From contig NC_014216.1 in NCBI RefSeq assembly GCF_000092205.1, positions 2,547,742-2,611,741 on the forward strand: a DNA stretch of 64,000 nt, given 5' to 3'. Numbering within the stretch: position 1 is the stretch's first letter; every line of letters starts with the position of its first letter. Positions 1 to 64,000 of the stretch are shown here, one piece after another. Below the pieces are notes generated by a model, which made no database searches, had not been told where the DNA came from, and worked only from the letters and a program-made list of their open reading frames with translations. The position numbers were made by a program, and so were the translations under genes. This stretch comes from Desulfurivibrio alkaliphilus AHT 2 (lineage in GTDB: Bacteria; Desulfobacterota; Desulfobulbia; Desulfobulbales; Desulfurivibrionaceae).

Positions 1-443
1 CAAATGACCCTCTCCATACCGCAGCATCTTTGTCTGAAATCAACTTACGTCGAATACGTGCCTCTGTGCCTGGCGGAACGTGGCGTGACTGGCCGGAAGA
101 ATTACGTGCGCCATGTCATCAACGCGTAACTGGTAAAACTTACCCAGGAGTGTACGCCAGAATGACGTGGGAAGAGCCCGCGCCCACGATGACAACACAG
201 TGTTATGGGTATGGGAATGGTAGATTTGGACATCCTGAGCAAGATCGTGCCATTTCGTTACGGGAAGCAGCAATTTTGCAATCATTCCCTGCGGAGTATG
301 AATTTCTACCACCCAATGAACGACATTCGTTCGCTGAGGTTGGTCGATGGATTGGAAACGCTGTTCCAGTCAAATTAGCCGAGGCTATAGGCCATTCTAT
401 CACGCAATCCAGAGTAATCGGTGGTGAAGCCCATGACAGATAA
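1..443 (+). CDS. DNA (cytosine-5) methyltransferase, C-terminal part (cut by window edge)
   Basis: The frame is open from base 3, so this is the last ~146 residues of a longer protein whose catalytic PCQ/ENV motifs lie outside the window. Visible features are the target-recognition/C-terminal region of C5 methyltransferases: a PGGTWRDWP segment, ARMTWEEPAPTMTT (motif VIII/IX-like), REAAILQSFP, and the closing IGNAVP motif (motif X) followed by LAEAIG. The family transfers a methyl group from S-adenosylmethionine to cytosine C5 in double-stranded DNA, usually as the protective half of a restriction-modification system. Its stop overlaps the start of the MORC-type ATPase by 11 nt, so the two are probably translated together. 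Base composition is lower in GC than the chromosome further right, in keeping with acquisition. Confidence 0.88.
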   Translation, partial: NDPLHTAASLSEINLRRIRASVPGGTWRDWPEELRAPCHQRVTGKTYPGVYARMTWEEPAPTMTTQCYGYGNGRFGHPEQDRAISLREAAILQSFPAEYEFLPPNERHSFAEVGRWIGNAVPVKLAEAIGHSITQSRVIGGEAHDR

Positions 444-2097
444 GGCAGGCTTCAATTTTGAAATTTCCTTGAGTGTGTTGAACCATCTTGGCCGCAACCT
501 ATATCGGAATTTTATCACTGTCCTTGGGGAGGCCATCTCCAACGCATGGGATGCCGACGCGAAGAATGTTTGGATAGATATCGATCGTGAAAGCTCCACC
601 TTTTCGATTCGCGATGATGGAATCGGCATGGACGCCGACGATTTTCAGAATAAATTCCTTAAGATTGGCTATTCCAAGAGAAAAGACGGCGGCATGAAGT
701 CCGGGGAGAAAAGACCATTCATCGGAGCAAAGGGAATAGGAAAGTTAGCTTTGCTCTCATGTGCTAGACGTGTTTCGGTGTTTAGCCGTAAGGAAGGTGC
801 CGAATATGTCGGTGGACTCATTGACAACTCCGATTTAGATCACGCAATTCAGAGTGATTTGACACCTGACAAGTATCCGTTGGAAGGCTTGAACTTCGAG
901 TTGATCAACGGCATCGCCGACCAACACCCACATGGGACAGTTGTAGTCTTTGAGGAAACCAAGGAGCAAATCAGAAATTCAGTTGCCCATATAAAGAAGA
1001 TGCTCGCGCTCAGTTTTAGGTTCGCGCTGATCGACGAAGAGTTTTCGATCCATGTTAACGATGAAGAAGTTTCAATTCGAGACCTTAAGGATTTGGTGCA
1101 GAAGACGGAGTTTTTGTGGGACATTAATGATTGTCAGGATGACTTTATTGAGGCGTTAGCAAGCCTGAAGCACAAGAAGATCAATCTGACAACTGCGCTG
1201 GATATTTCTGGCTTTGTCGCATCTGTTGAACTGCCTCGTCACCTGAAAATTACTGGCACAGACGAGCGCGCGACCGTTGATCTCTTCGTGAATGGGCGAT
1301 TACGAGAAAAGAACCTTCTACGCCATATACCTACCCAGAGAATTGTTGAGAGTTATATTTACGGTCAAATTCACTTTGATGCTATGGATGCTGAGGGCAA
1401 GGATCCATTCACCAGCAGCCGTGAGGGAATCGTTGAAGACGATGAAAATTTTCAAGCGCTTCTGGATTACCTAAAAAGAGATGCGCTTCCTCGCATTTTC
1501 GATGATTGGGATAAATATCGATTGAAGCGTGGAGAGGAAGGAGATGTAGAGAACAAACGTAAAACGAAGAAACAGCGGAAGGCTCGCGATCTCTATACTG
1601 CCACTCAAGAAGAGTACAGACCAGAGGCCGGCGCGCCCGCTGGCGATAAAGTGGATGCTTGGTTAGACGATCTGAGGGACGACGCCGAATTTAACGTATC
1701 TGCTTACGTGGACTGCTTTCTTTCAGAGAATCTGGTTAGAAAATACCTTGATGACAAACAGGTCACGTTGAAAGAGGGTATCATAGCTGAAGCTGCGGCA
1801 TGGCGGGAACGTGAGGATAAGCGGAAGGGAGAAGCGAATATCAGTTTCAAGATTCGCAATTCTAACAGTGACTTAAGTTACCTAGGTATGGACGATCTAG
1901 CATTCAGTGTTGAAGGCAAGAAGGATGCAGGTAAAAGCCAATCACTTTGGTCCGACGCGATCTCGTATAGGCCTGTAAGAAATGTGGTAGGGCATACTGG
2001 CCTTCTTACGGACAACGGAAAAGTTCACCTTACATTGACATACGAAAACATCAAGGCCCGAGTTCGTAAGCTCGTTTCGGGCAACGATGAGAGTTAG
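433..2097 (+). CDS. MORC/MutL-type GHKL ATPase of a restriction-modification system
   Basis: This 554-residue protein has an N-terminal GHKL (gyrase/Hsp90/histidine kinase/MutL) ATPase fold. The N box is at residues 33-40 (EAISNAWD), the Mg/ATP-binding DDGIGM at 61-66, and the glycine-rich GAKGIGKLA lid at 98-106. No histidine-kinase or gyrase modules follow; the C-terminal half is charged and unassigned. Iyer, Abhiman and Aravind described prokaryotic MORC/MutL-like ATPases of this layout beside C5 methyltransferases in restriction systems, which matches the overlap with the methyltransferase here. The probable role is an ATP-driven clamp or loader for DNA cleavage. ATG 433 is chosen over GTG 421, which would lengthen the overlap. 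An attC site follows the stop, suggesting an integron cassette ending. Confidence 0.8.
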   Translation: MTDKAGFNFEISLSVLNHLGRNLYRNFITVLGEAISNAWDADAKNVWIDIDRESSTFSIRDDGIGMDADDFQNKFLKIGYSKRKDGGMKSGEKRPFIGAKGIGKLALLSCARRVSVFSRKEGAEYVGGLIDNSDLDHAIQSDLTPDKYPLEGLNFELINGIADQHPHGTVVVFEETKEQIRNSVAHIKKMLALSFRFALIDEEFSIHVNDEEVSIRDLKDLVQKTEFLWDINDCQDDFIEALASLKHKKINLTTALDISGFVASVELPRHLKITGTDERATVDLFVNGRLREKNLLRHIPTQRIVESYIYGQIHFDAMDAEGKDPFTSSREGIVEDDENFQALLDYLKRDALPRIFDDWDKYRLKRGEEGDVENKRKTKKQRKARDLYTATQEEYRPEAGAPAGDKVDAWLDDLRDDAEFNVSAYVDCFLSENLVRKYLDDKQVTLKEGIIAEAAAWREREDKRKGEANISFKIRNSNSDLSYLGMDDLAFSVEGKKDAGKSQSLWSDAISYRPVRNVVGHTGLLTDNGKVHLTLTYENIKARVRKLVSGNDES

Positions 2098-2130
2098 TTG
2101 GATGTTTCCCAGCGCTTATGTGCAGGCGGA

Positions 2131-2228
2131 TCCCAACAAATCGTTGCGGCGGGCGTTTGACCCGCCGCCGATTCTTGTTGCCGCAAAAACGGCATCGCCT
2201 CAAACGTCGCTGAACTCAGGCGTTCGGC
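2131..2228 (+). other. attC: Integron attC recombination site 1
   Basis: A 98-bp site with attC layout: R'' box TCCCAAC (2131-2137), a short spacer, an L''-like CGTTGCGG, then inner arms CGTTTGA ... TCAAACG that pair, then L'-like GCTGAAC and R' box GTTCGGC (2222-2228). It resembles the classic form (R''AACAAnTCGTT ... GCTnAACTCAnGCGTT R'). The predicted crossover is between G2222 and T2223. A nested hairpin GGCGGG/CCCGCC sits in the middle. The R' box complements the R'' box of the next site (GCCGAAC at 2868), as expected if 2223-2933 is one cassette. Confidence 0.75.
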
Positions 2229-2240
2229 AGAGAGTACGTT

Positions 2241-2840
2241 ATGAATCCACTGGCATTTGTCACTGAAGCAGGTAAAATAGCCGGAATTGGTGGCCTTGCA
2301 CTAGGCGTCTTTCTTCTTCTGTTCCGCAAGATACGGCTTCCTCAGGGATCTAGAAGGCATCTCACCCTCTTTATGTGGCTGGTCTGGAGCATTTGTGCCT
2401 TGGGGATTCTTGCTTTTGTTGTTGGACACTACCTGCAAGACCCGGACACTCCTGATATACCAGAGTATCGGAACAATATTTCAATAACATATCCCGATGA
2501 TGGAAAGTTCGTAGAGTTCTTAGAGAGTAATCTGGGCCGCACCGTAAAAATCGCATCATACATTGAGATGAGTTTATCCAACGAATTGAGCTATGAGATA
2601 GAAAACTCGTTTGGCATTGAATCGTTTCGGGAAGATCCTTCAATAGTGATCCCGATTGATGGTCTCGACTCGGGATTTTATCTTCAGTTTGATTTCATTC
2701 GTCCGCCTCACGCCTCATACGGCGGAACAGGTATCGTTCAGTTTTCTATTGACGGCTATTTCAGCATAACACGGACCTATCACAGCGGGCCGAGCATGAT
2801 CTATCACCTGACTCAAGTGCCTGTTTCTATTGGGGGATAA
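2241..2840 (+). CDS. Cassette-encoded membrane protein of unknown function
   Basis: A 199-residue protein that I do not recognise. Two predicted membrane segments are visible, at about residues 14-28 (AGIGGLALGVFLLLF) and 42-64 (TLFMWLVWSICALGILAFVVGHY split by no charge), separated by a basic loop that suggests cytoplasmic RK-rich residues. The remaining ~135 residues form a soluble, beta-rich domain that should face the periplasm. It is the only gene in the proposed integron cassette 2223-2933, starting 13 nt after the R' box of attC1 and ending 28 nt before attC2. Small membrane proteins without known function are common in cassette arrays. Nothing shows that it works with the neighbouring restriction genes. 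Confidence 0.65.
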   Translation: MNPLAFVTEAGKIAGIGGLALGVFLLLFRKIRLPQGSRRHLTLFMWLVWSICALGILAFVVGHYLQDPDTPDIPEYRNNISITYPDDGKFVEFLESNLGRTVKIASYIEMSLSNELSYEIENSFGIESFREDPSIVIPIDGLDSGFYLQFDFIRPPHASYGGTGIVQFSIDGYFSITRTYHSGPSMIYHLTQVPVSIGG

Positions 2841-2867
2841 ACTATGAGGCAGTTAGATCAATCGGGT

Positions 2868-2939
2868 GCCGAACAAAAGCCTACAGGGGACACGGTTCCT
2901 GCTTCGCGGAAGCCGCGCCCCTGAGGCAGGTCGTTGGGA
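2868..2939 (+). other. attC: Integron attC recombination site 2
   Basis: A 72-bp site: R'' box GCCGAAC (2868-2874), R' box GTTGGGA (2933-2939). Between them is an imperfect palindrome with arms AGGGG/CCCCT, an outer GCC/GGC separated by unpaired bases, and an inner CGGTTCC/GGAA-GCCG stem with loop TGCTTCGC. The R'' box is the exact reverse complement of the R' box of attC1 (GTTCGGC), which is the signature of a cassette's own two ends. The R' box belongs to the next cassette, whose own R'' (TCCCAAC) occurs at 8208. Confidence 0.75.
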
Positions 2940-2947
2940 CTAGAATA

Positions 2948-3130
2948 ATGAGGTACCCTTTTTGCTCCTACTCATGGGAAGTGCTTTCGCCAAGTGTGGC
3001 GATCAAGCGAATGGACAAGTCCGCCTTCCTTCATCATGGCACTGGCATACCAAGGGAGATCTCCTCGTTCTTCGGACTGGAGGCGGAAGCCTTGGCCACG
3101 CCACGACCCGCCACACTAGCCTTCGACGGT
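2948..3130 (+). pseudogene. HNH restriction endonuclease, N-terminal fragment (61 codons) cut by IS21
   Basis: This is the first part of a 259-residue endonuclease frame split by two insertion sequences. ATG 2948 lies 9 nt after the attC2 R' box; a later start at ATG 3011 is also possible. The fragment (…GIPREISSFFGLEAEAL…, ending AFDG) reads directly into KTFYAHFQM at 5787 when the IS21 element and one copy of the 5-bp duplication ACGGT are removed. As it stands the frame runs two codons into the IS and stops, so no functional product is expected. The GIPREI…FFGLE region followed by RLFWKSDF in the next fragment has the look of a substrate-binding domain preceding HNH nucleases; this is inference. 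Confidence 0.75.
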
Positions 3131-3214
3131 TGTTAATGATCACCCTAATGGAGCCACCCATGATCAGCTAATGGAGCCACCCTCAAGTGGCCATTTTGGG
3201 GCTCCGGACGGTTT

Positions 3215-4000
3215 TTAATTTTTGCCTTTTTTAACGTTTTCGGCAACCTCGTTTTTGGGGTATTTGGGCAGCGGCCTGGCCGCTCGAAAACTTTTGCCGT
3301 CCAAGAGCAGGGAGTAAGCGCCGTGGCGGATGCGGTCGATGGTGGCCGAGCCCAGCAGTTTATTGGGGAAGGCGTCGCCCCACTCGTTGAGATCCAGGTT
3401 GCTGGTGATGATGGTGGAACGGCGCTCGTAACGTTCTCCAATCAGATCATGGATATCCTCATCCTGGGGGGTACGCAGGGGTTTGAGGCCAAAGTCGTCA
3501 ATGATCAGCAGGTCGACCTTGGCCAGGGCGTTAAGCCGCCGTTCATAGGCGTTGGTGGCGCGGGCGGCGTGGAGTTGGCCCAGCATCTTGGTCTGGGTGG
3601 TGAAGAGCACATCGTAGCCCATTCTGACCGCGCAGTGGCCGATGGCCTGGGCGATATGGCTCTTGCCGGTGCCGCAGGGGCCGACCACCAGCAGGTTGGC
3701 GCCCTCTTCCAGGAAACGGCAGGTGGCCAAGTCCATGATCAGGGCGCGGTTGATGTTGGGGTTGAAGGAGAAGTCGAACTCCTCCAGGGTTTTGTGGTTA
3801 CGGAAGTTGGCCCGGCGGACACGCATGGCGAACTTGCGCTGGGAACGGCGGGCGACTTCGTCCTGTACCAGCATGGCCAGGAAGTCGGTGTAGGCCAGCT
3901 TTTCCTCGATGGCCTGGCGGTTTCTGGCTTCCAGGGAATCAAGGATGCCGGAGAGTCGCAACTGTTTGAGCATGGGGATCAGTTCGGGCATGGGGTTCAT
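3215..4000 (-). CDS. istB: IS21 family transposition helper ATPase IstB
   Basis: A 261-residue DnaA/DnaC-like AAA+ ATPase, the usual IstB length. The N-terminal helical region (LKQLRLSGILDSLEARN) is typical of IstB. Walker A is GPCGTGKS at 107-114, Walker B is LLIIDDFG, and sensor-1-like ITSNLDL and a late RIRHGAYSL arginine-finger region follow. IstB forms ATP-dependent filaments on DNA that regulate IstA and select the target. It lies 15 nt downstream of istA in the same operon. The frame is intact. Confidence 0.93.
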   Translation of the reverse strand: MNPMPELIPMLKQLRLSGILDSLEARNRQAIEEKLAYTDFLAMLVQDEVARRSQRKFAMRVRRANFRNHKTLEEFDFSFNPNINRALIMDLATCRFLEEGANLLVVGPCGTGKSHIAQAIGHCAVRMGYDVLFTTQTKMLGQLHAARATNAYERRLNALAKVDLLIIDDFGLKPLRTPQDEDIHDLIGERYERRSTIITSNLDLNEWGDAFPNKLLGSATIDRIRHGAYSLLLDGKSFRAARPLPKYPKNEVAENVKKGKN

Positions 4001-4015
4001 TAAGCTTCCTCCTTA

Positions 4016-5545
4016 TCAGTGAAAAAGTTGTTGGCGCTGGAAGCGGCCCTGGCCGCGGTAGGCCACGCCGGCCGCCACCGGTTCCGTTTCCGGGGGCTGT
4101 TGGTCAAGCCCCTTGCCGAGGATGGTTTTGACCGTGATGTATTGGGGGCTGTCGTAGATCAGCGCCCGGTGACAGGCGGCTTCCAGCCGCTCCGGGCCGT
4201 ATTTGCCGGCCAACCGGAGCACCCCCTGGGCCGCCCGGAGATGATCAACCACCCGGTGGCTCAACAGCCGCTTGACCAGGTGGTGGCAGCGGGGACCGAT
4301 CTCACCGGCCTGTTTGAGGCACCACTGGGGATCGCGCATCAGGTAGGCGACGGCGTCCGGTGGTAGGTGGTCGACACAGGTGGCCTTCTGGCCGGGTCGG
4401 GCACAGCGGGGATGGACCGCCACCTGTTGATGCTGGTGGTAGATCTTGACGGTGGTTTCCGTCGCCTTGACCCACAGCTTTTTGTGCACCAGCTTGAAGG
4501 GGGCGGAGTAGTAGGCTTTGTCGAACTGGAGATGGCAGTTGCCGTGCAGCTTGTGCTCGGCCCAAACCGCCAACTCCGGGGCCACGGCGGGCAAAGGTTT
4601 AAGAAAAGCCTTCTCCGCCTCGGCGAACATGACCAGCGGCTTTTGCTTGGTGGTGCCGTGGCTACGGTTGCCGGCCGTTGCCAGCACCCACTCCTTAAGC
4701 TGACGATTGGCGTCGACCAAGCTACGGAACTCGCGCAAGGGCAGGAAGTTGTTTTTGACGTATTTGACGCCGGATTCCACCCGCCCCTTCATCTGGGGTT
4801 GGCGCGGCGGGCAGGGCGAGATCAGAAAGCCGTAACCTTCGGCAAACTCGGCGTAGGAACGGTTCACCGCCGGATCGTGCCAGCAGGCCTTGATGATCCC
4901 GGCCTTGAGGTTGTCGATCATCACCTTGGCCGGCACCCCGCCGAAGAACTCGAAGGCCCGGCGGTGACAACCCAGCCAGGTCGCCACCTTCTGGTCGCGG
5001 ACGATCTCGGCGTACTGGTGCCGGCTGAAGGCCAGGGTCATGACGAACACCCAGGTGGAAAACGGCTTGCCGGTCTGGGAATCAAGCAGCTTGGGGCCGG
5101 AACCGAAGTCCACCTGGGCCGCTTCGCCGGGAGCAAAGTCCAGCATTACCGTGGCTTGAGGGTTGTCCTCTTTGAGGGTCTTAAGAAAACGTCTGACCGA
5201 GGAGTAGCTGCCGGTAAAGCCATGCTCACGCACCAGGGCCTGGTACATGGTGGTGCCGTTGATCCCGGCCGCCTGCCAGGTCTTGAGCTGCTCCTGGTAC
5301 GGCAGCAGCATCGGCACCGCCGATTCGCCCGGGGCCGGCAGCGCGAGCACCTTGGCCAGCTCGGCATCATCCGGCAACTCTTGGGCGGGATCGAGCCAGC
5401 CCTGCTGCTGAGCCAAGGCCCGTAACTGCGCGGCCTTGCGGCGGCCCATCAGCTTAGCCTTGGCGATCTGGCGGTCGGATTGAACCGACCGCATTTGGGT
5501 AAGAACTTGACGGTATTGAAACATCTCGAACCTCCTGTTGGCCAT
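4016..5545 (-). CDS. istA: IS21 family transposase IstA
   Basis: A 509-residue DDE transposase. The N-terminal part holds helix-turn-helix DNA-binding regions (residues ~1-110, including LTQMRSVQSDRQIAKAKLMGRR). The rve/integrase core begins near QVDFGSGP (first catalytic Asp), with a second Asp in KVMIDNLKAG and the Glu in the GRVESGVKYVKNNFLP region. A C-terminal Mu-type beta-barrel segment follows. IstA cuts and joins the element ends bound at the repeated subterminal sites. The frame is full length, so the element may still be active. Confidence 0.93.
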   Translation of the reverse strand: MANRRFEMFQYRQVLTQMRSVQSDRQIAKAKLMGRRKAAQLRALAQQQGWLDPAQELPDDAELAKVLALPAPGESAVPMLLPYQEQLKTWQAAGINGTTMYQALVREHGFTGSYSSVRRFLKTLKEDNPQATVMLDFAPGEAAQVDFGSGPKLLDSQTGKPFSTWVFVMTLAFSRHQYAEIVRDQKVATWLGCHRRAFEFFGGVPAKVMIDNLKAGIIKACWHDPAVNRSYAEFAEGYGFLISPCPPRQPQMKGRVESGVKYVKNNFLPLREFRSLVDANRQLKEWVLATAGNRSHGTTKQKPLVMFAEAEKAFLKPLPAVAPELAVWAEHKLHGNCHLQFDKAYYSAPFKLVHKKLWVKATETTVKIYHQHQQVAVHPRCARPGQKATCVDHLPPDAVAYLMRDPQWCLKQAGEIGPRCHHLVKRLLSHRVVDHLRAAQGVLRLAGKYGPERLEAACHRALIYDSPQYITVKTILGKGLDQQPPETEPVAAGVAYRGQGRFQRQQLFH

Positions 5546-5642
5546 CGGCTATCCCTCCTGAAAATGGGTTTTTCAGGGGGATATAGCCGATCCGCAGAAA
5601 GTCCGGGACCCGTTTATGAACTTAAGGGAAGGGGTGGCGCCA

Positions 5643-5775
5643 TTAGCTGATCCGCAAGTGGCTCCATTAGCTGATCACGCCATGGCTCCATTAGCTGATC
5701 ACGCCATGGCTCCATTAAGCTGATCCTTAACTGGCTCCATTAGCTGATCACGAAGTGGCTCCATAGGGGTGATCA
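5643..5775. repeat. IS21 right-end subterminal tandem repeats
   Basis: Five closely spaced copies of a ~22-26-bp unit with core GGCTCCATTAGCTGATC, with small changes and variable spacers (ACGCCAT, CTTAACT, ACGAAGT). Two copies in the opposite orientation lie at the left end (3151-3182). IS21 elements carry multiple end repeats that serve as IstA binding sites; five at the right and two at the left is a marked asymmetry. Confidence 0.85.
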
Positions 5776-5786
5776 TTAACAACGGT

Positions 5787-6066
5787 AAAACCTTCTATGC
5801 GCATTTCCAAATGGACGCACAGCATTCCCGGTTCAGACTGTTCTGGAAATCGGACTTCGACAGAACAATACGGAACCGGTTTCCGGACTTTCACCTCGCC
5901 TTCTCCCGCGGAGCTCTTCAGTCGGGAGCACCGCCCTTGATGCGTTTCGAGAGGCGCGGCGACAGTGAATACGTCGTCGACCTCATTCTCGCGGACACCA
6001 TTCAGGGCGACATTGATGCCGAGATGCTCGATCATTGTGGCCCTCGAACCGAGGGTAAGGCGAAGG
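5787..6066 (+). pseudogene. HNH restriction endonuclease, middle fragment between two IS elements
   Basis: The frame reads KTFYAHFQMDAQHSRFRLFW, continues through KSDFDRTIRNRFPDFHL and MRFERRGDSEYVVDL, and reaches RTEGKAK, where the second IS interrupts it. It joins in frame to the N-terminal fragment across the IS21 and to the HNH-containing fragment across the second IS. In its present state translation could only start from codons inside the IS21 end and would stop at TAA 6087-6089 inside the second IS. The RLFW…FP…LRFER-like layout suggests the specificity or DNA-binding part preceding the nuclease domain; the exact family is not assigned. Confidence 0.75.
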
Positions 6067-7912
6067 CAGCAGTTCCCAACTTAATATAACTCATTGATTT
6101 CACGTTATACAATTTTCTGTCTTTCGTAAACTTTTTAACCATGGCATGATGCGTCTGGCAAGTAGTGTTTGCCGGATACGGCCATAAGCAATAACAACGA
6201 TAAAACAAAATGATAAATTTACGCCGGAGGCGATTTTCAGCTTGACAAATCCTTGAGAGGGTGGATGCGATTTTTGTAGGAAAATCAACAACCTACAAGG
6301 AGATCGCCATGAATGTCCACCAACTCATTCGCCAAAAGCAACTCGCCAGCCGTCGTCAAGATAAAATCAGCCAGCGCAAGCACTTGAACTTCGACGCCCT
6401 CATCACCACTATTCGGGAGGATTTCGGCAAGATCGCCGACCACCGGGCCGCCAACGCCAGTATCTCCCTGGTGGACGCGCTGACCAGCGGCTTTGCCATG
6501 TTCTCCCTCAAGCATCCCTCCCTGCTGGCCTTCGAGGATGAGTGGCGGGAAGACCCCACCTGCCTGCACGGAGTGTACAAAGTAAACGATATCCCCAGCG
6601 ACAGCCAGATGCGAACCATCTGCGATGAGGTGGACCCCCGGCATCTGCGGCGGCCGTTCCGCAGCATCTTCCGCCAGCTTCAACGAGGCAAGGTGCTGGA
6701 AAAGATGACTTGGCTAGACGGCCACTATCTGCTGGCCCTGGACGGCACCGGCATCTACTCCTCGGAGAAGGTCGGCTCGCCATACTGCCTGAAGAAGCGC
6801 AAGCGCAACGGGCAGGTGGAATACTACCAGCAGATGCTGGGGGCGGCCATTGTTCATCCCGAGCAGCGGGAAGTGATTCCGCTTTGTCCGGAGATGATCG
6901 TCCAGCAGGATGGCAGCAAGAAGCAGGACTGCGAGCGCAAGGCCGCCCGGCGATTTTTGACCGAGTTCCGGCGGGAGCATCCCCACCTTAAGTGCGTGGT
7001 GATCGAAGATGGTCTCAGCTCCAACGCACCCCATATCGAGGATCTGCGTCAGGATGGTCACCACTTCATCCTGGGGGCCAAGCCGGGAGATCATGGTCAT
7101 CTCTTCGAACAGATGGATGAGGCACTCAGGGCTGGCCAGGCGGTGGAGTTATCCCGGGCCGACGAGCAGCAGCCGGATATTCTCCACACCTACCGTTTCG
7201 TTAACGATCTGGCGCTCAACAAGTCTAATCCGGAGGTTCGGGTAAACCTGCTGGAGTACTGGCAGCTTGACGGCAAGGGCAAGGTCATCCGCTTCAGTTG
7301 GGTCACCGACCTGGAAATCACCGCCGCCAACGTCTACCAGATCATGCGGGCTGGCCGGGCCAGGTGGCGGATTGAAAACGAGACCTTCAACACCCTCAAG
7401 AACCAGGGCTACAACCTGGAGCACAACTACGGCCTGGGGCAAAAGCACCTTTCCGCCGTCTTCGTTCACCTCACGGTACTGGCCTTTCTGGTGGACCAGG
7501 TTCAGCAGCTCTGTTGTCCGCTGTTCAGGGAGGCGCTGGTTTTCCGTAAACGTAAACGGCGACTCTGGTCGGGGATCAGAAACCGTTTTGAACTGCTGGA
7601 TTGCCCGTCCATGGAGGCGATCCTGCTCCACATCGTCGGCCGGGGCAAACCCCTGCCGCAGTTGGAATGACCGGCACCGGCCACCCGGCCGGGGGAATAT
7701 TTTGTCAAAGATCAGAACGTCTGTCGGACACTGCCGACGGCTGCAGCGGAGTGCTGTTGCCAAAAAACGGCCAAATCGACTATATTTCGGCCAGCTCGGC
7801 CAATAACAGTGGCGATTGGGTGCTATCAGCCCTGAATAACCACCGAAAAAATGTGAAACCGGCTGCCAGTGGCATCAAGTTGTTGGGCAGGCGGCCAAAT
7901 CGGGAACGACTG
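6067..7912. mobile_element. Insertion sequence with DDE transposase (ISNCY/IS4-like), 1846 bp
   Basis: The ends were defined by the interrupted gene: a perfect 9-bp direct repeat AGGCGAAGG at 6058-6066 and 7913-7921. The terminal inverted repeats are CAGCAGTTCCCAACTT on the left and CAGTCGTTCCCGATTT on the right (minus strand), 12 of 16 identical. The element has ~240 nt of non-coding DNA on each side of one transposase gene. The left flank is AT-rich, unlike the transposase gene, which looks like a GC-rich host. Excision with one target copy restores the endonuclease frame exactly. Confidence 0.9.
6309..7670 (+). CDS. DDE transposase, ISNCY/IS4-like
   Basis: A 453-residue transposase. ATG 6309 follows a strong AAGGAGATC ribosome-binding site, so the earlier in-frame ATG at 6261 is rejected. 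Catalytic features are LALDGTGIYSS (first Asp), a CVVIEDGLSSNAP segment (second Asp) and WRIENETFNTLKNQGYNLEHN with a YREK-like Glu. NGQVEYYQQMLGAAIVHP and KQDCERKAA match the large group of transposases usually labelled ISNCY or IS4-like. The family name is uncertain, but the role as transposase is firm. The gene is intact. Confidence 0.88.
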   Translation: MNVHQLIRQKQLASRRQDKISQRKHLNFDALITTIREDFGKIADHRAANASISLVDALTSGFAMFSLKHPSLLAFEDEWREDPTCLHGVYKVNDIPSDSQMRTICDEVDPRHLRRPFRSIFRQLQRGKVLEKMTWLDGHYLLALDGTGIYSSEKVGSPYCLKKRKRNGQVEYYQQMLGAAIVHPEQREVIPLCPEMIVQQDGSKKQDCERKAARRFLTEFRREHPHLKCVVIEDGLSSNAPHIEDLRQDGHHFILGAKPGDHGHLFEQMDEALRAGQAVELSRADEQQPDILHTYRFVNDLALNKSNPEVRVNLLEYWQLDGKGKVIRFSWVTDLEITAANVYQIMRAGRARWRIENETFNTLKNQGYNLEHNYGLGQKHLSAVFVHLTVLAFLVDQVQQLCCPLFREALVFRKRKRRLWSGIRNRFELLDCPSMEAILLHIVGRGKPLPQLE

Positions 7913-7921
7913 AGGCGAAGG

Positions 7922-8238
7922 GTTTCTATGGAACGAAGTACGAAAGAGATCCCGTCAATAGAAGAATGGCCATCGCGTACCACGGCCTTAGATGTGTCGG
8001 ATGCGGATTCCATTTTGGGGAAACATATGGTGTTCGCGGAGAGGGCTTCATCGAGGTGCATCACAACAAGCCGCTGGCCGCCGATGGCCAGGCACAGGTT
8101 GTTGATCCCAAGACAGACCTGACGCCGCTGTGTGCGAACTGTCACAGGATGATACACCGATCGAGACATGATGTGTTGTCCATCGAGGAACTGCGAGAAC
8201 TGGTCCGTCCCAACAAGGCCTTGAAGGCGACGTCGTGA
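7922..8238 (+). pseudogene. HNH restriction endonuclease, C-terminal fragment with the HNH domain
   Basis: This fragment carries the nuclease domain. A CVGCGF zinc-binding pair is followed by YGVRGEGFIEVHHNKPL (HNH His-His) and DLTPLCANCHRMIHR (second Cys pair and last His), then LSIEELRELVRP. The natural frame enters from 6066 through GGT TTC TAT; an internal ATG at 7966 could give a 90-residue HNH-only protein but has no ribosome-binding site. Rebuilt, the enzyme has 61 + 93 + 105 residues, 259 in all including the joint codon. The last residues NKALKATS are encoded by the start of an attC site, a common ending of cassette-encoded proteins. Confidence 0.85.
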
Positions 8239-8265
8239 ACGCCGCGCCTCCAGGCATACGGTGGA
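8208..8265 (+). other. attC: Truncated attC site at the end of the endonuclease cassette
   Basis: TCCCAAC at 8208-8214 is exactly the R'' box predicted from the cassette start GTTGGGA at 2933-2939. It is followed by AAGGCCTTGAAGGCGACG, typical of an attC left arm, and overlaps the last codons of the endonuclease. No matching right arm with a GTTRRRY box is seen before the IS630 remnant at ~8276, so the site appears to have lost its right half. Confidence 0.55.
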
Positions 8266-8275
8266 GGGGGGCGGC

Positions 8276-8476
8276 CAAATGGAGCGACGCTCTATCCATC
8301 GCGGTGTGTTCTCTAGTTTCAAAGAGCTGCGGGGCGAAATCCGCCGCTACATAAAGAACCATAACCAGGAGTTGGCCAAGCCTTTCAAATGGACTAAAAG
8401 CGCCACGGCGATCATTGTCTCCGTGGAGAGAGCCAGGCAACAATTAAACGATATCACTAACCGCACTAGGCACTAG
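8276..8476 (+). pseudogene. IS630-family transposase remnant (C-terminal ~65 residues)
   Basis: The frame ERRSIHRGVFSSFKELRGEI, then RRYIKNHNQELAKPFKWTKS and a short tail, matches the C-terminal end of IS630-type transposases (…RRGVF/S-V-ELR--I--YI--N----KPF-WTK). The catalytic DDE core and the left end of the element are missing. It ends at a TAG 2 nt before the start of the AAA ATPase gene, so the remnant now forms the upstream region of that gene. Confidence 0.7.
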
Positions 8477-8478
8477 TC

Positions 8479-10044
8479 ATGAAATACCGTGAAAGCCACA
8501 AAGACAAGCAACTTCGAAAGCGTTTTTCGAACGATCACGCACATTTGTTGTTGCGGCAGATCGTACTTACGGAGGGCACGCTCCGTGGGCTTGATGCGTT
8601 GAACATCACATTTCAATACCCAATTACCGCAATTGCAGGCAAGAACGGAGCCGGCAAATCTACTATTCTTGCCCTTGCTTGTTGTGCTTACCACAACAAA
8701 AAGAGTGGTTTCAAACTTCCGAAGCGTAAGAACACGTACTACACGTTTTCCGATTTCTTTATCCAACATACTGAGGAGGTTCCCCCAGAGGGGATCGAGA
8801 TTGAGTACTACTTCGCGCATAACAAGTGGAAGAAGAGTCCAACATTGCCAGACGGCGTTGGCGTTGGTATGCAACGTCGTCGGAAGAACAAAGGAGGGAA
8901 GTGGAATGACTATTCAGGGCGCGTTCGGAAAAACGTAGTCTTCTTGGGGATTGAACGAATCGTTCCTCACAGCGAGCGTAGTCAGTCACGTTCATATTCA
9001 AGAGTCTTTAGCGATGGTGCGCCGAAGGGATGGGAAGATAAAGTCAAAGATGCTGTCGGGTTTGTGCTTGGGCGTACCTACAGTAATTTCAGGCGCCTAG
9101 AATATTCAAAATACAGCCTGCCGATCGTTCAAGTTGGCAGCGCGGTCTATTCTGGCTTCAACATGGGGGCCGGTGAAAACGCACTGTTTGAAATCTTTTC
9201 TACCATCTACGCTTGCGGCGCAGGTTCCTTGCTCGTGTTGGATGAAATCGAATTGGGGCTTCACGCAGAAGCTCAACGTCGATTCATTGGGCGCCTCAAG
9301 GATGTTTGCTATGAGACACATACCCAAGTGATTTGCACAACCCATTCCCGCGAGATATTTGACTGTCTGCCCTATGACGCACGTTTTTTTGTTGAGAAGG
9401 TAAACGGCAAGTCGAAAATCACAGACGGCATCTCATCAGACTTTGCTTTTTCTAAGCTTGCTGCAATACCTAGCGCTGAAGTTGAGCTTCTCGTTGAGGA
9501 CGATGTTGCAAAAGCTATCCTCTTAACTGCTTTGCCTGCCGCAATTCGCTCGCGTATCGCAATCAACGTAATCGGATCGGCAACCGCCTTGGCCCGCCAA
9601 CTTGCTGCAATTCATGTTCGAGGAGAAGCACGCCCGACATTGGCAATCTTTGATGGTGACCAACGTAACAAACAAGATGAGAACTCCGAACACGCCAAGA
9701 GCATGTGTGAGAAACCAAAGGGTGATTTTTCCGAGTGGTTCACTTCACACATAGATTACTTGCCGGGAGATGCATGGCCAGAAGCATGGCTTGTTCAACG
9801 TGCAACCGAGTGTATCCCTGCGCTCGCAGCGGCCGTATCGTGTGACGTCGATACACTTGAGGACGTTCTTGAGTATGGCCTTCAAGCTGGGAAGCATAAA
9901 GAGTTCTACGAAATAGCGAAGCAGCTTGGAATCGAACGAGACATGTGTTTGCAATCTGTCGCTATGATTGTCACAGGCGTGTTTAAGCAGGAATTTGAAC
10001 CGCTCATTTCCCACCTCACGAAAGCTCTGGACGATGCTGGCTAA
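8479..10044 (+). CDS. AAA ATPase with OLD-like TOPRIM domain, candidate anti-phage protein
   Basis: A 521-residue protein. An ABC/SMC-like AAA domain comes first: Walker A GKNGAGKS at 54-61, a signature-like GAGENALFEIF, Walker B LLVLDEIELGLH, and an H-loop CTTHSREI. It is followed by a TOPRIM-like nuclease domain with VELLVEDDVAK (acidic Glu) and LAIFDGDQ (DxD). This order is that of OLD-family overcoming-lysogenization nucleases and of GajA-type defence proteins. No UvrD-like GajB helicase or reverse transcriptase lies beside it, so a stand-alone class 1 OLD nuclease is the best reading. GC is lower than in the chromosome. ATG 8479 has only a weak ribosome-binding site; its original promoter may have been lost to the IS630 remnant. 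Confidence 0.8.
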   Translation: MKYRESHKDKQLRKRFSNDHAHLLLRQIVLTEGTLRGLDALNITFQYPITAIAGKNGAGKSTILALACCAYHNKKSGFKLPKRKNTYYTFSDFFIQHTEEVPPEGIEIEYYFAHNKWKKSPTLPDGVGVGMQRRRKNKGGKWNDYSGRVRKNVVFLGIERIVPHSERSQSRSYSRVFSDGAPKGWEDKVKDAVGFVLGRTYSNFRRLEYSKYSLPIVQVGSAVYSGFNMGAGENALFEIFSTIYACGAGSLLVLDEIELGLHAEAQRRFIGRLKDVCYETHTQVICTTHSREIFDCLPYDARFFVEKVNGKSKITDGISSDFAFSKLAAIPSAEVELLVEDDVAKAILLTALPAAIRSRIAINVIGSATALARQLAAIHVRGEARPTLAIFDGDQRNKQDENSEHAKSMCEKPKGDFSEWFTSHIDYLPGDAWPEAWLVQRATECIPALAAAVSCDVDTLEDVLEYGLQAGKHKEFYEIAKQLGIERDMCLQSVAMIVTGVFKQEFEPLISHLTKALDDAG

Positions 10045-10225
10045 CCCATCATTCCACCCTTTGCCTCCACCAAGTGACGGAGGGCCAGGAGAAAGCCCGC
10101 CTCGCCGCCTTCTTCGTCCAGCTCGGCAAAAGCGGAGTGAAGGTAGGCTTCCGCAAAAGCCAGATCATCCTAGATCATCTTGATCACCGTCTCATCATGT
10201 GGGTATCTTGAAAACCCGGCCGGAC
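10045..10225. other. Gene-poor stretch with an unrecognised coding remnant
   Basis: No complete gene is seen. A plus-strand reading from about 10083 to 10211 (…KARLAAFFVQLGKSGVKVGF…, ending MWVS) looks protein-like but has no start and no family I recognise. The sequence GGCTAACCCATCATTCC right after the ATPase stop resembles the left end of an attC site but has no matching right arm. Confidence 0.35.
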
Positions 10226-10342
10226 TTAGATTTGACTGGCATACTGTTTCACCTCTATGGCGTTGGCTTTGCGCAAGCTGATAATGCGGCGTTCTTGGTA
10301 GGGTCGAAAGTTGTTTGAATGTAATTGCTGTGCGGACAAAAA
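10226..10342 (-). pseudogene. brnT toxin remnant, C-terminal end
   Basis: The minus strand reads FRPYQERRIISLRKAN, then AIEVKQYASQI and a stop. BrnT toxins end with a very similar R-RIISARKA---E---Y segment. Only about 30 meaningful residues remain and the reading frame closes upstream at 10343-10345, with no antitoxin brnA beside it. It is a decayed toxin-antitoxin fragment squeezed between the AAA ATPase and the integrase. Confidence 0.4.
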
Positions 10343-10352
10343 TTAATAAATA

Positions 10353-11351
10353 TCAACCCAGCCGGGCCACCAGGTCCTCGGCCTTTAGGTGGGTGTACCG
10401 TTTCAGCATTTTCAAGTCTTTGTGGCCGGTGATCGCCGCCACTTCCATCATGTTCAGGCCTTTTTCAAACAACCGGCTGGTGGCTTCGTGGCGCAGATCG
10501 TGAAAACGGAGATCCTCGATTTCGGCCCGCTTGCATATCCGATCGAAGGCCTGGGTTATCCCATCGGGGTGGCTGAATGACCACACCTGGCCGTCAATCC
10601 GCCGGGGAAGGCCTTGCAATACTGCCATCGCCCCGGTTGAAAGCGGGACGGTACGGGCCGTCTTGGTTTTGGTGGCGGCAGCAGGGATAAACCAGATCCG
10701 TTTGTCCAAGTTGATATGCTCCCACCGCATGGAGGCTATTTCCGCACGTCTGGCGGCGGTCTCCAAGGCTATGGTGATGATCTTTTCGATCTCCCGGCTT
10801 TTTGAGGCCTGAGCGGCCGCCAGCAGCTTTTCCTCTTCACGACTTTCCAGTCGGCGATCCCGTCCGCTTGGCGGTGATGGTTTGCGAACCTGAGCGGTAA
10901 CAATGCCGTGGGGGAGGGGGATGCCCCAATCCATTACGCAGGCCTTGAGAACGCGGTTAAGCAAGCCCAGGTCATGCTTGACCGTTTGCGGGGCGGCGCC
11001 GGCTTTAAGCCGTTGATCGCGGTATCTGGCCACTTCGGCGGGCTGCAATGCGGCCAAGGAGAGATCGCCCAGGGCTTCGGTTAAGCGGTTGAGCCGGGCG
11101 AATTCATCCCGGCCGGCCCGGGCCAGGCGGGGGCAAATTTCTTTCCGGTAACGCTCCAAAACCATCCGGAGGGTGTTTTTTTCGGCCGCCGCCACCGGGA
11201 TATAGGCACCACGGTCCATGGCCGCCTCAACCTGGCGGGCCCAGGCCTTGGCGTCGGCCACGTTGTTGAAGGTCTTGGTGATGGTCCGGTAGCCGTGCTT
11301 GCGAACCTTGGCCCTGATTTGGTATTGTCCACGCTTCTCAAAAGTTGCCAT
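10353..11351 (-). CDS. Tyrosine recombinase / island integrase
   Basis: A 332-residue phage-type integrase. The N-terminal arm-binding and SAM-like core-binding regions occupy about residues 1-165. The catalytic domain carries ETAARRAEIASMRW (Arg I), HDLRHEATS (HxxR, H284 and R287), TGHKDLKML, and the nucleophile Tyr near 319 in LKRYTH. It lacks the extra helix region typical of integron IntI enzymes, so it should not be the recombinase of the attC sites. ATG 11351 has a GGGAGGG ribosome-binding site. It reads away from the tRNA-Arg remnant ~105 bp behind its start, the classic int-att layout of a genomic island. Confidence 0.92.
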   Translation of the reverse strand: MATFEKRGQYQIRAKVRKHGYRTITKTFNNVADAKAWARQVEAAMDRGAYIPVAAAEKNTLRMVLERYRKEICPRLARAGRDEFARLNRLTEALGDLSLAALQPAEVARYRDQRLKAGAAPQTVKHDLGLLNRVLKACVMDWGIPLPHGIVTAQVRKPSPPSGRDRRLESREEEKLLAAAQASKSREIEKIITIALETAARRAEIASMRWEHINLDKRIWFIPAAATKTKTARTVPLSTGAMAVLQGLPRRIDGQVWSFSHPDGITQAFDRICKRAEIEDLRFHDLRHEATSRLFEKGLNMMEVAAITGHKDLKMLKRYTHLKAEDLVARLG

Positions 11352-11455
11352 GTCGGTGTCCCTCCCAGCGGCTTAGTGTCCCAAGAGCGTCACCAAAAAA
11401 TACATGGTATTTTTATTAAGTCAATAAAACAAATAGTTGGCGGCTATTTATTCAG

Positions 11456-11501
11456 CCTTCTAAGCCGTAGGTCGCAGGTTCGAATCCTGCCGGGCGCGCC
11501 A
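11456..11501 (+). other. 3' half of tRNA-Arg(UCU): island attachment site (attR-like)
   Basis: The sequence CCTTCTAAGCCGTAGGTCGC and its continuation GGTTCGAATCC (T-arm) through GGGCGCGCCA is the 3' half of a tRNA-Arg with anticodon TCT, including the encoded CCA. The 5' half is absent: the bases before the anticodon loop do not pair with the 3' anticodon arm and no acceptor 5' strand (CGCGCCC) lies upstream. Such half copies form when an island integrates into the 3' end of a tRNA gene. The intact gene should lie at the other island end, left of this window. Confidence 0.75.
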
Positions 11502-11625
11502 GAAAACACAAAGGAAAATCGGTTGTCCTCAAATTGTCCCAGCAGGTAAAAGGGGGAGGGTGTTTTCGCTGGGTAAGGCCCGGCCCGGGTGGGGGCAGTA
11601 TGGTAAAGCCCACTGGCGCCCGGGA

Positions 11626-12129
11626 TTATTTTCTTACAAGCCCGGCAAAAACATGGCGCAGTATGGATTCGTCGATTTTAGCCTGCAACCGCTCTTCATA
11701 TTCGTCTACTTCCTGCAAGACTTCTTCCATCGCCTCATTCATGGCCTTTATCGAGGCCTCGTCTTCGGCGGGATCGCTTTCGTGATCTAGAGGTGGGATC
11801 GGTGCCGATTCCAGTTCGTCCAGCTCGTCGCGGTTGTTTTCTATCCAGCGCTGGCAGTCGTCGTGGGTACCAATGAAAACGAAGATCAGTCTCCCCTCCC
11901 TTTTTAGGGCAATCAGCCGAAAGCCGCAGGAAAGGTCGTACTTGCGGCAATCCTGCACCCGCAACTCACCATGCCTGGTGCGCTTGCATTCTGCTTCCTG
12001 GTGCACCGGGTTGATCTGCAGGTCGGCAATGATCCGGCCGGCCCGGGCCGCCGCCACCCGTTCATTTTTGCCCAGTCTGGGCAGGTTGCTTAACAGTTTG
12101 GCAAAACGGCGGGTTTGGTGAATTTCCAT
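11626..12129 (-). CDS. RelE-like protein with acidic C-terminal extension
   Basis: A 167-residue product. ATG 12129 is preceded by AAGGCGAG; the longer frame to 12186 is not needed. Residues ~25-105 resemble RelE/ParE-type mRNA interferases: CRKYDLSCGFRLIALKREG, then FVFIGTHDDCQRWIENN. A ~65-residue acidic extension (DELDELE…EEVLQEVDEYEERLQAK) follows, which toxins of this fold usually lack. No antitoxin gene is adjacent, so an orphan toxin or a regulator built on the RelE fold are both possible. It is the first gene outside the island. Confidence 0.55.
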   Translation of the reverse strand: MEIHQTRRFAKLLSNLPRLGKNERVAAARAGRIIADLQINPVHQEAECKRTRHGELRVQDCRKYDLSCGFRLIALKREGRLIFVFIGTHDDCQRWIENNRDELDELESAPIPPLDHESDPAEDEASIKAMNEAMEEVLQEVDEYEERLQAKIDESILRHVFAGLVRK

Positions 12130-12361
12130 GGCTCGCCTTAGGGGCTGGTCTGAAATTTTCAGCTTAACGCCACTTTGGGGTAACAACGCTCTGTTTGCGC
12201 ATATTGCTGGAAAAAATATGGTGTGTCTAGTTGGAAATATCTATGGGGGCAATGATGGGTATCGGGTATGCAGATGCCAATTTTTTAAATTCATCCAGAG
12301 CGGCATTTGTTTTTTGGCAGATGATTAACAAACTCCTCTGGCCGAGTGCGCTAGTGAAATA
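12130..12361. other. Intergenic stretch without recognisable gene
   Basis: About 230 nt between the RelE-like gene and the terminator. It is AT-richer than its surroundings and probably contains the leftward promoter of the RelE-like gene. I see no RNA gene or repeat. Confidence 0.4.
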
Positions 12362-12405
12362 AAAAAAGGGTTAGTCGGGGCAAAATGCCCTGGCTAACCC
12401 TTTTT
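12362..12405. terminator. Rho-independent terminator at the end of the FG-GAP gene
   Basis: A long hairpin AAAAAGGGTTAG … CTAACCCTTTTT with an inner GGGGC/GCCC stem and loop AAAA. With A runs at the left and T runs at the right it can act in both directions. It closes the minus-strand acs/FG-GAP transcript. Confidence 0.85.
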
Positions 12406-12434
12406 AGTGTTTTTTTAGTGTCAAACAAAGAATT

Positions 12435-14126
12435 TTAGTCGTCGATGGGCAGGTATTCCACCGGGTAGACGTGGATGGCGCTGGTGGTGCTGGAAACGAT
12501 GCCAAGACCGGCTCTGCTGGCTACCCCGACGTAAAGCTCGGCCCCGCGCAGGCGGTTGCCTTCTTCGTCCAGGGCTTCCAGGTCGGGACTAAGCTGGATA
12601 TCGGCGATATAACCCTCAATTTGGTGGGTCTTCCAGATCTCGCGCAGGCCGGCGCCGTCCCAGCGCAAGGCGTGGACTTCGCCGCTGGCATAAGAGCGCA
12701 GGAGACCCACCGACCGGGAGATTGAGGGGTGGTTTTGGCTGACAATCACATCGTGGCGGCCGTCCTGGGTGACGTCACGCACGACAATGCGGGATGGTAC
12801 ATAATGGATGGCTTCGTCGATTTCGTGGGGGGCGGGGCCACTGTCCGGCCCTCCCAGTGTGCCCAGGTGCCGGGTGGTGCCGCCGTAGTGGAGGCTGCTG
12901 CGCCAGAGTCGGGCGCCGCCGGGGCCCAGCACTTCCAGGCGCTCGCCCTGAGTGATGGCGATGATCTCCTGGCTGCCGTTGCCGGTGATATCGGCATAGG
13001 TAAAATCAAAAAGATTCAGTCGCGCCGGCAGGCTCAGGCGACCTTCTTCCACCAGGCGGCCATCGTCGGCGGGGTGCAGCCGGTAGAGGCCGGCTGCCAT
13101 AAAACGGCCGCCACTGGCCTGCTGGCCCACCAGGGTCAGGCCTTCGCCGGGCAGCTCCATGGCCCGGAGATACCAGGGCAGGTTGTCGTGGGTGCGGATA
13201 AACTTTTCGCCGTCCCACTCCAGAATCAGGGAGTTGGGGCGGCTGTGGTCGGCGGCGCTTACATAAATCTCCGCCCGCCCGTTATTGTTGAGATCAGCGG
13301 CGGAAAGGTAGTGGATGGGATAGCGGCTGAGGGTGTTGATGGTGGCCAGGCGGACAAAACGATCCCGGTCCCGCCGGTAAATTTCCACCCGGTTGCGGGC
13401 GGCCATAATAAATTCCATCTCGCCGTCGCCGGTTAGGTCCGCCGCCTCCATGGCCTGCAGATCCAAGGAAATATCATGGCTTTTGCTGTCGCCCCGCAGG
13501 CGCTCAGCCGCTGTCGGCCGGATCAAAGAAGAGCTGGGCCGGGCAGGAGTGGTTTCGTAAAGCTGCCGCTGGGGGTGCGGGGTAATGTAAGAGGGCTGCT
13601 CGGAGTCGGGGATGGGCGCTACTCTTGCCGGCGAAGGGTCGGCGGCCCAGAAAGCCTCCCGGATTTCCCGGGCCAGCTCATCTACCCTGGGGATCACCTC
13701 GTCTTCCGAGGCGGCGGAGGCGAAGAAGCTGTGGCTTTCACCCTCGCGGTGTACCTGGTAAACCGTGATATCCAGGCTGAGCCCGCCACCCACGGCGGTA
13801 AGCACCCCGCCCACCAGGTAGTCGGCCTCCAGTTGCCGGCCTAGGGCGGCAAACTCTTCGCCGGCGGCGGGCGGCTGCTCCAGGGCTGCCAACTCGCGCC
13901 CCAGCCGGCCACGATCCACCAGCACCGCCCGGCCTCCGGCCGCCAAACGGCTGCCCAGCATGGTTCGCACCCCTTCCTGCAGGTAACCGGCCTCCTGGGG
14001 GGCAATCAGTTCCAGGGGCAACAGGCCGATGCGGGGTGGTTGCTGCTCCTGGCCGGCCGCGGTGGCGGCGGCCAGGGGCAGCAGGGCAAACAACAGCAGC
14101 AAAAAAAACAGCAAAGGACGTTTCAT
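12435..14126 (-). CDS. Exported FG-GAP/VCBS-repeat protein
   Basis: A 563-residue protein with a clear signal peptide (MKRPLLFFLLLLFALLPLAA, then ATAAG). Residues ~30-165 look like a CsgG/TolB-N type domain (PRIGLLPLELIAPQEAGYL, then LGRQLEADYLVGGVL). The rest carries FG-GAP beta-propeller blades with calcium-type loops DLTGDGEMEFI, DLNNNGRAEIY, DITGNGSQEII and DVTQDGRHDVI. It is predicted to be periplasmic or outer-membrane attached; no lipobox is visible. The gene begins 8 nt after the acs stop and ends at a strong terminator, so it is probably co-transcribed with acs, although no metabolic link is evident. Confidence 0.75.
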   Translation of the reverse strand: MKRPLLFFLLLLFALLPLAAATAAGQEQQPPRIGLLPLELIAPQEAGYLQEGVRTMLGSRLAAGGRAVLVDRGRLGRELAALEQPPAAGEEFAALGRQLEADYLVGGVLTAVGGGLSLDITVYQVHREGESHSFFASAASEDEVIPRVDELAREIREAFWAADPSPARVAPIPDSEQPSYITPHPQRQLYETTPARPSSSLIRPTAAERLRGDSKSHDISLDLQAMEAADLTGDGEMEFIMAARNRVEIYRRDRDRFVRLATINTLSRYPIHYLSAADLNNNGRAEIYVSAADHSRPNSLILEWDGEKFIRTHDNLPWYLRAMELPGEGLTLVGQQASGGRFMAAGLYRLHPADDGRLVEEGRLSLPARLNLFDFTYADITGNGSQEIIAITQGERLEVLGPGGARLWRSSLHYGGTTRHLGTLGGPDSGPAPHEIDEAIHYVPSRIVVRDVTQDGRHDVIVSQNHPSISRSVGLLRSYASGEVHALRWDGAGLREIWKTHQIEGYIADIQLSPDLEALDEEGNRLRGAELYVGVASRAGLGIVSSTTSAIHVYPVEYLPIDD

Positions 14127-14134
14127 AATATTTT

Positions 14135-16129
14135 TTATTTTATAAACTCCTTGCTGCCGGCCACCAGGGTATCCACCACCGAAGGATCGGCCAGGGTGGA
14201 GGTATCGCCGAAATCGTGCTCTTCGGTTTGGCCGGCGGCGATCTTGCGCAAAATCCGGCGCATGATTTTGCCGCTTCTGGTTTTAGGCAGGCCGTCGGCA
14301 AACTGGATGAACTCCGGGGTGGCGATGGGTCCGATCTCTTTGCGGACATGGGTGCGCAGGGCGGCCCGCAGCTCGTCGCTGGGGTTAACGCCGCTCTTCA
14401 GAGAAACATAGGCGTAAATGGTCTGGCCCTTAACCTCGTGGGGGGCACCTACCACCGCCGCTTCAGCCACGTCCTTATGGGCCACCAGGGCCGATTCGAT
14501 CTCGGCGGTACCCATGCGGTGGCCGGAGACGTTGATCACGTCATCCAGGCGGCCCATGATCCAGAAGTAGCCGTCCTCGTCCTTGCGGGAGCCGTCTTCC
14601 GGGTCGTAGATCCCTTCATAGCGCGAAAAGTAGGTCTTCTTGTAACGCTCCGGGTCGCCGAACACTCCGCGCAGCATACCGGGCCAGGGCCGGCGGATGA
14701 CCAAGTGGCCGCCTTCGTTGGCCGCCGCCTCGCTGCCGTCTTCCCGCAGCACGGCAGCATCGATACCGGGCAGGGGCTTGGTGGCCGAGCCGGGCTTAAG
14801 GGGAGTGGCATAGGGCATGGCCGAAATCATAATACCGCCGGTTTCGGTCTGCCACCAGGTGTCCACCACCGGCAGCCTGCTCTTGCCGATATGCTCGTGG
14901 TACCACATCCAGGCTTCGGGGTTGATGGGCTCGCCCACCGAGCCCAGCAGTCGCAGCGAAGAAAGGTCATGCTTGTTGGGCCAGTCGGTGCCCTCCCGCA
15001 TCAGCGAGCGGATCACGGTGGGGGCGGTATAGAAAATATTGACCTTGAACTTGTCGCAGATCTGCCAGAAGCGATCGGGCTTGGGCCAGCTCGGCACCCC
15101 TTCGAACATCACCGAGGTGGCGCCCAGGGCCAGCGGCCCGTAGAGGATGTAGCTGTGCCCGGTAATCCAGCCGATATCGGCGGTACACCAGTAGACATCG
15201 TCATCTTTGAGGTCAAACACCCAGCGGCAGGTTTGGGCGGCGTAAGTCAGGTAGCCGCCGGTGGTGTGCACCACCCCTTTGGGTTTGCCGGTGGAGCCCG
15301 AGGTGTAGAGGATCAGCATGGTGTCTTCGGCGTCCATGCTCTCGGGCGGGCAGTCGGCGGTGATGCCGTCGGCGGTGATGGCTTCGTGCCACCAGGTATC
15401 ACGCCCTTGCTGCATGTTGATCTCGTTGCCGCCCCGCTTGACCACCACGCAGTTCTGGACACTGGGGCATTCGGCCAGGGCCTCGTCGGCGTTGGGCTTT
15501 AAGGGGATGGTCTTGCCGGCCCGCAGTACGGCATCGGCGGTGACCAGCACCTTGGCCTCGCAGTCCTGCATCCGGCTTTTGAGGCTGGCGGCGGAAAAGC
15601 CGGCAAAAACCACACTGTGGATGGCGCCGATGCGGGTACAGGCCAGCAGAATAATGGCCAACTCAGGCACCATGGGCAGGTAAACCGCCACCCGGTCGCC
15701 CTTGCCCACGCCCATTTTCTTCAGCACGTTGGCCATCCGGCAGACCTCGGTATGCAGCATCTGGTAGGTGTAAACCCGCACGTCTTCTTCAGGCTCGCCC
15801 TGCCAGATCAAAGCCGCCTTGTTGCGGCGACCGTTGGCCAGATGCCGGTCCAGGCAGTTGACCGAGACGTTGAGCTTACCGCCCTTGAACCATTTTACCT
15901 CCGGCTTGACCATGTCCGCTTCCAGGACCTGGTCCCATTTCTTGTCCCACTGGATCAGCTCTTCGGCCCGTTGAGCCCAGAACCCTTCCGGGTCGTCCAT
16001 GGACTGGCGGTACCACTCTTCATATTCGGCCATGCTTTTGGCGGAAACCGTATCGGCGGGGGCAGGCGGCGGTGCAAAGAGCCGTTTTTCCTGCATCATG
16101 CTTTCAATCTTGCTGTCTTCTCCACTCAT
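14135..16129 (-). CDS. acs: Acetyl-CoA synthetase (AMP-forming)
   Basis: A 664-residue ANL-superfamily enzyme making acetyl-CoA from acetate, ATP and CoA through acetyl-AMP. Motifs are [17 protein letters not shown] (P-loop A3), [15 protein letters not shown] (A4 with the acetate-pocket Trp), TWWQTETGG (A5), the hinge [19 protein letters not shown] (A8) and the catalytic lysine in [13 protein letters not shown] (A10). Length fits the family (~650). ATG 16129 with GAGGAG 9-10 nt upstream is preferred over GTG 16138. In a sulfate reducer or sulfur disproportionator it would serve acetate activation. Confidence 0.96.
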
Positions 16130-16296
16130 GATCGTCACTCTCCTCGGGTTGATGGGAACTGTTGAGGTTATGCCGGAACCACTACCAAGTTTCCCTCCGC
16201 CGTTTAAAAACCCATATAAGCACCGCGCACTTTAAAGCAGAGCACTCCCGCAGGTCAAGTAAAATTCGCCATTTTTCAAATGGCCCGACCCCAAGC

Positions 16297-16333
16297 AAAA
16301 ACCCCCGACCGGAAGATCCGATCGGGGGTTTTT
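16297..16333. terminator. Rho-independent terminator behind the porin gene
   Basis: Perfect stem AAAAACCCCCGA … TCGGGGGTTTTT with a 13-nt loop. It lies between the porin end (minus strand) and the acs promoter region and can work in both directions. Confidence 0.85.
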
Positions 16334-16389
16334 GCAGGTCTACGATTCAACTGAATCGGTGACCCTCAGGCCTGTTTGCCGTATTACGA

Positions 16390-17694
16390 CTAGAAACGAA
16401 TTTCCAGGCGGTGGCTGAGGCCGTAGTAGGCGTCGTCATCAGCGGTGACGTCATCGGGATTGGCGTAGATGGCGTCAATGTGGTAGGTGGTGCTGGCGTT
16501 GATTTTGTAAGCCAGGCTGGCGTCAACGGAGAAAACTGACGCGTCATCGGAGCCGGTGGCCGGGTTGTCATTGTAAAAATCGTAGGCGGTGTATGCCAAA
16601 CGACCGCCCAAGGTCAGCTCAGGGCTCAGCTTATGAGATGCACCCACGCCAATCGCCATTGCGTCTTCAACAGGAACTGGAGCGGCACCGAATTGGGTGT
16701 GGCCAAGGCCGTGGCCGCCACCGGTCTCGTGGAACATGGAGATTTTGTTGAAGAAGGGGCTGGCGGTGGAGCCGGCCATGGCATAGGCAAAGCCGCCGGT
16801 GAAGGTGGTGTCACCCAGTTGATAAGCGGCACCCAAGTAAATCTTGTGCTGGTTGTCATCCTCGGCGTTTTCGAAAAGATCACCGGTGGTGAAGTGGAAC
16901 TCGGTTTCCAGGGTCAGGTCGTCAAGACGATAGGTACCAAAACCGACCAGCTCGGTGCCGTCGTCGCCGCCGCTCCACTCCTGATCGTGATGACGAAGCT
17001 GAACGTTGGCGGTGAGGGGGCCGGCGCTGTAGCCCATGCCCAGCCCGTAAAGGTTGCGGTCTTCGTCATCGGCGATAATTTCAGCGAGAGTGTCAGTAGC
17101 ATTGGCAGGAACTGTGGCAACACGGGTCTGAGCCTCCTGCATTTTCTGGTAATAACCAAAGAGGGTAACCTCATCGTTAATCCGCTGGCTGTAAGTCAGT
17201 CGGTCCCCACGGCCTTCCCAGACCCGGAAGGCGTGCCCGTAGTTGAAGATCTGGCGACCGGCAATAACGGTGCCGGGGCCCACCGGTACCCGGACGTAAA
17301 GGTAATCAACTGCAAAGTTCCGATTATCACCAATATCAACGGCACCCCAAGTGTAGTGGTTGGGGTTGTTGCCGGCATCGCCGGCCAGATGAAAACGGCT
17401 GTGCAAGGAGGTGCCGCCGGCGGCCCGGGCGTCCAGGTTGAGCCGCATCCGGTGTTGGAGTTGGGCGTTGGTGTTATCGGCGTCGGCGAAGTCAGCATCT
17501 TCGCGCCAGAAACCACGCAGGCGGGCATCACCGCTCAGGGTGATGCCGGTTTCGCCTCTGGTGTCGACGGATGCTTCAGCTGAGGAAGCGCCTACACCGA
17601 TCACCGCCGGGGTCAGGACCATGGCGCCGAGGGCCAGGGCCAGGGGGAGACGGGCATAGCGCCGCTTCATGGTGGAACCTTTCTGCTCTTTCAT
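16390..17694 (-). CDS. Outer membrane porin-like beta-barrel protein
   Basis: A 434-residue product. ATG 17694 has AAAGGAGAG 6-14 nt upstream, so the longer frame to 17871 is rejected. The signal peptide is RRYARLPLALALGAMVLTPA followed by a cleavage-like ASSAEASV. The mature part alternates polar and hydrophobic residues, is rich in Tyr/Gly/Asp, contains plug-like YNYGHAFRVWEGRGDRLTY-type strands, and ends in LSHRLEIRF with a terminal Phe, the outer-membrane insertion signal. Substrate is unknown. It is monocistronic between its own promoter region and terminator. Confidence 0.8.
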   Translation of the reverse strand: MKEQKGSTMKRRYARLPLALALGAMVLTPAVIGVGASSAEASVDTRGETGITLSGDARLRGFWREDADFADADNTNAQLQHRMRLNLDARAAGGTSLHSRFHLAGDAGNNPNHYTWGAVDIGDNRNFAVDYLYVRVPVGPGTVIAGRQIFNYGHAFRVWEGRGDRLTYSQRINDEVTLFGYYQKMQEAQTRVATVPANATDTLAEIIADDEDRNLYGLGMGYSAGPLTANVQLRHHDQEWSGGDDGTELVGFGTYRLDDLTLETEFHFTTGDLFENAEDDNQHKIYLGAAYQLGDTTFTGGFAYAMAGSTASPFFNKISMFHETGGGHGLGHTQFGAAPVPVEDAMAIGVGASHKLSPELTLGGRLAYTAYDFYNDNPATGSDDASVFSVDASLAYKINASTTYHIDAIYANPDDVTADDDAYYGLSHRLEIRF

Positions 17695-18136
17695 AGTGTG
17701 CTCTCCTTTACTCCTTGTGTGGTTGGGTACCCGGCGGCCGCCGTTGCAGCGTCCGCCCCTACATCTTTTGCTTGTTAATCCGTTTTTGCCCCTGCCAATC
17801 GTGCCTTGCGGCGGGGGTAAGCTGAAAGCTCCTGAATCTCTTAATAGAAGCGACCGGTGCCTGTCAAGCAAAAACAGGGCAAAAGTATAATTTTTTTTAT
17901 CGGCGGTTCAAATTTTTTTCACCCCCGGCTTGCCCCGGCCGACCGGGGATTAGCTGCTGGTGTCCGGCGTAAAGCGCCGCCGGCTGGGCAATTGTTCGCC
18001 ATGCTAGAGAAAAAGAAAGCGAAAATCAAGAAAATAATCGGCATACCCGAGAAATATTCTGCTGGTGTTGACGGTTCTGGGTATCATGCCGGGCACCCTT
18101 GCGGTTTGTAGTTGAAAGTTTCAATTAGTGAGAATG
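17695..18136. other. Divergent intergenic region between the porin and higBA
   Basis: About 440 nt. The left part should hold the porin promoter. Short lysine-rich readings around 18000-18110 (LEKKKAKIKKIIGIPEK) are probably chance or gene debris. No RNA or repeat is recognised. Confidence 0.35.
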
Positions 18137-18155
18137 CAGATGCCGTCGGCATCTG
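18137..18155. promoter_or_regulatory. Candidate HigA operator upstream of higB
   Basis: A perfect palindrome CAGATGCCG-T-CGGCATCTG with 9-bp arms, 55 nt upstream of the higB start. HigA-type antitoxins repress their own operon by binding inverted repeats; the position suits that. Confidence 0.45.
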
Positions 18156-18173
18156 ACCAAATGGTTGTATCGC

Positions 18174-18202
18174 TTGACAATAATATCTTTCGACGATAAG
18201 GT
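18174..18202 (+). promoter_or_regulatory. Possible sigma-70 promoter of higBA
   Basis: TTGACA (18174-18179), 17 nt, TAAGGT (18197-18202). Spacing is ideal, but the predicted transcription start would fall at the higB ATG (18210), giving an almost leaderless message. Confidence 0.35.
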
Positions 18203-18209
18203 TGGGTTT

Positions 18210-18491
18210 ATGATTGTCTCTATCAAGGACAGTGAAACGGCCAAAGTTTGGGCGGGCTATTTTTCTCGCAAACTGCCAACTTCCATTCAGGCGGTTGCTC
18301 GGCGGAAGTTGAGAATGATTAACAACGCTCGGGCAATTGATGATCTGCGAATTCCGCCCGCAAATCGCCTGGAAAAGCTTTCCGGTAACCGGGCCGGCCA
18401 GTGGAGCATCAGAATCAACGACCAATGGCGAATATGCTTTACCTGGAACAACGGCCAGGTCGAGCAGGTTGAGATTTGCGATTACCATTGA
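18210..18491 (+). CDS. higB: HigB-type toxin (mRNA interferase)
   Basis: A 93-residue RelE-superfamily toxin. ATG 18210 is the conserved start (MIVSIKDSETAKVW); the frame upstream to 18165 is not part of the family. Typical features are the N-terminal helix with GYFSRKLP, the AVARRKLRMINNA segment, LRIPPANRLEKLSG, and the closing WSIRINDQWRICFTW…VEICDYH strands with the catalytic basic/His residues. HigB cleaves mRNA on the ribosome. It precedes its antitoxin by 15 nt, the reversed order characteristic of higBA. Confidence 0.92.
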   Translation: MIVSIKDSETAKVWAGYFSRKLPTSIQAVARRKLRMINNARAIDDLRIPPANRLEKLSGNRAGQWSIRINDQWRICFTWNNGQVEQVEICDYH

Positions 18492-18506
18492 AGACAGGAG
18501 CACACC

Positions 18507-18797
18507 ATGGAAAGACTTCCCAACATCCACCCCGGTGAGGTTTTGCGCGAAGAGTTCCTTAAGCCTTTGGGCATCAGTCAGTACCGACTGGCCAAAGCCA
18601 TCGGGGTATCACCCATGCGAATCAGCGAGATTTGCGCCGGCAAGCGCTCGGTTACCGCCGACAGCGCCATCAGGCTGGCCCGGGCGCTGGGAACCACTCC
18701 CGGTTTCTGGCTGGGCCTGCAAGCCGACTACGACACCGAAGAGGCCATCAACGCCGCCGGCAACACCCTGGACGCCATCAGTCGGCTGGCCGCATAA
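18507..18797 (+). CDS. higA: HigA-type antitoxin
   Basis: A 96-residue HTH-XRE antitoxin. The N-terminal HPGEVLREEFLKPLGISQY and the helix-turn-helix RLAKAIGVSPMRISEICAGK are standard for HigA, as is FWLGLQADYD. It binds and neutralises HigB and represses the operon, with the palindrome at 18137 a likely target. Its stop lies 39 nt before pyrF, which may receive some read-through. Confidence 0.93.
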   Translation: MERLPNIHPGEVLREEFLKPLGISQYRLAKAIGVSPMRISEICAGKRSVTADSAIRLARALGTTPGFWLGLQADYDTEEAINAAGNTLDAISRLAA

Positions 18798-18836
18798 ACA
18801 AGGAAAAAGGCAATATAAAATTAAGGTGACTAGGAA

Positions 18837-19553
18837 ATGGTAAGTGGACGGCAGGGAGTTGTCCCGGAGCGGCGGTTGATCTTCGCCCTGGATGTGCCGG
18901 AGCCGGAGCAGGCCCGGGAGTGGGTGGGGCGCCTGGAGCAGCAGGTGGGGTTTTTCAAGGTGGGCCTGGAGCTCTTCACCGCCGGCTGGTGGCCGGTGGT
19001 GGAGGAGATTGCCGGCCGGGGGCATGGGGTAATGCTGGACCTTAAGTTTCATGACATCCCCGAAACCGTTTATCGGGCGGTGCGCCGTTTGCGGGACCAC
19101 GGGGTCAGCCTGGCCACCGTCCACGGCCAGGAATCGGCCATGCTGCAGGCGGCGGCCGAAGCGGCCAAGGGCGACTTGCAGGTGTTGGCGGTAACGGTGC
19201 TTACCAGCATCGGCGAGGAAGATCTGCGGGCGGCGGGCTGGGCCGGCAGTGCCGAGGAGTTGGTGCTGCAGCGGGCGGGCAAGGCCCTGGCCGCCGGTTG
19301 TGCCGGGGTGGTGGCCTCGCCCCGGGAGGTGGCGGCCCTGCGCCGCCAGTGGGGCGAGGATTTTTTGATCGTTACCCCCGGTATTCGCCCCGCCGGCGCC
19401 GCTGGCTCTGACGATCAGCAGCGCACCGCCACCGCCGGGGCCGCCATTGCCGCCGGCGCCGACTTCCTGGTGGTTGGCCGTCCCATTCGCGACGCCGCCG
19501 ACCCCCCGGCCGCCGCCGCCGCCTTGCAGCAGGAGATTGCTGCCGCTCTGTAA
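18837..19553 (+). CDS. pyrF: Orotidine 5'-phosphate decarboxylase
   Basis: A 238-residue TIM-barrel enzyme converting OMP to UMP in pyrimidine synthesis. It carries LIFALDVPE, FFKVGLELF and the catalytic DLKFHDIPET (Lys70, Asp73), then TVHG, VTPGIRPAG and the phosphate-binding VVGRPIRDA. Type I length is normal. ATG 18837 follows an AGGTGAC/AGGAA region. It reads towards the oppositely oriented glcD-like gene. Confidence 0.95.
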   Translation: MVSGRQGVVPERRLIFALDVPEPEQAREWVGRLEQQVGFFKVGLELFTAGWWPVVEEIAGRGHGVMLDLKFHDIPETVYRAVRRLRDHGVSLATVHGQESAMLQAAAEAAKGDLQVLAVTVLTSIGEEDLRAAGWAGSAEELVLQRAGKALAAGCAGVVASPREVAALRRQWGEDFLIVTPGIRPAGAAGSDDQQRTATAGAAIAAGADFLVVGRPIRDAADPPAAAAALQQEIAAAL

Positions 19554-19573
19554 ATGAGGGGCAACGTCAAGGT

Positions 19574-21001
19574 CTAAACGTCTTGGTCTGGAAAGATTTT
19601 GCCCGGGTTGAGGATATTGCCCGGGTCGAAAAGTCTTTTCAGCTTTTTCATCAACTCCAAACCAGCCTGATCCAACTCGGCGGTAATGGCCGCCGCCTTG
19701 CTGATTCCCACCCCGTGTTCGCCGGAAAGGGTGCCGCCCAACGCCAGGGTCCGCTGCTGGATGGCGGCGCGGACCCCTTCTGCCGCCCCGGCCTCCCGGG
19801 GATCATCCCGGTCCAGCATGATATTGACGTGGATGTTGCCGTCGCCGGCATGGCCGAAGGTGAAGATGGGCAGGCCGGTGTCGGCGGCCAGTTGCTCGGC
19901 GGCGGCCACCAGCTCGGGGATCCGGCTGCGGGGGACGACGATATCGTCGCTGATCTTGTGGGGCCGCAGCTTGAAAGCCGCTGGCGAGACGGCCCGGCGG
20001 GCGGCCCAGAGTTGCTCGGCCTCCTCGCGGTCCGCCGCCGCATACACCAGCACCCCCGGCTGATCCTGCAGGAACTCGTTGAGCTGCCTGGTCTGGCCCG
20101 CCACCTCTTCGGGGTTGCCGTCCAGCTCCAGCAGCAGCATGGCCGCCGGGCTTTGCCCAATCTGGCTCAGGGCGTGTTCCATAAGTCCGGCGGGCAGGCG
20201 GTCGGCCACCAGGTTTAAGGCGGTGCGGTCCAGGTATTCCAGGGTGGCGGGGGTCAGCCGGCGCAAAATGGCGCTGACCAGGCCGGTGGCCTGCTGCAGA
20301 TCGCGGCAGAGCAGCAGCATGGTTTGCCTGGTGGTCGGGGCCGGCACCAGGCGCAGGGTGATCTCGCCGATCACCGCCAGGGTGCCCTCGCTGCCCACCA
20401 GCAGCCGGGTAAGGTCGTAGCCCACCACCCCCTTGGCGGTGCGCACCCCGGTGTGGATGATGTCGCCGTTGGCCAGCACCGCTTTCAGCCCCAGCACGTA
20501 GTCGCGGGTAACCCCGTATTTGACCGCCGCCGGGCCGCCGGCCCCGCAGGCCACGTTGCCGCCGATGGTGCAGAAGGCCCGGCTGGCGGGGTCGGGCGGG
20601 TAATAAAGGCCGTGGTGCTGTACCGCCCTTTGCAGATCGGCGGTGATCACCCCCGGCTGGACCACCGCCACCTGGTTGTCGGCATCGATTTCCAGAATTT
20701 GGTCCATCCGGCTTAAGGCCAGCATGATGCCGCCCCGGGTGGCCACCGCCCCGCCGCACATGCCGGTGCCGGCCCCCCGGGGAATTACCGGAACCTGATA
20801 TTCGCCGGCCAGTCGCAGGATAGCGGCAATCTGGGCGCAGTTTTCCGGGAAAACCACCGCCGCCGGGGAATGTTCCCGGCCGGAGCCGTCGTAGGCATAA
20901 CTAAGCCGTTCTTCGGCGGCGGTGGCAACCTGTTCTTTGCCCACCACCCGCTGCAAAGCGGCGAGCAGGCGGGAATCAATGGCAGGGGTATGGCCGGTCA
21001 T
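19574..21001 (-). CDS. glcD: FAD-linked oxidase, glycolate oxidase subunit GlcD / D-lactate dehydrogenase type
   Basis: A 475-residue flavoprotein of the FAD-PCMH/FAD-oxidase C family. FAD-binding motifs are VPVIPRGAGTGMCGGAV and GTIGGNVACGAGG-like FCTIGGNVACGAGGPAA with VKYGVTRDYVLGL. The C-terminal substrate domain has GHAGDGNIHVNI and SGEHGVGISKA. The family oxidises glycolate, D-lactate or another 2-hydroxy acid. GlcE and the iron-sulfur GlcF are not beside it, so the electron acceptor and exact substrate are open; a stand-alone D-lactate dehydrogenase is equally likely. Confidence 0.85.
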   Translation of the reverse strand: MTGHTPAIDSRLLAALQRVVGKEQVATAAEERLSYAYDGSGREHSPAAVVFPENCAQIAAILRLAGEYQVPVIPRGAGTGMCGGAVATRGGIMLALSRMDQILEIDADNQVAVVQPGVITADLQRAVQHHGLYYPPDPASRAFCTIGGNVACGAGGPAAVKYGVTRDYVLGLKAVLANGDIIHTGVRTAKGVVGYDLTRLLVGSEGTLAVIGEITLRLVPAPTTRQTMLLLCRDLQQATGLVSAILRRLTPATLEYLDRTALNLVADRLPAGLMEHALSQIGQSPAAMLLLELDGNPEEVAGQTRQLNEFLQDQPGVLVYAAADREEAEQLWAARRAVSPAAFKLRPHKISDDIVVPRSRIPELVAAAEQLAADTGLPIFTFGHAGDGNIHVNIMLDRDDPREAGAAEGVRAAIQQRTLALGGTLSGEHGVGISKAAAITAELDQAGLELMKKLKRLFDPGNILNPGKIFPDQDV

Positions 21002-21034
21002 CTTTGTTGCTGTTTACGTAACTGATCACTTTTA

Positions 21035-21484
21035 TTATTGCTTGTCGATATCGCGGTGCCGGGTGCTGATCTGCAGCGGCAACTCGGTTGCTCTCAAGGC
21101 GGCGGCCAGGGCTTCGGTGACCGCCGGGGAGCGGTGGCGGCCGCCGGTGCAGCCCACCGCGATGGCGATGGCATCGCGGTGGTTGGCTCGGGCGGTTTCC
21201 AGTTGCAGGTAATAGTGCAGCAGTTCCAGGTGCAGGGCAATAAAGCGCTTACCGGCCGGGTGTTCCAGCACATAGGCGGCAATTTCGGGCTCCAGGCCGT
21301 GGTGGGGGCGCAGTTCCTCTTGCCAGTATGGGTTTGGCAGGGGGCGGGCGTCAAATACCAGGTCGGCGGCCGGGGCCGGGCCATGCTTGTGGCCGAAACT
21401 TTGCAGGGTCAAGGGCAAACGGGCTGGCTGGCCGGTGGCAGCCGGTTCGCCCCGGCCGGCTGGTTTATGGCTATCCCTGCTCAT
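21035..21484 (-). CDS. RapZ C-terminal-domain protein (no N-terminal kinase-like domain)
   Basis: A 149-residue protein matching only the C-terminal half of RapZ: LQSFGHKHGPAPAADLVFDA, RPLPNPYWQEELR, then IAIAVGCTGGRHRSPAV and a final HRD. In E. coli this half binds the sRNA GlmZ and senses glucosamine-6-phosphate, while the missing N-terminal half carries the P-loop. ATG 21484 overlaps the end of the ptsN-like gene by 14 nt, so it belongs to the rpoN cluster. The upstream out-of-frame reading shows no P-loop, so the short form appears genuine. Confidence 0.8.
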   Translation of the reverse strand: MSRDSHKPAGRGEPAATGQPARLPLTLQSFGHKHGPAPAADLVFDARPLPNPYWQEELRPHHGLEPEIAAYVLEHPAGKRFIALHLELLHYYLQLETARANHRDAIAIAVGCTGGRHRSPAVTEALAAALRATELPLQISTRHRDIDKQ

Positions 21485-21938
21485 GGTTGCCTTCTTGCCC
21501 CTCGTCGCGCAGGATCCGAGCCAGCTCTTCGCGGCTTTCGGCCTGCTGGAGCCGGGCCCGGATCTGGTGGTCCCGGAGGAAGCGGGCCAGTTCGGCCAGG
21601 CGGCCGAGATAGGGGGTGCTGCTGGCCGCCGGGGCCAGCAGCAGGAAGAAGAGGTGAACGGGCCGGCCGTCTTGGGCGGCAAAAGGGATGCCTTGGGTGC
21701 TGCGGCCAAAAACCATGACCATCTCTGCCAACTCCGGCACCTTGCCGTGGGGAATGGCCACCCCGTCGCCGATGCCGGTGGAGCCCAGCTCTTCCCGTTC
21801 TTCCAGGATGGCGCAGAGCCCTTCCAGCTCCAGGCCGGGATGCTGTTCGACGGCCGCCGCCGCCAGCTCGCGCAGCACCTCTTTTTTGCCGGTAGCCTTC
21901 AGCTCGGTAATAATAACGATCTGTTCAATAGCATTCAT
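21471..21938 (-). CDS. ptsN: PTS IIA-like nitrogen regulatory protein (EIIA-Ntr)
   Basis: A 155-residue PTS EIIA type-2 domain. The phosphorylated His lies in GSTGIGDGVAIPHGKV, preceded by KKEVLRELAAAAVEQHP and AILEEREELGS; the VHLFFLLLAP strand follows. EIIA-Ntr works in the nitrogen PTS as a regulator rather than in sugar uptake. ATG 21938 is preferred over TTG 21950. It sits between rpoN and the RapZ-C gene, as in many proteobacteria, but no hpf gene is present between them. Confidence 0.88.
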   Translation of the reverse strand: MNAIEQIVIITELKATGKKEVLRELAAAAVEQHPGLELEGLCAILEEREELGSTGIGDGVAIPHGKVPELAEMVMVFGRSTQGIPFAAQDGRPVHLFFLLLAPAASSTPYLGRLAELARFLRDHQIRARLQQAESREELARILRDEGQEGNHEQG

Positions 21939-22041
21939 AAGTCGATACAAACTATTCGAGTTTCAAAAAATAACCAATATAAGAAAAAGTCTTAAACGGG
22001 CAGCCGTGCCGATCGCCGCAAGGTGCGGTGCGGATGCCCGT

Positions 22042-23538
<1,497 letters not shown>

Positions 23539-23560
23539 GGTCGTTCTTCTCGGTTGTTGT

Positions 23561-24304
23561 TTATAGGGTGAAATGTTCGCCCAGGTACAGTTGCCGGGCT
23601 TCGGGGCAACGGATAATATCTTCTGCCGTGCCGCTGGTCAAGATCCGGCCGTGATTGACGATATAGGCCCGGTCGCAGACCGCCAGGGTTTCGCGCACAT
23701 TGTGATCGGAGATCAGCACCCCCAGGCCCCGGTTTTTCAAATCTTTGATGATCTGCTGCAAATCGGCCACCGACAGCGGGTCGATGCCGGCAAAGGGTTC
23801 ATCCAGCAGGATGAAGCGAGGCTGCATGGCCAGGGCCCGCATGATCTCCACCCGTCGCCGTTCGCCGCCGGACAGCGAATGGGCCGGGTTGTCGGCCAGG
23901 TAGCCCAGTTTCAGTTCATCCAACAGGGCGTCGGTGCGCCGCTTGATTTCCTTGCGCCCCAGGCCTAAAGGTTCCAGGATGATGCGAACATTTTCCACCA
24001 CGCTGAGCTTCTTGAACACCGAAGACTCCTGGGGCAGATAGGCCAAACCCAGGCGGGCCCGGCGATGGATGGCCAAGGCGGTGATGTCCTGCTCGTCCAG
24101 CATTACCCGGCCGGCGTCGGGGCGGACAAAACCGGCGATACTGTAAAAGGTGGTGGTCTTGCCGGCCCCGTTGGGGCCCAGCAGGCCCACCACGCTGCCG
24201 GTTTCCACCGCCAGGCTGATGCCGTCCACCACCCGCCTCTTGCTGTACTGCTTAACGATATCGGTGGTGGCCAGCCGCATTTTCGAAGCACCGGGCGTGC
24301 TCAT
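23561..24304 (-). CDS. lptB: LPS export ABC transporter ATP-binding protein
   Basis: A 247-residue ABC ATPase. Walker A GPNGAGKTTTFYSIAG, Q-loop LPQESSVF, signature LSGGERRRVEIMRAL, Walker B RFILLDEPFAGIDPLSV and the H-loop ISDHNVRETL all match LptB closely. It powers extraction of lipopolysaccharide from the inner membrane with LptF/LptG. Its start overlaps the lptA end by 4 nt. lptFG and lptC are not in the window. Confidence 0.97.
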   Translation of the reverse strand: MSTPGASKMRLATTDIVKQYSKRRVVDGISLAVETGSVVGLLGPNGAGKTTTFYSIAGFVRPDAGRVMLDEQDITALAIHRRARLGLAYLPQESSVFKKLSVVENVRIILEPLGLGRKEIKRRTDALLDELKLGYLADNPAHSLSGGERRRVEIMRALAMQPRFILLDEPFAGIDPLSVADLQQIIKDLKNRGLGVLISDHNVRETLAVCDRAYIVNHGRILTSGTAEDIIRCPEARQLYLGEHFTL

Positions 24305-24939
24305 GGGGCCTCCGGGGCGACGGTCGGCGGGTTCTGATCGCCGTTTGCCGGGCTGCCTGGCGGTTGCTCGGCGGGCGGGGCGGTATGATCAGCCGATTCG
24401 TCGTCGGGTGCCATGGGCTTGGGCTGGTCGTCGTCGGCGTAAAAAAAGGCCCGTACCCGTTCTTCGGGGGTCTCGCCCCGTTCCACGACGCTGCGGCCTT
24501 CATCGAGGTAAAGGGTAATCGAGCGGCCGGTGATCAGGTTGCCTTCCTGCCAGGCGCGGGCCTTGCCGGCCAGCAGTACCTTGCGGTCCGCTTCCGTGTA
24601 CTCCAGGGTGTCGCCGGTGCCGATCCAATCCTCGGCCTCCACCCGGACCTGGCCGGTGGCGTAAAGCTTTTTGAGCCGCCGCCGGTCCCCGGCCGGCAGC
24701 TGGTCCTGCTCTTCCTGGCTGAGGTGAAAGATGGTCATGGTGTCGGCGTGAATCACCAGATCACCCTGGCGGGCCACCACCTGGCCGCGGAAAAGCACCG
24801 AGTTGGGCTCGTCGCCGGTTTCCATCCGGTCCGCCTCGATACGCACCGGTTCCGCCCGCTCGCCCTCAGCGGCGTAAGTTACCGCTACGCCGGCGCCCAG
24901 CAGCAACCCCAGGCAGCAAACCACAAGATAAAGTCGCAT
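24301..24939 (-). CDS. lptA: LPS transport periplasmic protein LptA
   Basis: A 212-residue exported protein. The start is ATG 24939 (MRLYLVVCCLGLLLGAGVAV signal peptide); the longer frame to 25023 runs into a repeat. The OstA-type jelly-roll domain shows PVRIEADRMETGDEPNSVLF, GQVVARQGDLVIHADTM, then ATGQVRVEAEDW and DTLEYTEADRKV. LptA bridges the periplasm for LPS transport. A ~55-residue Pro/Ala/Asp-rich tail (PMAPDDESAD…) extends beyond the domain. It is the first gene of the lptA-lptB-rpoN-ptsN cluster. Confidence 0.9.
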   Translation of the reverse strand: MRLYLVVCCLGLLLGAGVAVTYAAEGERAEPVRIEADRMETGDEPNSVLFRGQVVARQGDLVIHADTMTIFHLSQEEQDQLPAGDRRRLKKLYATGQVRVEAEDWIGTGDTLEYTEADRKVLLAGKARAWQEGNLITGRSITLYLDEGRSVVERGETPEERVRAFFYADDDQPKPMAPDDESADHTAPPAEQPPGSPANGDQNPPTVAPEAP

Positions 24940-24978
24940 ATTTTTTATTTCGTTATCGATCAGTAGCGTTGTCATTTG

Positions 24979-25149
24979 GTGTTGGCATCGGGGTGGGGGC
25001 CGCAAAACCCGGTAGCGACTCATTCTCGGCGGGCATCCATGCCCGCCTCCGAGGCGGCGGCGGCCTCCTGCGCGTCCATGCGCCCGGCCGCCGCCGAACC
25101 CGTCGCTACCGGGTTTTGCGGCCTCCGTCCAGACTCAGGGCGACTTTGA
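24979..25149. repeat. Dispersed palindromic repeat, family A copy 1
   Basis: About 170 bp upstream of lptA, between it and argB. Outer arms GCCGCAAAACCCGGTAGCGA … TCGCTACCGGGTTTTGCGGC pair almost perfectly; inner palindromes are GGCGGGCATCCATGCCCGCC and GGCGGCGGCC … GGCCGCCGCC. Similar copies lie at 29683 and, inverted, at 40962. Confidence 0.85.
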
Positions 25150-25322
25150 TGTTGCCCTGTCTCCGGCGCGGTTTCTGCTTGCGCCCGGCCCGGCAAAACC
25201 ATTACCTTATATCATTCGTCGCCGGCCGGGAAGATTTTTGTCCCGGTCGGCATGGGTACCATCTTAACACAATTTTTTTAATATAGCACAAAACGTGCCA
25301 AGCCTGCGGGGCCGGAAGCGAC

Positions 25323-26204
25323 ATGAACAATAGCCTGGATAAAGCCAAAACCCTGATCGAAGCCCTGCCTTACCTGAGGCAGTTTGCCAATGCCACGGTG
25401 GTCATCAAGTACGGCGGCCATGCCATGGTGGATGAGGAGCTGAAAAAAAACTTCGCCCTGGACATCATCCTGATGAAGTACGTCGGTATCAACCCGGTGG
25501 TGGTGCACGGCGGCGGGCCGCAGATCAACCGCTTCCTCGACAAAATGCAGATCACCCCCAGCTATATCCAGGGGATGCGGGTTACCGACGGCGAAACCAT
25601 GGATGTGGTGGAGATGGTGCTGGTGGGCAAGGTGAATAAAGAGATCGTCAGCCTGATCAACTACCACGGCGGCCGGGCGGTGGGGCTTTCCGGCCGGGAT
25701 GGCGACCTGATCACGGCGGAAAAGATGCAGATCATGAAAGAGCAGGTGGAAAACGCCCCGCCGGAGTTGATTGATCTCGGCCGGGTGGGGCGGGTGGTGG
25801 GGGTGGACGCCGGGGTGCTGGAAACCCTGGATGCCCGCGGCTTTATCCCGGTGATCGCGCCGGTGGGGGTGGGTGATGACGGCCGGGCCTACAATATCAA
25901 CGCCGACCTGGTGGCCGGGGCGGTGGCGGCCAAACTCAAGGCCGCCAAGTTGATCCTGCTCACCGACGTGGCCGGGGTGCTGGATAAGGATGGCGGCCTG
26001 ATCTCTTCCATCGCCGCCGGCGAGGTGGAACAATTCATCGCCGACGGGGTGGTGGGCGGCGGCATGATCCCCAAGGTTCGCTGCTGCAAAGAGGCGGTGG
26101 CCGGCGGGGTGGGCAAGGCCCATATTATCGATGGCCGCAAGGAGCATGCCATTTTGCTGGAAATGTTCACCCAGAGCGGGGTGGGAACGGAGATTGTCAA
26201 ATGA
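25323..26204 (+). CDS. argB: N-acetylglutamate kinase
   Basis: A 293-residue amino-acid kinase catalysing the second step of arginine synthesis. Motifs: [10 protein letters not shown] (nucleotide lysine), [10 protein letters not shown] (acyl-substrate loop), [10 protein letters not shown], then [25 protein letters not shown] and the C-terminal GGMIPK. The ~293-residue length with an N-terminal helix ([17 protein letters not shown]) is that of arginine-sensitive, hexameric enzymes, so feedback inhibition is likely. It overlaps argD by 4 nt. Confidence 0.97.
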
Positions 26205-27391
26205 GCGAGAACGAACAATGGAACCAGCGGGGGAACCGGGTTTTGATGAATACTTACGGGCGGTTGCCGGTGACCATGGTACGGGGCGACGGCTGCACCC
26301 TGCATGATGCCGACGGCCGCGAGTATCTTGATTTTGTGGCCGGGATCGCGGTCTGCAACCTGGGCCACTGCCACCCGGCGGTGACCGCAGCCGTGCGCGA
26401 ACAGGCTGAAAAACTGGTGCATGTCTCCAACCTTTACCATACCGTGCCGCAAATCGAGCTGGCGGAAAGGCTTTGCGATCAATCTTTTGCCGATCGGGTC
26501 TTTTTCTGCAACTCCGGGGCCGAGGCCAACGAGGCGGCCATCAAGCTGGCCCGCAAGGCCGGCGGCGAGGGCCGGTATGAAATAATTTCGCTCACCGGCT
26601 CTTTCCACGGCCGGACCCTGGCCACCGTGGCCGCCACCGGTCAGAGCAAGTTCCATGAGGGTTTCGAGCCCCTGCCCGCCGGTTTTATCCACGCCCCCTT
26701 CGGCGACCTGGTGGGGCTGGAGCGGCTGATCGGGCCGCAAACCTGTGCCGTGCTTTGCGAGCCATTGCAGGGGGAGGGCGGGGTGCGCCCCCTGGCGCCG
26801 GAATATTTGCAGGGGATTCGCGAACTCTGTAATCGCCATGGCCTGCTGCTGATCTTCGATGAAGTGCAGGTGGGCATGGGGCGCACCGGCAGCCTGCTGG
26901 CCCATGAGCAGCTCGGGGTGACCCCGGACATCATCACCTTGGCCAAGGGCCTGGCCAACGGCCTGCCCATGGGGGCCATGCTGGCCGGGGAAGAGGTGGC
27001 GGCGGCCTTCACCCCCGGCAGCCACGCCTCCACCTTCGGCGGCAACCCGCTGGCGGCGGCCGCCGCCCTGGCGGTGCTCGACACCCTGCTGTCCCCGGAC
27101 TTTCTGGCCGAGGTAAGAGAAAAAGGCGCCTACCTGGCCGCCGGCCTCAATGAACTGGTGCGGCGCTACCCCGATCGCTTGCAGGAGGTGCGCGGCCTGG
27201 GCCTGATCCAGGGCCTGGTGCTGCAGCAGGAGTTTCGCGAGCAGGGCCCGGCCATGGTGCAAAAACTGTTCGAGCGGGGCCTGCTGCTGAATTTTGCCGG
27301 CAATACCGCCCTGCGCTTTATTCCGCCGCTGGTGGTCAGCCGGCCGGAAATCGATCGGGCCGTGGAGCTGGTGGCTGAAGTCGTGGTTTAA
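26201..27391 (+). CDS. argD: Acetylornithine aminotransferase
   Basis: A 396-residue class III PLP aminotransferase making N-acetylornithine from the semialdehyde and glutamate. Key segments are [67 protein letters not shown] (PLP Asp) and [16 protein letters not shown] (Schiff-base Lys). ATG 26201 overlaps the argB stop, giving coupled translation. Confidence 0.96.
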
Positions 27392-27543
27392 CAGGGCGGG
27401 AAAAAGACCTTTACAAAGGTGGTTGATATTTTGTAAGTGTTGATGTTCGCTCCCGGGCCGGGAGGTCTGCCGTAACAGCGGGTTCCGGCGGGTCCGGGCC
27501 GGGGTAAAAAGAAACTTGTATTCAACCTGATAACGGAAAAAAC

Positions 27544-28461
27544 ATGGCACGACATCTGCTGAGCCTGGCGGATTTCAGCGGCGCCGAGCTGGCCGCCCTG
27601 ATCGACCGGGCCCTGGTCCTGAAAAAGGAGCGCCGGGAAGGGGTTCGTCACCGGGACCTGGCAGGGCGCACCATCGCCCTGGTTTTTGAAAAACCCTCCA
27701 CCCGTACCCGGGTCTCCTTCGAGGCCGCCATGTACGGCCTGGGCGGCCAGGTCATTTATCTTTCTTCCCGCGACACCCAGTTGGCCCGCAACGAGCCCCT
27801 GAAAGACATGGCCCGGGTCATGGCCCGCTACGTCGATGGCCTGGTGGTGCGTACCTTCGGCCAGCAGATCGTCGATGAGCTGGCCCGTTATTCCGAAGTG
27901 CCGGTGATCAACGCCCTTACCGACCTGCATCATCCCTGTCAGGTGCTCAGCGACCTGATGACGGTGATCGAGCATAAAGGCGAGCTTAAGCAACTGAAAA
28001 TCGCCTGGGTGGGAGACGGCAACAACATGGCCAACTCCTGGATCCAGGCCGCCGCCCGCCTGGGCTTCGCCCTGACCCTGGCCTGCCCCGAGGGCTATGA
28101 ACCCGATCTCGACATCCTCAAGGCCGCCCGGGCCGAGGCCGAGCGGCCCATCAACCTGGTCCGCGACCCCATCGAGGCGGTGGCCGAGGCCGATGTGATC
28201 AACACCGACGTCTGGGCCAGCATGGGCCAGGAGGATGAGCAGCTCCAGCGGCTCCAGGTTTTCCGCCCCTACCAGATCAACGAGCGCCTGCTGGCCCAGG
28301 CCGATGGCCGGGCCGTGGTGCTGCACTGCCTGCCGGCCCACCGGGATGAAGAGATCACCGAGGCGGTGCTGGAAGGGCCGCAGTCGGTGGTCTGGGACCA
28401 GGCGGAAAACAAGATGCATATCCACGCGGCCATCCTGGCCGATTTCATTGCAAGGAAATAA
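27544..28461 (+). CDS. argF: Ornithine carbamoyltransferase
   Basis: A 305-residue transferase forming citrulline from ornithine and carbamoyl phosphate. Motifs: FEKPSTRTRVSFE (carbamoyl-phosphate loop), NALTDLHHPCQVLSDL (HPCQ), WVGDGNNMANS, DVWASMG and the ornithine Cys loop VLHCLPAHRDEEI. It follows argD after 152 nt and is separated from argG by 3 nt. Confidence 0.97.
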   Translation: MARHLLSLADFSGAELAALIDRALVLKKERREGVRHRDLAGRTIALVFEKPSTRTRVSFEAAMYGLGGQVIYLSSRDTQLARNEPLKDMARVMARYVDGLVVRTFGQQIVDELARYSEVPVINALTDLHHPCQVLSDLMTVIEHKGELKQLKIAWVGDGNNMANSWIQAAARLGFALTLACPEGYEPDLDILKAARAEAERPINLVRDPIEAVAEADVINTDVWASMGQEDEQLQRLQVFRPYQINERLLAQADGRAVVLHCLPAHRDEEITEAVLEGPQSVVWDQAENKMHIHAAILADFIARK

Positions 28462-28464
28462 AAG

Positions 28465-29667
<1,203 letters not shown>

Positions 29668-29682
29668 GCAGCACCGCATCTT

Positions 29683-29850
29683 TTGGTTGTGGCAACGGGG
29701 TGGGGGCCGCGATTACCGGTAGCGGCTCATTCTCGGCGGGCATCCTGCCCGCCTCCGAGGTGCGGGCGGCCTCCTACGCGTCCATGCGTCCGGCCGCCCG
29801 CAAACCCGCCGCTACCGGTAATCGCGGCCCCCGTCCAGGCGCGACTTTGA
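29683..29850. repeat. Dispersed palindromic repeat, family A copy 2
   Basis: About 168 bp between argG and argH. Outer arms GCCGCGATTACCGGTAGCGG … CCGCTACCGGTAATCGCGGC differ from copy 1 in the AAAACCCG versus GATTACCG stretch, and both arms change together. The 3' flank GTCCAG…GCGACTTTGA is shared with copy 1. A short CAGCACCGCATCTT, the start of a family B repeat, precedes it at 29669. Confidence 0.85.
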
Positions 29851-29918
29851 CTGGGTCTGGTGAATGCCCTGCTGGAGAAACGTTGAACTAATCATCACCC
29901 TTTTGAGGATCATATACA

Positions 29919-31310
29919 TTGAAGCAGCAGCAAACCGGCGACATGAAGATGTGGGGGGGGCGTTTTGCGGAGAAAACCGCCGCCTCGGTGGAGGCCTTTA
30001 CCTGCTCGGTCCATTTCGATTGCCGGCTCTACCGCCACGACATCGCCGGCAGCCGGGCCCATGCCCGGATGTTGGCCCGCCAGGGGTTGATCAGCGACGA
30101 GGAGTGCCGGTTGATCCTGGGCGGCCTTGATGAAATTGAAGGCGAGATCGAGCGGGGCGAGTTTGTATTCCGGCCGGAGCTGGAAGATATTCACATGAAT
30201 ATCGAAAAAGCCCTGGCGGAAAGGATCGGCCCCGCCGGGGAAAAGCTGCATACCGCCCGCAGCCGCAACGATCAGGTGAACCTGGATTTCCGCCTCTATC
30301 TGCGGGAGGAGTGCGACCGCCTGGACGGCCTGCTGGCCGAGCTGCAGCGTTCCCTGGTAACCCAGGCCCGCCGCTGGCGGCAAACGGTGATGCCCGGTTA
30401 CACCCATTTGCAACGGGCCCAGCCGGTGCTGGTGGCCCATCATCTGCTGGCTTACTTTGAGATGTTCAAGCGCGACCGCCAGCGCCTGGCCGACTGCCGG
30501 CGGCGGATCAACGTCCTGCCCCTGGGGGCGGCGGCCCTGGCCGGTACCGGCCTGCCCATCGACCGCGAGTATGTCGCCGAGTTGCTCGATTTCCCCCAGG
30601 TCTCGGCCAACAGCCTGGATACCGTGGCCGATCGCGATTTCGTCATCGAATTTGCTTCCGCCGCCGCCCTGATCCAGGTCCACTTGAGCCGGCTGGCCGA
30701 AGAGTTGGTGCTCTGGACCAGCGAGGAGTTTGCCTTCGTCGAGTTGCCCGATGCCTTCTGCACCGGCAGTTCCATCATGCCCCAGAAGAAAAACCCCGAC
30801 GTGCCGGAGTTGATCCGCGGCAAGTCCGGCCGGGTGGTGGGCCACCTGATGGCCCTGCTGACCCTGCTCAAGGGGTTGCCGCTGGCCTATAACCGCGACC
30901 TCCAGGAGGACAAGGAGCCGATCTTCGACACCGTGGACACCGTTTCCGCCTCCCTGGCCCTGGCTGCCGAATTGATGGCCGGGCTCAACTTCCGGGAAGA
31001 AAAACTGGCGGCGGCCCTGCGCCGGGGCTGCATGACCGCCACCGACCTGGCCGATTACCTGGTACGCAAGCAGGTGCCATTCCGCCAGGCCCACGCCATC
31101 GTCGGCCGCGCCGTGGCCTACGCCCTGGAGCAGGGTCGCGATGTGGCCGAGCTGAGCCTGGTCGAGTTGAAGCGTTTTGCCGAGTGCATCGAAGAGGATG
31201 TCTTTGCCGTGCTCTCGGTGGAGGGCTCGGTGAACAGCCGTAACTCCCTGGGCGGCACCGGCGGGGCGCGGGTGGATGAGGCCCTGGCCCAGGCCGAAAG
31301 CGAGATCTAG
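29919..31310 (+). CDS. argH: Argininosuccinate lyase
   Basis: A 463-residue lyase of the fumarase/aspartase superfamily releasing arginine and fumarate. Motifs: WGGRFAEKT, HTARSRNDQVNLDFRLYLR, MPGYTHLQRAQPV and the signature GSSIMPQKKNPDVPEL with the catalytic Ser. TTG 29919 is taken as start because GAGG lies 9-12 nt upstream, while ATG 29943 has no ribosome-binding site. It completes the arg cluster after the family A repeat; the following lipoprotein gene begins 2 nt later. Confidence 0.96.
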   Translation: MKQQQTGDMKMWGGRFAEKTAASVEAFTCSVHFDCRLYRHDIAGSRAHARMLARQGLISDEECRLILGGLDEIEGEIERGEFVFRPELEDIHMNIEKALAERIGPAGEKLHTARSRNDQVNLDFRLYLREECDRLDGLLAELQRSLVTQARRWRQTVMPGYTHLQRAQPVLVAHHLLAYFEMFKRDRQRLADCRRRINVLPLGAAALAGTGLPIDREYVAELLDFPQVSANSLDTVADRDFVIEFASAAALIQVHLSRLAEELVLWTSEEFAFVELPDAFCTGSSIMPQKKNPDVPELIRGKSGRVVGHLMALLTLLKGLPLAYNRDLQEDKEPIFDTVDTVSASLALAAELMAGLNFREEKLAAALRRGCMTATDLADYLVRKQVPFRQAHAIVGRAVAYALEQGRDVAELSLVELKRFAECIEEDVFAVLSVEGSVNSRNSLGGTGGARVDEALAQAESEI

Positions 31311-31311
31311 A

Positions 31312-32349
31312 GTGCGATACCCGGTCTTTTGGGTGTTGTGGTTGCCGCTGCTGTTGCTGGCGGCAGGTTGCGGGAAGAAGACCGACCCTTTGCCGCCGGC
31401 AGAAATTTTGCCGGCCCCCATTGCCGACCTGGACGTTGTATTGGATCAGCGCGGGATCGAGCTTTCCTGGACCGTGCCGCGCCGCACCGTACAGGGGGAG
31501 CGCCTGCCTTACCGGGTGAAAAAATTTAAGCTCTACCGGGCGGTGGTGCCGCAGGAGGAGTACCGGGAAGACGAGCCGCCCCCCTTTGGCCGCCCGCTTA
31601 CCGTGGCCAATGAACTGGCCGCCGGGGAGCGCCTGGTTTACCGCGAAACCCTCCTGCTGCCCGGCCATCGCTATAGCTATCAGGTGAAGAGCCGGGCCGG
31701 CTGGTTGCTGGCCAGTGAGCCGTCCAACCTTGTTGATTTCACCTGGCTGGCCCCGCCGGGGGCGCCCCGAGCCCTGGCCGCCGAGGCCGGTGATCGGGTG
31801 GTGGAATTGCGGTGGCAGCCGCCGCGGGAAATTCCCGCCCTGCCGGCCGAAGTGTCGGCCGAGCTGCGCTACCAGCTTTACCGTTCCCGCGACGGGAAAG
31901 ATTTTACCGCTCTGGCCACCACCGCTGAGCTTCACCATCTCGACCGGGAGGTGGTGGGGGGGCGGACCTACTATTACCGGGTACGGGCCATGGCGGTGCT
32001 GGGTGAAACCCGGGTGGCCGGGCCGGTTGGGGCCACGGTGTCGGTGACGGCTCGGGATCTGACCCCGCCGACGGCCCCGCTCCTGGAGGCGGCGGTACCG
32101 GTGCGGGAAGGGGTGCGGCTGCTCTGGGAAATGCCGGATGATCGAAGAATTGCTGAATTTATCGTGCTGCGCCGCCTGCCCGGCGAAGATGAGGGCCGGG
32201 AAATCGGCCGGCAACGGGCTCCGGCCCTGAGCCACTTGGATCGCCACCCCCCGGCGGAGGCCGATGTCTGGTATTATCGCCTGGTTGCCGTGGATGTGGA
32301 AGGCAACCGCAGTGAGCCGGGTAACGAACTGCGCTTTCGTCGCCCGTAA
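31312..32349 (+). CDS. Lipoprotein with fibronectin type III-like domains
   Basis: A 345-residue lipoprotein. GTG 31312 starts VRYPVFWVLWLPLLLLAAGC, ending in a lipobox LAAGC. Three beta-sandwich repeats of fibronectin III type follow, recognisable by IELSWTVPRR, YRVKKFKLYRAV, VELRWQPPRE, LRYQLYRSRDGKDF, TYYYRVRAMA and VRLLWEMPDD. It should be anchored in the outer membrane or facing the periplasm. Function is unknown; it directly follows argH and may share its transcript. Its TAA stop is provided by repeat B copy 1. Confidence 0.7.
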   Translation: MRYPVFWVLWLPLLLLAAGCGKKTDPLPPAEILPAPIADLDVVLDQRGIELSWTVPRRTVQGERLPYRVKKFKLYRAVVPQEEYREDEPPPFGRPLTVANELAAGERLVYRETLLLPGHRYSYQVKSRAGWLLASEPSNLVDFTWLAPPGAPRALAAEAGDRVVELRWQPPREIPALPAEVSAELRYQLYRSRDGKDFTALATTAELHHLDREVVGGRTYYYRVRAMAVLGETRVAGPVGATVSVTARDLTPPTAPLLEAAVPVREGVRLLWEMPDDRRIAEFIVLRRLPGEDEGREIGRQRAPALSHLDRHPPAEADVWYYRLVAVDVEGNRSEPGNELRFRRP

Positions 32350-32495
32350 CCGAACAGCCGCACCGCATCTTCGGGCGATCAGCCAGGCTTACGTACAGGG
32401 GGTACGCTGCGCCTGGCTGCTTGCCCGAACCTGCGGCACTGCTGAACGGTTACGGCCCGTTAGACCGGCAGGTTAGTACTCCTGCTGAACGGTTA
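32346..32495. repeat. Dispersed palindromic repeat, family B copy 1 (extended)
   Basis: Core 32346-32453: arms CGCATCTTCGGGCGATCAGC and GCTTGCCCGAACCTGCG pair, with AGCCAGGC/GCCTGGCT inside and a GTAC…GTAC centre. An added ~42-bp module (CGGCCCGTTAGACCGG … GAACGGTTAC) follows and recurs inverted beside copy 4 (48203). The first bases GTAA hold the stop codon of the upstream lipoprotein gene. Confidence 0.85.
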
Positions 32496-32525
32496 CGTTT
32501 TTACACACTTTGCAGAGGTCGTTTG

Positions 32526-33818
32526 ATGGATCATTTTCAATACCGCGACGGGGTGTTGGGTGCCGAGGAGGTGCCGGTGCCGGCCATTGCCGAGGCCGTG
32601 GGTACGCCTTTTTACCTTTACAGCACTGCCACCCTGGAGCGCCACTTCAAGGCCCTGGATGACTCCTTTGCCGATCTGGCCCACCTGACCTGTTTTGCCG
32701 TCAAGGCCTGCTCCAATATCGCCATCCTCCGGCTTTTCGCCAGGCTGGGCGGTGGGGCCGACATAGTCTCCGGCGGCGAGCTTTACCGGGCCCTGGCCGC
32801 CGGGATTGATCCCGGCAAGATCGTTTATTCCGGGGTGGGCAAGACCCGGGCCGAAATTCGCCAGGCCATTGAAGCCGGGATTTTGATGTTCAACCTGGAA
32901 TCGGAGCAGGAGCTGGAGGTGGTGGCCCAATGTGCCACCGAACTGCAGACCACGGCCCGGATTTCCTTTCGGGTCAACCCCGACGTGGACCCCCAGACCC
33001 ACGCCTACATCTCCACCGGCCTGGCCAAAAACAAGTTCGGGATTCCCATCGCCGAAGCGCCGGCGGTTTACCGCCGGGCGCGTGAGCTGGCCGGGGTGGA
33101 GATTGTTGGGGTAAGCTGCCATATCGGTTCGCAACTGACCAAGGTGTCGCCCTTTGTCGACACCATCGACAAGCTTAAAAAATTCCTCGCCCGGCTGGCC
33201 GCCGATGGCATTGCCGTTAAATATCTCGATATCGGCGGCGGCTTAGGTATCAAGTATAATCAGGAAGAGCCGCCCGAACCGGCCGCTTACGGGGCTGCCG
33301 TGCGCCAGGCTCTGGGCGAGTTGGACTGCACCTTGATCCTGGAACCTGGCCGGGTTATAGTGGGCAACGCCGGGATCATGGTGACCAGGGTGCTTTACAC
33401 CAAGAGCGGCCCGAAGAGCAGCCCAGAGAACAGCCATAACGGGCAAAAAAAATTCATCGTGGTGGATGCCGGCATGAACGATCTCTTCCGGCCCAGCCTG
33501 TACGATGCCTATCACGCCATCGTGCCGGTGGTGCAGGGTGATGGCGCTACCCAGACCGCCGACGTGGTGGGGCCCATCTGCGAAACCGGCGATTTTCTGG
33601 CCCGCGATCAGGAGGTGCCCGCCGCCCGGCCCGGAGAGCTGCTGGCGGTGAAAAGCGCCGGCGCCTACGGTTTTACCATGGCCTCCAACTACAACTCCCG
33701 CCCCCGGGTGGCGGAGGTGCTGGTCAACGGCACCGAATTTCATGTTATCCGCCGCCGGGAAAGCTATGAAGATCTGATCCGGGGCGAAGAGATCCCGGCC
33801 TTTCTGAACAGGTCGTAA
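32526..33818 (+). CDS. lysA: Diaminopimelate decarboxylase
   Basis: A 430-residue PLP enzyme of fold III making lysine from meso-diaminopimelate. ATG 32526 with AGAGGT upstream starts the conserved MDHFQYRDGVLGAEEVPV; the longer frame into the repeat is rejected. Motifs: FYLYSTATLERHF, CFAVKACSNIAIL (PLP Lys), GVSCHIGSQL, YLDIGGGLGI, LILEPGRVIVGNAG and a late GPICETGD (active-site Cys). A short insertion SGPKSSPENSHNGQKK near residue 300 is unusual. It begins the lysA-dapF-dapA-dapB group. Confidence 0.95.
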   Translation: MDHFQYRDGVLGAEEVPVPAIAEAVGTPFYLYSTATLERHFKALDDSFADLAHLTCFAVKACSNIAILRLFARLGGGADIVSGGELYRALAAGIDPGKIVYSGVGKTRAEIRQAIEAGILMFNLESEQELEVVAQCATELQTTARISFRVNPDVDPQTHAYISTGLAKNKFGIPIAEAPAVYRRARELAGVEIVGVSCHIGSQLTKVSPFVDTIDKLKKFLARLAADGIAVKYLDIGGGLGIKYNQEEPPEPAAYGAAVRQALGELDCTLILEPGRVIVGNAGIMVTRVLYTKSGPKSSPENSHNGQKKFIVVDAGMNDLFRPSLYDAYHAIVPVVQGDGATQTADVVGPICETGDFLARDQEVPAARPGELLAVKSAGAYGFTMASNYNSRPRVAEVLVNGTEFHVIRRRESYEDLIRGEEIPAFLNRS

Positions 33819-33823
33819 CCGCC

Positions 33824-34669
33824 ATGCAATTCCCCATTTCCTTCACCAAGATGAGCGGCGCCGGCAATGATTTTATCCTGATGGACCATCGCCGGCCGCT
33901 GTTTGCCGATACCGCGGCGGCACAAAAGTTTGCCCGGGCGGTGTGCCGGCGCAAGTTTTCCGTGGGCGCCGACGGCCTGATCTTAATCGAAGAGAGTAAA
34001 GAGGCCGATTTCCGCTGGCAGTTTTTCAACGCCGACGGCTCGGTGGCCGAGATGTGCGGCAACGGCGCCCGCTGCGCGGCCCGCTTCGCCTATGAACGGA
34101 AGATTGCTCCGGCCCGCATGCATTTTGCCACCCTGGCCGGGATTATCGAGGCCGAGATTACCGGCACCAACGTGGGCCTGACCATGACTCCGCCCGAGAA
34201 CCTGCAGCTTGACCTGCGCCTGGATGACCCGGCCGGGGGCGAGCAAACCGTGCACCTGGTCAACACCGGGGTGCCGCACGCAGTATTGCTGGTGGACGAT
34301 ATCGATGTCGTGCCGGTCAAGGAGTGGGGGCGCCATTTCCGCTTCCACCCCCGCTTTGCCCCCGCCGGAGCCAACGTCAACTTCGTCGGCCGGGAAACGG
34401 CAACCAGTGACCTGCTGCGGGTCAGAACCTACGAGCGGGGGGTGGAGGATGAAACCCTGGCCTGCGGCACCGGCGCGGTGGCCGCCGCCCTGGTGGCCTC
34501 CTGCCTGGACCTGACCGCTGCTCCCACCCGAGTCATCACCTCGGGCCGGGACGAACTGGTGATCCATTACCACCGGCAAGGCCGTGATTTTACCGGGGTC
34601 AAGCTGGAAGGCCCGGCGGATTTCATTTACGAGGGGCAGCTCCACCAGGAAGCCTTGCGCAGAGGGTAA
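33824..34669 (+). CDS. dapF: Diaminopimelate epimerase
   Basis: A 281-residue cofactor-free epimerase converting LL- to meso-diaminopimelate. The two catalytic cysteines lie in VAEMCGNGARCAARF and ETLACGTGAVAAAL; KMSGAGNDFILMDH opens the protein and NFVGRE marks the second lobe. It starts 5 nt after lysA. Its TAA stop (34667-34669) lies within the first bases of repeat B copy 2. Confidence 0.96.
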   Translation: MQFPISFTKMSGAGNDFILMDHRRPLFADTAAAQKFARAVCRRKFSVGADGLILIEESKEADFRWQFFNADGSVAEMCGNGARCAARFAYERKIAPARMHFATLAGIIEAEITGTNVGLTMTPPENLQLDLRLDDPAGGEQTVHLVNTGVPHAVLLVDDIDVVPVKEWGRHFRFHPRFAPAGANVNFVGRETATSDLLRVRTYERGVEDETLACGTGAVAAALVASCLDLTAAPTRVITSGRDELVIHYHRQGRDFTGVKLEGPADFIYEGQLHQEALRRG

Positions 34670-34773
34670 TCGTTCAGCAGCACCGCATCTTCGGGCGATC
34701 AGCCAGGCTTACGTACAGGTGTACGCCGCGCCTGGCTGCTTACCCGAACCTGCGGCACTGCTGAACGATTACC
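34666..34773. repeat. Dispersed palindromic repeat, family B copy 2
   Basis: About 108 bp. Outer arms GTAATCGTTCAGCAG … CTGCTGAACGATTAC; inner arms AGCCAGGC/GCCTGGCT; centre GTACAGGTGTAC. The copy begins with the dapF stop codon and separates dapF from dapA. Confidence 0.87.
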
Positions 34774-34851
34774 GCAGAAGATAACTCAGTGCGGCCCGTG
34801 GATAACTTTTTTTGACGAACATTTGAGTAGATATTTTCAGGAGGATACACC

Positions 34852-35739
34852 ATGAGTAATAAATTTCGCGGCGCCTTTGTGGCCATTACCACCCCGTTTA
34901 ACCCCGACGGCAGCCTGGATGAACAGGGATTGATCGACCTGCTCGAGTTCCAGATCGCCGCCGGCACCCACGGCATCGTGCCCTGCGGCACCACCGGCGA
35001 GGCAGCCACCATGAGCCACGAGGAGCATCACCGGGTGGTGGAGCTGACCGTAAAAACCGTGGCCGGTCGGGTGCCGGTGCTGGCCGGTACCGGTTCCAAC
35101 AGCACCAGCGAGTCCATTGAGCTGACCCGGCATGCCAAAGAGGCCGGCGCCGACGGGGCGCTGCTGATCACCCCTTATTACAACAAGCCTTCCCAGGAAG
35201 GGCTGTACCGCCACTTCAAGGCCCTGGCCGAGGCGGTTGATATTCCCATCATCCTGTACAACGTACCCGGCCGCACTTCCGTTAACATGCTGCCGGCCAC
35301 CGTGGCCCGCTGCGCCGAGATCGACAACATTGTCGGCATCAAGGAGGCCACCGGCAGCCTGCAGCAGGTCAGTGAGGTGATCCGCGCCTGCCCCAACGGC
35401 TTTGCGGTGTTGAGCGGCGACGATTTCACCTCCATGGCCACCGTCATGGTGGGCGGCACCGGGGTGATTTCGGTCAGCTCCAACGTGGCCCCGGCGGAAA
35501 TGGCGGCAATGATCAAGGCCGCCCTGAACAACGACAACGCCAAGGCCAGGGAGCTGCATTACCGGTTGTTTCCCCTGATGCAGGCGATGTTTTTCGATAC
35601 CAACCCGGTGCCGGCCAAAACCGCCCTGAAGATGATGGGCAAAATCAAGTCCGACTTCGTACGCCTGCCGCTGTACGCCACCGACCAGAACACCGTGGCC
35701 AAACTGCAACAGGTCTTACAACAGTGCGGTTTAGTTTAG
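34852..35739 (+). CDS. dapA: 4-hydroxy-tetrahydrodipicolinate synthase
   Basis: A 295-residue TIM-barrel aldolase condensing pyruvate with aspartate semialdehyde. Motifs: GIVPCGTTGEAATM, GADGALLITPYYNKPSQEGLY, ILYNVPGRTSVNM (catalytic Tyr) and NIVGIKEATG (Schiff-base Lys). The GGAGGATACACC ribosome-binding region is very strong. dapB follows after 9 nt. Confidence 0.97.
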   Translation: MSNKFRGAFVAITTPFNPDGSLDEQGLIDLLEFQIAAGTHGIVPCGTTGEAATMSHEEHHRVVELTVKTVAGRVPVLAGTGSNSTSESIELTRHAKEAGADGALLITPYYNKPSQEGLYRHFKALAEAVDIPIILYNVPGRTSVNMLPATVARCAEIDNIVGIKEATGSLQQVSEVIRACPNGFAVLSGDDFTSMATVMVGGTGVISVSSNVAPAEMAAMIKAALNNDNAKARELHYRLFPLMQAMFFDTNPVPAKTALKMMGKIKSDFVRLPLYATDQNTVAKLQQVLQQCGLV

Positions 35740-35748
35740 GGGGCGATC

Positions 35749-36561
35749 ATGACTAAGGTAATCGTGGCCGGCGCCGCCGGCCGGATGGGGCGCAGGATTT
35801 GCGCCATGGTACAGCAGCAGCCCGGCCTGGAGCTGGCCGCCGGTTTTGAACGGCCGGACAGCCCCGAGGTGGGGCAGGACCTGGGAGAGTTGGCCGGTCT
35901 GGGCAAGCTGGGTATTAAGGTGCTGGGTGATGCGGAAGCGGCCCTGGAGCAGGGGGAGGTGGTCATCGATTTCACCTTCCACGAGGCCACCATGAAGCTG
36001 GCCCGGCTGGCGGCCGGCAAAGGCAAGGCCATGGTCATCGGCACCACCGGGTTGACCACCGAGAACCTGGAGGATTTGCGCAACCTGGCCGCCGACGCCT
36101 TCCCCTGCGTGCAGGCGCCCAACATGGCGGTGGGGGTCAATGTGCTGTTCAAGGTGGCCCGCAAGATGGCCGCAGTGCTGGGCGACAACTACGATATCGA
36201 GATCGTCGAGGCCCACCACCGGATGAAAAAGGACGCCCCCAGCGGCACCGCCCTCAAGCTGGGGGAAATGGTGGCCCAAGGGGTGGGGCGCGACCTGGAT
36301 AAAGTCGGGGTTTATGCCCGCCACGGCATCATCGGTGAGCGCAGCGACCAGGAGATCGGCATCCAGACCATCCGCGCCGGTGATATCGTCGGCGAGCACA
36401 CGGTCTACTTTGCCGGCGCCGGCGAGCGCCTGGAGCTTACCCACCGGGCCCACAATCGCGACAATTTCGCCCGCGGCGCCGCCCTGGCGGCCGCCTGGGT
36501 GGTGGACAAGCCCAAGGGGCTGTACACCATGTTCGACGTGCTGGGCCTGGAAGACTTTTGA
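35749..36561 (+). CDS. dapB: 4-hydroxy-tetrahydrodipicolinate reductase
   Basis: A 270-residue NAD(P)H-dependent reductase. The Rossmann motif KVIVAGAAGRMGRRI opens the protein; VIGTTGL, APNMAVGVNVLFK, EIVEAHHRMKKDAPSGTA (catalytic His and Lys) and the substrate loop follow. It is the second of the two adjacent dap steps after dapA and overlaps folK by 4 nt. Confidence 0.97.
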   Translation: MTKVIVAGAAGRMGRRICAMVQQQPGLELAAGFERPDSPEVGQDLGELAGLGKLGIKVLGDAEAALEQGEVVIDFTFHEATMKLARLAAGKGKAMVIGTTGLTTENLEDLRNLAADAFPCVQAPNMAVGVNVLFKVARKMAAVLGDNYDIEIVEAHHRMKKDAPSGTALKLGEMVAQGVGRDLDKVGVYARHGIIGERSDQEIGIQTIRAGDIVGEHTVYFAGAGERLELTHRAHNRDNFARGAALAAAWVVDKPKGLYTMFDVLGLEDF

Positions 36562-37055
36562 GGGTTGTGGCCTATGTCGGCCTGGGTGCCAACCTGGGGG
36601 ACGGGCGCGGCAATTTGCTCCGGGCCTGGCAGCGCCTGGGTGTTGCGCCGGGCGTCTTCACCCGGCGCTTATCTCGCCCTTGGCGCAGTGAGCCGATGGG
36701 CGGGGCCAGTGAACAGTGGTTTACCAATGCGGTGGGGGAGCTGGAGACCGAACTGGCGGCGGAGGAGTTGCTGGCCCTGCTGTTGCAAATCGAGACCGAG
36801 TTGGGCCGGGACCGGCCGCGCCAGGGGTTCGACCGGCCCATTGATCTGGACCTGCTGCTTTACGGTGACCGGTTGATCAAGTTGGCCCACTTGGTGGTGC
36901 CGCATCCGGAACTGCACCGCCGCCGCTTTGTGCTGGAACCCTTAAGGGAACTGGCGCCGGAACTGGTGGTGCCGGGCCGGGGGCAGAGTGTTGCCCAACT
37001 GGCGGTGGCGTTGGCGGCGGCCGGGGAGCAGCAGCTACGACCCGACAGCTGGTGA
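36558..37055 (+). CDS. folK: 2-amino-4-hydroxy-6-hydroxymethyldihydropteridine pyrophosphokinase
   Basis: A 165-residue HPPK of folate synthesis. Motifs: AYVGLGANLGDGRGN, the SEPMGG substrate loop, ETELGRDRPRQGFDRPIDLDL (Mg-binding DxD) and VPHPELHRRRFVLEPL. TTG 36558 overlaps the dapB TGA (TTGA), favouring coupled translation; GTG 36567 is an alternative start. A weak terminator follows. Confidence 0.92.
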   Translation: MRVVAYVGLGANLGDGRGNLLRAWQRLGVAPGVFTRRLSRPWRSEPMGGASEQWFTNAVGELETELAAEELLALLLQIETELGRDRPRQGFDRPIDLDLLLYGDRLIKLAHLVVPHPELHRRRFVLEPLRELAPELVVPGRGQSVAQLAVALAAAGEQQLRPDSW

Positions 37056-37062
37056 TTATTAC

Positions 37063-37082
37063 AACCCGTTTGGCGGGTTTTT
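37063..37082 (+). terminator. Short Rho-independent terminator after folK
   Basis: Stem AACCCG/CGGGTT, loop TTTGG, then a short T run. The stem is only 6 bp, so termination may be partial. Confidence 0.6.
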
Positions 37083-37113
37083 GCGAGACTATCAATGTTT
37101 AAGGACGGTCCGG

Positions 37114-37377
37114 ATGCACCCGATTAAAATTATTATTTTGCTTGTCCTGGGGTATCTGCTGTACCGTCTTTATATGGCCGGGCGCAAAAAACGATTGGCC
37201 GCGGAGGCGGAACAGGGTCAGCCGGCGGCACTTAACGACGTGCTGGAACAGGACCCCTCCTGCGGCACATACGTGCCCCGCGGTCAGGCCCTGCGGCACC
37301 GCCGCGGTGAGCGGGAATTTTTTTTCTGCAGCGAAAAATGCCGGCAGGCTTTCATCAACAACAATGACGGGGGCTGA
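37114..37377 (+). CDS. Small membrane-anchored YHS/TRASH-type protein
   Basis: An 87-residue protein. An N-terminal membrane helix ([20 protein letters not shown]) is followed by a basic stretch and a small metal-binding-like domain: [14 protein letters not shown], then [12 protein letters not shown]. The Cys…Cys-x3-Cys arrangement resembles YHS/TRASH domains. ATG 37114 has AAGGACGG upstream. Function is unknown; similar short proteins are widely conserved in proteobacteria. Confidence 0.7.
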
Positions 37378-37418
37378 GCCCGGTCAATTTAACAGTTGAA
37401 CAAAATCTGGAGGAAACC

Positions 37419-38066
37419 ATGAAATTCTTTATTGATACCGCCAACCTAGAAGAGATTGCCCAGGCCGTGGATATGGGCATGGTGGATGGGGTTACCACCA
37501 ACCCCTCCCTGGTGGCCAAGGAAAACAAACCCTTTGAAGCCCTGCTGAAGGAGATCACCGCCCTGGTGGATGGGCCCATCAGCGCCGAGGTGATCAGCTC
37601 GGAAAGCGACGGCATGGTGGAGGAAGGGCGTCAACTGGCCAAGCTGCACCCCAACATCGTGATCAAGGTGCCCATGACCACGGCGGGGCTCAAGGCGGTC
37701 AAGCAGCTGGCGGAGGAAGGGATCAAGACCAACGTCACCTTGGTTTTTTCACCCAGCCAGGCCCTGATGGCGGCCAAGGCCGGGGCTGCTTATGTTTCCC
37801 CCTTTGTCGGGCGGTTGGATGATATTTCCGAAAACGGCCTTAACCTGGTGCAGGACATTCTCACCATCTACGAAAACTATGGCTTCACCACCGAGATTAT
37901 CGTGGCCAGTGTGCGCAACCCCATTCACGTAGTGGAATCTGCCCTGATGGGTGCCCATATCGCCACCATCCCCTTCAAGGTAATCTCCCAGTTGGCCGCG
38001 CATCCGCTCACCGATATCGGCATGGAAAAATTTCTTGCCGACTGGTCCAAAAGACCCCGCAAGTAA
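37419..38066 (+). CDS. tal: Transaldolase-like protein (MipB/TalC, fructose-6-phosphate aldolase type)
   Basis: A 215-residue short transaldolase. [29 protein letters not shown], the Schiff-base lysine in NIVIKVPMT and [10 protein letters not shown] are typical. Short members have either transaldolase or fructose-6-phosphate aldolase activity and cannot be separated by eye. A CTGGAGGAAACC ribosome-binding site precedes the ATG. pgsA follows 6 nt later. Confidence 0.92.
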
Positions 38067-38072
38067 ATAAAG

Positions 38073-38648
38073 ATGCCGCATCGGAAGATCATAACCCTGC
38101 CCAATCTGCTGACCGCCTACCGGTTTGCGGTGGTGCCCTTTATTCTGCTTTGCCTGCTGCCCGGGGCCGGTGAACTGGCCGGCCTGGTCGCCTTTGTGCT
38201 TTTTCTTTCCGGGGCCCTCACCGACTTGGCCGACGGCTATTTCGCCCGCAAGATGCAGAGTGAATCGGTGCTGGGCAAGCTGATGGACCCCCTGGCCGAC
38301 AAGGTGCTTATCGCCGTGGCCCTGATCATGCTGATCCCTTTGGGCAAGGTGGCGGCCTGGGTGGCCTTTGTGATTCTGGCCCGGGAGCTGGTGATCACCG
38401 GCTTCCGGGGGGTGGCGGCCGACGCCGGGATTGTGATCGCCGCCGGTAAAATGGGCAAGCTCAAGAGCGTGTTCCAGTACATTGCCCTTTGTGTGCTGAT
38501 CTTTCCCGCCTCTCTGCTGCCGCTGCCCTACCTGCACGAAATAGGCGGGGCGCTGCTGATGGTGGCCATGGTGCTCACCGTCTGGTCCGGGGTGGAGTAC
38601 TTCGTGCGTTTTCAAAAACTCTACCTGCCCACAATTTCCTCTTCCTGA
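38073..38648 (+). CDS. pgsA: CDP-diacylglycerol-glycerol-3-phosphate 3-phosphatidyltransferase
   Basis: A 191-residue integral membrane enzyme of phosphatidylglycerol synthesis. The CDP-alcohol phosphatidyltransferase motif is DLADGYFARKMQSESVLGKL followed by MDPLADK (DG…AR…G…D…D). NLLTAYRFAVVPFILLCLL is the first membrane segment and about five more follow. The short PgsA length is normal. Confidence 0.94.
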   Translation: MPHRKIITLPNLLTAYRFAVVPFILLCLLPGAGELAGLVAFVLFLSGALTDLADGYFARKMQSESVLGKLMDPLADKVLIAVALIMLIPLGKVAAWVAFVILARELVITGFRGVAADAGIVIAAGKMGKLKSVFQYIALCVLIFPASLLPLPYLHEIGGALLMVAMVLTVWSGVEYFVRFQKLYLPTISSS

Positions 38649-38654
38649 TCCCCG

Positions 38655-39464
38655 GTGAATAGCGGTTGCGCCGATATCCTGGCCGAGGGACTCCAGCAGC
38701 TGGGGTTGCCGCCCGAGCCGGCAGCCATTGCCCGGCTCTGCCGCTACCACGAGGAACTGCTTAAATGGTCCCGCCGCATTAACCTGGTGGCCGCCGCCCC
38801 GCCCAGAGAACTGCTGGCCACCCACTTTCTCGATTCTCTGACCCTCTGGCCCCTGCTGGCCGACTTGCCCGTAAACGATCATCGGGCTCCACCTCTTGCG
38901 GCGATCAAACCGGCTCATAAGGGGACGGATTTGATATCCGTCCCCGATCACCCATCGCCGTCCCGCTTGCAGCAACCTGCGTTGGCCGGTGATTGTTCGC
39001 GTTTATCTTTGTTGGATGTGGGCACCGGCGCCGGTTTTCCCGGGCTGGCGCTGAAGTGCTGGCGCCCTGAGGCCTTGGCGGTAACCCTGATGGAGCCTCG
39101 CGCCAAGAGGGTTTCCTTTCTGCGCCATGTTATTCGCACCCTCAAGTTGCAGGAGGGTACCCAGGTGCTGGCCCAAAGACTGGAGCCGGTAACCGACTCC
39201 CAAGAGGCGCCGGCGGACCGCTTCGCGCTGATCACCAGCCGGGCCTTCACCGCCATCGCCCCCTTCCTGGCCCTTTGTGCCCCCTTGAGCCCTCCCGGCG
39301 GCCGGGTGATCTGCATGAAAGGGCCCAAGGCCGAAGCCGAACTGGCCGCCTGGCGGCGGCAACAACCCGATTCGCCATACTCCCTGGAACAGAGCGCCAC
39401 CTTTACCCTTCCCTTTACCGCCGCCTGCCGCACCCTGCTGGTTTTTCGCAAAGCCGAACTGTAG
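38655..39464 (+). CDS. rsmG: 16S rRNA (guanine527-N7)-methyltransferase with an inserted segment
   Basis: A 269-residue RsmG, compared with ~210 usual. The N-terminal part (YHEELLKWSRRINLVAA, THFLDSLTLWPLL) and the SAM-binding part (LLDVGTGAGFPGLALKCW, RVSFLRHV) are normal. Between them residues ~72-117 form an extra hydrophilic segment with no family counterpart that I know, coded by DNA containing a perfect palindrome at 38921-38945. The frame stays open, so the protein may tolerate a short mobile palindrome. GTG 38655 is the start, 6 nt after pgsA. Confidence 0.92.
   Translation: MNSGCADILAEGLQQLGLPPEPAAIARLCRYHEELLKWSRRINLVAAAPPRELLATHFLDSLTLWPLLADLPVNDHRAPPLAAIKPAHKGTDLISVPDHPSPSRLQQPALAGDCSRLSLLDVGTGAGFPGLALKCWRPEALAVTLMEPRAKRVSFLRHVIRTLKLQEGTQVLAQRLEPVTDSQEAPADRFALITSRAFTAIAPFLALCAPLSPPGGRVICMKGPKAEAELAAWRRQQPDSPYSLEQSATFTLPFTAACRTLLVFRKAEL
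38921..38945. repeat. Palindrome inside rsmG
   Basis: Perfect 10-bp arms GGGGACGGAT and ATCCGTCCCC around loop TTGAT. It lies in the part of rsmG that codes for the extra residues and is the likely core of a small inserted element. Confidence 0.75.
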
Positions 39465-39659
39465 AGTTATGTTCGGGGTTCTCAAGGCAGTCCTGACCCA
39501 AAGTCTTCCCGGATAATCCTGCTTCGACCCATAAAGCCCCGCCGAGCCAAGGAACACGTTGGCGTTGGGGGGGGCAATGTTGTAGGCGACATAAAGTTAT
39601 GGGTACCTAAAAAAAGATTAGACATCTCCAAAAAAGAGTGGTAGATAGAACTTGAAATC
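39465..39659. other. Intergenic region upstream of the iron transporter
   Basis: About 195 nt between rsmG and the hairpin region at 39660. Parts are AT-rich and could hold the fbpA promoter. No clear Fur box was found. Confidence 0.35.
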
Positions 39660-39709
39660 GACGGGTGGGTTAGCGCGCAACCCTCCGTCCCGGGTTTTTT
39701 TGCTCCCGG
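39660..39709 (+). promoter_or_regulatory. Structured leader (two hairpins) upstream of fbpA
   Basis: First hairpin GACGG-G-TGGGTT … AACCC-T-CCGTC with loop AGCGCGC. Directly after it a second hairpin CCGGG … CCCGG has a loop of seven T and GCT. The pair lies 68-117 nt before the fbpA start. It could be a terminator/anti-terminator type leader or an unassigned RNA motif; no known riboswitch was recognised. Confidence 0.4.
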
Positions 39710-39776
39710 CAGGGTGTAAGCCAGTTGTTGATCCTGTCGGGCCCTGTTTTCCGACTCTCTTTTGGAGGTTTTGGTC

Positions 39777-40808
39777 ATGTACCGTCTTTACTCGATGCTC
39801 GTTCCCATGTTATTGCTGGTCTTCACGGTGGCCGGGGCACCGGCGCCGGTCGCCGCGGCCGGTGAGGTCAACATCTATTCGGCCCGCCAGGAGGCGCTGA
39901 TCAAACCGCTGCTGGATCGATTCACGGAACAGAGCGGGATCAAAGTTAATCTGGTGGCCGGGCGACCGGAAGCTTTGCTGCAGCGGCTGCAAAGTGAAGG
40001 GCGCAACTCCCCGGCCGATCTGCTGCTCACCGTGGATGCCGGCAACTTGAACCAGGCCATGGTGGCCGGGGTTTTTCAGCCGGTTGAATCCGCGGTATTG
40101 AATGAAGTGATTCCCGTCAACCTGCGGGATCCAGAAGGGCACTGGTTCGGGCTCTCTCAGCGGGCCCGGGTAATCATCTACGCCAAAGATCGTTTTGATC
40201 CGGCCGGCATCACTTCCTACGCCGACTTGGCCGACCCGGCCCTGGGCAACAAAATTTGCATTCGCTCCTCTGCCAACGTCTACAACCAGTCCCTGGTGGC
40301 GTCCCGTATTGCCCACTTGGGGGTGGAAGCCACCGAAGAGTGGGTGCGGGGGCTGATGGCCAATCTGGCCCGCCCCCCTCGGGGCGGCGACCGTGATCAG
40401 ATCCGGGCGGTGGCCGCTGGACAATGTGATCTGGCCGTGGTAAATACCTACTACATCGGGGGAATGGCCAACGGCAGCGAGGCCGACCAAGACGCCGTGG
40501 CGGCCACCGGGTTGATCTGGCCCGACCAGGAAGGTTACGGTACGCACATCAACGTCAGCGGCGCCGGGGTTGCCAAGTATGCCCGTAACCGGGACAATGC
40601 GGTCAAGCTGCTGGAATTTTTGGTCAGCGAAGAGGCACAGAGCTGGTATGCCTCGGCCAACTACGAATTTCCGGTACGCCCCGGGGTGGAACTGAGCGAC
40701 ACCCTGGCCGCCTGGGGTGAATTCCGGGCCGATGATCTGGACCTGGCTCGCCTGGGCGAATACAACCCGGAGGCGGTGCGCCTGATGGACCGCGCCGGTT
40801 GGCGCTGA
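39777..40808 (+). CDS. fbpA: Fe(III) ABC transporter, periplasmic substrate-binding protein
   Basis: A 343-residue exported binding protein of the ferric-iron FbpA/FutA/AfuA group. A signal peptide (MYRLYSMLVPMLLLVFTVAG…) is cleaved near AAAGEV. EVNIYSARQEALIKPLLDRF opens the mature protein. NTYYIGG carries the paired tyrosines that ligate Fe(III), and GTHINVSGAGV with KLLEFLVSEEAQ is typical. ATG 39777 with TGGAGG upstream is chosen. It precedes the permease by ~430 nt occupied by two repeats. Confidence 0.93.
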   Translation: MYRLYSMLVPMLLLVFTVAGAPAPVAAAGEVNIYSARQEALIKPLLDRFTEQSGIKVNLVAGRPEALLQRLQSEGRNSPADLLLTVDAGNLNQAMVAGVFQPVESAVLNEVIPVNLRDPEGHWFGLSQRARVIIYAKDRFDPAGITSYADLADPALGNKICIRSSANVYNQSLVASRIAHLGVEATEEWVRGLMANLARPPRGGDRDQIRAVAAGQCDLAVVNTYYIGGMANGSEADQDAVAATGLIWPDQEGYGTHINVSGAGVAKYARNRDNAVKLLEFLVSEEAQSWYASANYEFPVRPGVELSDTLAAWGEFRADDLDLARLGEYNPEAVRLMDRAGWR

Positions 40809-40811
40809 AAA

Positions 40812-40915
40812 AACTTGCAGCAGCACCGCATCTTGCGGCGATCGGCCCGGCTTGCGTACTGATGTACGCGGCGCCGGTCCGCTTGCCGCAACCTGCGGCA
40901 CTGCTGAACGGTTAC
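40812..40915. repeat. Dispersed palindromic repeat, family B copy 3
   Basis: About 104 bp right after fbpA. This is the second subtype: inner arms TTGCGGCGATCGGCCCGG … CCGGTCCGCTTGCCGCAA replace the CGGG/CCCG and AGCCAGG/CCTGGCT pairs of copies 1, 2, 4 and 5 by GCGG/CCGC and GGCCCGG/CCGGTCC. Confidence 0.85.
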
Positions 40916-40961
40916 GTTGTAAAATAAGGGAGTGCCGGGGTGCAACAGGCAAGGTGCTTGG

Positions 40962-41154
40962 GGTCTGGACGGGTGCCGGTAAAACCGGTAGCGGCGGGTT
41001 CGGCGGCGGCCGGGCGCATGGACGCGCAGGAGGCCGCCGCCGCCTCGGAGGCGGGCATGGATGCCCGCCGAGCTTAGTCTGTTTTTGTCGGCAGAACTGC
41101 CGACAATGAGCCGCTACCGGTTTTATCGGCACCCACCCCTTCGCCACAACCACA
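40962..41154. repeat. Dispersed palindromic repeat, family A copy 3 (inverted, with extra hairpin)
   Basis: About 193 bp in opposite orientation to copies 1 and 2. Outer arms are TAAAACCGGTAGCGGC … GCCGCTACCGGTTTTA-like. It contains an extra perfect hairpin TTGTCGGCAG-AA-CTGCCGACAA at 41085-41106 that the other copies lack. It lies between fbpA and fbpB behind repeat B copy 3. Confidence 0.82.
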
Positions 41155-41242
41155 TATCTTCGGCTGATGGCTTTTTATACCTGCGGGTTGTACCTGTGGG
41201 TTTTTACTTTTTTTTACTGGTGGGAAAACGTTTTTGGTGCCG

Positions 41243-42922
41243 ATGAAACACATTTTTGCTCGGTATATCGGCGGGCGGGGTGGGTCCCGTCCGCTTGATT
41301 TTTGGGGGGTGGGGGTGCCGCTGGTGGCCCTGGCGTTATCGGTGCCGGTGCTGGTGGTGCTCTCTTCCGTCTTCAAGCCCACCGGTGAGGTCTGGCGGCA
41401 TCTGGCCGCCACCGTGCTGCCCGATTATGTCGGCAACACCCTGCTGCTGATGTTGGGAGTGGGGGTCGGCACCCTGCTCATCGGGGTTTCCTGTGCCTGG
41501 GTCTGCACCCTCTGCCGTTTTCCCGGCCGCCGTATTTTTCAGTGGGCCCTGCTGCTGCCCATGGCCATGCCCGCCTACATCATCGCTTACACCTACACCG
41601 GCATGCTGGACTTTGCCGGTCCCCTGCAGACTGCGCTGCGGGCCTGGTTCGACTGGGGATTCGGCGATTACTGGTTCCCCGAAATCCGCTCTTTGCCCGG
41701 GGCGATTTTGATGCTCTCCCTGGTGCTCTACCCCTATGTTTATCTGCTGGCCCGGGCCGCCTTCCTGGAGCAGTCGGTTTGCGTGCTGGAGGCCAGTCGC
41801 ACTTTGGGCTGCGGCCCCTGGCGTTCCTTTTTTACCGTGGCCCTGCCCATGGCCCGGCCGGCCATCATCGCCGGTTTGACTCTGGCCCTGATGGAAACCC
41901 TGGCCGATTTCGGCACCGTCCAGTACTTCGGGGTCGATACCTTTACCACCGGCATTTTTCGCACCTGGTATGGCCTGGGCGATATCGACGCGGCCAGCCA
42001 ACTGGCCGCCCTGATGATGACCTTCGTGCTGGTGCTGATCGTGCTGGAGCGCTGGTCGCGGCACCGGGCCCGCTATCACAACACCGGCCAGCGCCACCAG
42101 GACCTGCCCGGCTATCAACTGCGAGGCGGCCGGGCCCTGGCCGCTTTTGTTGTCTGCCTGCTGCCGCTCTCTTTCGGTTTTCTGCTGCCGGCGGCCCAAC
42201 TCGGCGCCTGGGCCGTGGCCACCTGGGAACACAGCTTTGATGCCGATTTTCTGATCCTGATGCGCAACAGCCTGCTGCTGGCCGCCGGGGCCGCCGTGCT
42301 GACCCTGGCCCTGGCCCTGCTGCTGGCCTACGGCAAGCGACTGCGGCCCACGCCGGTGATCCGGGCCGGGGTCCAGGTGGCCAGCATGGGCTATGCCGTA
42401 CCGGGGCTGGTGATTGCCATTGGGGTGATCATTCCCTTTGCCTGGCTGGACAACACCGTTGACAGTTGGATGCGGGATAACTTTAATATCTCCACCGGCC
42501 TGCTGCTCAGCGGCACCGTGGCGGCCCTGCTCTTTGCCTACGTGGCCCGCTTCATGGCCGTGGCCCTGCACGCGGTGGAAGCCGGTTTGGGCAAGGTAAA
42601 GCACTCCATGGACGATGCCGCCCGGGTCATGGGCTTGCGCCCCTTGCAGGTGCTGCGGCGGGTGCACCTGCCGGTGCTGCGGGGCAGCCTGCTCACCGCC
42701 CTGCTGCTGGTTTTTGTCGATGTCTTAAAGGAGCTGCCCGCCACCCTGGTATTACGCCCCTTTAACTTCAATACCCTGGCTGTGCGGGCCTTCGAGCTGG
42801 CCTCCGACGAGTTCCTGGCCGAGTCCAGCCTGGCCGCCCTGGCCATCGTGGCGGCGGGGATTGTGCCGGTGATCCTGCTTAGTTTAACCATTGCCAGAAG
42901 CCGCAAACAGCAAGAACGGTAA
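41243..42922 (+). CDS. fbpB: Fe(III) ABC transporter permease (fused, two permease domains)
   Basis: A 559-residue inner membrane protein with about 12 membrane segments and two binding-protein-dependent permease domains in tandem, as in FbpB. EAA loops are visible in each half (LEASRTLGCGPWRSFFTVALP and MDDAARVMGLRPLQVLRRVH). ATG 41243 is preferred to TTG 41234; neither has a clear ribosome-binding site. It starts only ~90 nt after repeat A copy 3 and 12 nt before the ATPase gene at its other end. Confidence 0.93.
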   Translation: MKHIFARYIGGRGGSRPLDFWGVGVPLVALALSVPVLVVLSSVFKPTGEVWRHLAATVLPDYVGNTLLLMLGVGVGTLLIGVSCAWVCTLCRFPGRRIFQWALLLPMAMPAYIIAYTYTGMLDFAGPLQTALRAWFDWGFGDYWFPEIRSLPGAILMLSLVLYPYVYLLARAAFLEQSVCVLEASRTLGCGPWRSFFTVALPMARPAIIAGLTLALMETLADFGTVQYFGVDTFTTGIFRTWYGLGDIDAASQLAALMMTFVLVLIVLERWSRHRARYHNTGQRHQDLPGYQLRGGRALAAFVVCLLPLSFGFLLPAAQLGAWAVATWEHSFDADFLILMRNSLLLAAGAAVLTLALALLLAYGKRLRPTPVIRAGVQVASMGYAVPGLVIAIGVIIPFAWLDNTVDSWMRDNFNISTGLLLSGTVAALLFAYVARFMAVALHAVEAGLGKVKHSMDDAARVMGLRPLQVLRRVHLPVLRGSLLTALLLVFVDVLKELPATLVLRPFNFNTLAVRAFELASDEFLAESSLAALAIVAAGIVPVILLSLTIARSRKQQER

Positions 42923-42934
42923 CAGGTAAAGATT

Positions 42935-43981
42935 ATGCAACTGGAAGTGAAAAATGTCCATATCTCCTACGGCGGCCCGGATATCGTCAAGGGGGTCGAT
43001 CTCCAACTGGGCGGCGGGGCCATCGGTTGCCTGCTGGGGCCCAGCGGCTGCGGCAAGACCACCCTGCTAAGGGCCATCGCCGGTTTTGAGCCGGTGCGCC
43101 AAGGCAAAATCCGGCTGGGGGAGAAGCTGGTCAGCAGCCACTGCCACTTCCTGCCGCCGGAAAAACGCCGGGTGGGGATGGTCTTCCAGGACTTGGCCCT
43201 TTTTCCCCACCTTAGTGTGGCCGACAACATTGCCTTCGGGCTGCGCGGGGTGGACGCCAAAAGCCGCCGCCGCCGGGTGGCGGAGCTGCTGGTGCTGATC
43301 GGTCTCGAGGAATGCGGGCCGCTGTTCCCCCACCAGTTGTCCGGCGGCCAGCAGCAGCGGGTGGCCCTGGCCCGGGCCATGGCGCCGCGGCCGGAACTGT
43401 TGCTGCTGGATGAACCTTTTTCCAGTCTGGATATGGAGATTCGGGAAAAACTGGCCCGGGAGGTGGGCAAAATCCTCAAACAGGAAGAGTTGACCGCCCT
43501 GCTGGTCACCCATGACCAGTTCGAGGCCTTCGCCATGGCCGATGAGATCGGGGTCTTGTACGACGGCCGCCTGCAGCAGTGGGACACGGCTTACAACCTC
43601 TACCACCGGCCCAAAACCCGCTTTGTGGCCGACTTCATCGGTGAAGGAGTGCTGCTGCCCGGCGAGGTGAAGGCCGACGGCAAGGTGGAGACCGGCCTTG
43701 GCCTGTTGCAGGGGATCGGCAGCGGCACCGAGGAAAAAATGGCCCCAGGCAGCCGGGTCAGTGTCCTGGTCCGGCCCGAGGATGTGATTCACGATGATGC
43801 CAGCCCGGTCAAGGCCGAGGTGCTGCGCCGTGATTTTCGCGGCGCCAATATCCTCTACACCCTGCGCCTTAACAGCGGCCACCCGGTCCAGGCCCTGGTG
43901 CCCAGCCACTGTTCCCACGCCACCGGCGAGATGATCGGCATCCACGCCGATGTCCGCCACCTGGTGCTCTTTCCCGAATAA
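42935..43981 (+). CDS. fbpC: Fe(III) ABC transporter ATP-binding protein
   Basis: A 348-residue ABC ATPase with the C-terminal TOBE-like domain of the FbpC/PotA group. Walker A LLGPSGCGKTTLLRAIAG, Q-loop MVFQDLALFPHL, signature LSGGQQQRVALARAMA, Walker B LLLLDEPFSSLDMEI and H-loop LLVTHDQFEAFAMADEIGVL. It energises ferric-iron import with FbpA and FbpB and ends the operon. Confidence 0.95.
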   Translation: MQLEVKNVHISYGGPDIVKGVDLQLGGGAIGCLLGPSGCGKTTLLRAIAGFEPVRQGKIRLGEKLVSSHCHFLPPEKRRVGMVFQDLALFPHLSVADNIAFGLRGVDAKSRRRRVAELLVLIGLEECGPLFPHQLSGGQQQRVALARAMAPRPELLLLDEPFSSLDMEIREKLAREVGKILKQEELTALLVTHDQFEAFAMADEIGVLYDGRLQQWDTAYNLYHRPKTRFVADFIGEGVLLPGEVKADGKVETGLGLLQGIGSGTEEKMAPGSRVSVLVRPEDVIHDDASPVKAEVLRRDFRGANILYTLRLNSGHPVQALVPSHCSHATGEMIGIHADVRHLVLFPE

Positions 43982-44014
43982 CCGCCGACCACGGCAAAGG
44001 GCTTAGGAAAACCA

Positions 44015-45481
44015 TTGTCCGCGAAGAAGACGGAAAATTCACCGCCACCCAAGCAGCATGGCCTGGTTTTTCTGCCGGGGTGGGGGTTTGATGGCCGGGT
44101 GTTCAGCCTGCGCGACGATGAGCCGCTTTCCTGTCCGTCTCCCTCGGGGTTGCTTGATCCTGTCGAGTTGCCGATGGAGTTTGGCGGCTGGCTGGATCGA
44201 CAGGGCTTTGAGCAGTGTGAGATTATCGGCTGGTCGTTGGGGGGGCGGTGTGCTCTGGAGCTTGCCCGGCGGTTTCCCGAGCGGGTAAGTGCCGTCCATC
44301 TGCTGGCGGTACGTGCCGCCTGGCCGGCCGATGAGATTGACGCCATTCGCCGAGAGCTGGCCCGGCAGCCGGTGGATTTTCTGCGCTCTTTCTACCGCAA
44401 ATGTTTTCTGGGCTACAAGGAAGCCTACCGGTGCTTTCAGCAAATGTTGGAAGAAAAGTGCCTGGAACAGGCCCGCCGGGCCCCGGAGGTGTTGGAGCGG
44501 GGGCTGGAGTTGTTGGCCGCACCCATGCCCGAAGCCGCTGAACTGCCCGCCGGTTGCCGGGTTTATTGCCTGCACGGCCGGCGGGACGTGATTGCCCCGG
44601 TGGAGCAGCGACTGCACTGGCCCGGCGCCACCAGCCGGGTCCTGGAGCACGGCGGCCACGCCCTGTTCCTTGATTACTACCCGGCAGCCGGGCCGCATAT
44701 TCCGGCAAGCAGCCAGGCGATGATCCGTCGCCGCTTCAGCCGGGCCGCCGCCACCTACGACGCCAATGCCGAGATCCAGGGGCAAACTTTGGAACTGTTG
44801 GCCGGCCGGCTGCCGCCGGACCAGGAGGTGAAGTCGGTGCTGGAACTTGGTTGCGGCACCGGTAACTGGACCCGGCGGCTGCTCGATGGTTTGCCTCGGG
44901 CCCATATTACCGCCCTTGATTTCTCCGAGGAGATGCTGCGGCAAGCCCGGGAGAAATGCCCTCCCTCGCCCCGCCTGGAACTGCTGTGCCGGGAGGGGGA
45001 GGATTTTCTCGCCGCCAACCGGCAGTTATTCGACCTGATCACCGCCAATGCCACCCTGCAGTGGTTTGCCGACCTGCCCCGTTCCCTGGCCATGATCCGG
45101 GAGGCCCTGACGCCCGGCGGCCGTTTGCTGACCACCATTTTCGGCGGTCAGTCCCTGCGTGAGCTGGATGCCGGCCTGCAGGCGGTAACCGGCGGCGAAA
45201 TCAGGGCGGCGGCCCGCGATTTTGTTGATTACCCAGCCTTGCAGAGCATGGTGACGGCCCTGTTTCCCGCCGCCATCGTCGAGGAATATTTTTTAAGTCG
45301 CCGTTTCAACGACCTCGGTGAACTGTTGCGCCACTTCCGCTACACCGGCACCGGCGGCCCCGGCCGCCCCGCCGCCTTTACCCCCCGGCACTACCGGGAA
45401 CTGAGCCGCTGGTTTGCCGACCAGCCCCACGGTTTTCAGATCAGCTTCCAGGTCTTTCTGGTGCAGGCCGGCAAGGAATAG
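44015..45481 (+). CDS. bioC: Fused BioH-like carboxylesterase and BioC malonyl-ACP O-methyltransferase
   Basis: A 488-residue two-domain protein of biotin synthesis. Residues ~15-228 form an alpha/beta hydrolase: oxyanion FLPGWGFDGRVF, nucleophile elbow GWSLGG (Ser74), Asp191 in GRRDVIAP and His215 in HGGHALF. Residues ~238-488 are BioC: RFSRAAATYDANAEIQ, SAM motif VLELGCGTGNWT, NATLQWFADL, and the RYTG…GGPGRPAAFTP tail. BioC methylates malonyl-ACP to start pimelate synthesis and the hydrolase removes the methyl at the end, so the fusion joins the first and last steps. The bioD gene follows. Fusions of BioC to BioG are known; here the N-terminal half looks more like BioH. Confidence 0.9.
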   Translation: MSAKKTENSPPPKQHGLVFLPGWGFDGRVFSLRDDEPLSCPSPSGLLDPVELPMEFGGWLDRQGFEQCEIIGWSLGGRCALELARRFPERVSAVHLLAVRAAWPADEIDAIRRELARQPVDFLRSFYRKCFLGYKEAYRCFQQMLEEKCLEQARRAPEVLERGLELLAAPMPEAAELPAGCRVYCLHGRRDVIAPVEQRLHWPGATSRVLEHGGHALFLDYYPAAGPHIPASSQAMIRRRFSRAAATYDANAEIQGQTLELLAGRLPPDQEVKSVLELGCGTGNWTRRLLDGLPRAHITALDFSEEMLRQAREKCPPSPRLELLCREGEDFLAANRQLFDLITANATLQWFADLPRSLAMIREALTPGGRLLTTIFGGQSLRELDAGLQAVTGGEIRAAARDFVDYPALQSMVTALFPAAIVEEYFLSRRFNDLGELLRHFRYTGTGGPGRPAAFTPRHYRELSRWFADQPHGFQISFQVFLVQAGKE

Positions 45482-45520
45482 GCCTGATCGCTTACACGTA
45501 ATCCACCACGGAGCCAAAGC

Positions 45521-46291
45521 ATGGCAGATAAAAATAAAGTGATCTTTGTCGGCGCCACCGACACCGGCGTCGGTAAAACCTTGATCAGCGCTCTGCTGGT
45601 GGATTTTCTCCGCCGCCGGGGTCTGGACGCCGGTTACCAGAAATGGGCCGCCACCGGCTGCGAAGAAGGCTTGCCTGAAGACCTGGCTACGGTGCTGGCC
45701 ATGGCCGGAGAAGGCCGCCGAACTGGCGGTGCGGTCTTAGCTGGGAGGGGGCCCCAAAGCCCGGTGCAACAACCAATTACTTTGCCCGATTCCGAGCTGG
45801 AACTGGCGGTGCCGTACCGCTTTCGCCTGCCCGCCTCACCCCACCTGGCGGCGGAGCAGGAAGGCCGGGAGATTGAGCCCGCCCGCCTTCTGTCCCTGTT
45901 TGAGCAGGCCCGGGCGGCCCATGAAGTGCTGGTGGTGGAAGGGGTGGGGGGGATGCTGGTGCCGCTCACCCGGCAACTGCTGCTCATCGACCTGGTGGCC
46001 CAACTCAAGCTGCCCACTCTGCTGGTGGCCCGCAGCGGCCTGGGCACCATCAACCACAGCCTGCTGAGCCTGGAGGCCATGCGCCACCGGCAAATTCCCG
46101 TTCCGGGCCTGGTGTTCAGCGACGAGGAGGAAAATCCGCCGGAGATCATCGTCAACGACAACCCGCGCACCATCGCCGAGTTTGGCCAGACCACCATCTT
46201 CGGGCGCCTGCCCCGCTGCCTCGACCAGGCCGCCGCCCGCGCCGCCTTCAGCCCCATCGGGGAGGCGATTTTTAAGCACTTAACTCTGTGA
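45521..46291 (+). CDS. bioD: Dethiobiotin synthetase
   Basis: A 256-residue ATP-dependent carboxylase closing the ureido ring of dethiobiotin. P-loop FVGATDTGVGKTLISALL, substrate lysine in AGYQKWAATG (family: K-PV--G), and VVEGVGGMLVPLT are clear. The usual KPVQTG is altered to QKWAATG. It lies 39 nt behind the BioH-BioC fusion; bioA, bioB and bioF are not in the window. Confidence 0.9.
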   Translation: MADKNKVIFVGATDTGVGKTLISALLVDFLRRRGLDAGYQKWAATGCEEGLPEDLATVLAMAGEGRRTGGAVLAGRGPQSPVQQPITLPDSELELAVPYRFRLPASPHLAAEQEGREIEPARLLSLFEQARAAHEVLVVEGVGGMLVPLTRQLLLIDLVAQLKLPTLLVARSGLGTINHSLLSLEAMRHRQIPVPGLVFSDEEENPPEIIVNDNPRTIAEFGQTTIFGRLPRCLDQAAARAAFSPIGEAIFKHLTL

Positions 46292-46354
46292 TGGTTCGTT
46301 CAACAGATGGTTTTCCCCAAATCCTTGCAGCGCTCGGCAGCGCCATCCCCCAGA

Positions 46355-48139
46355 TCAATAGTAATACCAGATGGATTCGTAATCCGAGATGCTTTCGCCG
46401 ATGTTTTTCAGCCGTTTCAGGTAATCGAGGATCGGCACGTCTTCGTTGATGTAGCTTGAGGTGTGTTGGGAGACCTTCTTTTCCCAGGAAAGAAACTCGT
46501 AGACCCGGGCGCCGTTGGGCTTGATGGCCAGCAGGTTGCGGTATTCCCGGGCCCGCAGGTAGCTCTTGCCCTGGCGCGGCACGTTGAATACCGCCTCGTC
46601 GGTGCGGCCCAGGCCGGGCAGCAGCCGGGCCTCTTCTTCCTGCTCCTGGATCAGCCGGGCGATGGGCACCCGGTAGCCGATGGTTTCGTCCTTCCCCTTG
46701 GTGTTGAAGGTGTAGTATGGGTCGATGCCGCTTAAGCGCAGCTGGCGGCGCAGGCAGGCCGCCTCGAAACGGCGGGAGATGAAAAAGGTGTAAACCAGCT
46801 GATTGTAAACCGGAATCCCAAGCTGCCGCAGGCGGTTTACCGCCTCCACCATTTCCGGGGTGATTTCGTAGGGGTGCTGGACATGGGTCATCACCGCCAC
46901 CTCGCGGCGGCCGGGGCGGTGATGGCGGGCGATCAGCCCCGCCAGGCCCTCGGTGAAGCGCATGGGCATGGTGACCAGGGTTCGGGTGCCGAGCCGGATC
47001 CGCTCCACGGTGGGGATCGCCGCCACCCGCTCAATGATTTCCGCCAGGGTTTCGTTGCCCATGGCCAGGGGGTCGCCGCCGGTGATCAGCACTTCGTGGA
47101 TGGCCGGGTGGTCGTGGATCCAGTCGATGGCCTCCTTGATCTTCTCCATGCCGGCAAAGGCCCCGGGGGCCATGACCTCGTCGATCTCCCAGTTGCGCTG
47201 GCAGTAGACGCAGATCTGGGGGCAGGTGTTGTAGGGCTTCAGGATGCAGATGGCGGGGTAGCGGCGGGTGATCAGGTCAAAGGGCGAGGTATCCTCTTCG
47301 CCCATGAAATCCAGGCAGGAGGGGTCTTTGACCGCCAGCACCCCCTGGACATAATTCATGGGGGGCAGCACCTGGGCCCGGATTGAGGCGTCGCGGCCGC
47401 CCAACTCGTCATCCATCAGGCTCAGGTAATAGGGGGTGATGCCGAACGGCAGCTTGTGCTTGCGGGCCAGCGCCACCGCCTCCCGTTCACTGTCGCTGAG
47501 TTTTACCAGCTTTTCAAGGGTCTCCAGTTCCCGCACGATATGGCGGATCTGCCAGCGCCAGTCATGCCAGGCATCCAGGTCGGCCCCCAGCTCCTTGATG
47601 ATTCGCTCCCGTCGGGCCTGTCGCCGGGCCACCGCCTGCTCGGCCAGCCCCAGGGGGTAGGATTCCATGTAACGGTCCACCTCGCTCCAGAGATCGTCCA
47701 ACTGGCGGGAGCGAATACGGGCGGCGGGTCGGCCGCTGGCCTTAACGGGGGTAAGGTGGATGGAATCCAGCGCCCGGCGCGGTCCTTGACCCTCCAAGCC
47801 TTTGCAGAGATAAAAAAACTCGGCGTAAAAGGCCGGGGTCAACTCCGGCCGGGGCTGATGGCGGGCGATGTCCCACAGGGCCTCGGCCACGCTGAAACCC
47901 GCCGCCGCCTCCGAGTCCGGCTTGAGCATCGAGCGCAAAACCGCGACGCAGTCCCGAATCCGGGTTTGGATGCCGGCGTCCTGCTCGATCTCCCCGCCGC
48001 CGCTGCGGGCCTCCAGCCGGTCGGCCAGTTGCAGCAGGCGTCCCCGGGCCCCTTCCAGGTCCTGGGCTTCCCGCACCACGGCAAAAAAATAGGGGTTGGT
48101 CTTGAGCAGGTATTTGGCGGTGAAGATGCTGGGCTCCAT
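46355..48139 (-). CDS. KamA-family radical SAM protein (lysine 2,3-aminomutase-like)
   Basis: A 594-residue radical SAM protein. The 4Fe-4S/SAM motif CPQICVYC has Cys306, Cys310 and Cys313. Upstream, WHDWRWQIRHIVRELETLEK is the typical start of the aminomutase domain, and EVLITGGDPLAMGNETLAEI and RIRLGTRTLVTMPMRF match KamA. Classical enzymes are ~415 residues; here ~190 extra residues precede the domain. Its reaction is unknown: lysine or glutamate 2,3-aminomutase or another radical rearrangement. No partner gene is adjacent in the same direction, and ATG 48139 has only a weak ribosome-binding site. Confidence 0.82.
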   Translation of the reverse strand: MEPSIFTAKYLLKTNPYFFAVVREAQDLEGARGRLLQLADRLEARSGGGEIEQDAGIQTRIRDCVAVLRSMLKPDSEAAAGFSVAEALWDIARHQPRPELTPAFYAEFFYLCKGLEGQGPRRALDSIHLTPVKASGRPAARIRSRQLDDLWSEVDRYMESYPLGLAEQAVARRQARRERIIKELGADLDAWHDWRWQIRHIVRELETLEKLVKLSDSEREAVALARKHKLPFGITPYYLSLMDDELGGRDASIRAQVLPPMNYVQGVLAVKDPSCLDFMGEEDTSPFDLITRRYPAICILKPYNTCPQICVYCQRNWEIDEVMAPGAFAGMEKIKEAIDWIHDHPAIHEVLITGGDPLAMGNETLAEIIERVAAIPTVERIRLGTRTLVTMPMRFTEGLAGLIARHHRPGRREVAVMTHVQHPYEITPEMVEAVNRLRQLGIPVYNQLVYTFFISRRFEAACLRRQLRLSGIDPYYTFNTKGKDETIGYRVPIARLIQEQEEEARLLPGLGRTDEAVFNVPRQGKSYLRAREYRNLLAIKPNGARVYEFLSWEKKVSQHTSSYINEDVPILDYLKRLKNIGESISDYESIWYYY

Positions 48140-48202
48140 GGCAACTAAGCGTAGCGGTTCCGGTGGTAACAGTCAAGCCTGCCGATTGGTCGCTGCCCGC
48201 GG

Positions 48203-48353
48203 GTAACCGTTCACCAGGGGTACTAACTTACCGGTCTAACGGGCCGTAATCGTTCAGCAGTGCCGCAGATTCGGGTAAGCAGCCAGGTGCAGCGTACACC
48301 GGGTACTCAAGCCTGGCTGATCGCCCGAAGATGCGGTGCTGCTGAACGATTAC
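48203..48353. repeat. Dispersed palindromic repeat, family B copy 4 (inverted, extended)
   Basis: Core 48245-48353, inverted relative to copies 1 and 2. The flanking module GTAACCGTTCACC … CCGGTCTAACGGGCCG (48203-48244) is the reverse complement of the module beside copy 1. It lies between the KamA-like gene and the small DUF2892-like gene. Confidence 0.85.
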
Positions 48354-48361
48354 GCCCGCGG

Positions 48362-48559
48362 TCAGCTCCGGTTTTCCGGTACGCCCAGTTTTTTGAGGAT
48401 GATTCCCAGGGGGCAGAACTTGCTGAAGCCGTACTGAAAGAGGTTGGCGCCGACAAAGGCGGGCAGGAAATACCAGTAGGGGTGTACCCAGGTGCCCAGG
48501 GCCAGGCCGACCAGGATAAAGGTGCCGGCAAAGACGTGAATCCAGTCGTTGACTATCAT
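48362..48559 (-). CDS. Small DUF2892-like membrane protein
   Basis: A 65-residue protein with two membrane segments, WIHVFAGTFILVGLALGTWV and YWYFLPAFVGANLFQYGFS, followed by FCPLGIILKKLGV. The CP-G-iL-klG ending is typical of DUF2892 (YgaP transmembrane) proteins. Some relatives are fused to or lie next to rhodanese domains; here it stands alone between two family B repeats. Confidence 0.82.
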   Translation of the reverse strand: MIVNDWIHVFAGTFILVGLALGTWVHPYWYFLPAFVGANLFQYGFSKFCPLGIILKKLGVPENRS

Positions 48560-48587
48560 GTGGTTGGTCTCCTTATGTAAAGATTAG

Positions 48588-48695
48588 GTAATCGTTCAGC
48601 AGCGCCGCAGATTCGGGCAAGCAGCCAGGCGCCGCGTACACCCGGTACTCAAGCCTGGCTGATCGCCCGAAGGTGCGGTGCTGCTGAACGATTAC
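48588..48695. repeat. Dispersed palindromic repeat, family B copy 5 (inverted)
   Basis: About 108 bp, same orientation and subtype as copy 4, separated from it by one small gene. It ends 4 nt before the stop codon of the downstream minus-strand outer membrane protein gene. Confidence 0.87.
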
Positions 48696-48699
48696 AAGA

Positions 48700-49989
48700 T
48701 TAGAAAGTGCGGCGCAGGCCTAAGTAGACGTTGCTGTTGTCCTCAAACTGCCCCCAGAAGGTATGGTCCCGGCTGCCGCGGAACAGGTTGGCGCCGGCCT
48801 CCACCGCCAACTGGTCGCTGATCTTGTAATTGGCCTTGGGGCGCAGGTGGCCGTCCTGGTCCGATGGCGACCAGTAAACAAAAAGTGACAGGGTCAGGTT
48901 CTGTTGCAGCAGCAGCCGGGTCAGCCGCAGGGTCAGCAGGTGACGGTTATGGTCCGCCGCCGGGGCGCCGGGAGGCAGGGAAGCCAGGTAATTGTTGTAC
49001 TGCACCTTGCGTTCCAGGTAATACTGGAGGCCGGCGGTCAGATCCCGGGCCAGCTCCCGCTCGTGGCCGGCCAGCAGCCGCCATTCGCTGTTGCGGATCA
49101 GGGGATCGCGGCCGGAGGTGTCATCCAGCGAGTGGTAATAACCCACTTCCAGGTTGCTGATCCCGCCCAGCAACGGCCCGCGGACACTGGCCCCGTAAAC
49201 CCCCAGCCGGGGGTAGATCAGGCGGCCGGAGTCCGGGTCCATCCCTTCCGGGGTGCTCCAGAAACCGTAGTAGCCATACAGGGCGTACTCGATGCTGCCT
49301 TGCTGGCGATAAAGGCGCAGGGCGGTTTCGCTGTCCCGGAAGACCCGGTTGCGGCTTTTGTCTCGGGCGATCTGGTCGCGCCCGGCAATCCTCTGCTGGC
49401 CGCCATGCCAATAGGAGAGCCGGGAGCCGTCGATATAATTGGAGTGAGTGACCAGTGGCACATAAACCAGGTCCAGGTTCACCGGCCCGGCAAAGATTCC
49501 CAGCCGCACGGCATCCGAGGCCTTTTTTAAATACTCATCGTCCCGGCCGATGAAAAATGATTCCCAGTCCTTGGCAAAGACATCGTTGATGAAGAGCAGG
49601 TCACCGGTACCCCAGGTCAGTACCTGGCGGCCCAGGCGGACATCGAGATCGGGATGGGGTGAGAAGTCGTAGTTGGCCTCCCGCAGTTCAAAGCGCAACT
49701 CTTCCATCACCCCGTCGGCCAGCAGGTCGGTTTTCAGCCGTAACTCACCGTCACCCAGCCAGCGGCTGAAATCAAGCTGCAACCTGGCCTCGCCGATGGA
49801 GGCGTCCCGCTGATCCTCTTCCCGGTCCAGCCGCAGCCCGCCCCGGGCTTCGATAAAGCCGTGCAGGTCGGTATCAAAACGGTCGAAAAAATAATCCTGC
49901 ACCCCGGCAATCCCGCCGGCCGCCGGCAGCGGCAGCAGCAGGAAGGCAGCCAAGAGCGCCGGCATGAAACGTTTAGACAGAGAAATCAT
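48700..49989 (-). CDS. Outer membrane beta-barrel protein, DUF1302-like
   Basis: A 429-residue exported barrel. Signal peptide MISLSKRFMPALLAAFLLLP…AAGG. Typical early segments are LHGFIEARGGLRLDREEDQR, ARLQLDFSRW and LRLGRQVLTWGTGDLLFIND-like VRLGRQVLTWGTGD followed by VFAKDWESFF. The protein ends in NVYLGLRRTF with a terminal Phe. Relatives are often encoded near RND exporters and LolA-like proteins; such a pair lies ~2.7 kb away at 52677-56204. Substrate is unknown. Confidence 0.8.
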   Translation of the reverse strand: MISLSKRFMPALLAAFLLLPLPAAGGIAGVQDYFFDRFDTDLHGFIEARGGLRLDREEDQRDASIGEARLQLDFSRWLGDGELRLKTDLLADGVMEELRFELREANYDFSPHPDLDVRLGRQVLTWGTGDLLFINDVFAKDWESFFIGRDDEYLKKASDAVRLGIFAGPVNLDLVYVPLVTHSNYIDGSRLSYWHGGQQRIAGRDQIARDKSRNRVFRDSETALRLYRQQGSIEYALYGYYGFWSTPEGMDPDSGRLIYPRLGVYGASVRGPLLGGISNLEVGYYHSLDDTSGRDPLIRNSEWRLLAGHERELARDLTAGLQYYLERKVQYNNYLASLPPGAPAADHNRHLLTLRLTRLLLQQNLTLSLFVYWSPSDQDGHLRPKANYKISDQLAVEAGANLFRGSRDHTFWGQFEDNSNVYLGLRRTF

Positions 49990-50579
49990 GTGTTTTCCCG
50001 ATAGGTTGCTGATTGTTTACCAAAGCCGATTGCCAGCCGGCAAACTTCAAGCTGAAATTCCGGGTTTGAGCAGATAACCAACCCAATGCTTCGATTTCAC
50101 AAATAAAACACCCCTTGCTTTTTGATGTATTGAAAATCGCTAAAAACTCAACAAAATCAAAAAGAAGAGACAATAAGGTAAAATATCACGGGGAACCAAG
50201 AACAGCAAGTAGTAAGGCGACTGAACAGCAAAGTCGATCTGTTCTTTGCAAGCTGCTCCCTCGGAAATCTGCTCAACCAGGCGTGGAACTGCAAGTTGTG
50301 GAGCGCTTTAGCGGTGAACCGTGCCGGGCTATCTTCTCGGAGTTCCGGGAAACGGAAAGCCGCCACCACCAGGAAGTTTGTCCTGACAACCGTTGATCCG
50401 GCATATTATGACCTCGTTTATTGGTTGACACCTGAGTGCGCTTTTGCTGCAATCAATGCTATCGGCAACCTTTGGATCAGTAAAGAGGTGGAAGCACAAC
50501 TGCGGCATTTTTTCAGGCCATGCCCAGGAAGATCCCGTTGCTTATTTTCGGGTCATTAAACACCGCATGGATAAAAAAC
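49990..50579. other. Gene-free, AT-richer stretch
   Basis: About 590 nt between divergent genes. Short readings exist (for example 50115-50396) but have no recognisable domain or ribosome-binding site. It should hold promoters for both neighbours. The drop in GC suggests gene remnants or acquired DNA. Confidence 0.4.
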
Positions 50580-51488
50580 ATGAACAAGCAACGATCCCAA
50601 CTGAAGGCTCTCGGAGGCTGGCTGCTAATGGCGGTCTTCGCTTTGTGGCTGCTGGCCGGTCCTTGTGTGGCCGCCGATGTGCCCTATGTCCCTACTCCCC
50701 AGGAAACGGTGATCGAAATGCTGACCATGGCCGGGGTAGGGGAAGGCGATGTGGTTTATGACCTTGGTAGCGGTGACGGCCGCATCGTCATTACCGCCGC
50801 CACAATGGGCGCCAGCGGAGTCGGCATCGAAATCGATCCCGAGCTGATCCGGGCAAGCAAGGTGAATGCGAAGGCCGCCGGGGTTGCCGACCGGGTGGTG
50901 TTCATTGAACAGGATCTGTTTGATGCCAGAATCGGAGACGCCACAGTGGTCACCTTGTATCTGCTGCCCGAGATCAATCTCCGGTTGCGGCCCAGGCTGT
51001 TGGAGGTATTGCAGCCGGGGACCCGGGTGGTATCCCATGCTTTCAGCATGGGAGAATGGCAGCCCGATCTGCAGAGCGAAAAGGGGCGCCCCATTTACTT
51101 CTGGATTATTCCGGCGAACGTGACCGGCACCTGGCGGTGGTCCGGGGCGGACGGCCGCAGTTACGTCATGGAAATAAACCAGAATTTCCAAACAGTAAGT
51201 GGAGCAATCAGCACCGGGCAAACCACCATCGCCCTCTTCAACGGCAAGGTGGCGGGAGATCAGGTTACGATCACCGCAAAACGCAGGCTGGATGGAATCA
51301 GCCAGGCGGTGACCTATCGAGGGCGCGTCGTCGGTGGGGTTATAGCCGGCCGCGAGGAGCGGAGCGAGGGCAGTTTCCCCTGGGAGGCCAGGCGGGACGA
51401 GGGCACGCAAAGAACCCTCGATGGCGACAGCCTGACGCTAAAGAATCGAAAAAATAAGTCGGACGCCGAAAAACAACCACCAAGGTAA
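50580..51488 (+). CDS. SAM-dependent methyltransferase with N-terminal signal/membrane segment
   Basis: A 302-residue protein. ATG 50580 begins a hydrophobic N-terminus (ALGGWLLMAVFALWLLAGPC, then VAADV) that looks like a signal peptide or anchor. A class I methyltransferase domain follows: VIEMLTMAGVGEGDVVYDLG, SGDGRIVITAA, GIEIDPELI and VTLYLLPEIN. A ~100-residue C-terminal domain is unassigned. Exported SAM methyltransferases are odd because SAM is cytoplasmic, yet this domain type is known with such leaders. It overlaps the PQQ-dehydrogenase gene by 1 nt. Confidence 0.75.
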   Translation: MNKQRSQLKALGGWLLMAVFALWLLAGPCVAADVPYVPTPQETVIEMLTMAGVGEGDVVYDLGSGDGRIVITAATMGASGVGIEIDPELIRASKVNAKAAGVADRVVFIEQDLFDARIGDATVVTLYLLPEINLRLRPRLLEVLQPGTRVVSHAFSMGEWQPDLQSEKGRPIYFWIIPANVTGTWRWSGADGRSYVMEINQNFQTVSGAISTGQTTIALFNGKVAGDQVTITAKRRLDGISQAVTYRGRVVGGVIAGREERSEGSFPWEARRDEGTQRTLDGDSLTLKNRKNKSDAEKQPPR

Positions 51489-52609
51489 TGAAAAACATGT
51501 CCAGGATTATCGCTGTCGTACTTATCCTCGCCGCCACCGGGATCTCGCTGTTCTGGTATAATCAGGCCGGCAAAAGGGTATCCAACCTGGCGGGAACTGT
51601 TCCCGCAGAGTTGACGGAAAAAATGGTCGATCAGGACTTTGCCGTGCTCGCTGCCAACCTGGAAATTCCCTGGAGCCTGGATTTCTTGCCGGACGGCCGA
51701 ATCCTGGTGACGGAAAGACCGGGGCGGGTCAGGCTCGTCACGCCCCGGGAGGGACTGCTACCGGAAGCGGTTCTGGTCGTGGAGGAGGTTCTCCATCGGG
51801 GAGAGGGAGGGCTGCTCGGGCTGGCCGTTCATCCCGAATTTGAGCGAACTCGTCGGGTCTTTCTCTACTACACTTATCTTGAGGGCCAAAATCCGGCTAA
51901 CAAGGTGGTCGCCTATACCTTCACCAATCAGGTTATGTCCGATCCGCAAACGATCCTGGACCGGATCCCCGGCGCCCGGACCCACAACGGCGGCCGCATC
52001 AAATTTGGCCCCGACGCCAAGCTCTATATTACCACCGGGGACGCGGAAAGGCCTCAGGCCTCCCAGGATCCCGCCTCTCTGGCGGGCAAGATCCTGCGGG
52101 TGCGTGATGATGGCTCCATTCCCGAGGACAATCCTTTTGCCGGCTCACCGGTCTATTCCTACGGCCATCGTAACCCCCAGGGGTTGGCCTGGGATGAGGA
52201 CGGCCGCCTCTGGGCCACTGAACACGGTCCCATCGGACGGGATGAGATCAATCTGATCCAGCCGGGGAAAAACTATGGCTGGCCCGTCATCAGGGGTGAT
52301 GAAGAGGCGGCCGGCATGGTTACACCGGTGCTCCACAGCGGCCGGGAAACCTGGGCCCCGTCGGGAGCCGATGTGCTTGGTGATTCGATGTACTTCGCGG
52401 GTTTGCGGGGCAGAACCCTTTATCAGTTCAATCTCAGCCGGGATAATCCGGTGCTGACCGCCCACCTAACCGGCGATTTTGGCAGGCTGCGGGATGTGGT
52501 TGCGGGCCCGGAAGGATTCCTGTATCTCCTCACCAGCAATCGGGACGGCAGGGGGCTTGCCGGATCGGACGACGATCTTCTGCTGGTGATCAATACGCGG
52601 CGATTTTAG
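51488..52609 (+). CDS. PQQ-dependent sugar dehydrogenase (soluble aldose dehydrogenase type)
   Basis: A 373-residue six-bladed beta-propeller of the glucose/sorbosone dehydrogenase family. An N-terminal hydrophobic segment (IIAVVLILAATGISLFWY) suggests export or anchoring. Family motifs: IPWSLDFLPDGRILVTERPG, GEGGLLGLAVHPEF, TRVHNGGRI-like ARTHNGGRIKFG (catalytic His), YGHRNPQGLAWD and LWATEHGP. The cofactor PQQ is bound in the periplasm. No pqq synthesis genes are in the window. The start overlaps the preceding methyltransferase stop (TAATG). Confidence 0.88.
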   Translation: MKNMSRIIAVVLILAATGISLFWYNQAGKRVSNLAGTVPAELTEKMVDQDFAVLAANLEIPWSLDFLPDGRILVTERPGRVRLVTPREGLLPEAVLVVEEVLHRGEGGLLGLAVHPEFERTRRVFLYYTYLEGQNPANKVVAYTFTNQVMSDPQTILDRIPGARTHNGGRIKFGPDAKLYITTGDAERPQASQDPASLAGKILRVRDDGSIPEDNPFAGSPVYSYGHRNPQGLAWDEDGRLWATEHGPIGRDEINLIQPGKNYGWPVIRGDEEAAGMVTPVLHSGRETWAPSGADVLGDSMYFAGLRGRTLYQFNLSRDNPVLTAHLTGDFGRLRDVVAGPEGFLYLLTSNRDGRGLAGSDDDLLLVINTRRF

Positions 52610-52676
52610 TTTGTCGCTCCAACCATGAACCGGCCAAGGCTGAGGTCCTGCCTAAAAATGCAGTGCGGCCGGACGC

Positions 52677-53474
52677 TTACCGGCGCACTTCCCGTGGCGG
52701 CCGCCGCAGGAAACGCTCGGTGAACAGGGACTCGTCCAGGCCGATGTCGTAGCGCACGTTGGCAAACGCCATCACCGTTTCACCGCCTCCCTCCAGGTCT
52801 CTTACCCGGGATTTCACCACGGTGGGAAAGCCGTCGATCTCTTCGATCTCCAAGGCCTCCACCACCCGGTAGATGTTGTCGCTGCGGTCATGGTATTCCG
52901 CCTTGATCGGCAGGAAACTTTCCTTGTCGATCCACACCCGGTAGCGGGAGAACTCCACCGTCGCCGGATCGAGGGGGGTGACATCCAGGATGTAATGTTC
53001 CGCGGTTTCTTCCGCCAGCTCGTGGCGGTCTTCGGTGGGAGCCCGGCCGGAGACGTCCTCGTAGAGGAAGTGGGAGCCGGCGAAGCTGCTGCGCTTGTCG
53101 GCGGCGGCAATTCGGCGCACCAGGTCGAGATCGGGCAGAAAGAGCCAGCGGTCGTCGTCGCGGTCCAGGTATTTGTGGACCATGAAGACCATGCGGCGGA
53201 CATCGGCGGGCCGCTCGAAGTAGACGTAGTAGAGCTGGCGCCCCCCTTCTTCCAAGTTAAGCCGCAGGATCACGAACTGCCGTTGCCGTTCCCGGCCCTG
53301 GGCGTCGGTGATGGTCATCTGCACCTCGGAGCGGCCGTCGCTGCCGGCATAATAGGAAGCCAGGTTGGCCCGCTCGACGATTTCCTCCACTGGCATGGCC
53401 AGGGCCGGGCCGGCCCAGCCGAACAACAGCAGCAGCAAAGCCAGGCTACAAAGCCTGAAAATTCGTAAAGTCAT
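52677..53474 (-). CDS. LolA-like outer membrane lipoprotein-sorting protein
   Basis: A 265-residue exported protein. Signal peptide MTLRIFRLCSLALLLLLFGW…ALA. The half-barrel domain of LolA-like proteins is suggested by SYYAGSDGRSEVQMTITDAQ, QRQFVILRLN, DRDDDRWLFLPDLDLVRRIA, then SSFAGSHFLYEDV and YRVWIDKESFLPIKAEY. Such proteins pair with MMPL/RND exporters; this gene lies 3 nt after one and is surely co-transcribed. It probably receives a lipid or lipoprotein cargo in the periplasm. Confidence 0.83.
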   Translation of the reverse strand: MTLRIFRLCSLALLLLLFGWAGPALAMPVEEIVERANLASYYAGSDGRSEVQMTITDAQGRERQRQFVILRLNLEEGGRQLYYVYFERPADVRRMVFMVHKYLDRDDDRWLFLPDLDLVRRIAAADKRSSFAGSHFLYEDVSGRAPTEDRHELAEETAEHYILDVTPLDPATVEFSRYRVWIDKESFLPIKAEYHDRSDNIYRVVEALEIEEIDGFPTVVKSRVRDLEGGGETVMAFANVRYDIGLDESLFTERFLRRPPREVRR

Positions 53475-53477
53475 GGT

Positions 53478-56204
53478 TCACCTCTTGAAAAGTTGTTTGG
53501 TAAGCAGTTTTACCGCCGCCGGCAGCATGTACATGGTGGCCAGGCCGGAAACCGCCATGATCGCCGCCAGGAAAAAGCCCACCGTTTTGTAAGGCACCAG
53601 GGGGGCGGCCAGCAGCGGCATAAAGCCCACCGACACCACGATGGCGTTGCGGCTGATGGCCCTGGCCGGTTCGGCAAAAACATCCCGGCGGGCCTTTTCC
53701 CACAGGGTTTCCGGAGTGGCGGCGGGTGCTGTTTTCGCGGCCGGGGTTGCCGAGACCGGGGTTGCCTCCGCCAGGGCTGCGGCCTCCTGCTGCCGGCGCC
53801 GGTAGGCCTGGCGCGAGCGCTGCAGGAAGTGAATGGCGAAGTCCACCGCCAGGCCCAGGGTCAGGGAGGAGAGCACCGCCACCGGCATATCATAGTCCTT
53901 GCCGATGAATCCGATCAAGCCGTAAATAAAGGCCACGGTCACGGTAATGGGCACCATGGCCAGCATCCCCCAGAGCGGGGAACGAAAAAGCAGGGTCATC
54001 ATCAGAAAGATAACCACGAAGCTGCCCAGGAAGGCCCAGAGCATGCCGTAGACCATTTTGTCCTGCCAGATCACGTTGATGTAAGTGTTGCCGGCCCAGG
54101 CGTGGTGCAGCTCCACCGGCGGCGGATTGGCGGCCAGGAACTCCTCCAGGTCGGCCAGGGTCTGTTCCATCACCTTGTTGTCGCCATCCCGCAGTTGCAG
54201 CCAGACGTTGGCGCGGCGGAAGTCGGGGGTGACCAGGTGCCAGAGATCATCGGGCCGGTGGCTGTTTTGAAAAGCCATCAGGGTTTGCGCGACCCCGGCG
54301 GCGCTTTCCGGCAGGCGGTAATCTTCCGGCTCACCGCCCAGCAGTTCCTGGTAGATCTTGCGGACCAGGCTGGTAAGCGAGTTGCTCTTGCCCACCGTAC
54401 CGGCGGCACTCAGGTGCTCCTCAAGCTCAACCAGCCAGGCCAGCACCTCCGGTTGCTTGAAAATTTCTCCCCGGCCCTGCATTTCTCCCAATCGGTCCAG
54501 GGCATCGAGCCAGAAATCGTAATTTTCGTCATCCTCGGCGGCAAACAGGCGATCTTCCCATTTGTCTTCCAGGCGGCGGAAAAACTCGTCCACATCACTC
54601 ACTACCTTGGCCAGGTTTTCCGCTTCATAGCGTGCTTGCAGGGTCCACCACTCGGGGGGGTCAAGGACGGTATCGCAGGGCACCCGGCTGGGGTGGGCAT
54701 AGTCTTCCCACATGGCCTCCCACAGCTCGGTGGCCAGGGTCGCCGGTTCCGGCACCGCCTGCTCGGTTGCCTCCAGCACCAGGTAGGCCTCGTAGGTGCC
54801 GGCGAAATGGTGGTTGAGCACCCGGTCGGCTTCGCGGATGGAGTGTTTTTCGGTGAACCATTTAACGGGGTTGTCGTTAACCTGGATCAGGCTGATTCCC
54901 CAGGCCGCCAGCCCCAAGGCCAGGAAACTTAGGCCGATGATGAGCCGGGCCCGCCGGTAGGTAAAATTCCCCATCCAGCCCAAATGGCGATCCAGCAACG
55001 ATTTGCCGGCCGGCTCGGCCTCTCCCCCTTGGGCCGGCGGGGCGGCCAGATCAGCCAGCCGGGCCGGTTTCAGCAACATGATGTAGGCGGGCACCAGCAG
55101 GATGGTGGTCAGCCAGGCGATGAGGATGCCGATGGCCACAAAAAGCCCGAATACCTGGACCGGGGGGATGGGGGTCAGGGCCAGGGAGGCAAAGCCCACC
55201 GCCGAGGTCAGGGAGGTGAAAATCATGGGGACGAACAGTTCGTCCATCACCTCTTTCAGGGTCTGCTCCCGGTCCCGGATCTGCGGATACTTGTCGAAAA
55301 AGACCGAAAGAATATGGATGCTGTTGACCACCGCGATGGGCATCAGAAAAATGGGGATCATGGAGCTCATGATATGCACCGTGTGGCCGGTGCCGATGAG
55401 CAGCCCCATGGTGCTGATCACCGCCAGCAGGGCCACGATCATGGGGGCTATGACCATGCTGAACTTGCGAAAAAAGAAAAGCATCAGCAGGAAGATGGCC
55501 AGCATGGCCAGGGGGGCGGAGATGGCCATTTGCATGAACATCTCCACCCCGAAGGTCTCTTCGGCCACCGGCAGCCCGGTGATATGGTAGCTTTCCGGGA
55601 CGGCCCCGAACTGGTCGATTTTATCAAGCAGGGCGCGACGCACTTCAAAGGCGTAATCCTTGGTGCTCAGCGGCAGGAAGATGGCCAGCGCCTGGCCGTC
55701 TTCCGAGACCAGGGTACCCCGGAGCATGGGGTTGTCCAGGGCGCGATCCCGAATAGCCAGGGCCTCTTCCCTGGTGCCGGGGGCAGAGGGCATCAACCAT
55801 TCAAAGCGGATCTGGCCTGGGCCGTCTTGGCGGATGGAATCCACCACATCGGGTGCCAGCACGTAGCGCGTGACCACCCGGTGCTCCGGATGGTCGGGGT
55901 CGCGTAAATCCTGGGCAAAACGGGAAAGCTCCAGCACCCGGCTTAAAATTTCCGGGGTGAAGACCCCGTCGGGATGGTCCTCGTTGACAATCCCCAGCAC
56001 CACCATGTCATGCAGGGTAAATTCCTCTTTGACTTGGTTGTGGAACAGGCGTACCGGCTCGTCGGCGGCCAGCATGTTTTCCGGGTTGGTGTCCACCGTG
56101 ATGCGGGGCAGCATGGTGGCCAGCCCCAGGGCAAAAAGCACCAGCAGGGTGATGGTCAGGCGCGGGCGGTTAAGGGCGGGAATAATCCATCGACTTCCGG
56201 TCAT
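53478..56204 (-). CDS. RND superfamily (MMPL/SSD-type) exporter
   Basis: A 908-residue inner membrane transporter with about 12 membrane helices: one near the N-terminus (LTITLLVLFALGLATMLP), a group at residues ~230-400 (with MSSMIPIFLMPIAVVNSIHI), and a second group near the C-terminus (VVIFLMMTLLFRSPLWGMLA, LGLAVDFAIHFLQRS). Two large periplasmic loops lie between. The GxxxD-type helix with DFAIHF is typical of proton-driven RND/SSD proteins. It forms an operon with the LolA-like gene. Cargo is unknown; hydrophobic lipids are likely from the family. Confidence 0.88.
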   Translation of the reverse strand: MTGSRWIIPALNRPRLTITLLVLFALGLATMLPRITVDTNPENMLAADEPVRLFHNQVKEEFTLHDMVVLGIVNEDHPDGVFTPEILSRVLELSRFAQDLRDPDHPEHRVVTRYVLAPDVVDSIRQDGPGQIRFEWLMPSAPGTREEALAIRDRALDNPMLRGTLVSEDGQALAIFLPLSTKDYAFEVRRALLDKIDQFGAVPESYHITGLPVAEETFGVEMFMQMAISAPLAMLAIFLLMLFFFRKFSMVIAPMIVALLAVISTMGLLIGTGHTVHIMSSMIPIFLMPIAVVNSIHILSVFFDKYPQIRDREQTLKEVMDELFVPMIFTSLTSAVGFASLALTPIPPVQVFGLFVAIGILIAWLTTILLVPAYIMLLKPARLADLAAPPAQGGEAEPAGKSLLDRHLGWMGNFTYRRARLIIGLSFLALGLAAWGISLIQVNDNPVKWFTEKHSIREADRVLNHHFAGTYEAYLVLEATEQAVPEPATLATELWEAMWEDYAHPSRVPCDTVLDPPEWWTLQARYEAENLAKVVSDVDEFFRRLEDKWEDRLFAAEDDENYDFWLDALDRLGEMQGRGEIFKQPEVLAWLVELEEHLSAAGTVGKSNSLTSLVRKIYQELLGGEPEDYRLPESAAGVAQTLMAFQNSHRPDDLWHLVTPDFRRANVWLQLRDGDNKVMEQTLADLEEFLAANPPPVELHHAWAGNTYINVIWQDKMVYGMLWAFLGSFVVIFLMMTLLFRSPLWGMLAMVPITVTVAFIYGLIGFIGKDYDMPVAVLSSLTLGLAVDFAIHFLQRSRQAYRRRQQEAAALAEATPVSATPAAKTAPAATPETLWEKARRDVFAEPARAISRNAIVVSVGFMPLLAAPLVPYKTVGFFLAAIMAVSGLATMYMLPAAVKLLTKQLFKR

Positions 56205-56310
56205 GGCTATGTCCTGGGCGCTGGTTACAAGGCGTTAGGGGTAGCTGGGTGTTTAACGATATAATAAAACTTGCACCGGGTCAAGCCGGCACAGGGGGGC
56301 ACTGGCGGGG

Positions 56311-56619
56311 TTAGCGCCCGCCAGGCCCCCAGATGGGATCGTGGTCGAACTGGTCGTAAAGGCGCGCTTCCGGGTTTTGCCGGTAGAATTCTTCCCGGCT
56401 GAAGGAAAAGCGGTAATTGTTGACGTAGTTGGTGATTACCCGGTAGGCGGTGTTGATGCGCCGGATCAGCCGCTGGTCCTCGGCCGAAGGTTGTTGCCTT
56501 TTGCCGTCGGGATGATGCCGCTTGACCAGTTCCCGGTGGCGCCGTTTGATTTCCGCAAGGGTGGCCTGGTCATCAAGACCCAGCACCTCCATGGCCGTTT
56601 TTAACTCATCGTATTTCAT
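56311..56619 (-). CDS. Small J-domain protein
   Basis: A 102-residue protein with a DnaJ domain: ALGLDDQATLAEIKRRHREL-like AMEVLGLDDQATLAEIKRR, then LVKRHHPDGKR with the HPD motif needed to stimulate DnaK, and RLIRRINTAYRVI. No Gly/Phe or zinc region follows, so it is a specialised J-protein or co-chaperone. It lies 20 nt downstream of the ArsR-type gene in the same direction. Confidence 0.85.
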   Translation of the reverse strand: MKYDELKTAMEVLGLDDQATLAEIKRRHRELVKRHHPDGKRQQPSAEDQRLIRRINTAYRVITNYVNNYRFSFSREEFYRQNPEARLYDQFDHDPIWGPGGR

Positions 56620-56639
56620 CCGTTGGCAGGGAGAATTGC

Positions 56640-56942
56640 TTAGTTGTTGGGGTGCTCTTCTTCCGAGCAGAAGAGCTCGCGCATGGTTTTGATCAACTCC
56701 AGGATGCGCCCTTCGCTGATCCGGTTAACAATGAAATTGGCGTTTTTGCGGTAATCGATGATCCCCTGGTTGCGCAGGATGTTGAGGTGCTGGCTGACGT
56801 TGGCGTTGGTGGTCTGGACCTGCTGGTGAATTTCCCCCACGGTCATTTCCCGGTCCTGGAGCAGGCAGAGAATTTTCAAGCGGATGGGGTGGGCCATGGT
56901 TTTCAGCATCTTGGCCATATCGGCAATGTGATTTTCGTTCAT
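56640..56942 (-). CDS. ArsR-family transcriptional regulator
   Basis: A 100-residue winged-helix regulator: MAKMLKTMAHPIRLKILCLL, REMTVGEIHQQVQTTNANVS, then QHLNILRNQGIIDYRKNANF. The ELCVCD metal-binding motif of ArsR/SmtB is absent, so it may sense redox or be ligand-free. Two Cys residues (CLL and LFC) remain. ATG 56942 is chosen over the frame to 56978. It may regulate itself and the J-domain gene. Confidence 0.85.
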   Translation of the reverse strand: MNENHIADMAKMLKTMAHPIRLKILCLLQDREMTVGEIHQQVQTTNANVSQHLNILRNQGIIDYRKNANFIVNRISEGRILELIKTMRELFCSEEEHPNN

Positions 56943-57055
56943 TGTGCGGTACTCGTAAAGGATAAGACAGTGTGGCACGGCGATGAAGTGTGCACCGCCT
57001 CCAGCTTAAGTTGTTGATTTAATAGCTTGTGGTGCGAAAGTAAAGAAAAAAAGAT

Positions 57056-58135
57056 TCAGGGTTGGCCGTGCTGTTTGACCAGCTGGTCCAGCTTGACCAG
57101 GCGCACCCGCCGGTTAAGCTCGCCCTCTTTCTCCTGCAAAACCCGGAGCGTTTCCGGGTAAGGATGCCCCAGTCCCACCGCCCACCCCCGTTTTTCTGCG
57201 ATGTTCAGCAGTCTGTCGATTTGGGTGCGGATTTGCTCCGGTTCACGGTGGTGGTCGATGAAGATATCCCGGCGCAGAAAAGGGATGCCCAGCTCGGCGG
57301 CAATTTCGGCGCCGACGCTGTCCGGGGTGGTCAGGCTGTCGAGAAAGTAGAGATCGTAGCGGGGCAGTTGGGCCAGCAGCACCTGCATGGCCCGCCGGTC
57401 GGCGGTAAAGCGTGATCCCATGTGGTTGCTGACCCCGGTGGCCATGGGGATCTCGTTCAGGGCCGCGGTAAAACCGGTGACAATTTCCTCCTCGCTCATC
57501 CCGGTGGCCAACAAGCCCGGGGCTTTATTCCACTTGTCGTCCAGGGCTTCCAGGGGCAGATGCAGCAGGATGGCCCGGCCCTGCGCCCGGGTGCGGTTCA
57601 GGATCTGCTGTCGTTGGGGGGCGAACGGGATGAAAGAAAAGGTCAACTCCAGGTCCAGCCCCAGCATCTTTTCTTCGATCTCCGGGGAGTAGCCCATGTC
57701 GTCGATGATCAGGGCCAGGCGAGGGCGGGGGTCGTCGGCTGGCGCCGGTCGGGTTTCCGTAATCGGCTGCGGGGTTGGGGTTGTGGTTGCCGCGGCCTGA
57801 TCTGCCGCTGTGGTGCCCCTCTCGGGGAAGCCCTGATCGGGGGGGGCAGCCAGTCTTTCCTCCCGGGGGTCCGGCTCGCTGTCGGTCACCCCCGGCGGCT
57901 CGGCCCGGAAAGAGTCGCCGGGTTGGGGCTGGTGGAGAAAAACCAGGTAAGCCAGGGCGCCAAGGCTGACCAGTAGCAGCATGGTCAGTAGCAGGAGGCG
58001 CCAGGGCGGCCGCCACAGGCGCTTCTGGGAGCCAGAGCGGCGCCGGTTCGGGGCTCTGGCCGAGGGACGGCGTTTGGGGGTGGTGGGGCCCCGTTTGGCG
58101 GTGGCTGTGGTTTTTCGGCGGGGAGTGGCGGCCAT
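57056..58135 (-). CDS. Divergent polysaccharide deacetylase (YibQ/DUF610)
   Basis: A 359-residue protein. ATG 58135 directly follows the polyprenyl synthase stop; the longer frame is rejected. A basic N-terminus (RRKTTATAKRGPTTPKRRPS) is followed by one membrane helix (LLLLTMLLLVSLGALAYLVF) and a Pro/Thr-rich linker. The deacetylase fold then begins at LALIIDDMGYSPEIEEKMLG with LHLPLEALD, NHMGSRFTADR, and LDSLTTPDSVG. YibQ-like proteins are periplasmic and of unknown activity. Confidence 0.85.
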   Translation of the reverse strand: MAATPRRKTTATAKRGPTTPKRRPSARAPNRRRSGSQKRLWRPPWRLLLLTMLLLVSLGALAYLVFLHQPQPGDSFRAEPPGVTDSEPDPREERLAAPPDQGFPERGTTAADQAAATTTPTPQPITETRPAPADDPRPRLALIIDDMGYSPEIEEKMLGLDLELTFSFIPFAPQRQQILNRTRAQGRAILLHLPLEALDDKWNKAPGLLATGMSEEEIVTGFTAALNEIPMATGVSNHMGSRFTADRRAMQVLLAQLPRYDLYFLDSLTTPDSVGAEIAAELGIPFLRRDIFIDHHREPEQIRTQIDRLLNIAEKRGWAVGLGHPYPETLRVLQEKEGELNRRVRLVKLDQLVKQHGQP

Positions 58136-58136
58136 C

Positions 58137-59147
58137 TCAGCGGTCCCTTTGCAGCACGTATTGCCCCAGGGCGTGCAGCAAGTCTCGCTGGGGGGTGGCG
58201 GCAAAGACTGCCAGGGCCTGATCGCCGGCGGCAATCAATTCCTCCGCCCGCTGCCGGCAAGCGGCCAGCGCCCCGGTCTGCTCCAGCAGTGTTCTTACCC
58301 GGGTAAATTGCTCCCGCCGCCGCTGGGCCGGGGCGGTGATAATCGCCTCCAGTTCGGCCTGCTGCTCAGCGCTGGCCCGTTGCCGGGCAATCAGCAGGGG
58401 CAGGGTCATTTTGCCCTCCTGCAAATCATTGCCCACCGCTTTGCCGGTGGCGCCGGGTTCGCCCAGGTAGTCCAGCAGGTCGTCGATGATCTGAAAAGCC
58501 CGGCCCAGGTTGCCCCCGTAAGTGTGCAGCGCCCGGCGCTGGGCGGGGTTGCCGCCGGCGGCAACCCCGCCGGCTTCGCAGGCGGCGGCGATCAGGGCTG
58601 CGGTCTTGCCGTCGAGTACGGCAAAATAGGTTTCTTCCCGCCAGTCCCGGCTGGCCGCCGCTTCCTGCTGGATAAACTCGGAGTCCACCATGGCCTGGGT
58701 GGCGGTGCCGATCAGTTCCAGGCAGGGCACGCCTCCGGCTCGGCCGGCCAGCAGCAGGGCCCGGGCATGGAGAAAATCCCCGGCTAAAATGGCGCTGCCG
58801 TTGTCCCAGCGGGTATTGACCGTCTCCCGGCCGCGGCGCAGGGCGGCATGGTCGATGACATCGTCGTGGAGCAGGCTGGCGGTGTGCAGGTACTCAAAGG
58901 AGATGGCCAACTGCTGCCAAGGGGTGGCCGTGCCGGCTTGAGGGTTCTCGGTCCCCTTGTGGCCCTGCACCAGTTGGGCGGCCAGCAGGGTCAGCAGGGG
59001 CCGGATCCGCTTGCCGCCGGCCAGCAGTGCGTGCTCCAGAATAGCCGCCAGGCGGGGGTTGGTCACCGCAGCCAAATCATCTTTGATCACCTGGTTGATC
59101 TGCTCGGCCGCGGCGGCCAGTTGCTGCTTCAATACCTCGGGGGTCAT
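58137..59147 (-). CDS. ispB: Polyprenyl diphosphate synthase (IspA/IspB-like)
   Basis: A 336-residue trans-prenyltransferase. The first Asp-rich motif is LLHDDVIDHAALRRG and the second FQIIDDLLDYLG; GGKRIRPLLTLLAAQ binds the allylic substrate. Length and the small residue pattern before the first motif favour a long-chain (octaprenyl-type) enzyme supplying quinone side chains, but chain length is not certain. It overlaps the dinG stop by 4 nt. Confidence 0.9.
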   Translation of the reverse strand: MTPEVLKQQLAAAAEQINQVIKDDLAAVTNPRLAAILEHALLAGGKRIRPLLTLLAAQLVQGHKGTENPQAGTATPWQQLAISFEYLHTASLLHDDVIDHAALRRGRETVNTRWDNGSAILAGDFLHARALLLAGRAGGVPCLELIGTATQAMVDSEFIQQEAAASRDWREETYFAVLDGKTAALIAAACEAGGVAAGGNPAQRRALHTYGGNLGRAFQIIDDLLDYLGEPGATGKAVGNDLQEGKMTLPLLIARQRASAEQQAELEAIITAPAQRRREQFTRVRTLLEQTGALAACRQRAEELIAAGDQALAVFAATPQRDLLHALGQYVLQRDR

Positions 59148-61267
59148 GGTTTCTCCCGGCTGAAAAATTTTTTTACCGCCGCCAACTCCCGGCTTAAGGG
59201 ACTGGGGGGCAGGCTTTTGAGAAAAGTACGGCCGTAACCTTTGCTGAACAGTCTTACATCGAGGATGGCCAGCACGCCCTGGTCGGCGTTGGAGCGCAAC
59301 AGGCGGCCGACGCCCTGGCGCAGGGTCAGCACCGCCCGGGGTACCTGGAAATCGAAAAAGGGGTTGCCGCCCTCGGCCCTGATCTTGTCCACCCGGGCCA
59401 TAATAACAGGATCGCTGGGAACCTCAAAGGGCAGTTTATCGATGATCACGCAGCTCAGCGATTCCCCCGGCACATCCACCCCCTCCCAGAAGCTGGCCAC
59501 CGCCAGCAGCACCGACCGGGTACGGCTGCGGAATTCCTCCAGCAGCGCCGAACGCGGGGCCTCACCCTGCACCAGCACCGGATAGGGAACCTTGCCGGCC
59601 AGCTCGGCGGCGGCTTGGTGCATGGCGTTGACGCTGGTAAACAGCAGCAGGGCGCGCCCCCGGGAGTGGCCGATGATCTCCCGCATCAATTGCCGGGCCC
59701 GCGCCGGGTAGGCCGCTTCGTTGGGGGCGGGAAAATCCTGGTCCGGCACGTAAAGCAGGGTGCGGCCGGCATAGTCGAAGGGGGTGGCCAGGTCCAGGGC
59801 CGGGCAGTCCGCCGGCAGACCGAGGCGGGCCTTGACGTAGCGGAAATCGTTACCGGTGCGCAGGGTGGCGGAGGTGAAGACCGCCGCCTTAACCTGGCGG
59901 TACAGGTGCTCCTGCAAATGCCCGGCCACGTCGATGGGGGAGACGGCCAGTTGCACCGTTTTTTCCCGCCGCTCATACCAGTAGATGGCGGAGTCGGCGG
60001 CCACCGGCGCCGGGGGCGACGGCCGGCCGGGCGTCTCCGCAGTGGTAGCCAGGCCGTCGGCGTCCCGGGGGGGCTGAGGCATGGCGTCATGACCGCCTGG
60101 TGCGGCGCCGACAGACGGCACCGCCAGTTGGGGAGGGCTGGTGATGGTTTTGAAGGTGGCCAGCAGATCCTGACAGCGCCGCAGCACCGGGCCCCAGATC
60201 TCCTCGCAGCCGGCCAGTTTCTCCAGCGGCCGAATGACGGCGGCAAAGGCGGTTTCCAGGGTGCTGCAAAGTTCCGGCCAGCGAGGCTCGGCGGCGATCA
60301 GCTCCCGCAGTGGAAAGCGGCCCCGGCGGGCCGGGAAGAAGTCGAGGAAAAGGGAGGCCTCGGCGGCCAGGGCCCGGACGGCTTGCACCACCCCGGCCCG
60401 GTCCCTTTCCCGCAGCCGGGCCTCGGCCATTCCTTCCAGGTCGCGAACCAGGTCGATGATCTGGTAATGGCTGAGGGCCAGCCCGAAATGCCGGGTGGCG
60501 ATGTTTTCCAGGTGATGGGCCTCGTCAAAAATCACCGCCTCATAACGGGGCAGCACTTCGGCATGGCCGAAGCGGCGCACGGCCAGATCGGAAAAAAAGA
60601 GGTGATGGTTGACGATCAGCAACTGGGACCGGGCCGCCCGCTGCCGCAGACGGGTGATGAAGCAGTCGGCGCCGTGGGGGCAGGATGAGCCCAGGCAGTG
60701 GCCGGCGGCGGCACTGATTCCGGCCCAGAGCGGTGAGTCGTCGGCCAGACCGCGCAGCTCGCCCCGGTCGCCGGTGCCGGTTTCATTGAGCCAGGCCGCG
60801 ATGGTCTCCAGGTTCTGTTCGTCCTGGTCGCTTACCCCCTTGCTGAACAGTCGGCCCTGGGGGTTGATCTGCAACTGGTGCCAGCGGTAAAGGCAAAGGT
60901 AATTCTGCCGTCCTTTAACGCAGAGCGCCTTGAGCCCCGGCGCCAGGTGCCGGCGGATAAAGGGAATTTCCTTGGCCAGGATCTGTTCCTGCAGGTTGAT
61001 GGTGTTGGTGGAAATCACCACCTTGCGGCCGGAGAGCACGGCGGGCACCAGGTAAGCCAGGGTTTTACCGGTGCCGGTGCCGGCCTCGGCCAGCACCAGG
61101 CGGCCGCCATGGGCCGCCGCAGGTTGCTCGGGGGCGCCGCCGGGAGAGGGCTCGTTGCCGTTAAGGGTAGCGGCCACCGCCCTGGCCATGGCCAGCTGCC
61201 CCTCTCGCGGCTCAAAACCGGGTAGCTCACGGGAAAGCAGGCCGCCGGCGGCAAATATTTCTTCCAT
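59144..61267 (-). CDS. dinG: DinG-family ATP-dependent DNA helicase
   Basis: A 707-residue XPD/DinG-type superfamily 2 helicase. Walker A LAEAGTGTGKTLAYLVPAV, iron-sulfur cysteines in CVKGRQNYLC and CLGSSCPHGADCF, DEAH box VIFDEAHHLE, motif V SFWEGVDVPGESL and motif VI LRQGVGRLLRS. ATG 61267 (MEEIFAAGGLLSRELPGFEP) is the usual family start; a longer frame to ATG 61384 would leave only 22 nt to the divergent uspA gene. It unwinds forked or RNA-DNA structures in repair. Confidence 0.92.
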   Translation of the reverse strand: MEEIFAAGGLLSRELPGFEPREGQLAMARAVAATLNGNEPSPGGAPEQPAAAHGGRLVLAEAGTGTGKTLAYLVPAVLSGRKVVISTNTINLQEQILAKEIPFIRRHLAPGLKALCVKGRQNYLCLYRWHQLQINPQGRLFSKGVSDQDEQNLETIAAWLNETGTGDRGELRGLADDSPLWAGISAAAGHCLGSSCPHGADCFITRLRQRAARSQLLIVNHHLFFSDLAVRRFGHAEVLPRYEAVIFDEAHHLENIATRHFGLALSHYQIIDLVRDLEGMAEARLRERDRAGVVQAVRALAAEASLFLDFFPARRGRFPLRELIAAEPRWPELCSTLETAFAAVIRPLEKLAGCEEIWGPVLRRCQDLLATFKTITSPPQLAVPSVGAAPGGHDAMPQPPRDADGLATTAETPGRPSPPAPVAADSAIYWYERREKTVQLAVSPIDVAGHLQEHLYRQVKAAVFTSATLRTGNDFRYVKARLGLPADCPALDLATPFDYAGRTLLYVPDQDFPAPNEAAYPARARQLMREIIGHSRGRALLLFTSVNAMHQAAAELAGKVPYPVLVQGEAPRSALLEEFRSRTRSVLLAVASFWEGVDVPGESLSCVIIDKLPFEVPSDPVIMARVDKIRAEGGNPFFDFQVPRAVLTLRQGVGRLLRSNADQGVLAILDVRLFSKGYGRTFLKSLPPSPLSRELAAVKKFFSREKP

Positions 61268-61406
61268 GGCAGGACCGGTGGAGCATAGCGCTTGACAATC
61301 TTCTCCGGCCGCTGGTAGCCTGAATTCGAGTCCGGCGGCGGCTTCTGCCTGGTTATGGGGTGGGCTTAGATCATATTTTTTCATACATTTTCGGGGAGGG
61401 TCGGTG

Positions 61407-61856
61407 ATGGACGACGTTCGTAAAATTCTGGTACCGGTGGATTTTTCCGCCAACTCGTGCAAAATCCTCGCCCTGGCCGCTTCGCTGGCCAATCGTTTCA
61501 AGGCGGAACTGGCGGTGGTTTTTGTGGTTCAGAGCTTCGATGACTACTCCGGTTTTTTCGTTCCCCATGAGCCCATCTCCCAGTTTGAAGAGGAGATGAT
61601 CCGCAACGCCGAAGAGAAGATGCAGAGCTTCGTCCAGGAGTGCCTGCCGGCCGGAACACCGGTGCAGACCAGGGTGCTCACCGGTGATGTGGCTGCAAGC
61701 ATCATCGAACATGCCGCCCAAACCGGGGTGGACCTGATTGTCATCGGCACCCACGGTTATCGCGGCCTGGAACGGGTACTGTTCGGCAGCGTGGCGGAGA
61801 AGGTGATCAAGCGGGCCGATTGTCCGGTGATCAGCATCAACCCCTACCGCTCGTAA
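61407..61856 (+). CDS. Universal stress protein UspA family
   Basis: A 149-residue single Usp domain. The ATP-binding pattern GTHGYRGLERVLFGSVAEKV (G-x2-G-x9-G-S) with CPVI at the end and ILVPVDFSANSCKIL at the start identifies an ATP-binding member. ATG 61407 follows GGGAGGG. It is divergent from dinG. Its TAA stop is the first part of repeat B copy 6. Confidence 0.95.
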   Translation: MDDVRKILVPVDFSANSCKILALAASLANRFKAELAVVFVVQSFDDYSGFFVPHEPISQFEEEMIRNAEEKMQSFVQECLPAGTPVQTRVLTGDVAASIIEHAAQTGVDLIVIGTHGYRGLERVLFGSVAEKVIKRADCPVISINPYRS

Positions 61857-61961
61857 ACGCTCAGCAGCACCGCACCTTGCGGCAAGCGGCCCGGTTTGCG
61901 TACCTGGGGTACGCGGCACCGGTCCGCTTGCCGCAATCTGCGGCACTGCTGAGCGTTTATG
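61853..61961. repeat. Dispersed palindromic repeat, family B copy 6
   Basis: About 109 bp. Outer arms GTAAACGCTCAGCAG … CTGCTGAGCGTTTAT have changed in both arms compared with the other copies (GTTCAG to GCTCAG and GAAC to GAGC). Inner arms belong to the TGCGGC/GGCCCGG subtype of copy 3. The uspA stop codon lies inside its first bases. Confidence 0.87.
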
Positions 61962-62112
61962 GGTGTTGTTATGCTTTTTCGCCTGCCTTCGGCGGCGGTT
62001 TGTTGGTGCGTCAGTTTGGGGTCAGGGGCAATTTTTCCAATCTTTGTGCTTCATTTGTTTGCTGTTAATGCTGTGGCCTCGGTTGGCAACAGGCTCCGGG
62101 GCCTGGCGGATT

Positions 62113-63207
62113 TTACTGCCGCCCGGCGGGCCGGTAGAGGGCCAGCAGGCCGCCTGCCGGGGTGCCGGGTTCTGCCGGTGCCGCCGGCGTGCTCCGGTGG
62201 TAATCGGCGAGCAATCGGGTTAGCGGGGTGGCGGGGAAGAACAGCAGTTCCACGGCGTGGCGGGCCGGTGGGTGGTCGGCGGGGTGGTTCTGTTCTTCCG
62301 CGGCGATTTGCCGGTTCCACTCTTCCACGGCGGCGACGGCCGAGCCGCTGTTGCCCTCTTTGGCGGCCTGCTGCAGGGCGGTAAGCAATTGCCGGCCGAC
62401 TTCCTGGCCCTGCCCGGTGGGCGCTATCGGGTCGTTGGGCGCCGCCGGGTCGGTGGCCGGGGTTGGCAGCAGCAGGGTGGGCAGGGGCTGGTACGAGTAG
62501 TGGTGATTTTCGGCAAATTCCTGCATCAGGCTCCAGGCTTCGGCATCGGCGCTGAGCAGCATCTCGGGGCAGACGGCGCTGTGCTGCAACAGCCGGTGCC
62601 AGGCCCGTAGCAGGCGGCCGGCATGGCGCCAAGGGCGCGGGGGTGCAAGCGAGTCTGCGGTTTTTGGAGGCGGCTCGGCGGGGGCGTCGCCTTTTGCCTC
62701 CTCCTGGTCTTTGCCGTTGAGCTTCCGGAACAGAGCCGCCCGGCGGGTCTCGAAGGCCTGCAGTTCGGCCTCTATCTCCATCTCTCCCCGTTCCAGGTTT
62801 TCCGCCAGCTTTAGCAGCAGCAGGGCCTGCCAGAGCTCTTCCCGCTGCCGGTCGCTGGCGCGGTCGCGGCTTTGACCCAGCAATGGCCCGATCAGCTCCG
62901 GGGCGGTTTCTTCCCGCCGGGCGCTGAATTCGGCGGCCAACCCGCGGGCAAACAGCAGGGCATCTTCGCCCCGGCGACCTTCCAGTTCCCGCAGCAGGTT
63001 TTGCAGCCGCCGGCTGTCCGGGCCGGGATCGAAAGAGGTGACCGGCTGCAGACGGCCGCCGGCAACCAGGCTCGACCAGGGGGCGGGCGGCTGATCATCC
63101 GGCCAGCAGCGCAGAGAGTGGAGGGGGAAAGGCAGCGGCGCCAGGCCGGCAACGGCGGCAAGGGGCGGCAGGATATCGGGAAAATAAAGAGCGAAAACAG
63201 GTTTCAT
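62113..63207 (-). CDS. Conserved-looking hypothetical protein
   Basis: A 364-residue soluble protein I do not recognise. It starts MKPVFALYFPDILPPLAAVA, then has a mainly helical, Arg/Glu/Leu-rich middle (LQNLLRELEGRRGEDAL, ELWQALLLLKLAENLE, ELQAFETRRAALFRKL), then a Pro/Ala-rich tail. No signal peptide or membrane helix is visible. Codon use is that of the chromosome and the frame is long and open, so it is very likely real. It stands alone between uspA and a small membrane protein gene. Confidence 0.65.
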   Translation of the reverse strand: MKPVFALYFPDILPPLAAVAGLAPLPFPLHSLRCWPDDQPPAPWSSLVAGGRLQPVTSFDPGPDSRRLQNLLRELEGRRGEDALLFARGLAAEFSARREETAPELIGPLLGQSRDRASDRQREELWQALLLLKLAENLERGEMEIEAELQAFETRRAALFRKLNGKDQEEAKGDAPAEPPPKTADSLAPPRPWRHAGRLLRAWHRLLQHSAVCPEMLLSADAEAWSLMQEFAENHHYSYQPLPTLLLPTPATDPAAPNDPIAPTGQGQEVGRQLLTALQQAAKEGNSGSAVAAVEEWNRQIAAEEQNHPADHPPARHAVELLFFPATPLTRLLADYHRSTPAAPAEPGTPAGGLLALYRPAGRQ

Positions 63208-63285
63208 ATGCTAAGTTCGGGCTTCAATAATTGTCCTTTTGGCAACCGCTGTTGAGCGGCTGCCGGTCTTCTCTTCCGGGTTTCC

Positions 63286-63597
63286 ATGGTAAGCGAAAAA
63301 AACATGTCAATGCGATCGGTTACGGTAATTACCGTCCTGGCGGCTTTTTATTTGCTGGCCTCGGTGCGCTATTTCCCGGGCCAGCCCCTGGAAACTCTGC
63401 TGGCCACCTTGGGGCACATGCTGCAATCGCTGCCCTTGCTGGCCGCCGTAACTTACCTGGTGGTGCTGGTGGTGCGCAAGGTGGCGGGCCAGGTTCCTTC
63501 CCTTTTCGGGATTGCCCGGATTTTTCTGCTCATCGCCCTGGGTTATGAATTCCTGTTTGCTTTGCACCACTACACCACGGTTGCCGGCGGGCCGTAA
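63286..63597 (+). CDS. Small hypothetical membrane protein
   Basis: A 103-residue protein with three membrane segments: VTVITVLAAFYLLASVRYF, LPLLAAVTYLVVLVVRKV and IARIFLLIALGYEFLFAL. No family recognised. ATG 63286 is taken; ATG 63304 is an alternative start. It converges on the left-handed beta-helix gene, with a CACGGGG/CCCCGTG hairpin at 63606-63621 between them. Confidence 0.6.
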   Translation: MVSEKNMSMRSVTVITVLAAFYLLASVRYFPGQPLETLLATLGHMLQSLPLLAAVTYLVVLVVRKVAGQVPSLFGIARIFLLIALGYEFLFALHHYTTVAGGP

Positions 63598-63629
63598 GCG
63601 TTCACGGGGCACCCCGTGATCTCTTACCA

Positions 63630-64000
63630 TCATGGCGCTTGGCGAATCATGGTCCTGGGCGGGTGGTAGCCGGCCGGGGCGGTGGTGTTGGGCATGATTA
63701 CACTGCCCCGGCCCAGCAGGGTGCCGGGGTTGGTCACCGCGTTGCAGCCGGTCTGGCAACCGGCCCCCAGGACGGCACCCAGTTTTTTCAGGCCGCTGTT
63801 AATCTGGCCGCCGGGATAACGGATCCTGACTTCACCGGCGGCAAACCGCAGGTTGGCCAGCTTGGTACCGGCCCCCAAGTTGACCCCGGGCCCCAAGATG
63901 CTGTCGCCCAGGTAGGCAAAATGACCGGCCTTGGCATCGTCGCAAAAAATTGTATGTTTTACCTCGGTGACATGGCCCACCACGCAGCGCCGGCCGATCA
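63630..64000 (-). CDS. GlmU-like left-handed beta-helix nucleotidyltransferase/acyltransferase, C-terminal part
   Basis: The frame is open to the window edge, so the N-terminus is missing. The visible ~123 residues show hexapeptide repeats of a left-handed beta helix: IGRRCVVGHVTEVKHTIFCD, then LGDSILGPGVNLGAGTKLAN, GAVLGAGCQTGCNA and NPGTLLGRGSVIMPN. This is the C-terminal acyl-transferase or structural domain of sugar-phosphate nucleotidyltransferases of the GlmU type. The nucleotidyl domain would lie to the right, outside the window. Confidence 0.78.
   Translation of the reverse strand, partial: IGRRCVVGHVTEVKHTIFCDDAKAGHFAYLGDSILGPGVNLGAGTKLANLRFAAGEVRIRYPGGQINSGLKKLGAVLGAGCQTGCNAVTNPGTLLGRGSVIMPNTTAPAGYHPPRTMIRQAP

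Follow-up and report, generated by a model that had tools for sequence, protein, structure and literature searches.

A remnant integron cassette array lacking its own integrase in Desulfurivibrio alkaliphilus AHT 2

A region of the Desulfurivibrio alkaliphilus AHT 2 genome is, with a probability of about 0.93, the leftover of an integron gene-cassette array that has no integrase of its own (CALIN). D. alkaliphilus AHT2 is a sulfidogen from a soda lake, and the word "integron" does not occur in the text of its genome paper (PMC5016858). The genome is a single contig of 3,097,763 bases; we analysed a stretch of 64,000 nucleotides (positions 2547742-2611741, hereafter the window), in which the array lies at about 2549872. 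As read from the sequence, the array would comprise at least a restriction gene (with a methylase gene), attC1, a membrane-protein gene, attC2, an HNH-nuclease gene and a truncated attC3. It probably held at least three cassettes, the third of which is now broken in its gene and in its attC. The genes of the array are all in one orientation, and the G+C content is 47-56%, against 62% in the remaining window. The features, in window coordinates, are:

30-443, plus strand: C5 cytosine methylase gene, 3' part, as an open reading frame (Pfam DNA_methylase)
421-2097, plus strand: gene for a HATPase-type putative type II restriction enzyme, BbrUII/HgiDII-related, preceding attC1
2131-2228, plus strand: attC1 (98 nt), with R'' TCCCAAC and R' GTTCGGC (covariance match)
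2223-2933, plus strand: gene cassette of 711 bp, bounded by the G|TT cuts in the R' boxes of attC1 and attC2 (complementary R boxes)
2241-2840, plus strand: open reading frame for a 199-residue membrane protein (hydropathy; without a family match)
2868-2939, plus strand: attC2 (72 nt), with R'' GCCGAAC and R' GTTGGGA (covariance match)
2948-3130, plus strand: HNH-nuclease gene of the third cassette, first piece (frame continuity)
3131-5781, minus strand: IS21-family insertion, istA/istB (Pfam IstB_IS21, rve)
5787-6066, plus strand: HNH-nuclease gene, middle piece (frame continuity)
6067-7912, plus strand: second insertion sequence, with a DDE transposase (target duplication AGGCGAAGG)
7922-8238, plus strand: HNH-nuclease gene, last piece, with the HNH motif (Pfam HNH)
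8208-8234, plus strand: attC3 left arm, a truncated attC (left-arm profile match)
8261-8476, plus strand: 3' remnant of an IS630-family transposase gene (tblastn)

The two complete sites were identified with a covariance model, R1, whose stem and extrahelical layout are specific to attC. It was trained on 28 attC sites taken from arrays next to integron integrases in other Desulfobacterota genomes, AHT 2 contributing none. In a covariation analysis of these 28 training sites, 89.5% of the cells of the R1 stem were paired, a value that none of 500 shuffles reached. When the whole window was searched with filters off, attC2 scored 38.7 bits (E = 1.3e-7) and attC1 29.4 bits (E = 3.6e-5), while every other match stood at 9.7 bits or less, the next-best with E = 5.6. 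The original prediction had recognized an attC layout at 2131-2228 and 2868-2939 and had named an attC covariance model as the check on it; R1 places both sites at exactly these coordinates. A scan for attC anatomy (R boxes and an L stem with two bulges) over both strands of the 64-kb window returned these two sites alone at scores of at least 20.5, though by itself such a scan is weak, dinucleotide shuffles giving about one match per 64 kb at scores of 21 or more and 0.28 at 22 or more. Each site fits the consensus RYYYAAC / GTTRRRY at 12 of 14 positions. Rfam gave no attC-type match in the window.

The R boxes join the two sites in both directions. R' of attC1 (2222-2228, GTTCGGC) is exactly complementary to R'' of attC2 (2868-2874, GCCGAAC), as originally predicted, and R'' of attC1 (2131-2137, TCCCAAC) exactly complements R' of attC2 (2933-2939, GTTGGGA). 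That prediction had treated the match as one that must occur. The rule is usual, and the wording slightly too strong: among the reference arrays successive R'/R'' pairs match at seven of seven positions in 22 of 28 cases, compared with 6% under random pairing. The interval 2223-2933 consists of a gene and one 3' attC, and the R' at its start complements its own R''. Its open reading frame and its complementary R boxes uphold the earlier description of a one-gene cassette for a 199-residue protein. At the first two sites R'' begins 28-34 nt past a stop codon and an ATG follows R' by 15-19 nt; within the cassette the spacings are 19 nt from R' to ATG and 28 nt from stop to R''. In the mechanism that we propose, an integrase, in the same cell or in an ancestor, would have recombined folded bottom strands and so placed 2223-2933, with the bottom strand as the recombining strand and one cut per site, at G|TT of each R'.

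Because R' of attC2 reads GTTGGGA, the next cassette would be expected to end in TCCCAAC, a consequence that the original prediction had overlooked. The HNH-nuclease gene opens with an ATG at 2948, 15 nt past the G of attC2 R', and ends at 8238; its frame is continuous over two insertions once their target duplications are accounted for. The IS21-family insertion has terminal repeats TGTTAATGATCACCC and the target duplication ACGGT, and the second insertion sequence (6067-7912) is present in two more copies in the genome. In PADLOC the last piece of the nuclease gene resembles a type IV methyl-directed nuclease, though weakly. Overlapping its end is the attC3 left arm, TCCCAAC AAGGC CTT[g]AAGGCG[a]CGTC (8208-8234, TCCCAACAAGGCCTTGAAGGCGACGTC), which is the best left-arm profile match in the window at 19.0 bits (attC2, 17.2 bits; best background, 11.3 bits) and whose R'' complements attC2 R' at seven of seven positions. 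The right arm is missing, and where it is expected there is an IS630 remnant (8261-8476; 49-55% identity in the best tblastn records, to genes annotated as IS630 family transposase). A TCCCAAC at 6075-6081 was also considered as the predicted third R'' and was rejected, as the second insertion sequence carries it within its terminal repeat and other genomic copies have it as well. The R boxes of two sites thus pointed the way past two insertion sequences to a third attC, truncated and 5 kb distant. The original prediction gave the coordinates 2131-2939, which do contain both complete sites; the array reaches on to the truncated arm at 8208-8234.

Two other accounts of the sites were weighed against a cassette array. 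Both attC1 and attC2 are GC-rich palindromes between co-directional genes, and attC1 prefers a simple hairpin unlike that of an attC, so they might be taken for chance attC-like hairpins such as intergenic transcription terminators. We give this account very little credence. The gap between the E values of the two sites and that of the next match in the window, the R boxes that match twice over, the third arm at its predicted place and the canonically spaced extrahelical bases of attC2 all speak against it, and for attC2 it is already refuted by the model score. An account with somewhat better prospects, though still improbable, holds that 2223-2933 is the sole inserted cassette, at a lone attC-like site, and that the restriction and nuclease genes were never cassettes. 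It gains from the complementarity of attC1 R'' and attC2 R', which is that of an empty site, and from the occurrence of the methylase-restriction pair on plasmids where no attC was detected. The nuclease gene, however, opens 15 nt past an R' and closes in a strong attC left arm that fits attC2 R', a layout that a third cassette predicts.

The upstream genes were less easily assigned. The methylase gene starts to the left of the window (whole gene, L018:13094-14185) and scores over the NCBIfam cut-off for dcm. The restriction gene scores 294.7 bits against the NCBIfam model for BbrUII/HgiDII, under the curated cut-off of 550 that marks membership in that restriction enzyme family, with residues 11-378 alone aligning. 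A restriction gene with 63% identity likewise follows a methylase gene on a Paracoccus plasmid, as does a split homologue on a Celeribacter plasmid. R1 found no site beside the pair on these alphaproteobacterial plasmids, nor was an attC found beside the Desulfobacterota homologues of the restriction gene. A search to the left of the methylase gene gave no standout match to an attC right arm and no cassette boundary. The methylase and restriction genes likely make up the first cassette together, but since no left boundary was found and the pair occurs on plasmids in which R1 detected no attC, its status as a cassette is in doubt.

The original prediction had left two choices, a CALIN or part of a larger integron extending to the left, and the evidence settles on a CALIN. 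No integron integrase was found in the locus left of the array (L018, 2534000-2550700), where an open reading frame with a weak tyrosine-recombinase match (28 bits) scored at most 32 bits when scanned directly with the integron-integrase model. Nothing within 280 kb of the array exceeded the intI cut-off. An integron integrase gene, intI, is present at 2830311-2831261, 280 kb from the array, and scores 450 bits against a cut-off of 265; at that distance it could serve the array in trans. Its frame (L017:3799-5265) has an unusually long N-terminal extension, the model match beginning at residue 172 of 488. One attC of 27 bits adjoins intI in the expected orientation and abuts a group II intron with a reverse transcriptase, an arrangement that has been described for group IIC-attC introns (PMC7923331). 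The intron (L017:1447-1535, minus strand, and 1540-3300, plus strand; genome 2827446-2829300) abuts the R'' side of the attC, opposite to the cassettes, and the next gene in cassette orientation is of the old-yellow-enzyme type (L017:302-1417). The idea that recombination between copies of an insertion sequence parted intI from the array was rejected: both insertions in the HNH gene have matching target duplications on either side, so neither is a rearrangement joint. The array, the distant intI locus with its intron-broken attC and the other attC-like sites of the genome document how a chromosomal integron of Desulfurivibrio has decayed and dispersed.

Folding predictions differ between the two complete sites. 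Canonical extrahelical bases and an R-L stem had been hoped for at both. The bottom strand of attC2 does fold as an attC, with extrahelical T-N6-T and a predicted L-stem probability of 0.885. At attC1 the extrahelical bases are both C (C-N6-C), with the N6 spacing possible but the conserved first T lacking, and R' carries a C at its fourth place. The left arm of attC1 finds a better partner in the variable part of the site, and the R-L stem is not the minimum-energy fold predicted for the bottom strand; the predicted L-stem probability is about 5e-6, whereas the lowest of the 28 reference sites, at 0.025, is almost four orders higher. These values come from a model of naked DNA at 37 C, and the result for attC1 is a prediction. 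For IntI1 and other integrases, the identity and spacing of the extrahelical bases affect excision (PMC3053210).

Excision of the cassette today is doubtful, given the poor predicted folding of attC1 and its lack of the usual extrahelical T. It might still be argued that the array is active, with intI at 2.83 Mb serving in trans and the cassette excising and moving today; the integrase frame is open and matches the integron-integrase model strongly, and attC2 folds well. We regard this as unlikely. Beyond the predicted non-recombining fold of attC1, the insertion sequences and the lost right arm of attC3 suggest decay, and the attC of intI itself is broken by the group II intron. We therefore take the array to be a decaying remnant in which excision between attC1 and attC2, to judge from the predicted folds, is probably rare or gone.

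By hydropathy the 199-residue protein has two N-terminal membrane helices, followed by a soluble C-terminal domain; past the two helices, the structure predicted from the single sequence was of low quality (mean pLDDT 49.7). It matched no family in Pfam, NCBIfam, PADLOC or PHROGs, and scans of genome contigs, phage records and PDB sequences returned no relatives. Distant homologues are encoded on the Synechocystis plasmid pSYLB (28% identity) and in another Desulfobacterota genome, G295 (30-32% identity), where an attC of 38.7 bits lies 14 nt past the stop. The position of the G295 homologue directly before an attC is independent evidence that this gene moves about in cassette form. On the Synechocystis plasmid a GTTAGGC precedes the start of the gene and a GTTAGCT lies where its coding region ends, which is suggestive only; the attC model found no site there. 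One could imagine that the protein, which has conserved GGTG and HxGP motifs, is the first of a so far undescribed family of proteins, membrane-anchored and perhaps antiphage, carried across phyla in integron cassettes and here lodged between restriction genes as part of a defence cluster borne on cassettes, but we hold the chances of this to be low.

Further attC-like sites were detected in the genome near 1.21, 2.87 and 3.01 Mb. The cluster at L095:7718-10106 (minus strand; genome 2869718-2872106) is likely a CALIN, in which as many as three attC-like sites, of 16.8-30.4 bits, surround the gene for a P-loop protein and one for a protein of 208 residues; a MunI-type restriction gene adjoins it. 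The sites near 3.01 Mb and 1.21 Mb are at L096:8708-9600 (plus strand) and L097:7387-7478 (minus strand), respectively. In the window, the array is adjoined at 8479-10044 by the gene for an AAA ATPase similar to the candidate defence protein HEC-04 (PADLOC match of 156 bits), which extends the cluster of defence-type genes beside the array. Restriction-type genes lie in or beside two attC-linked clusters, the array and that at about 2.87 Mb, in keeping with the idea that chromosomal cassettes store genes for defence.

The array is a genuine but ordinary integron remnant of a kind already known, and current knowledge of integrons is left unchanged by it. IntegronFinder 2 defines a CALIN as at least two attC sites with no integron integrase nearby (PMC9024848). 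The array likewise combines cassette genes with at least two co-oriented attC sites and has no intI nearby; it differs in that the genome has an intI 280 kb off and in that one of its sites is atypical and another, the third, is truncated. A complete integron has intI and attI beside the array, whereas here intI lies at 2830311-2831261 and the array at about 2549872. BLASTN of the attC sites against plasmids gave three matches, all weak, of which the one in Nostoc (NZ_CP151101.1; L082:5955-6024) proved by the model to be an attC of 36.4 bits. Its right arm is nearly identical to that of attC1 (GCTGAACTCAAGCGTT), but its internal part is shorter and the cassette gene that precedes it, for a LysE transporter, is unrelated. 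The sedentary chromosomal integrons of other Desulfobacterota (G281, and G218 of the same genus) share the attC anatomy and the matching R boxes of neighbouring sites, and differ from the array described here in that it does not stand beside intI. In the same-genus genome G218 the intI locus is syntenic, with about 90% nucleotide identity, and keeps its attC array.
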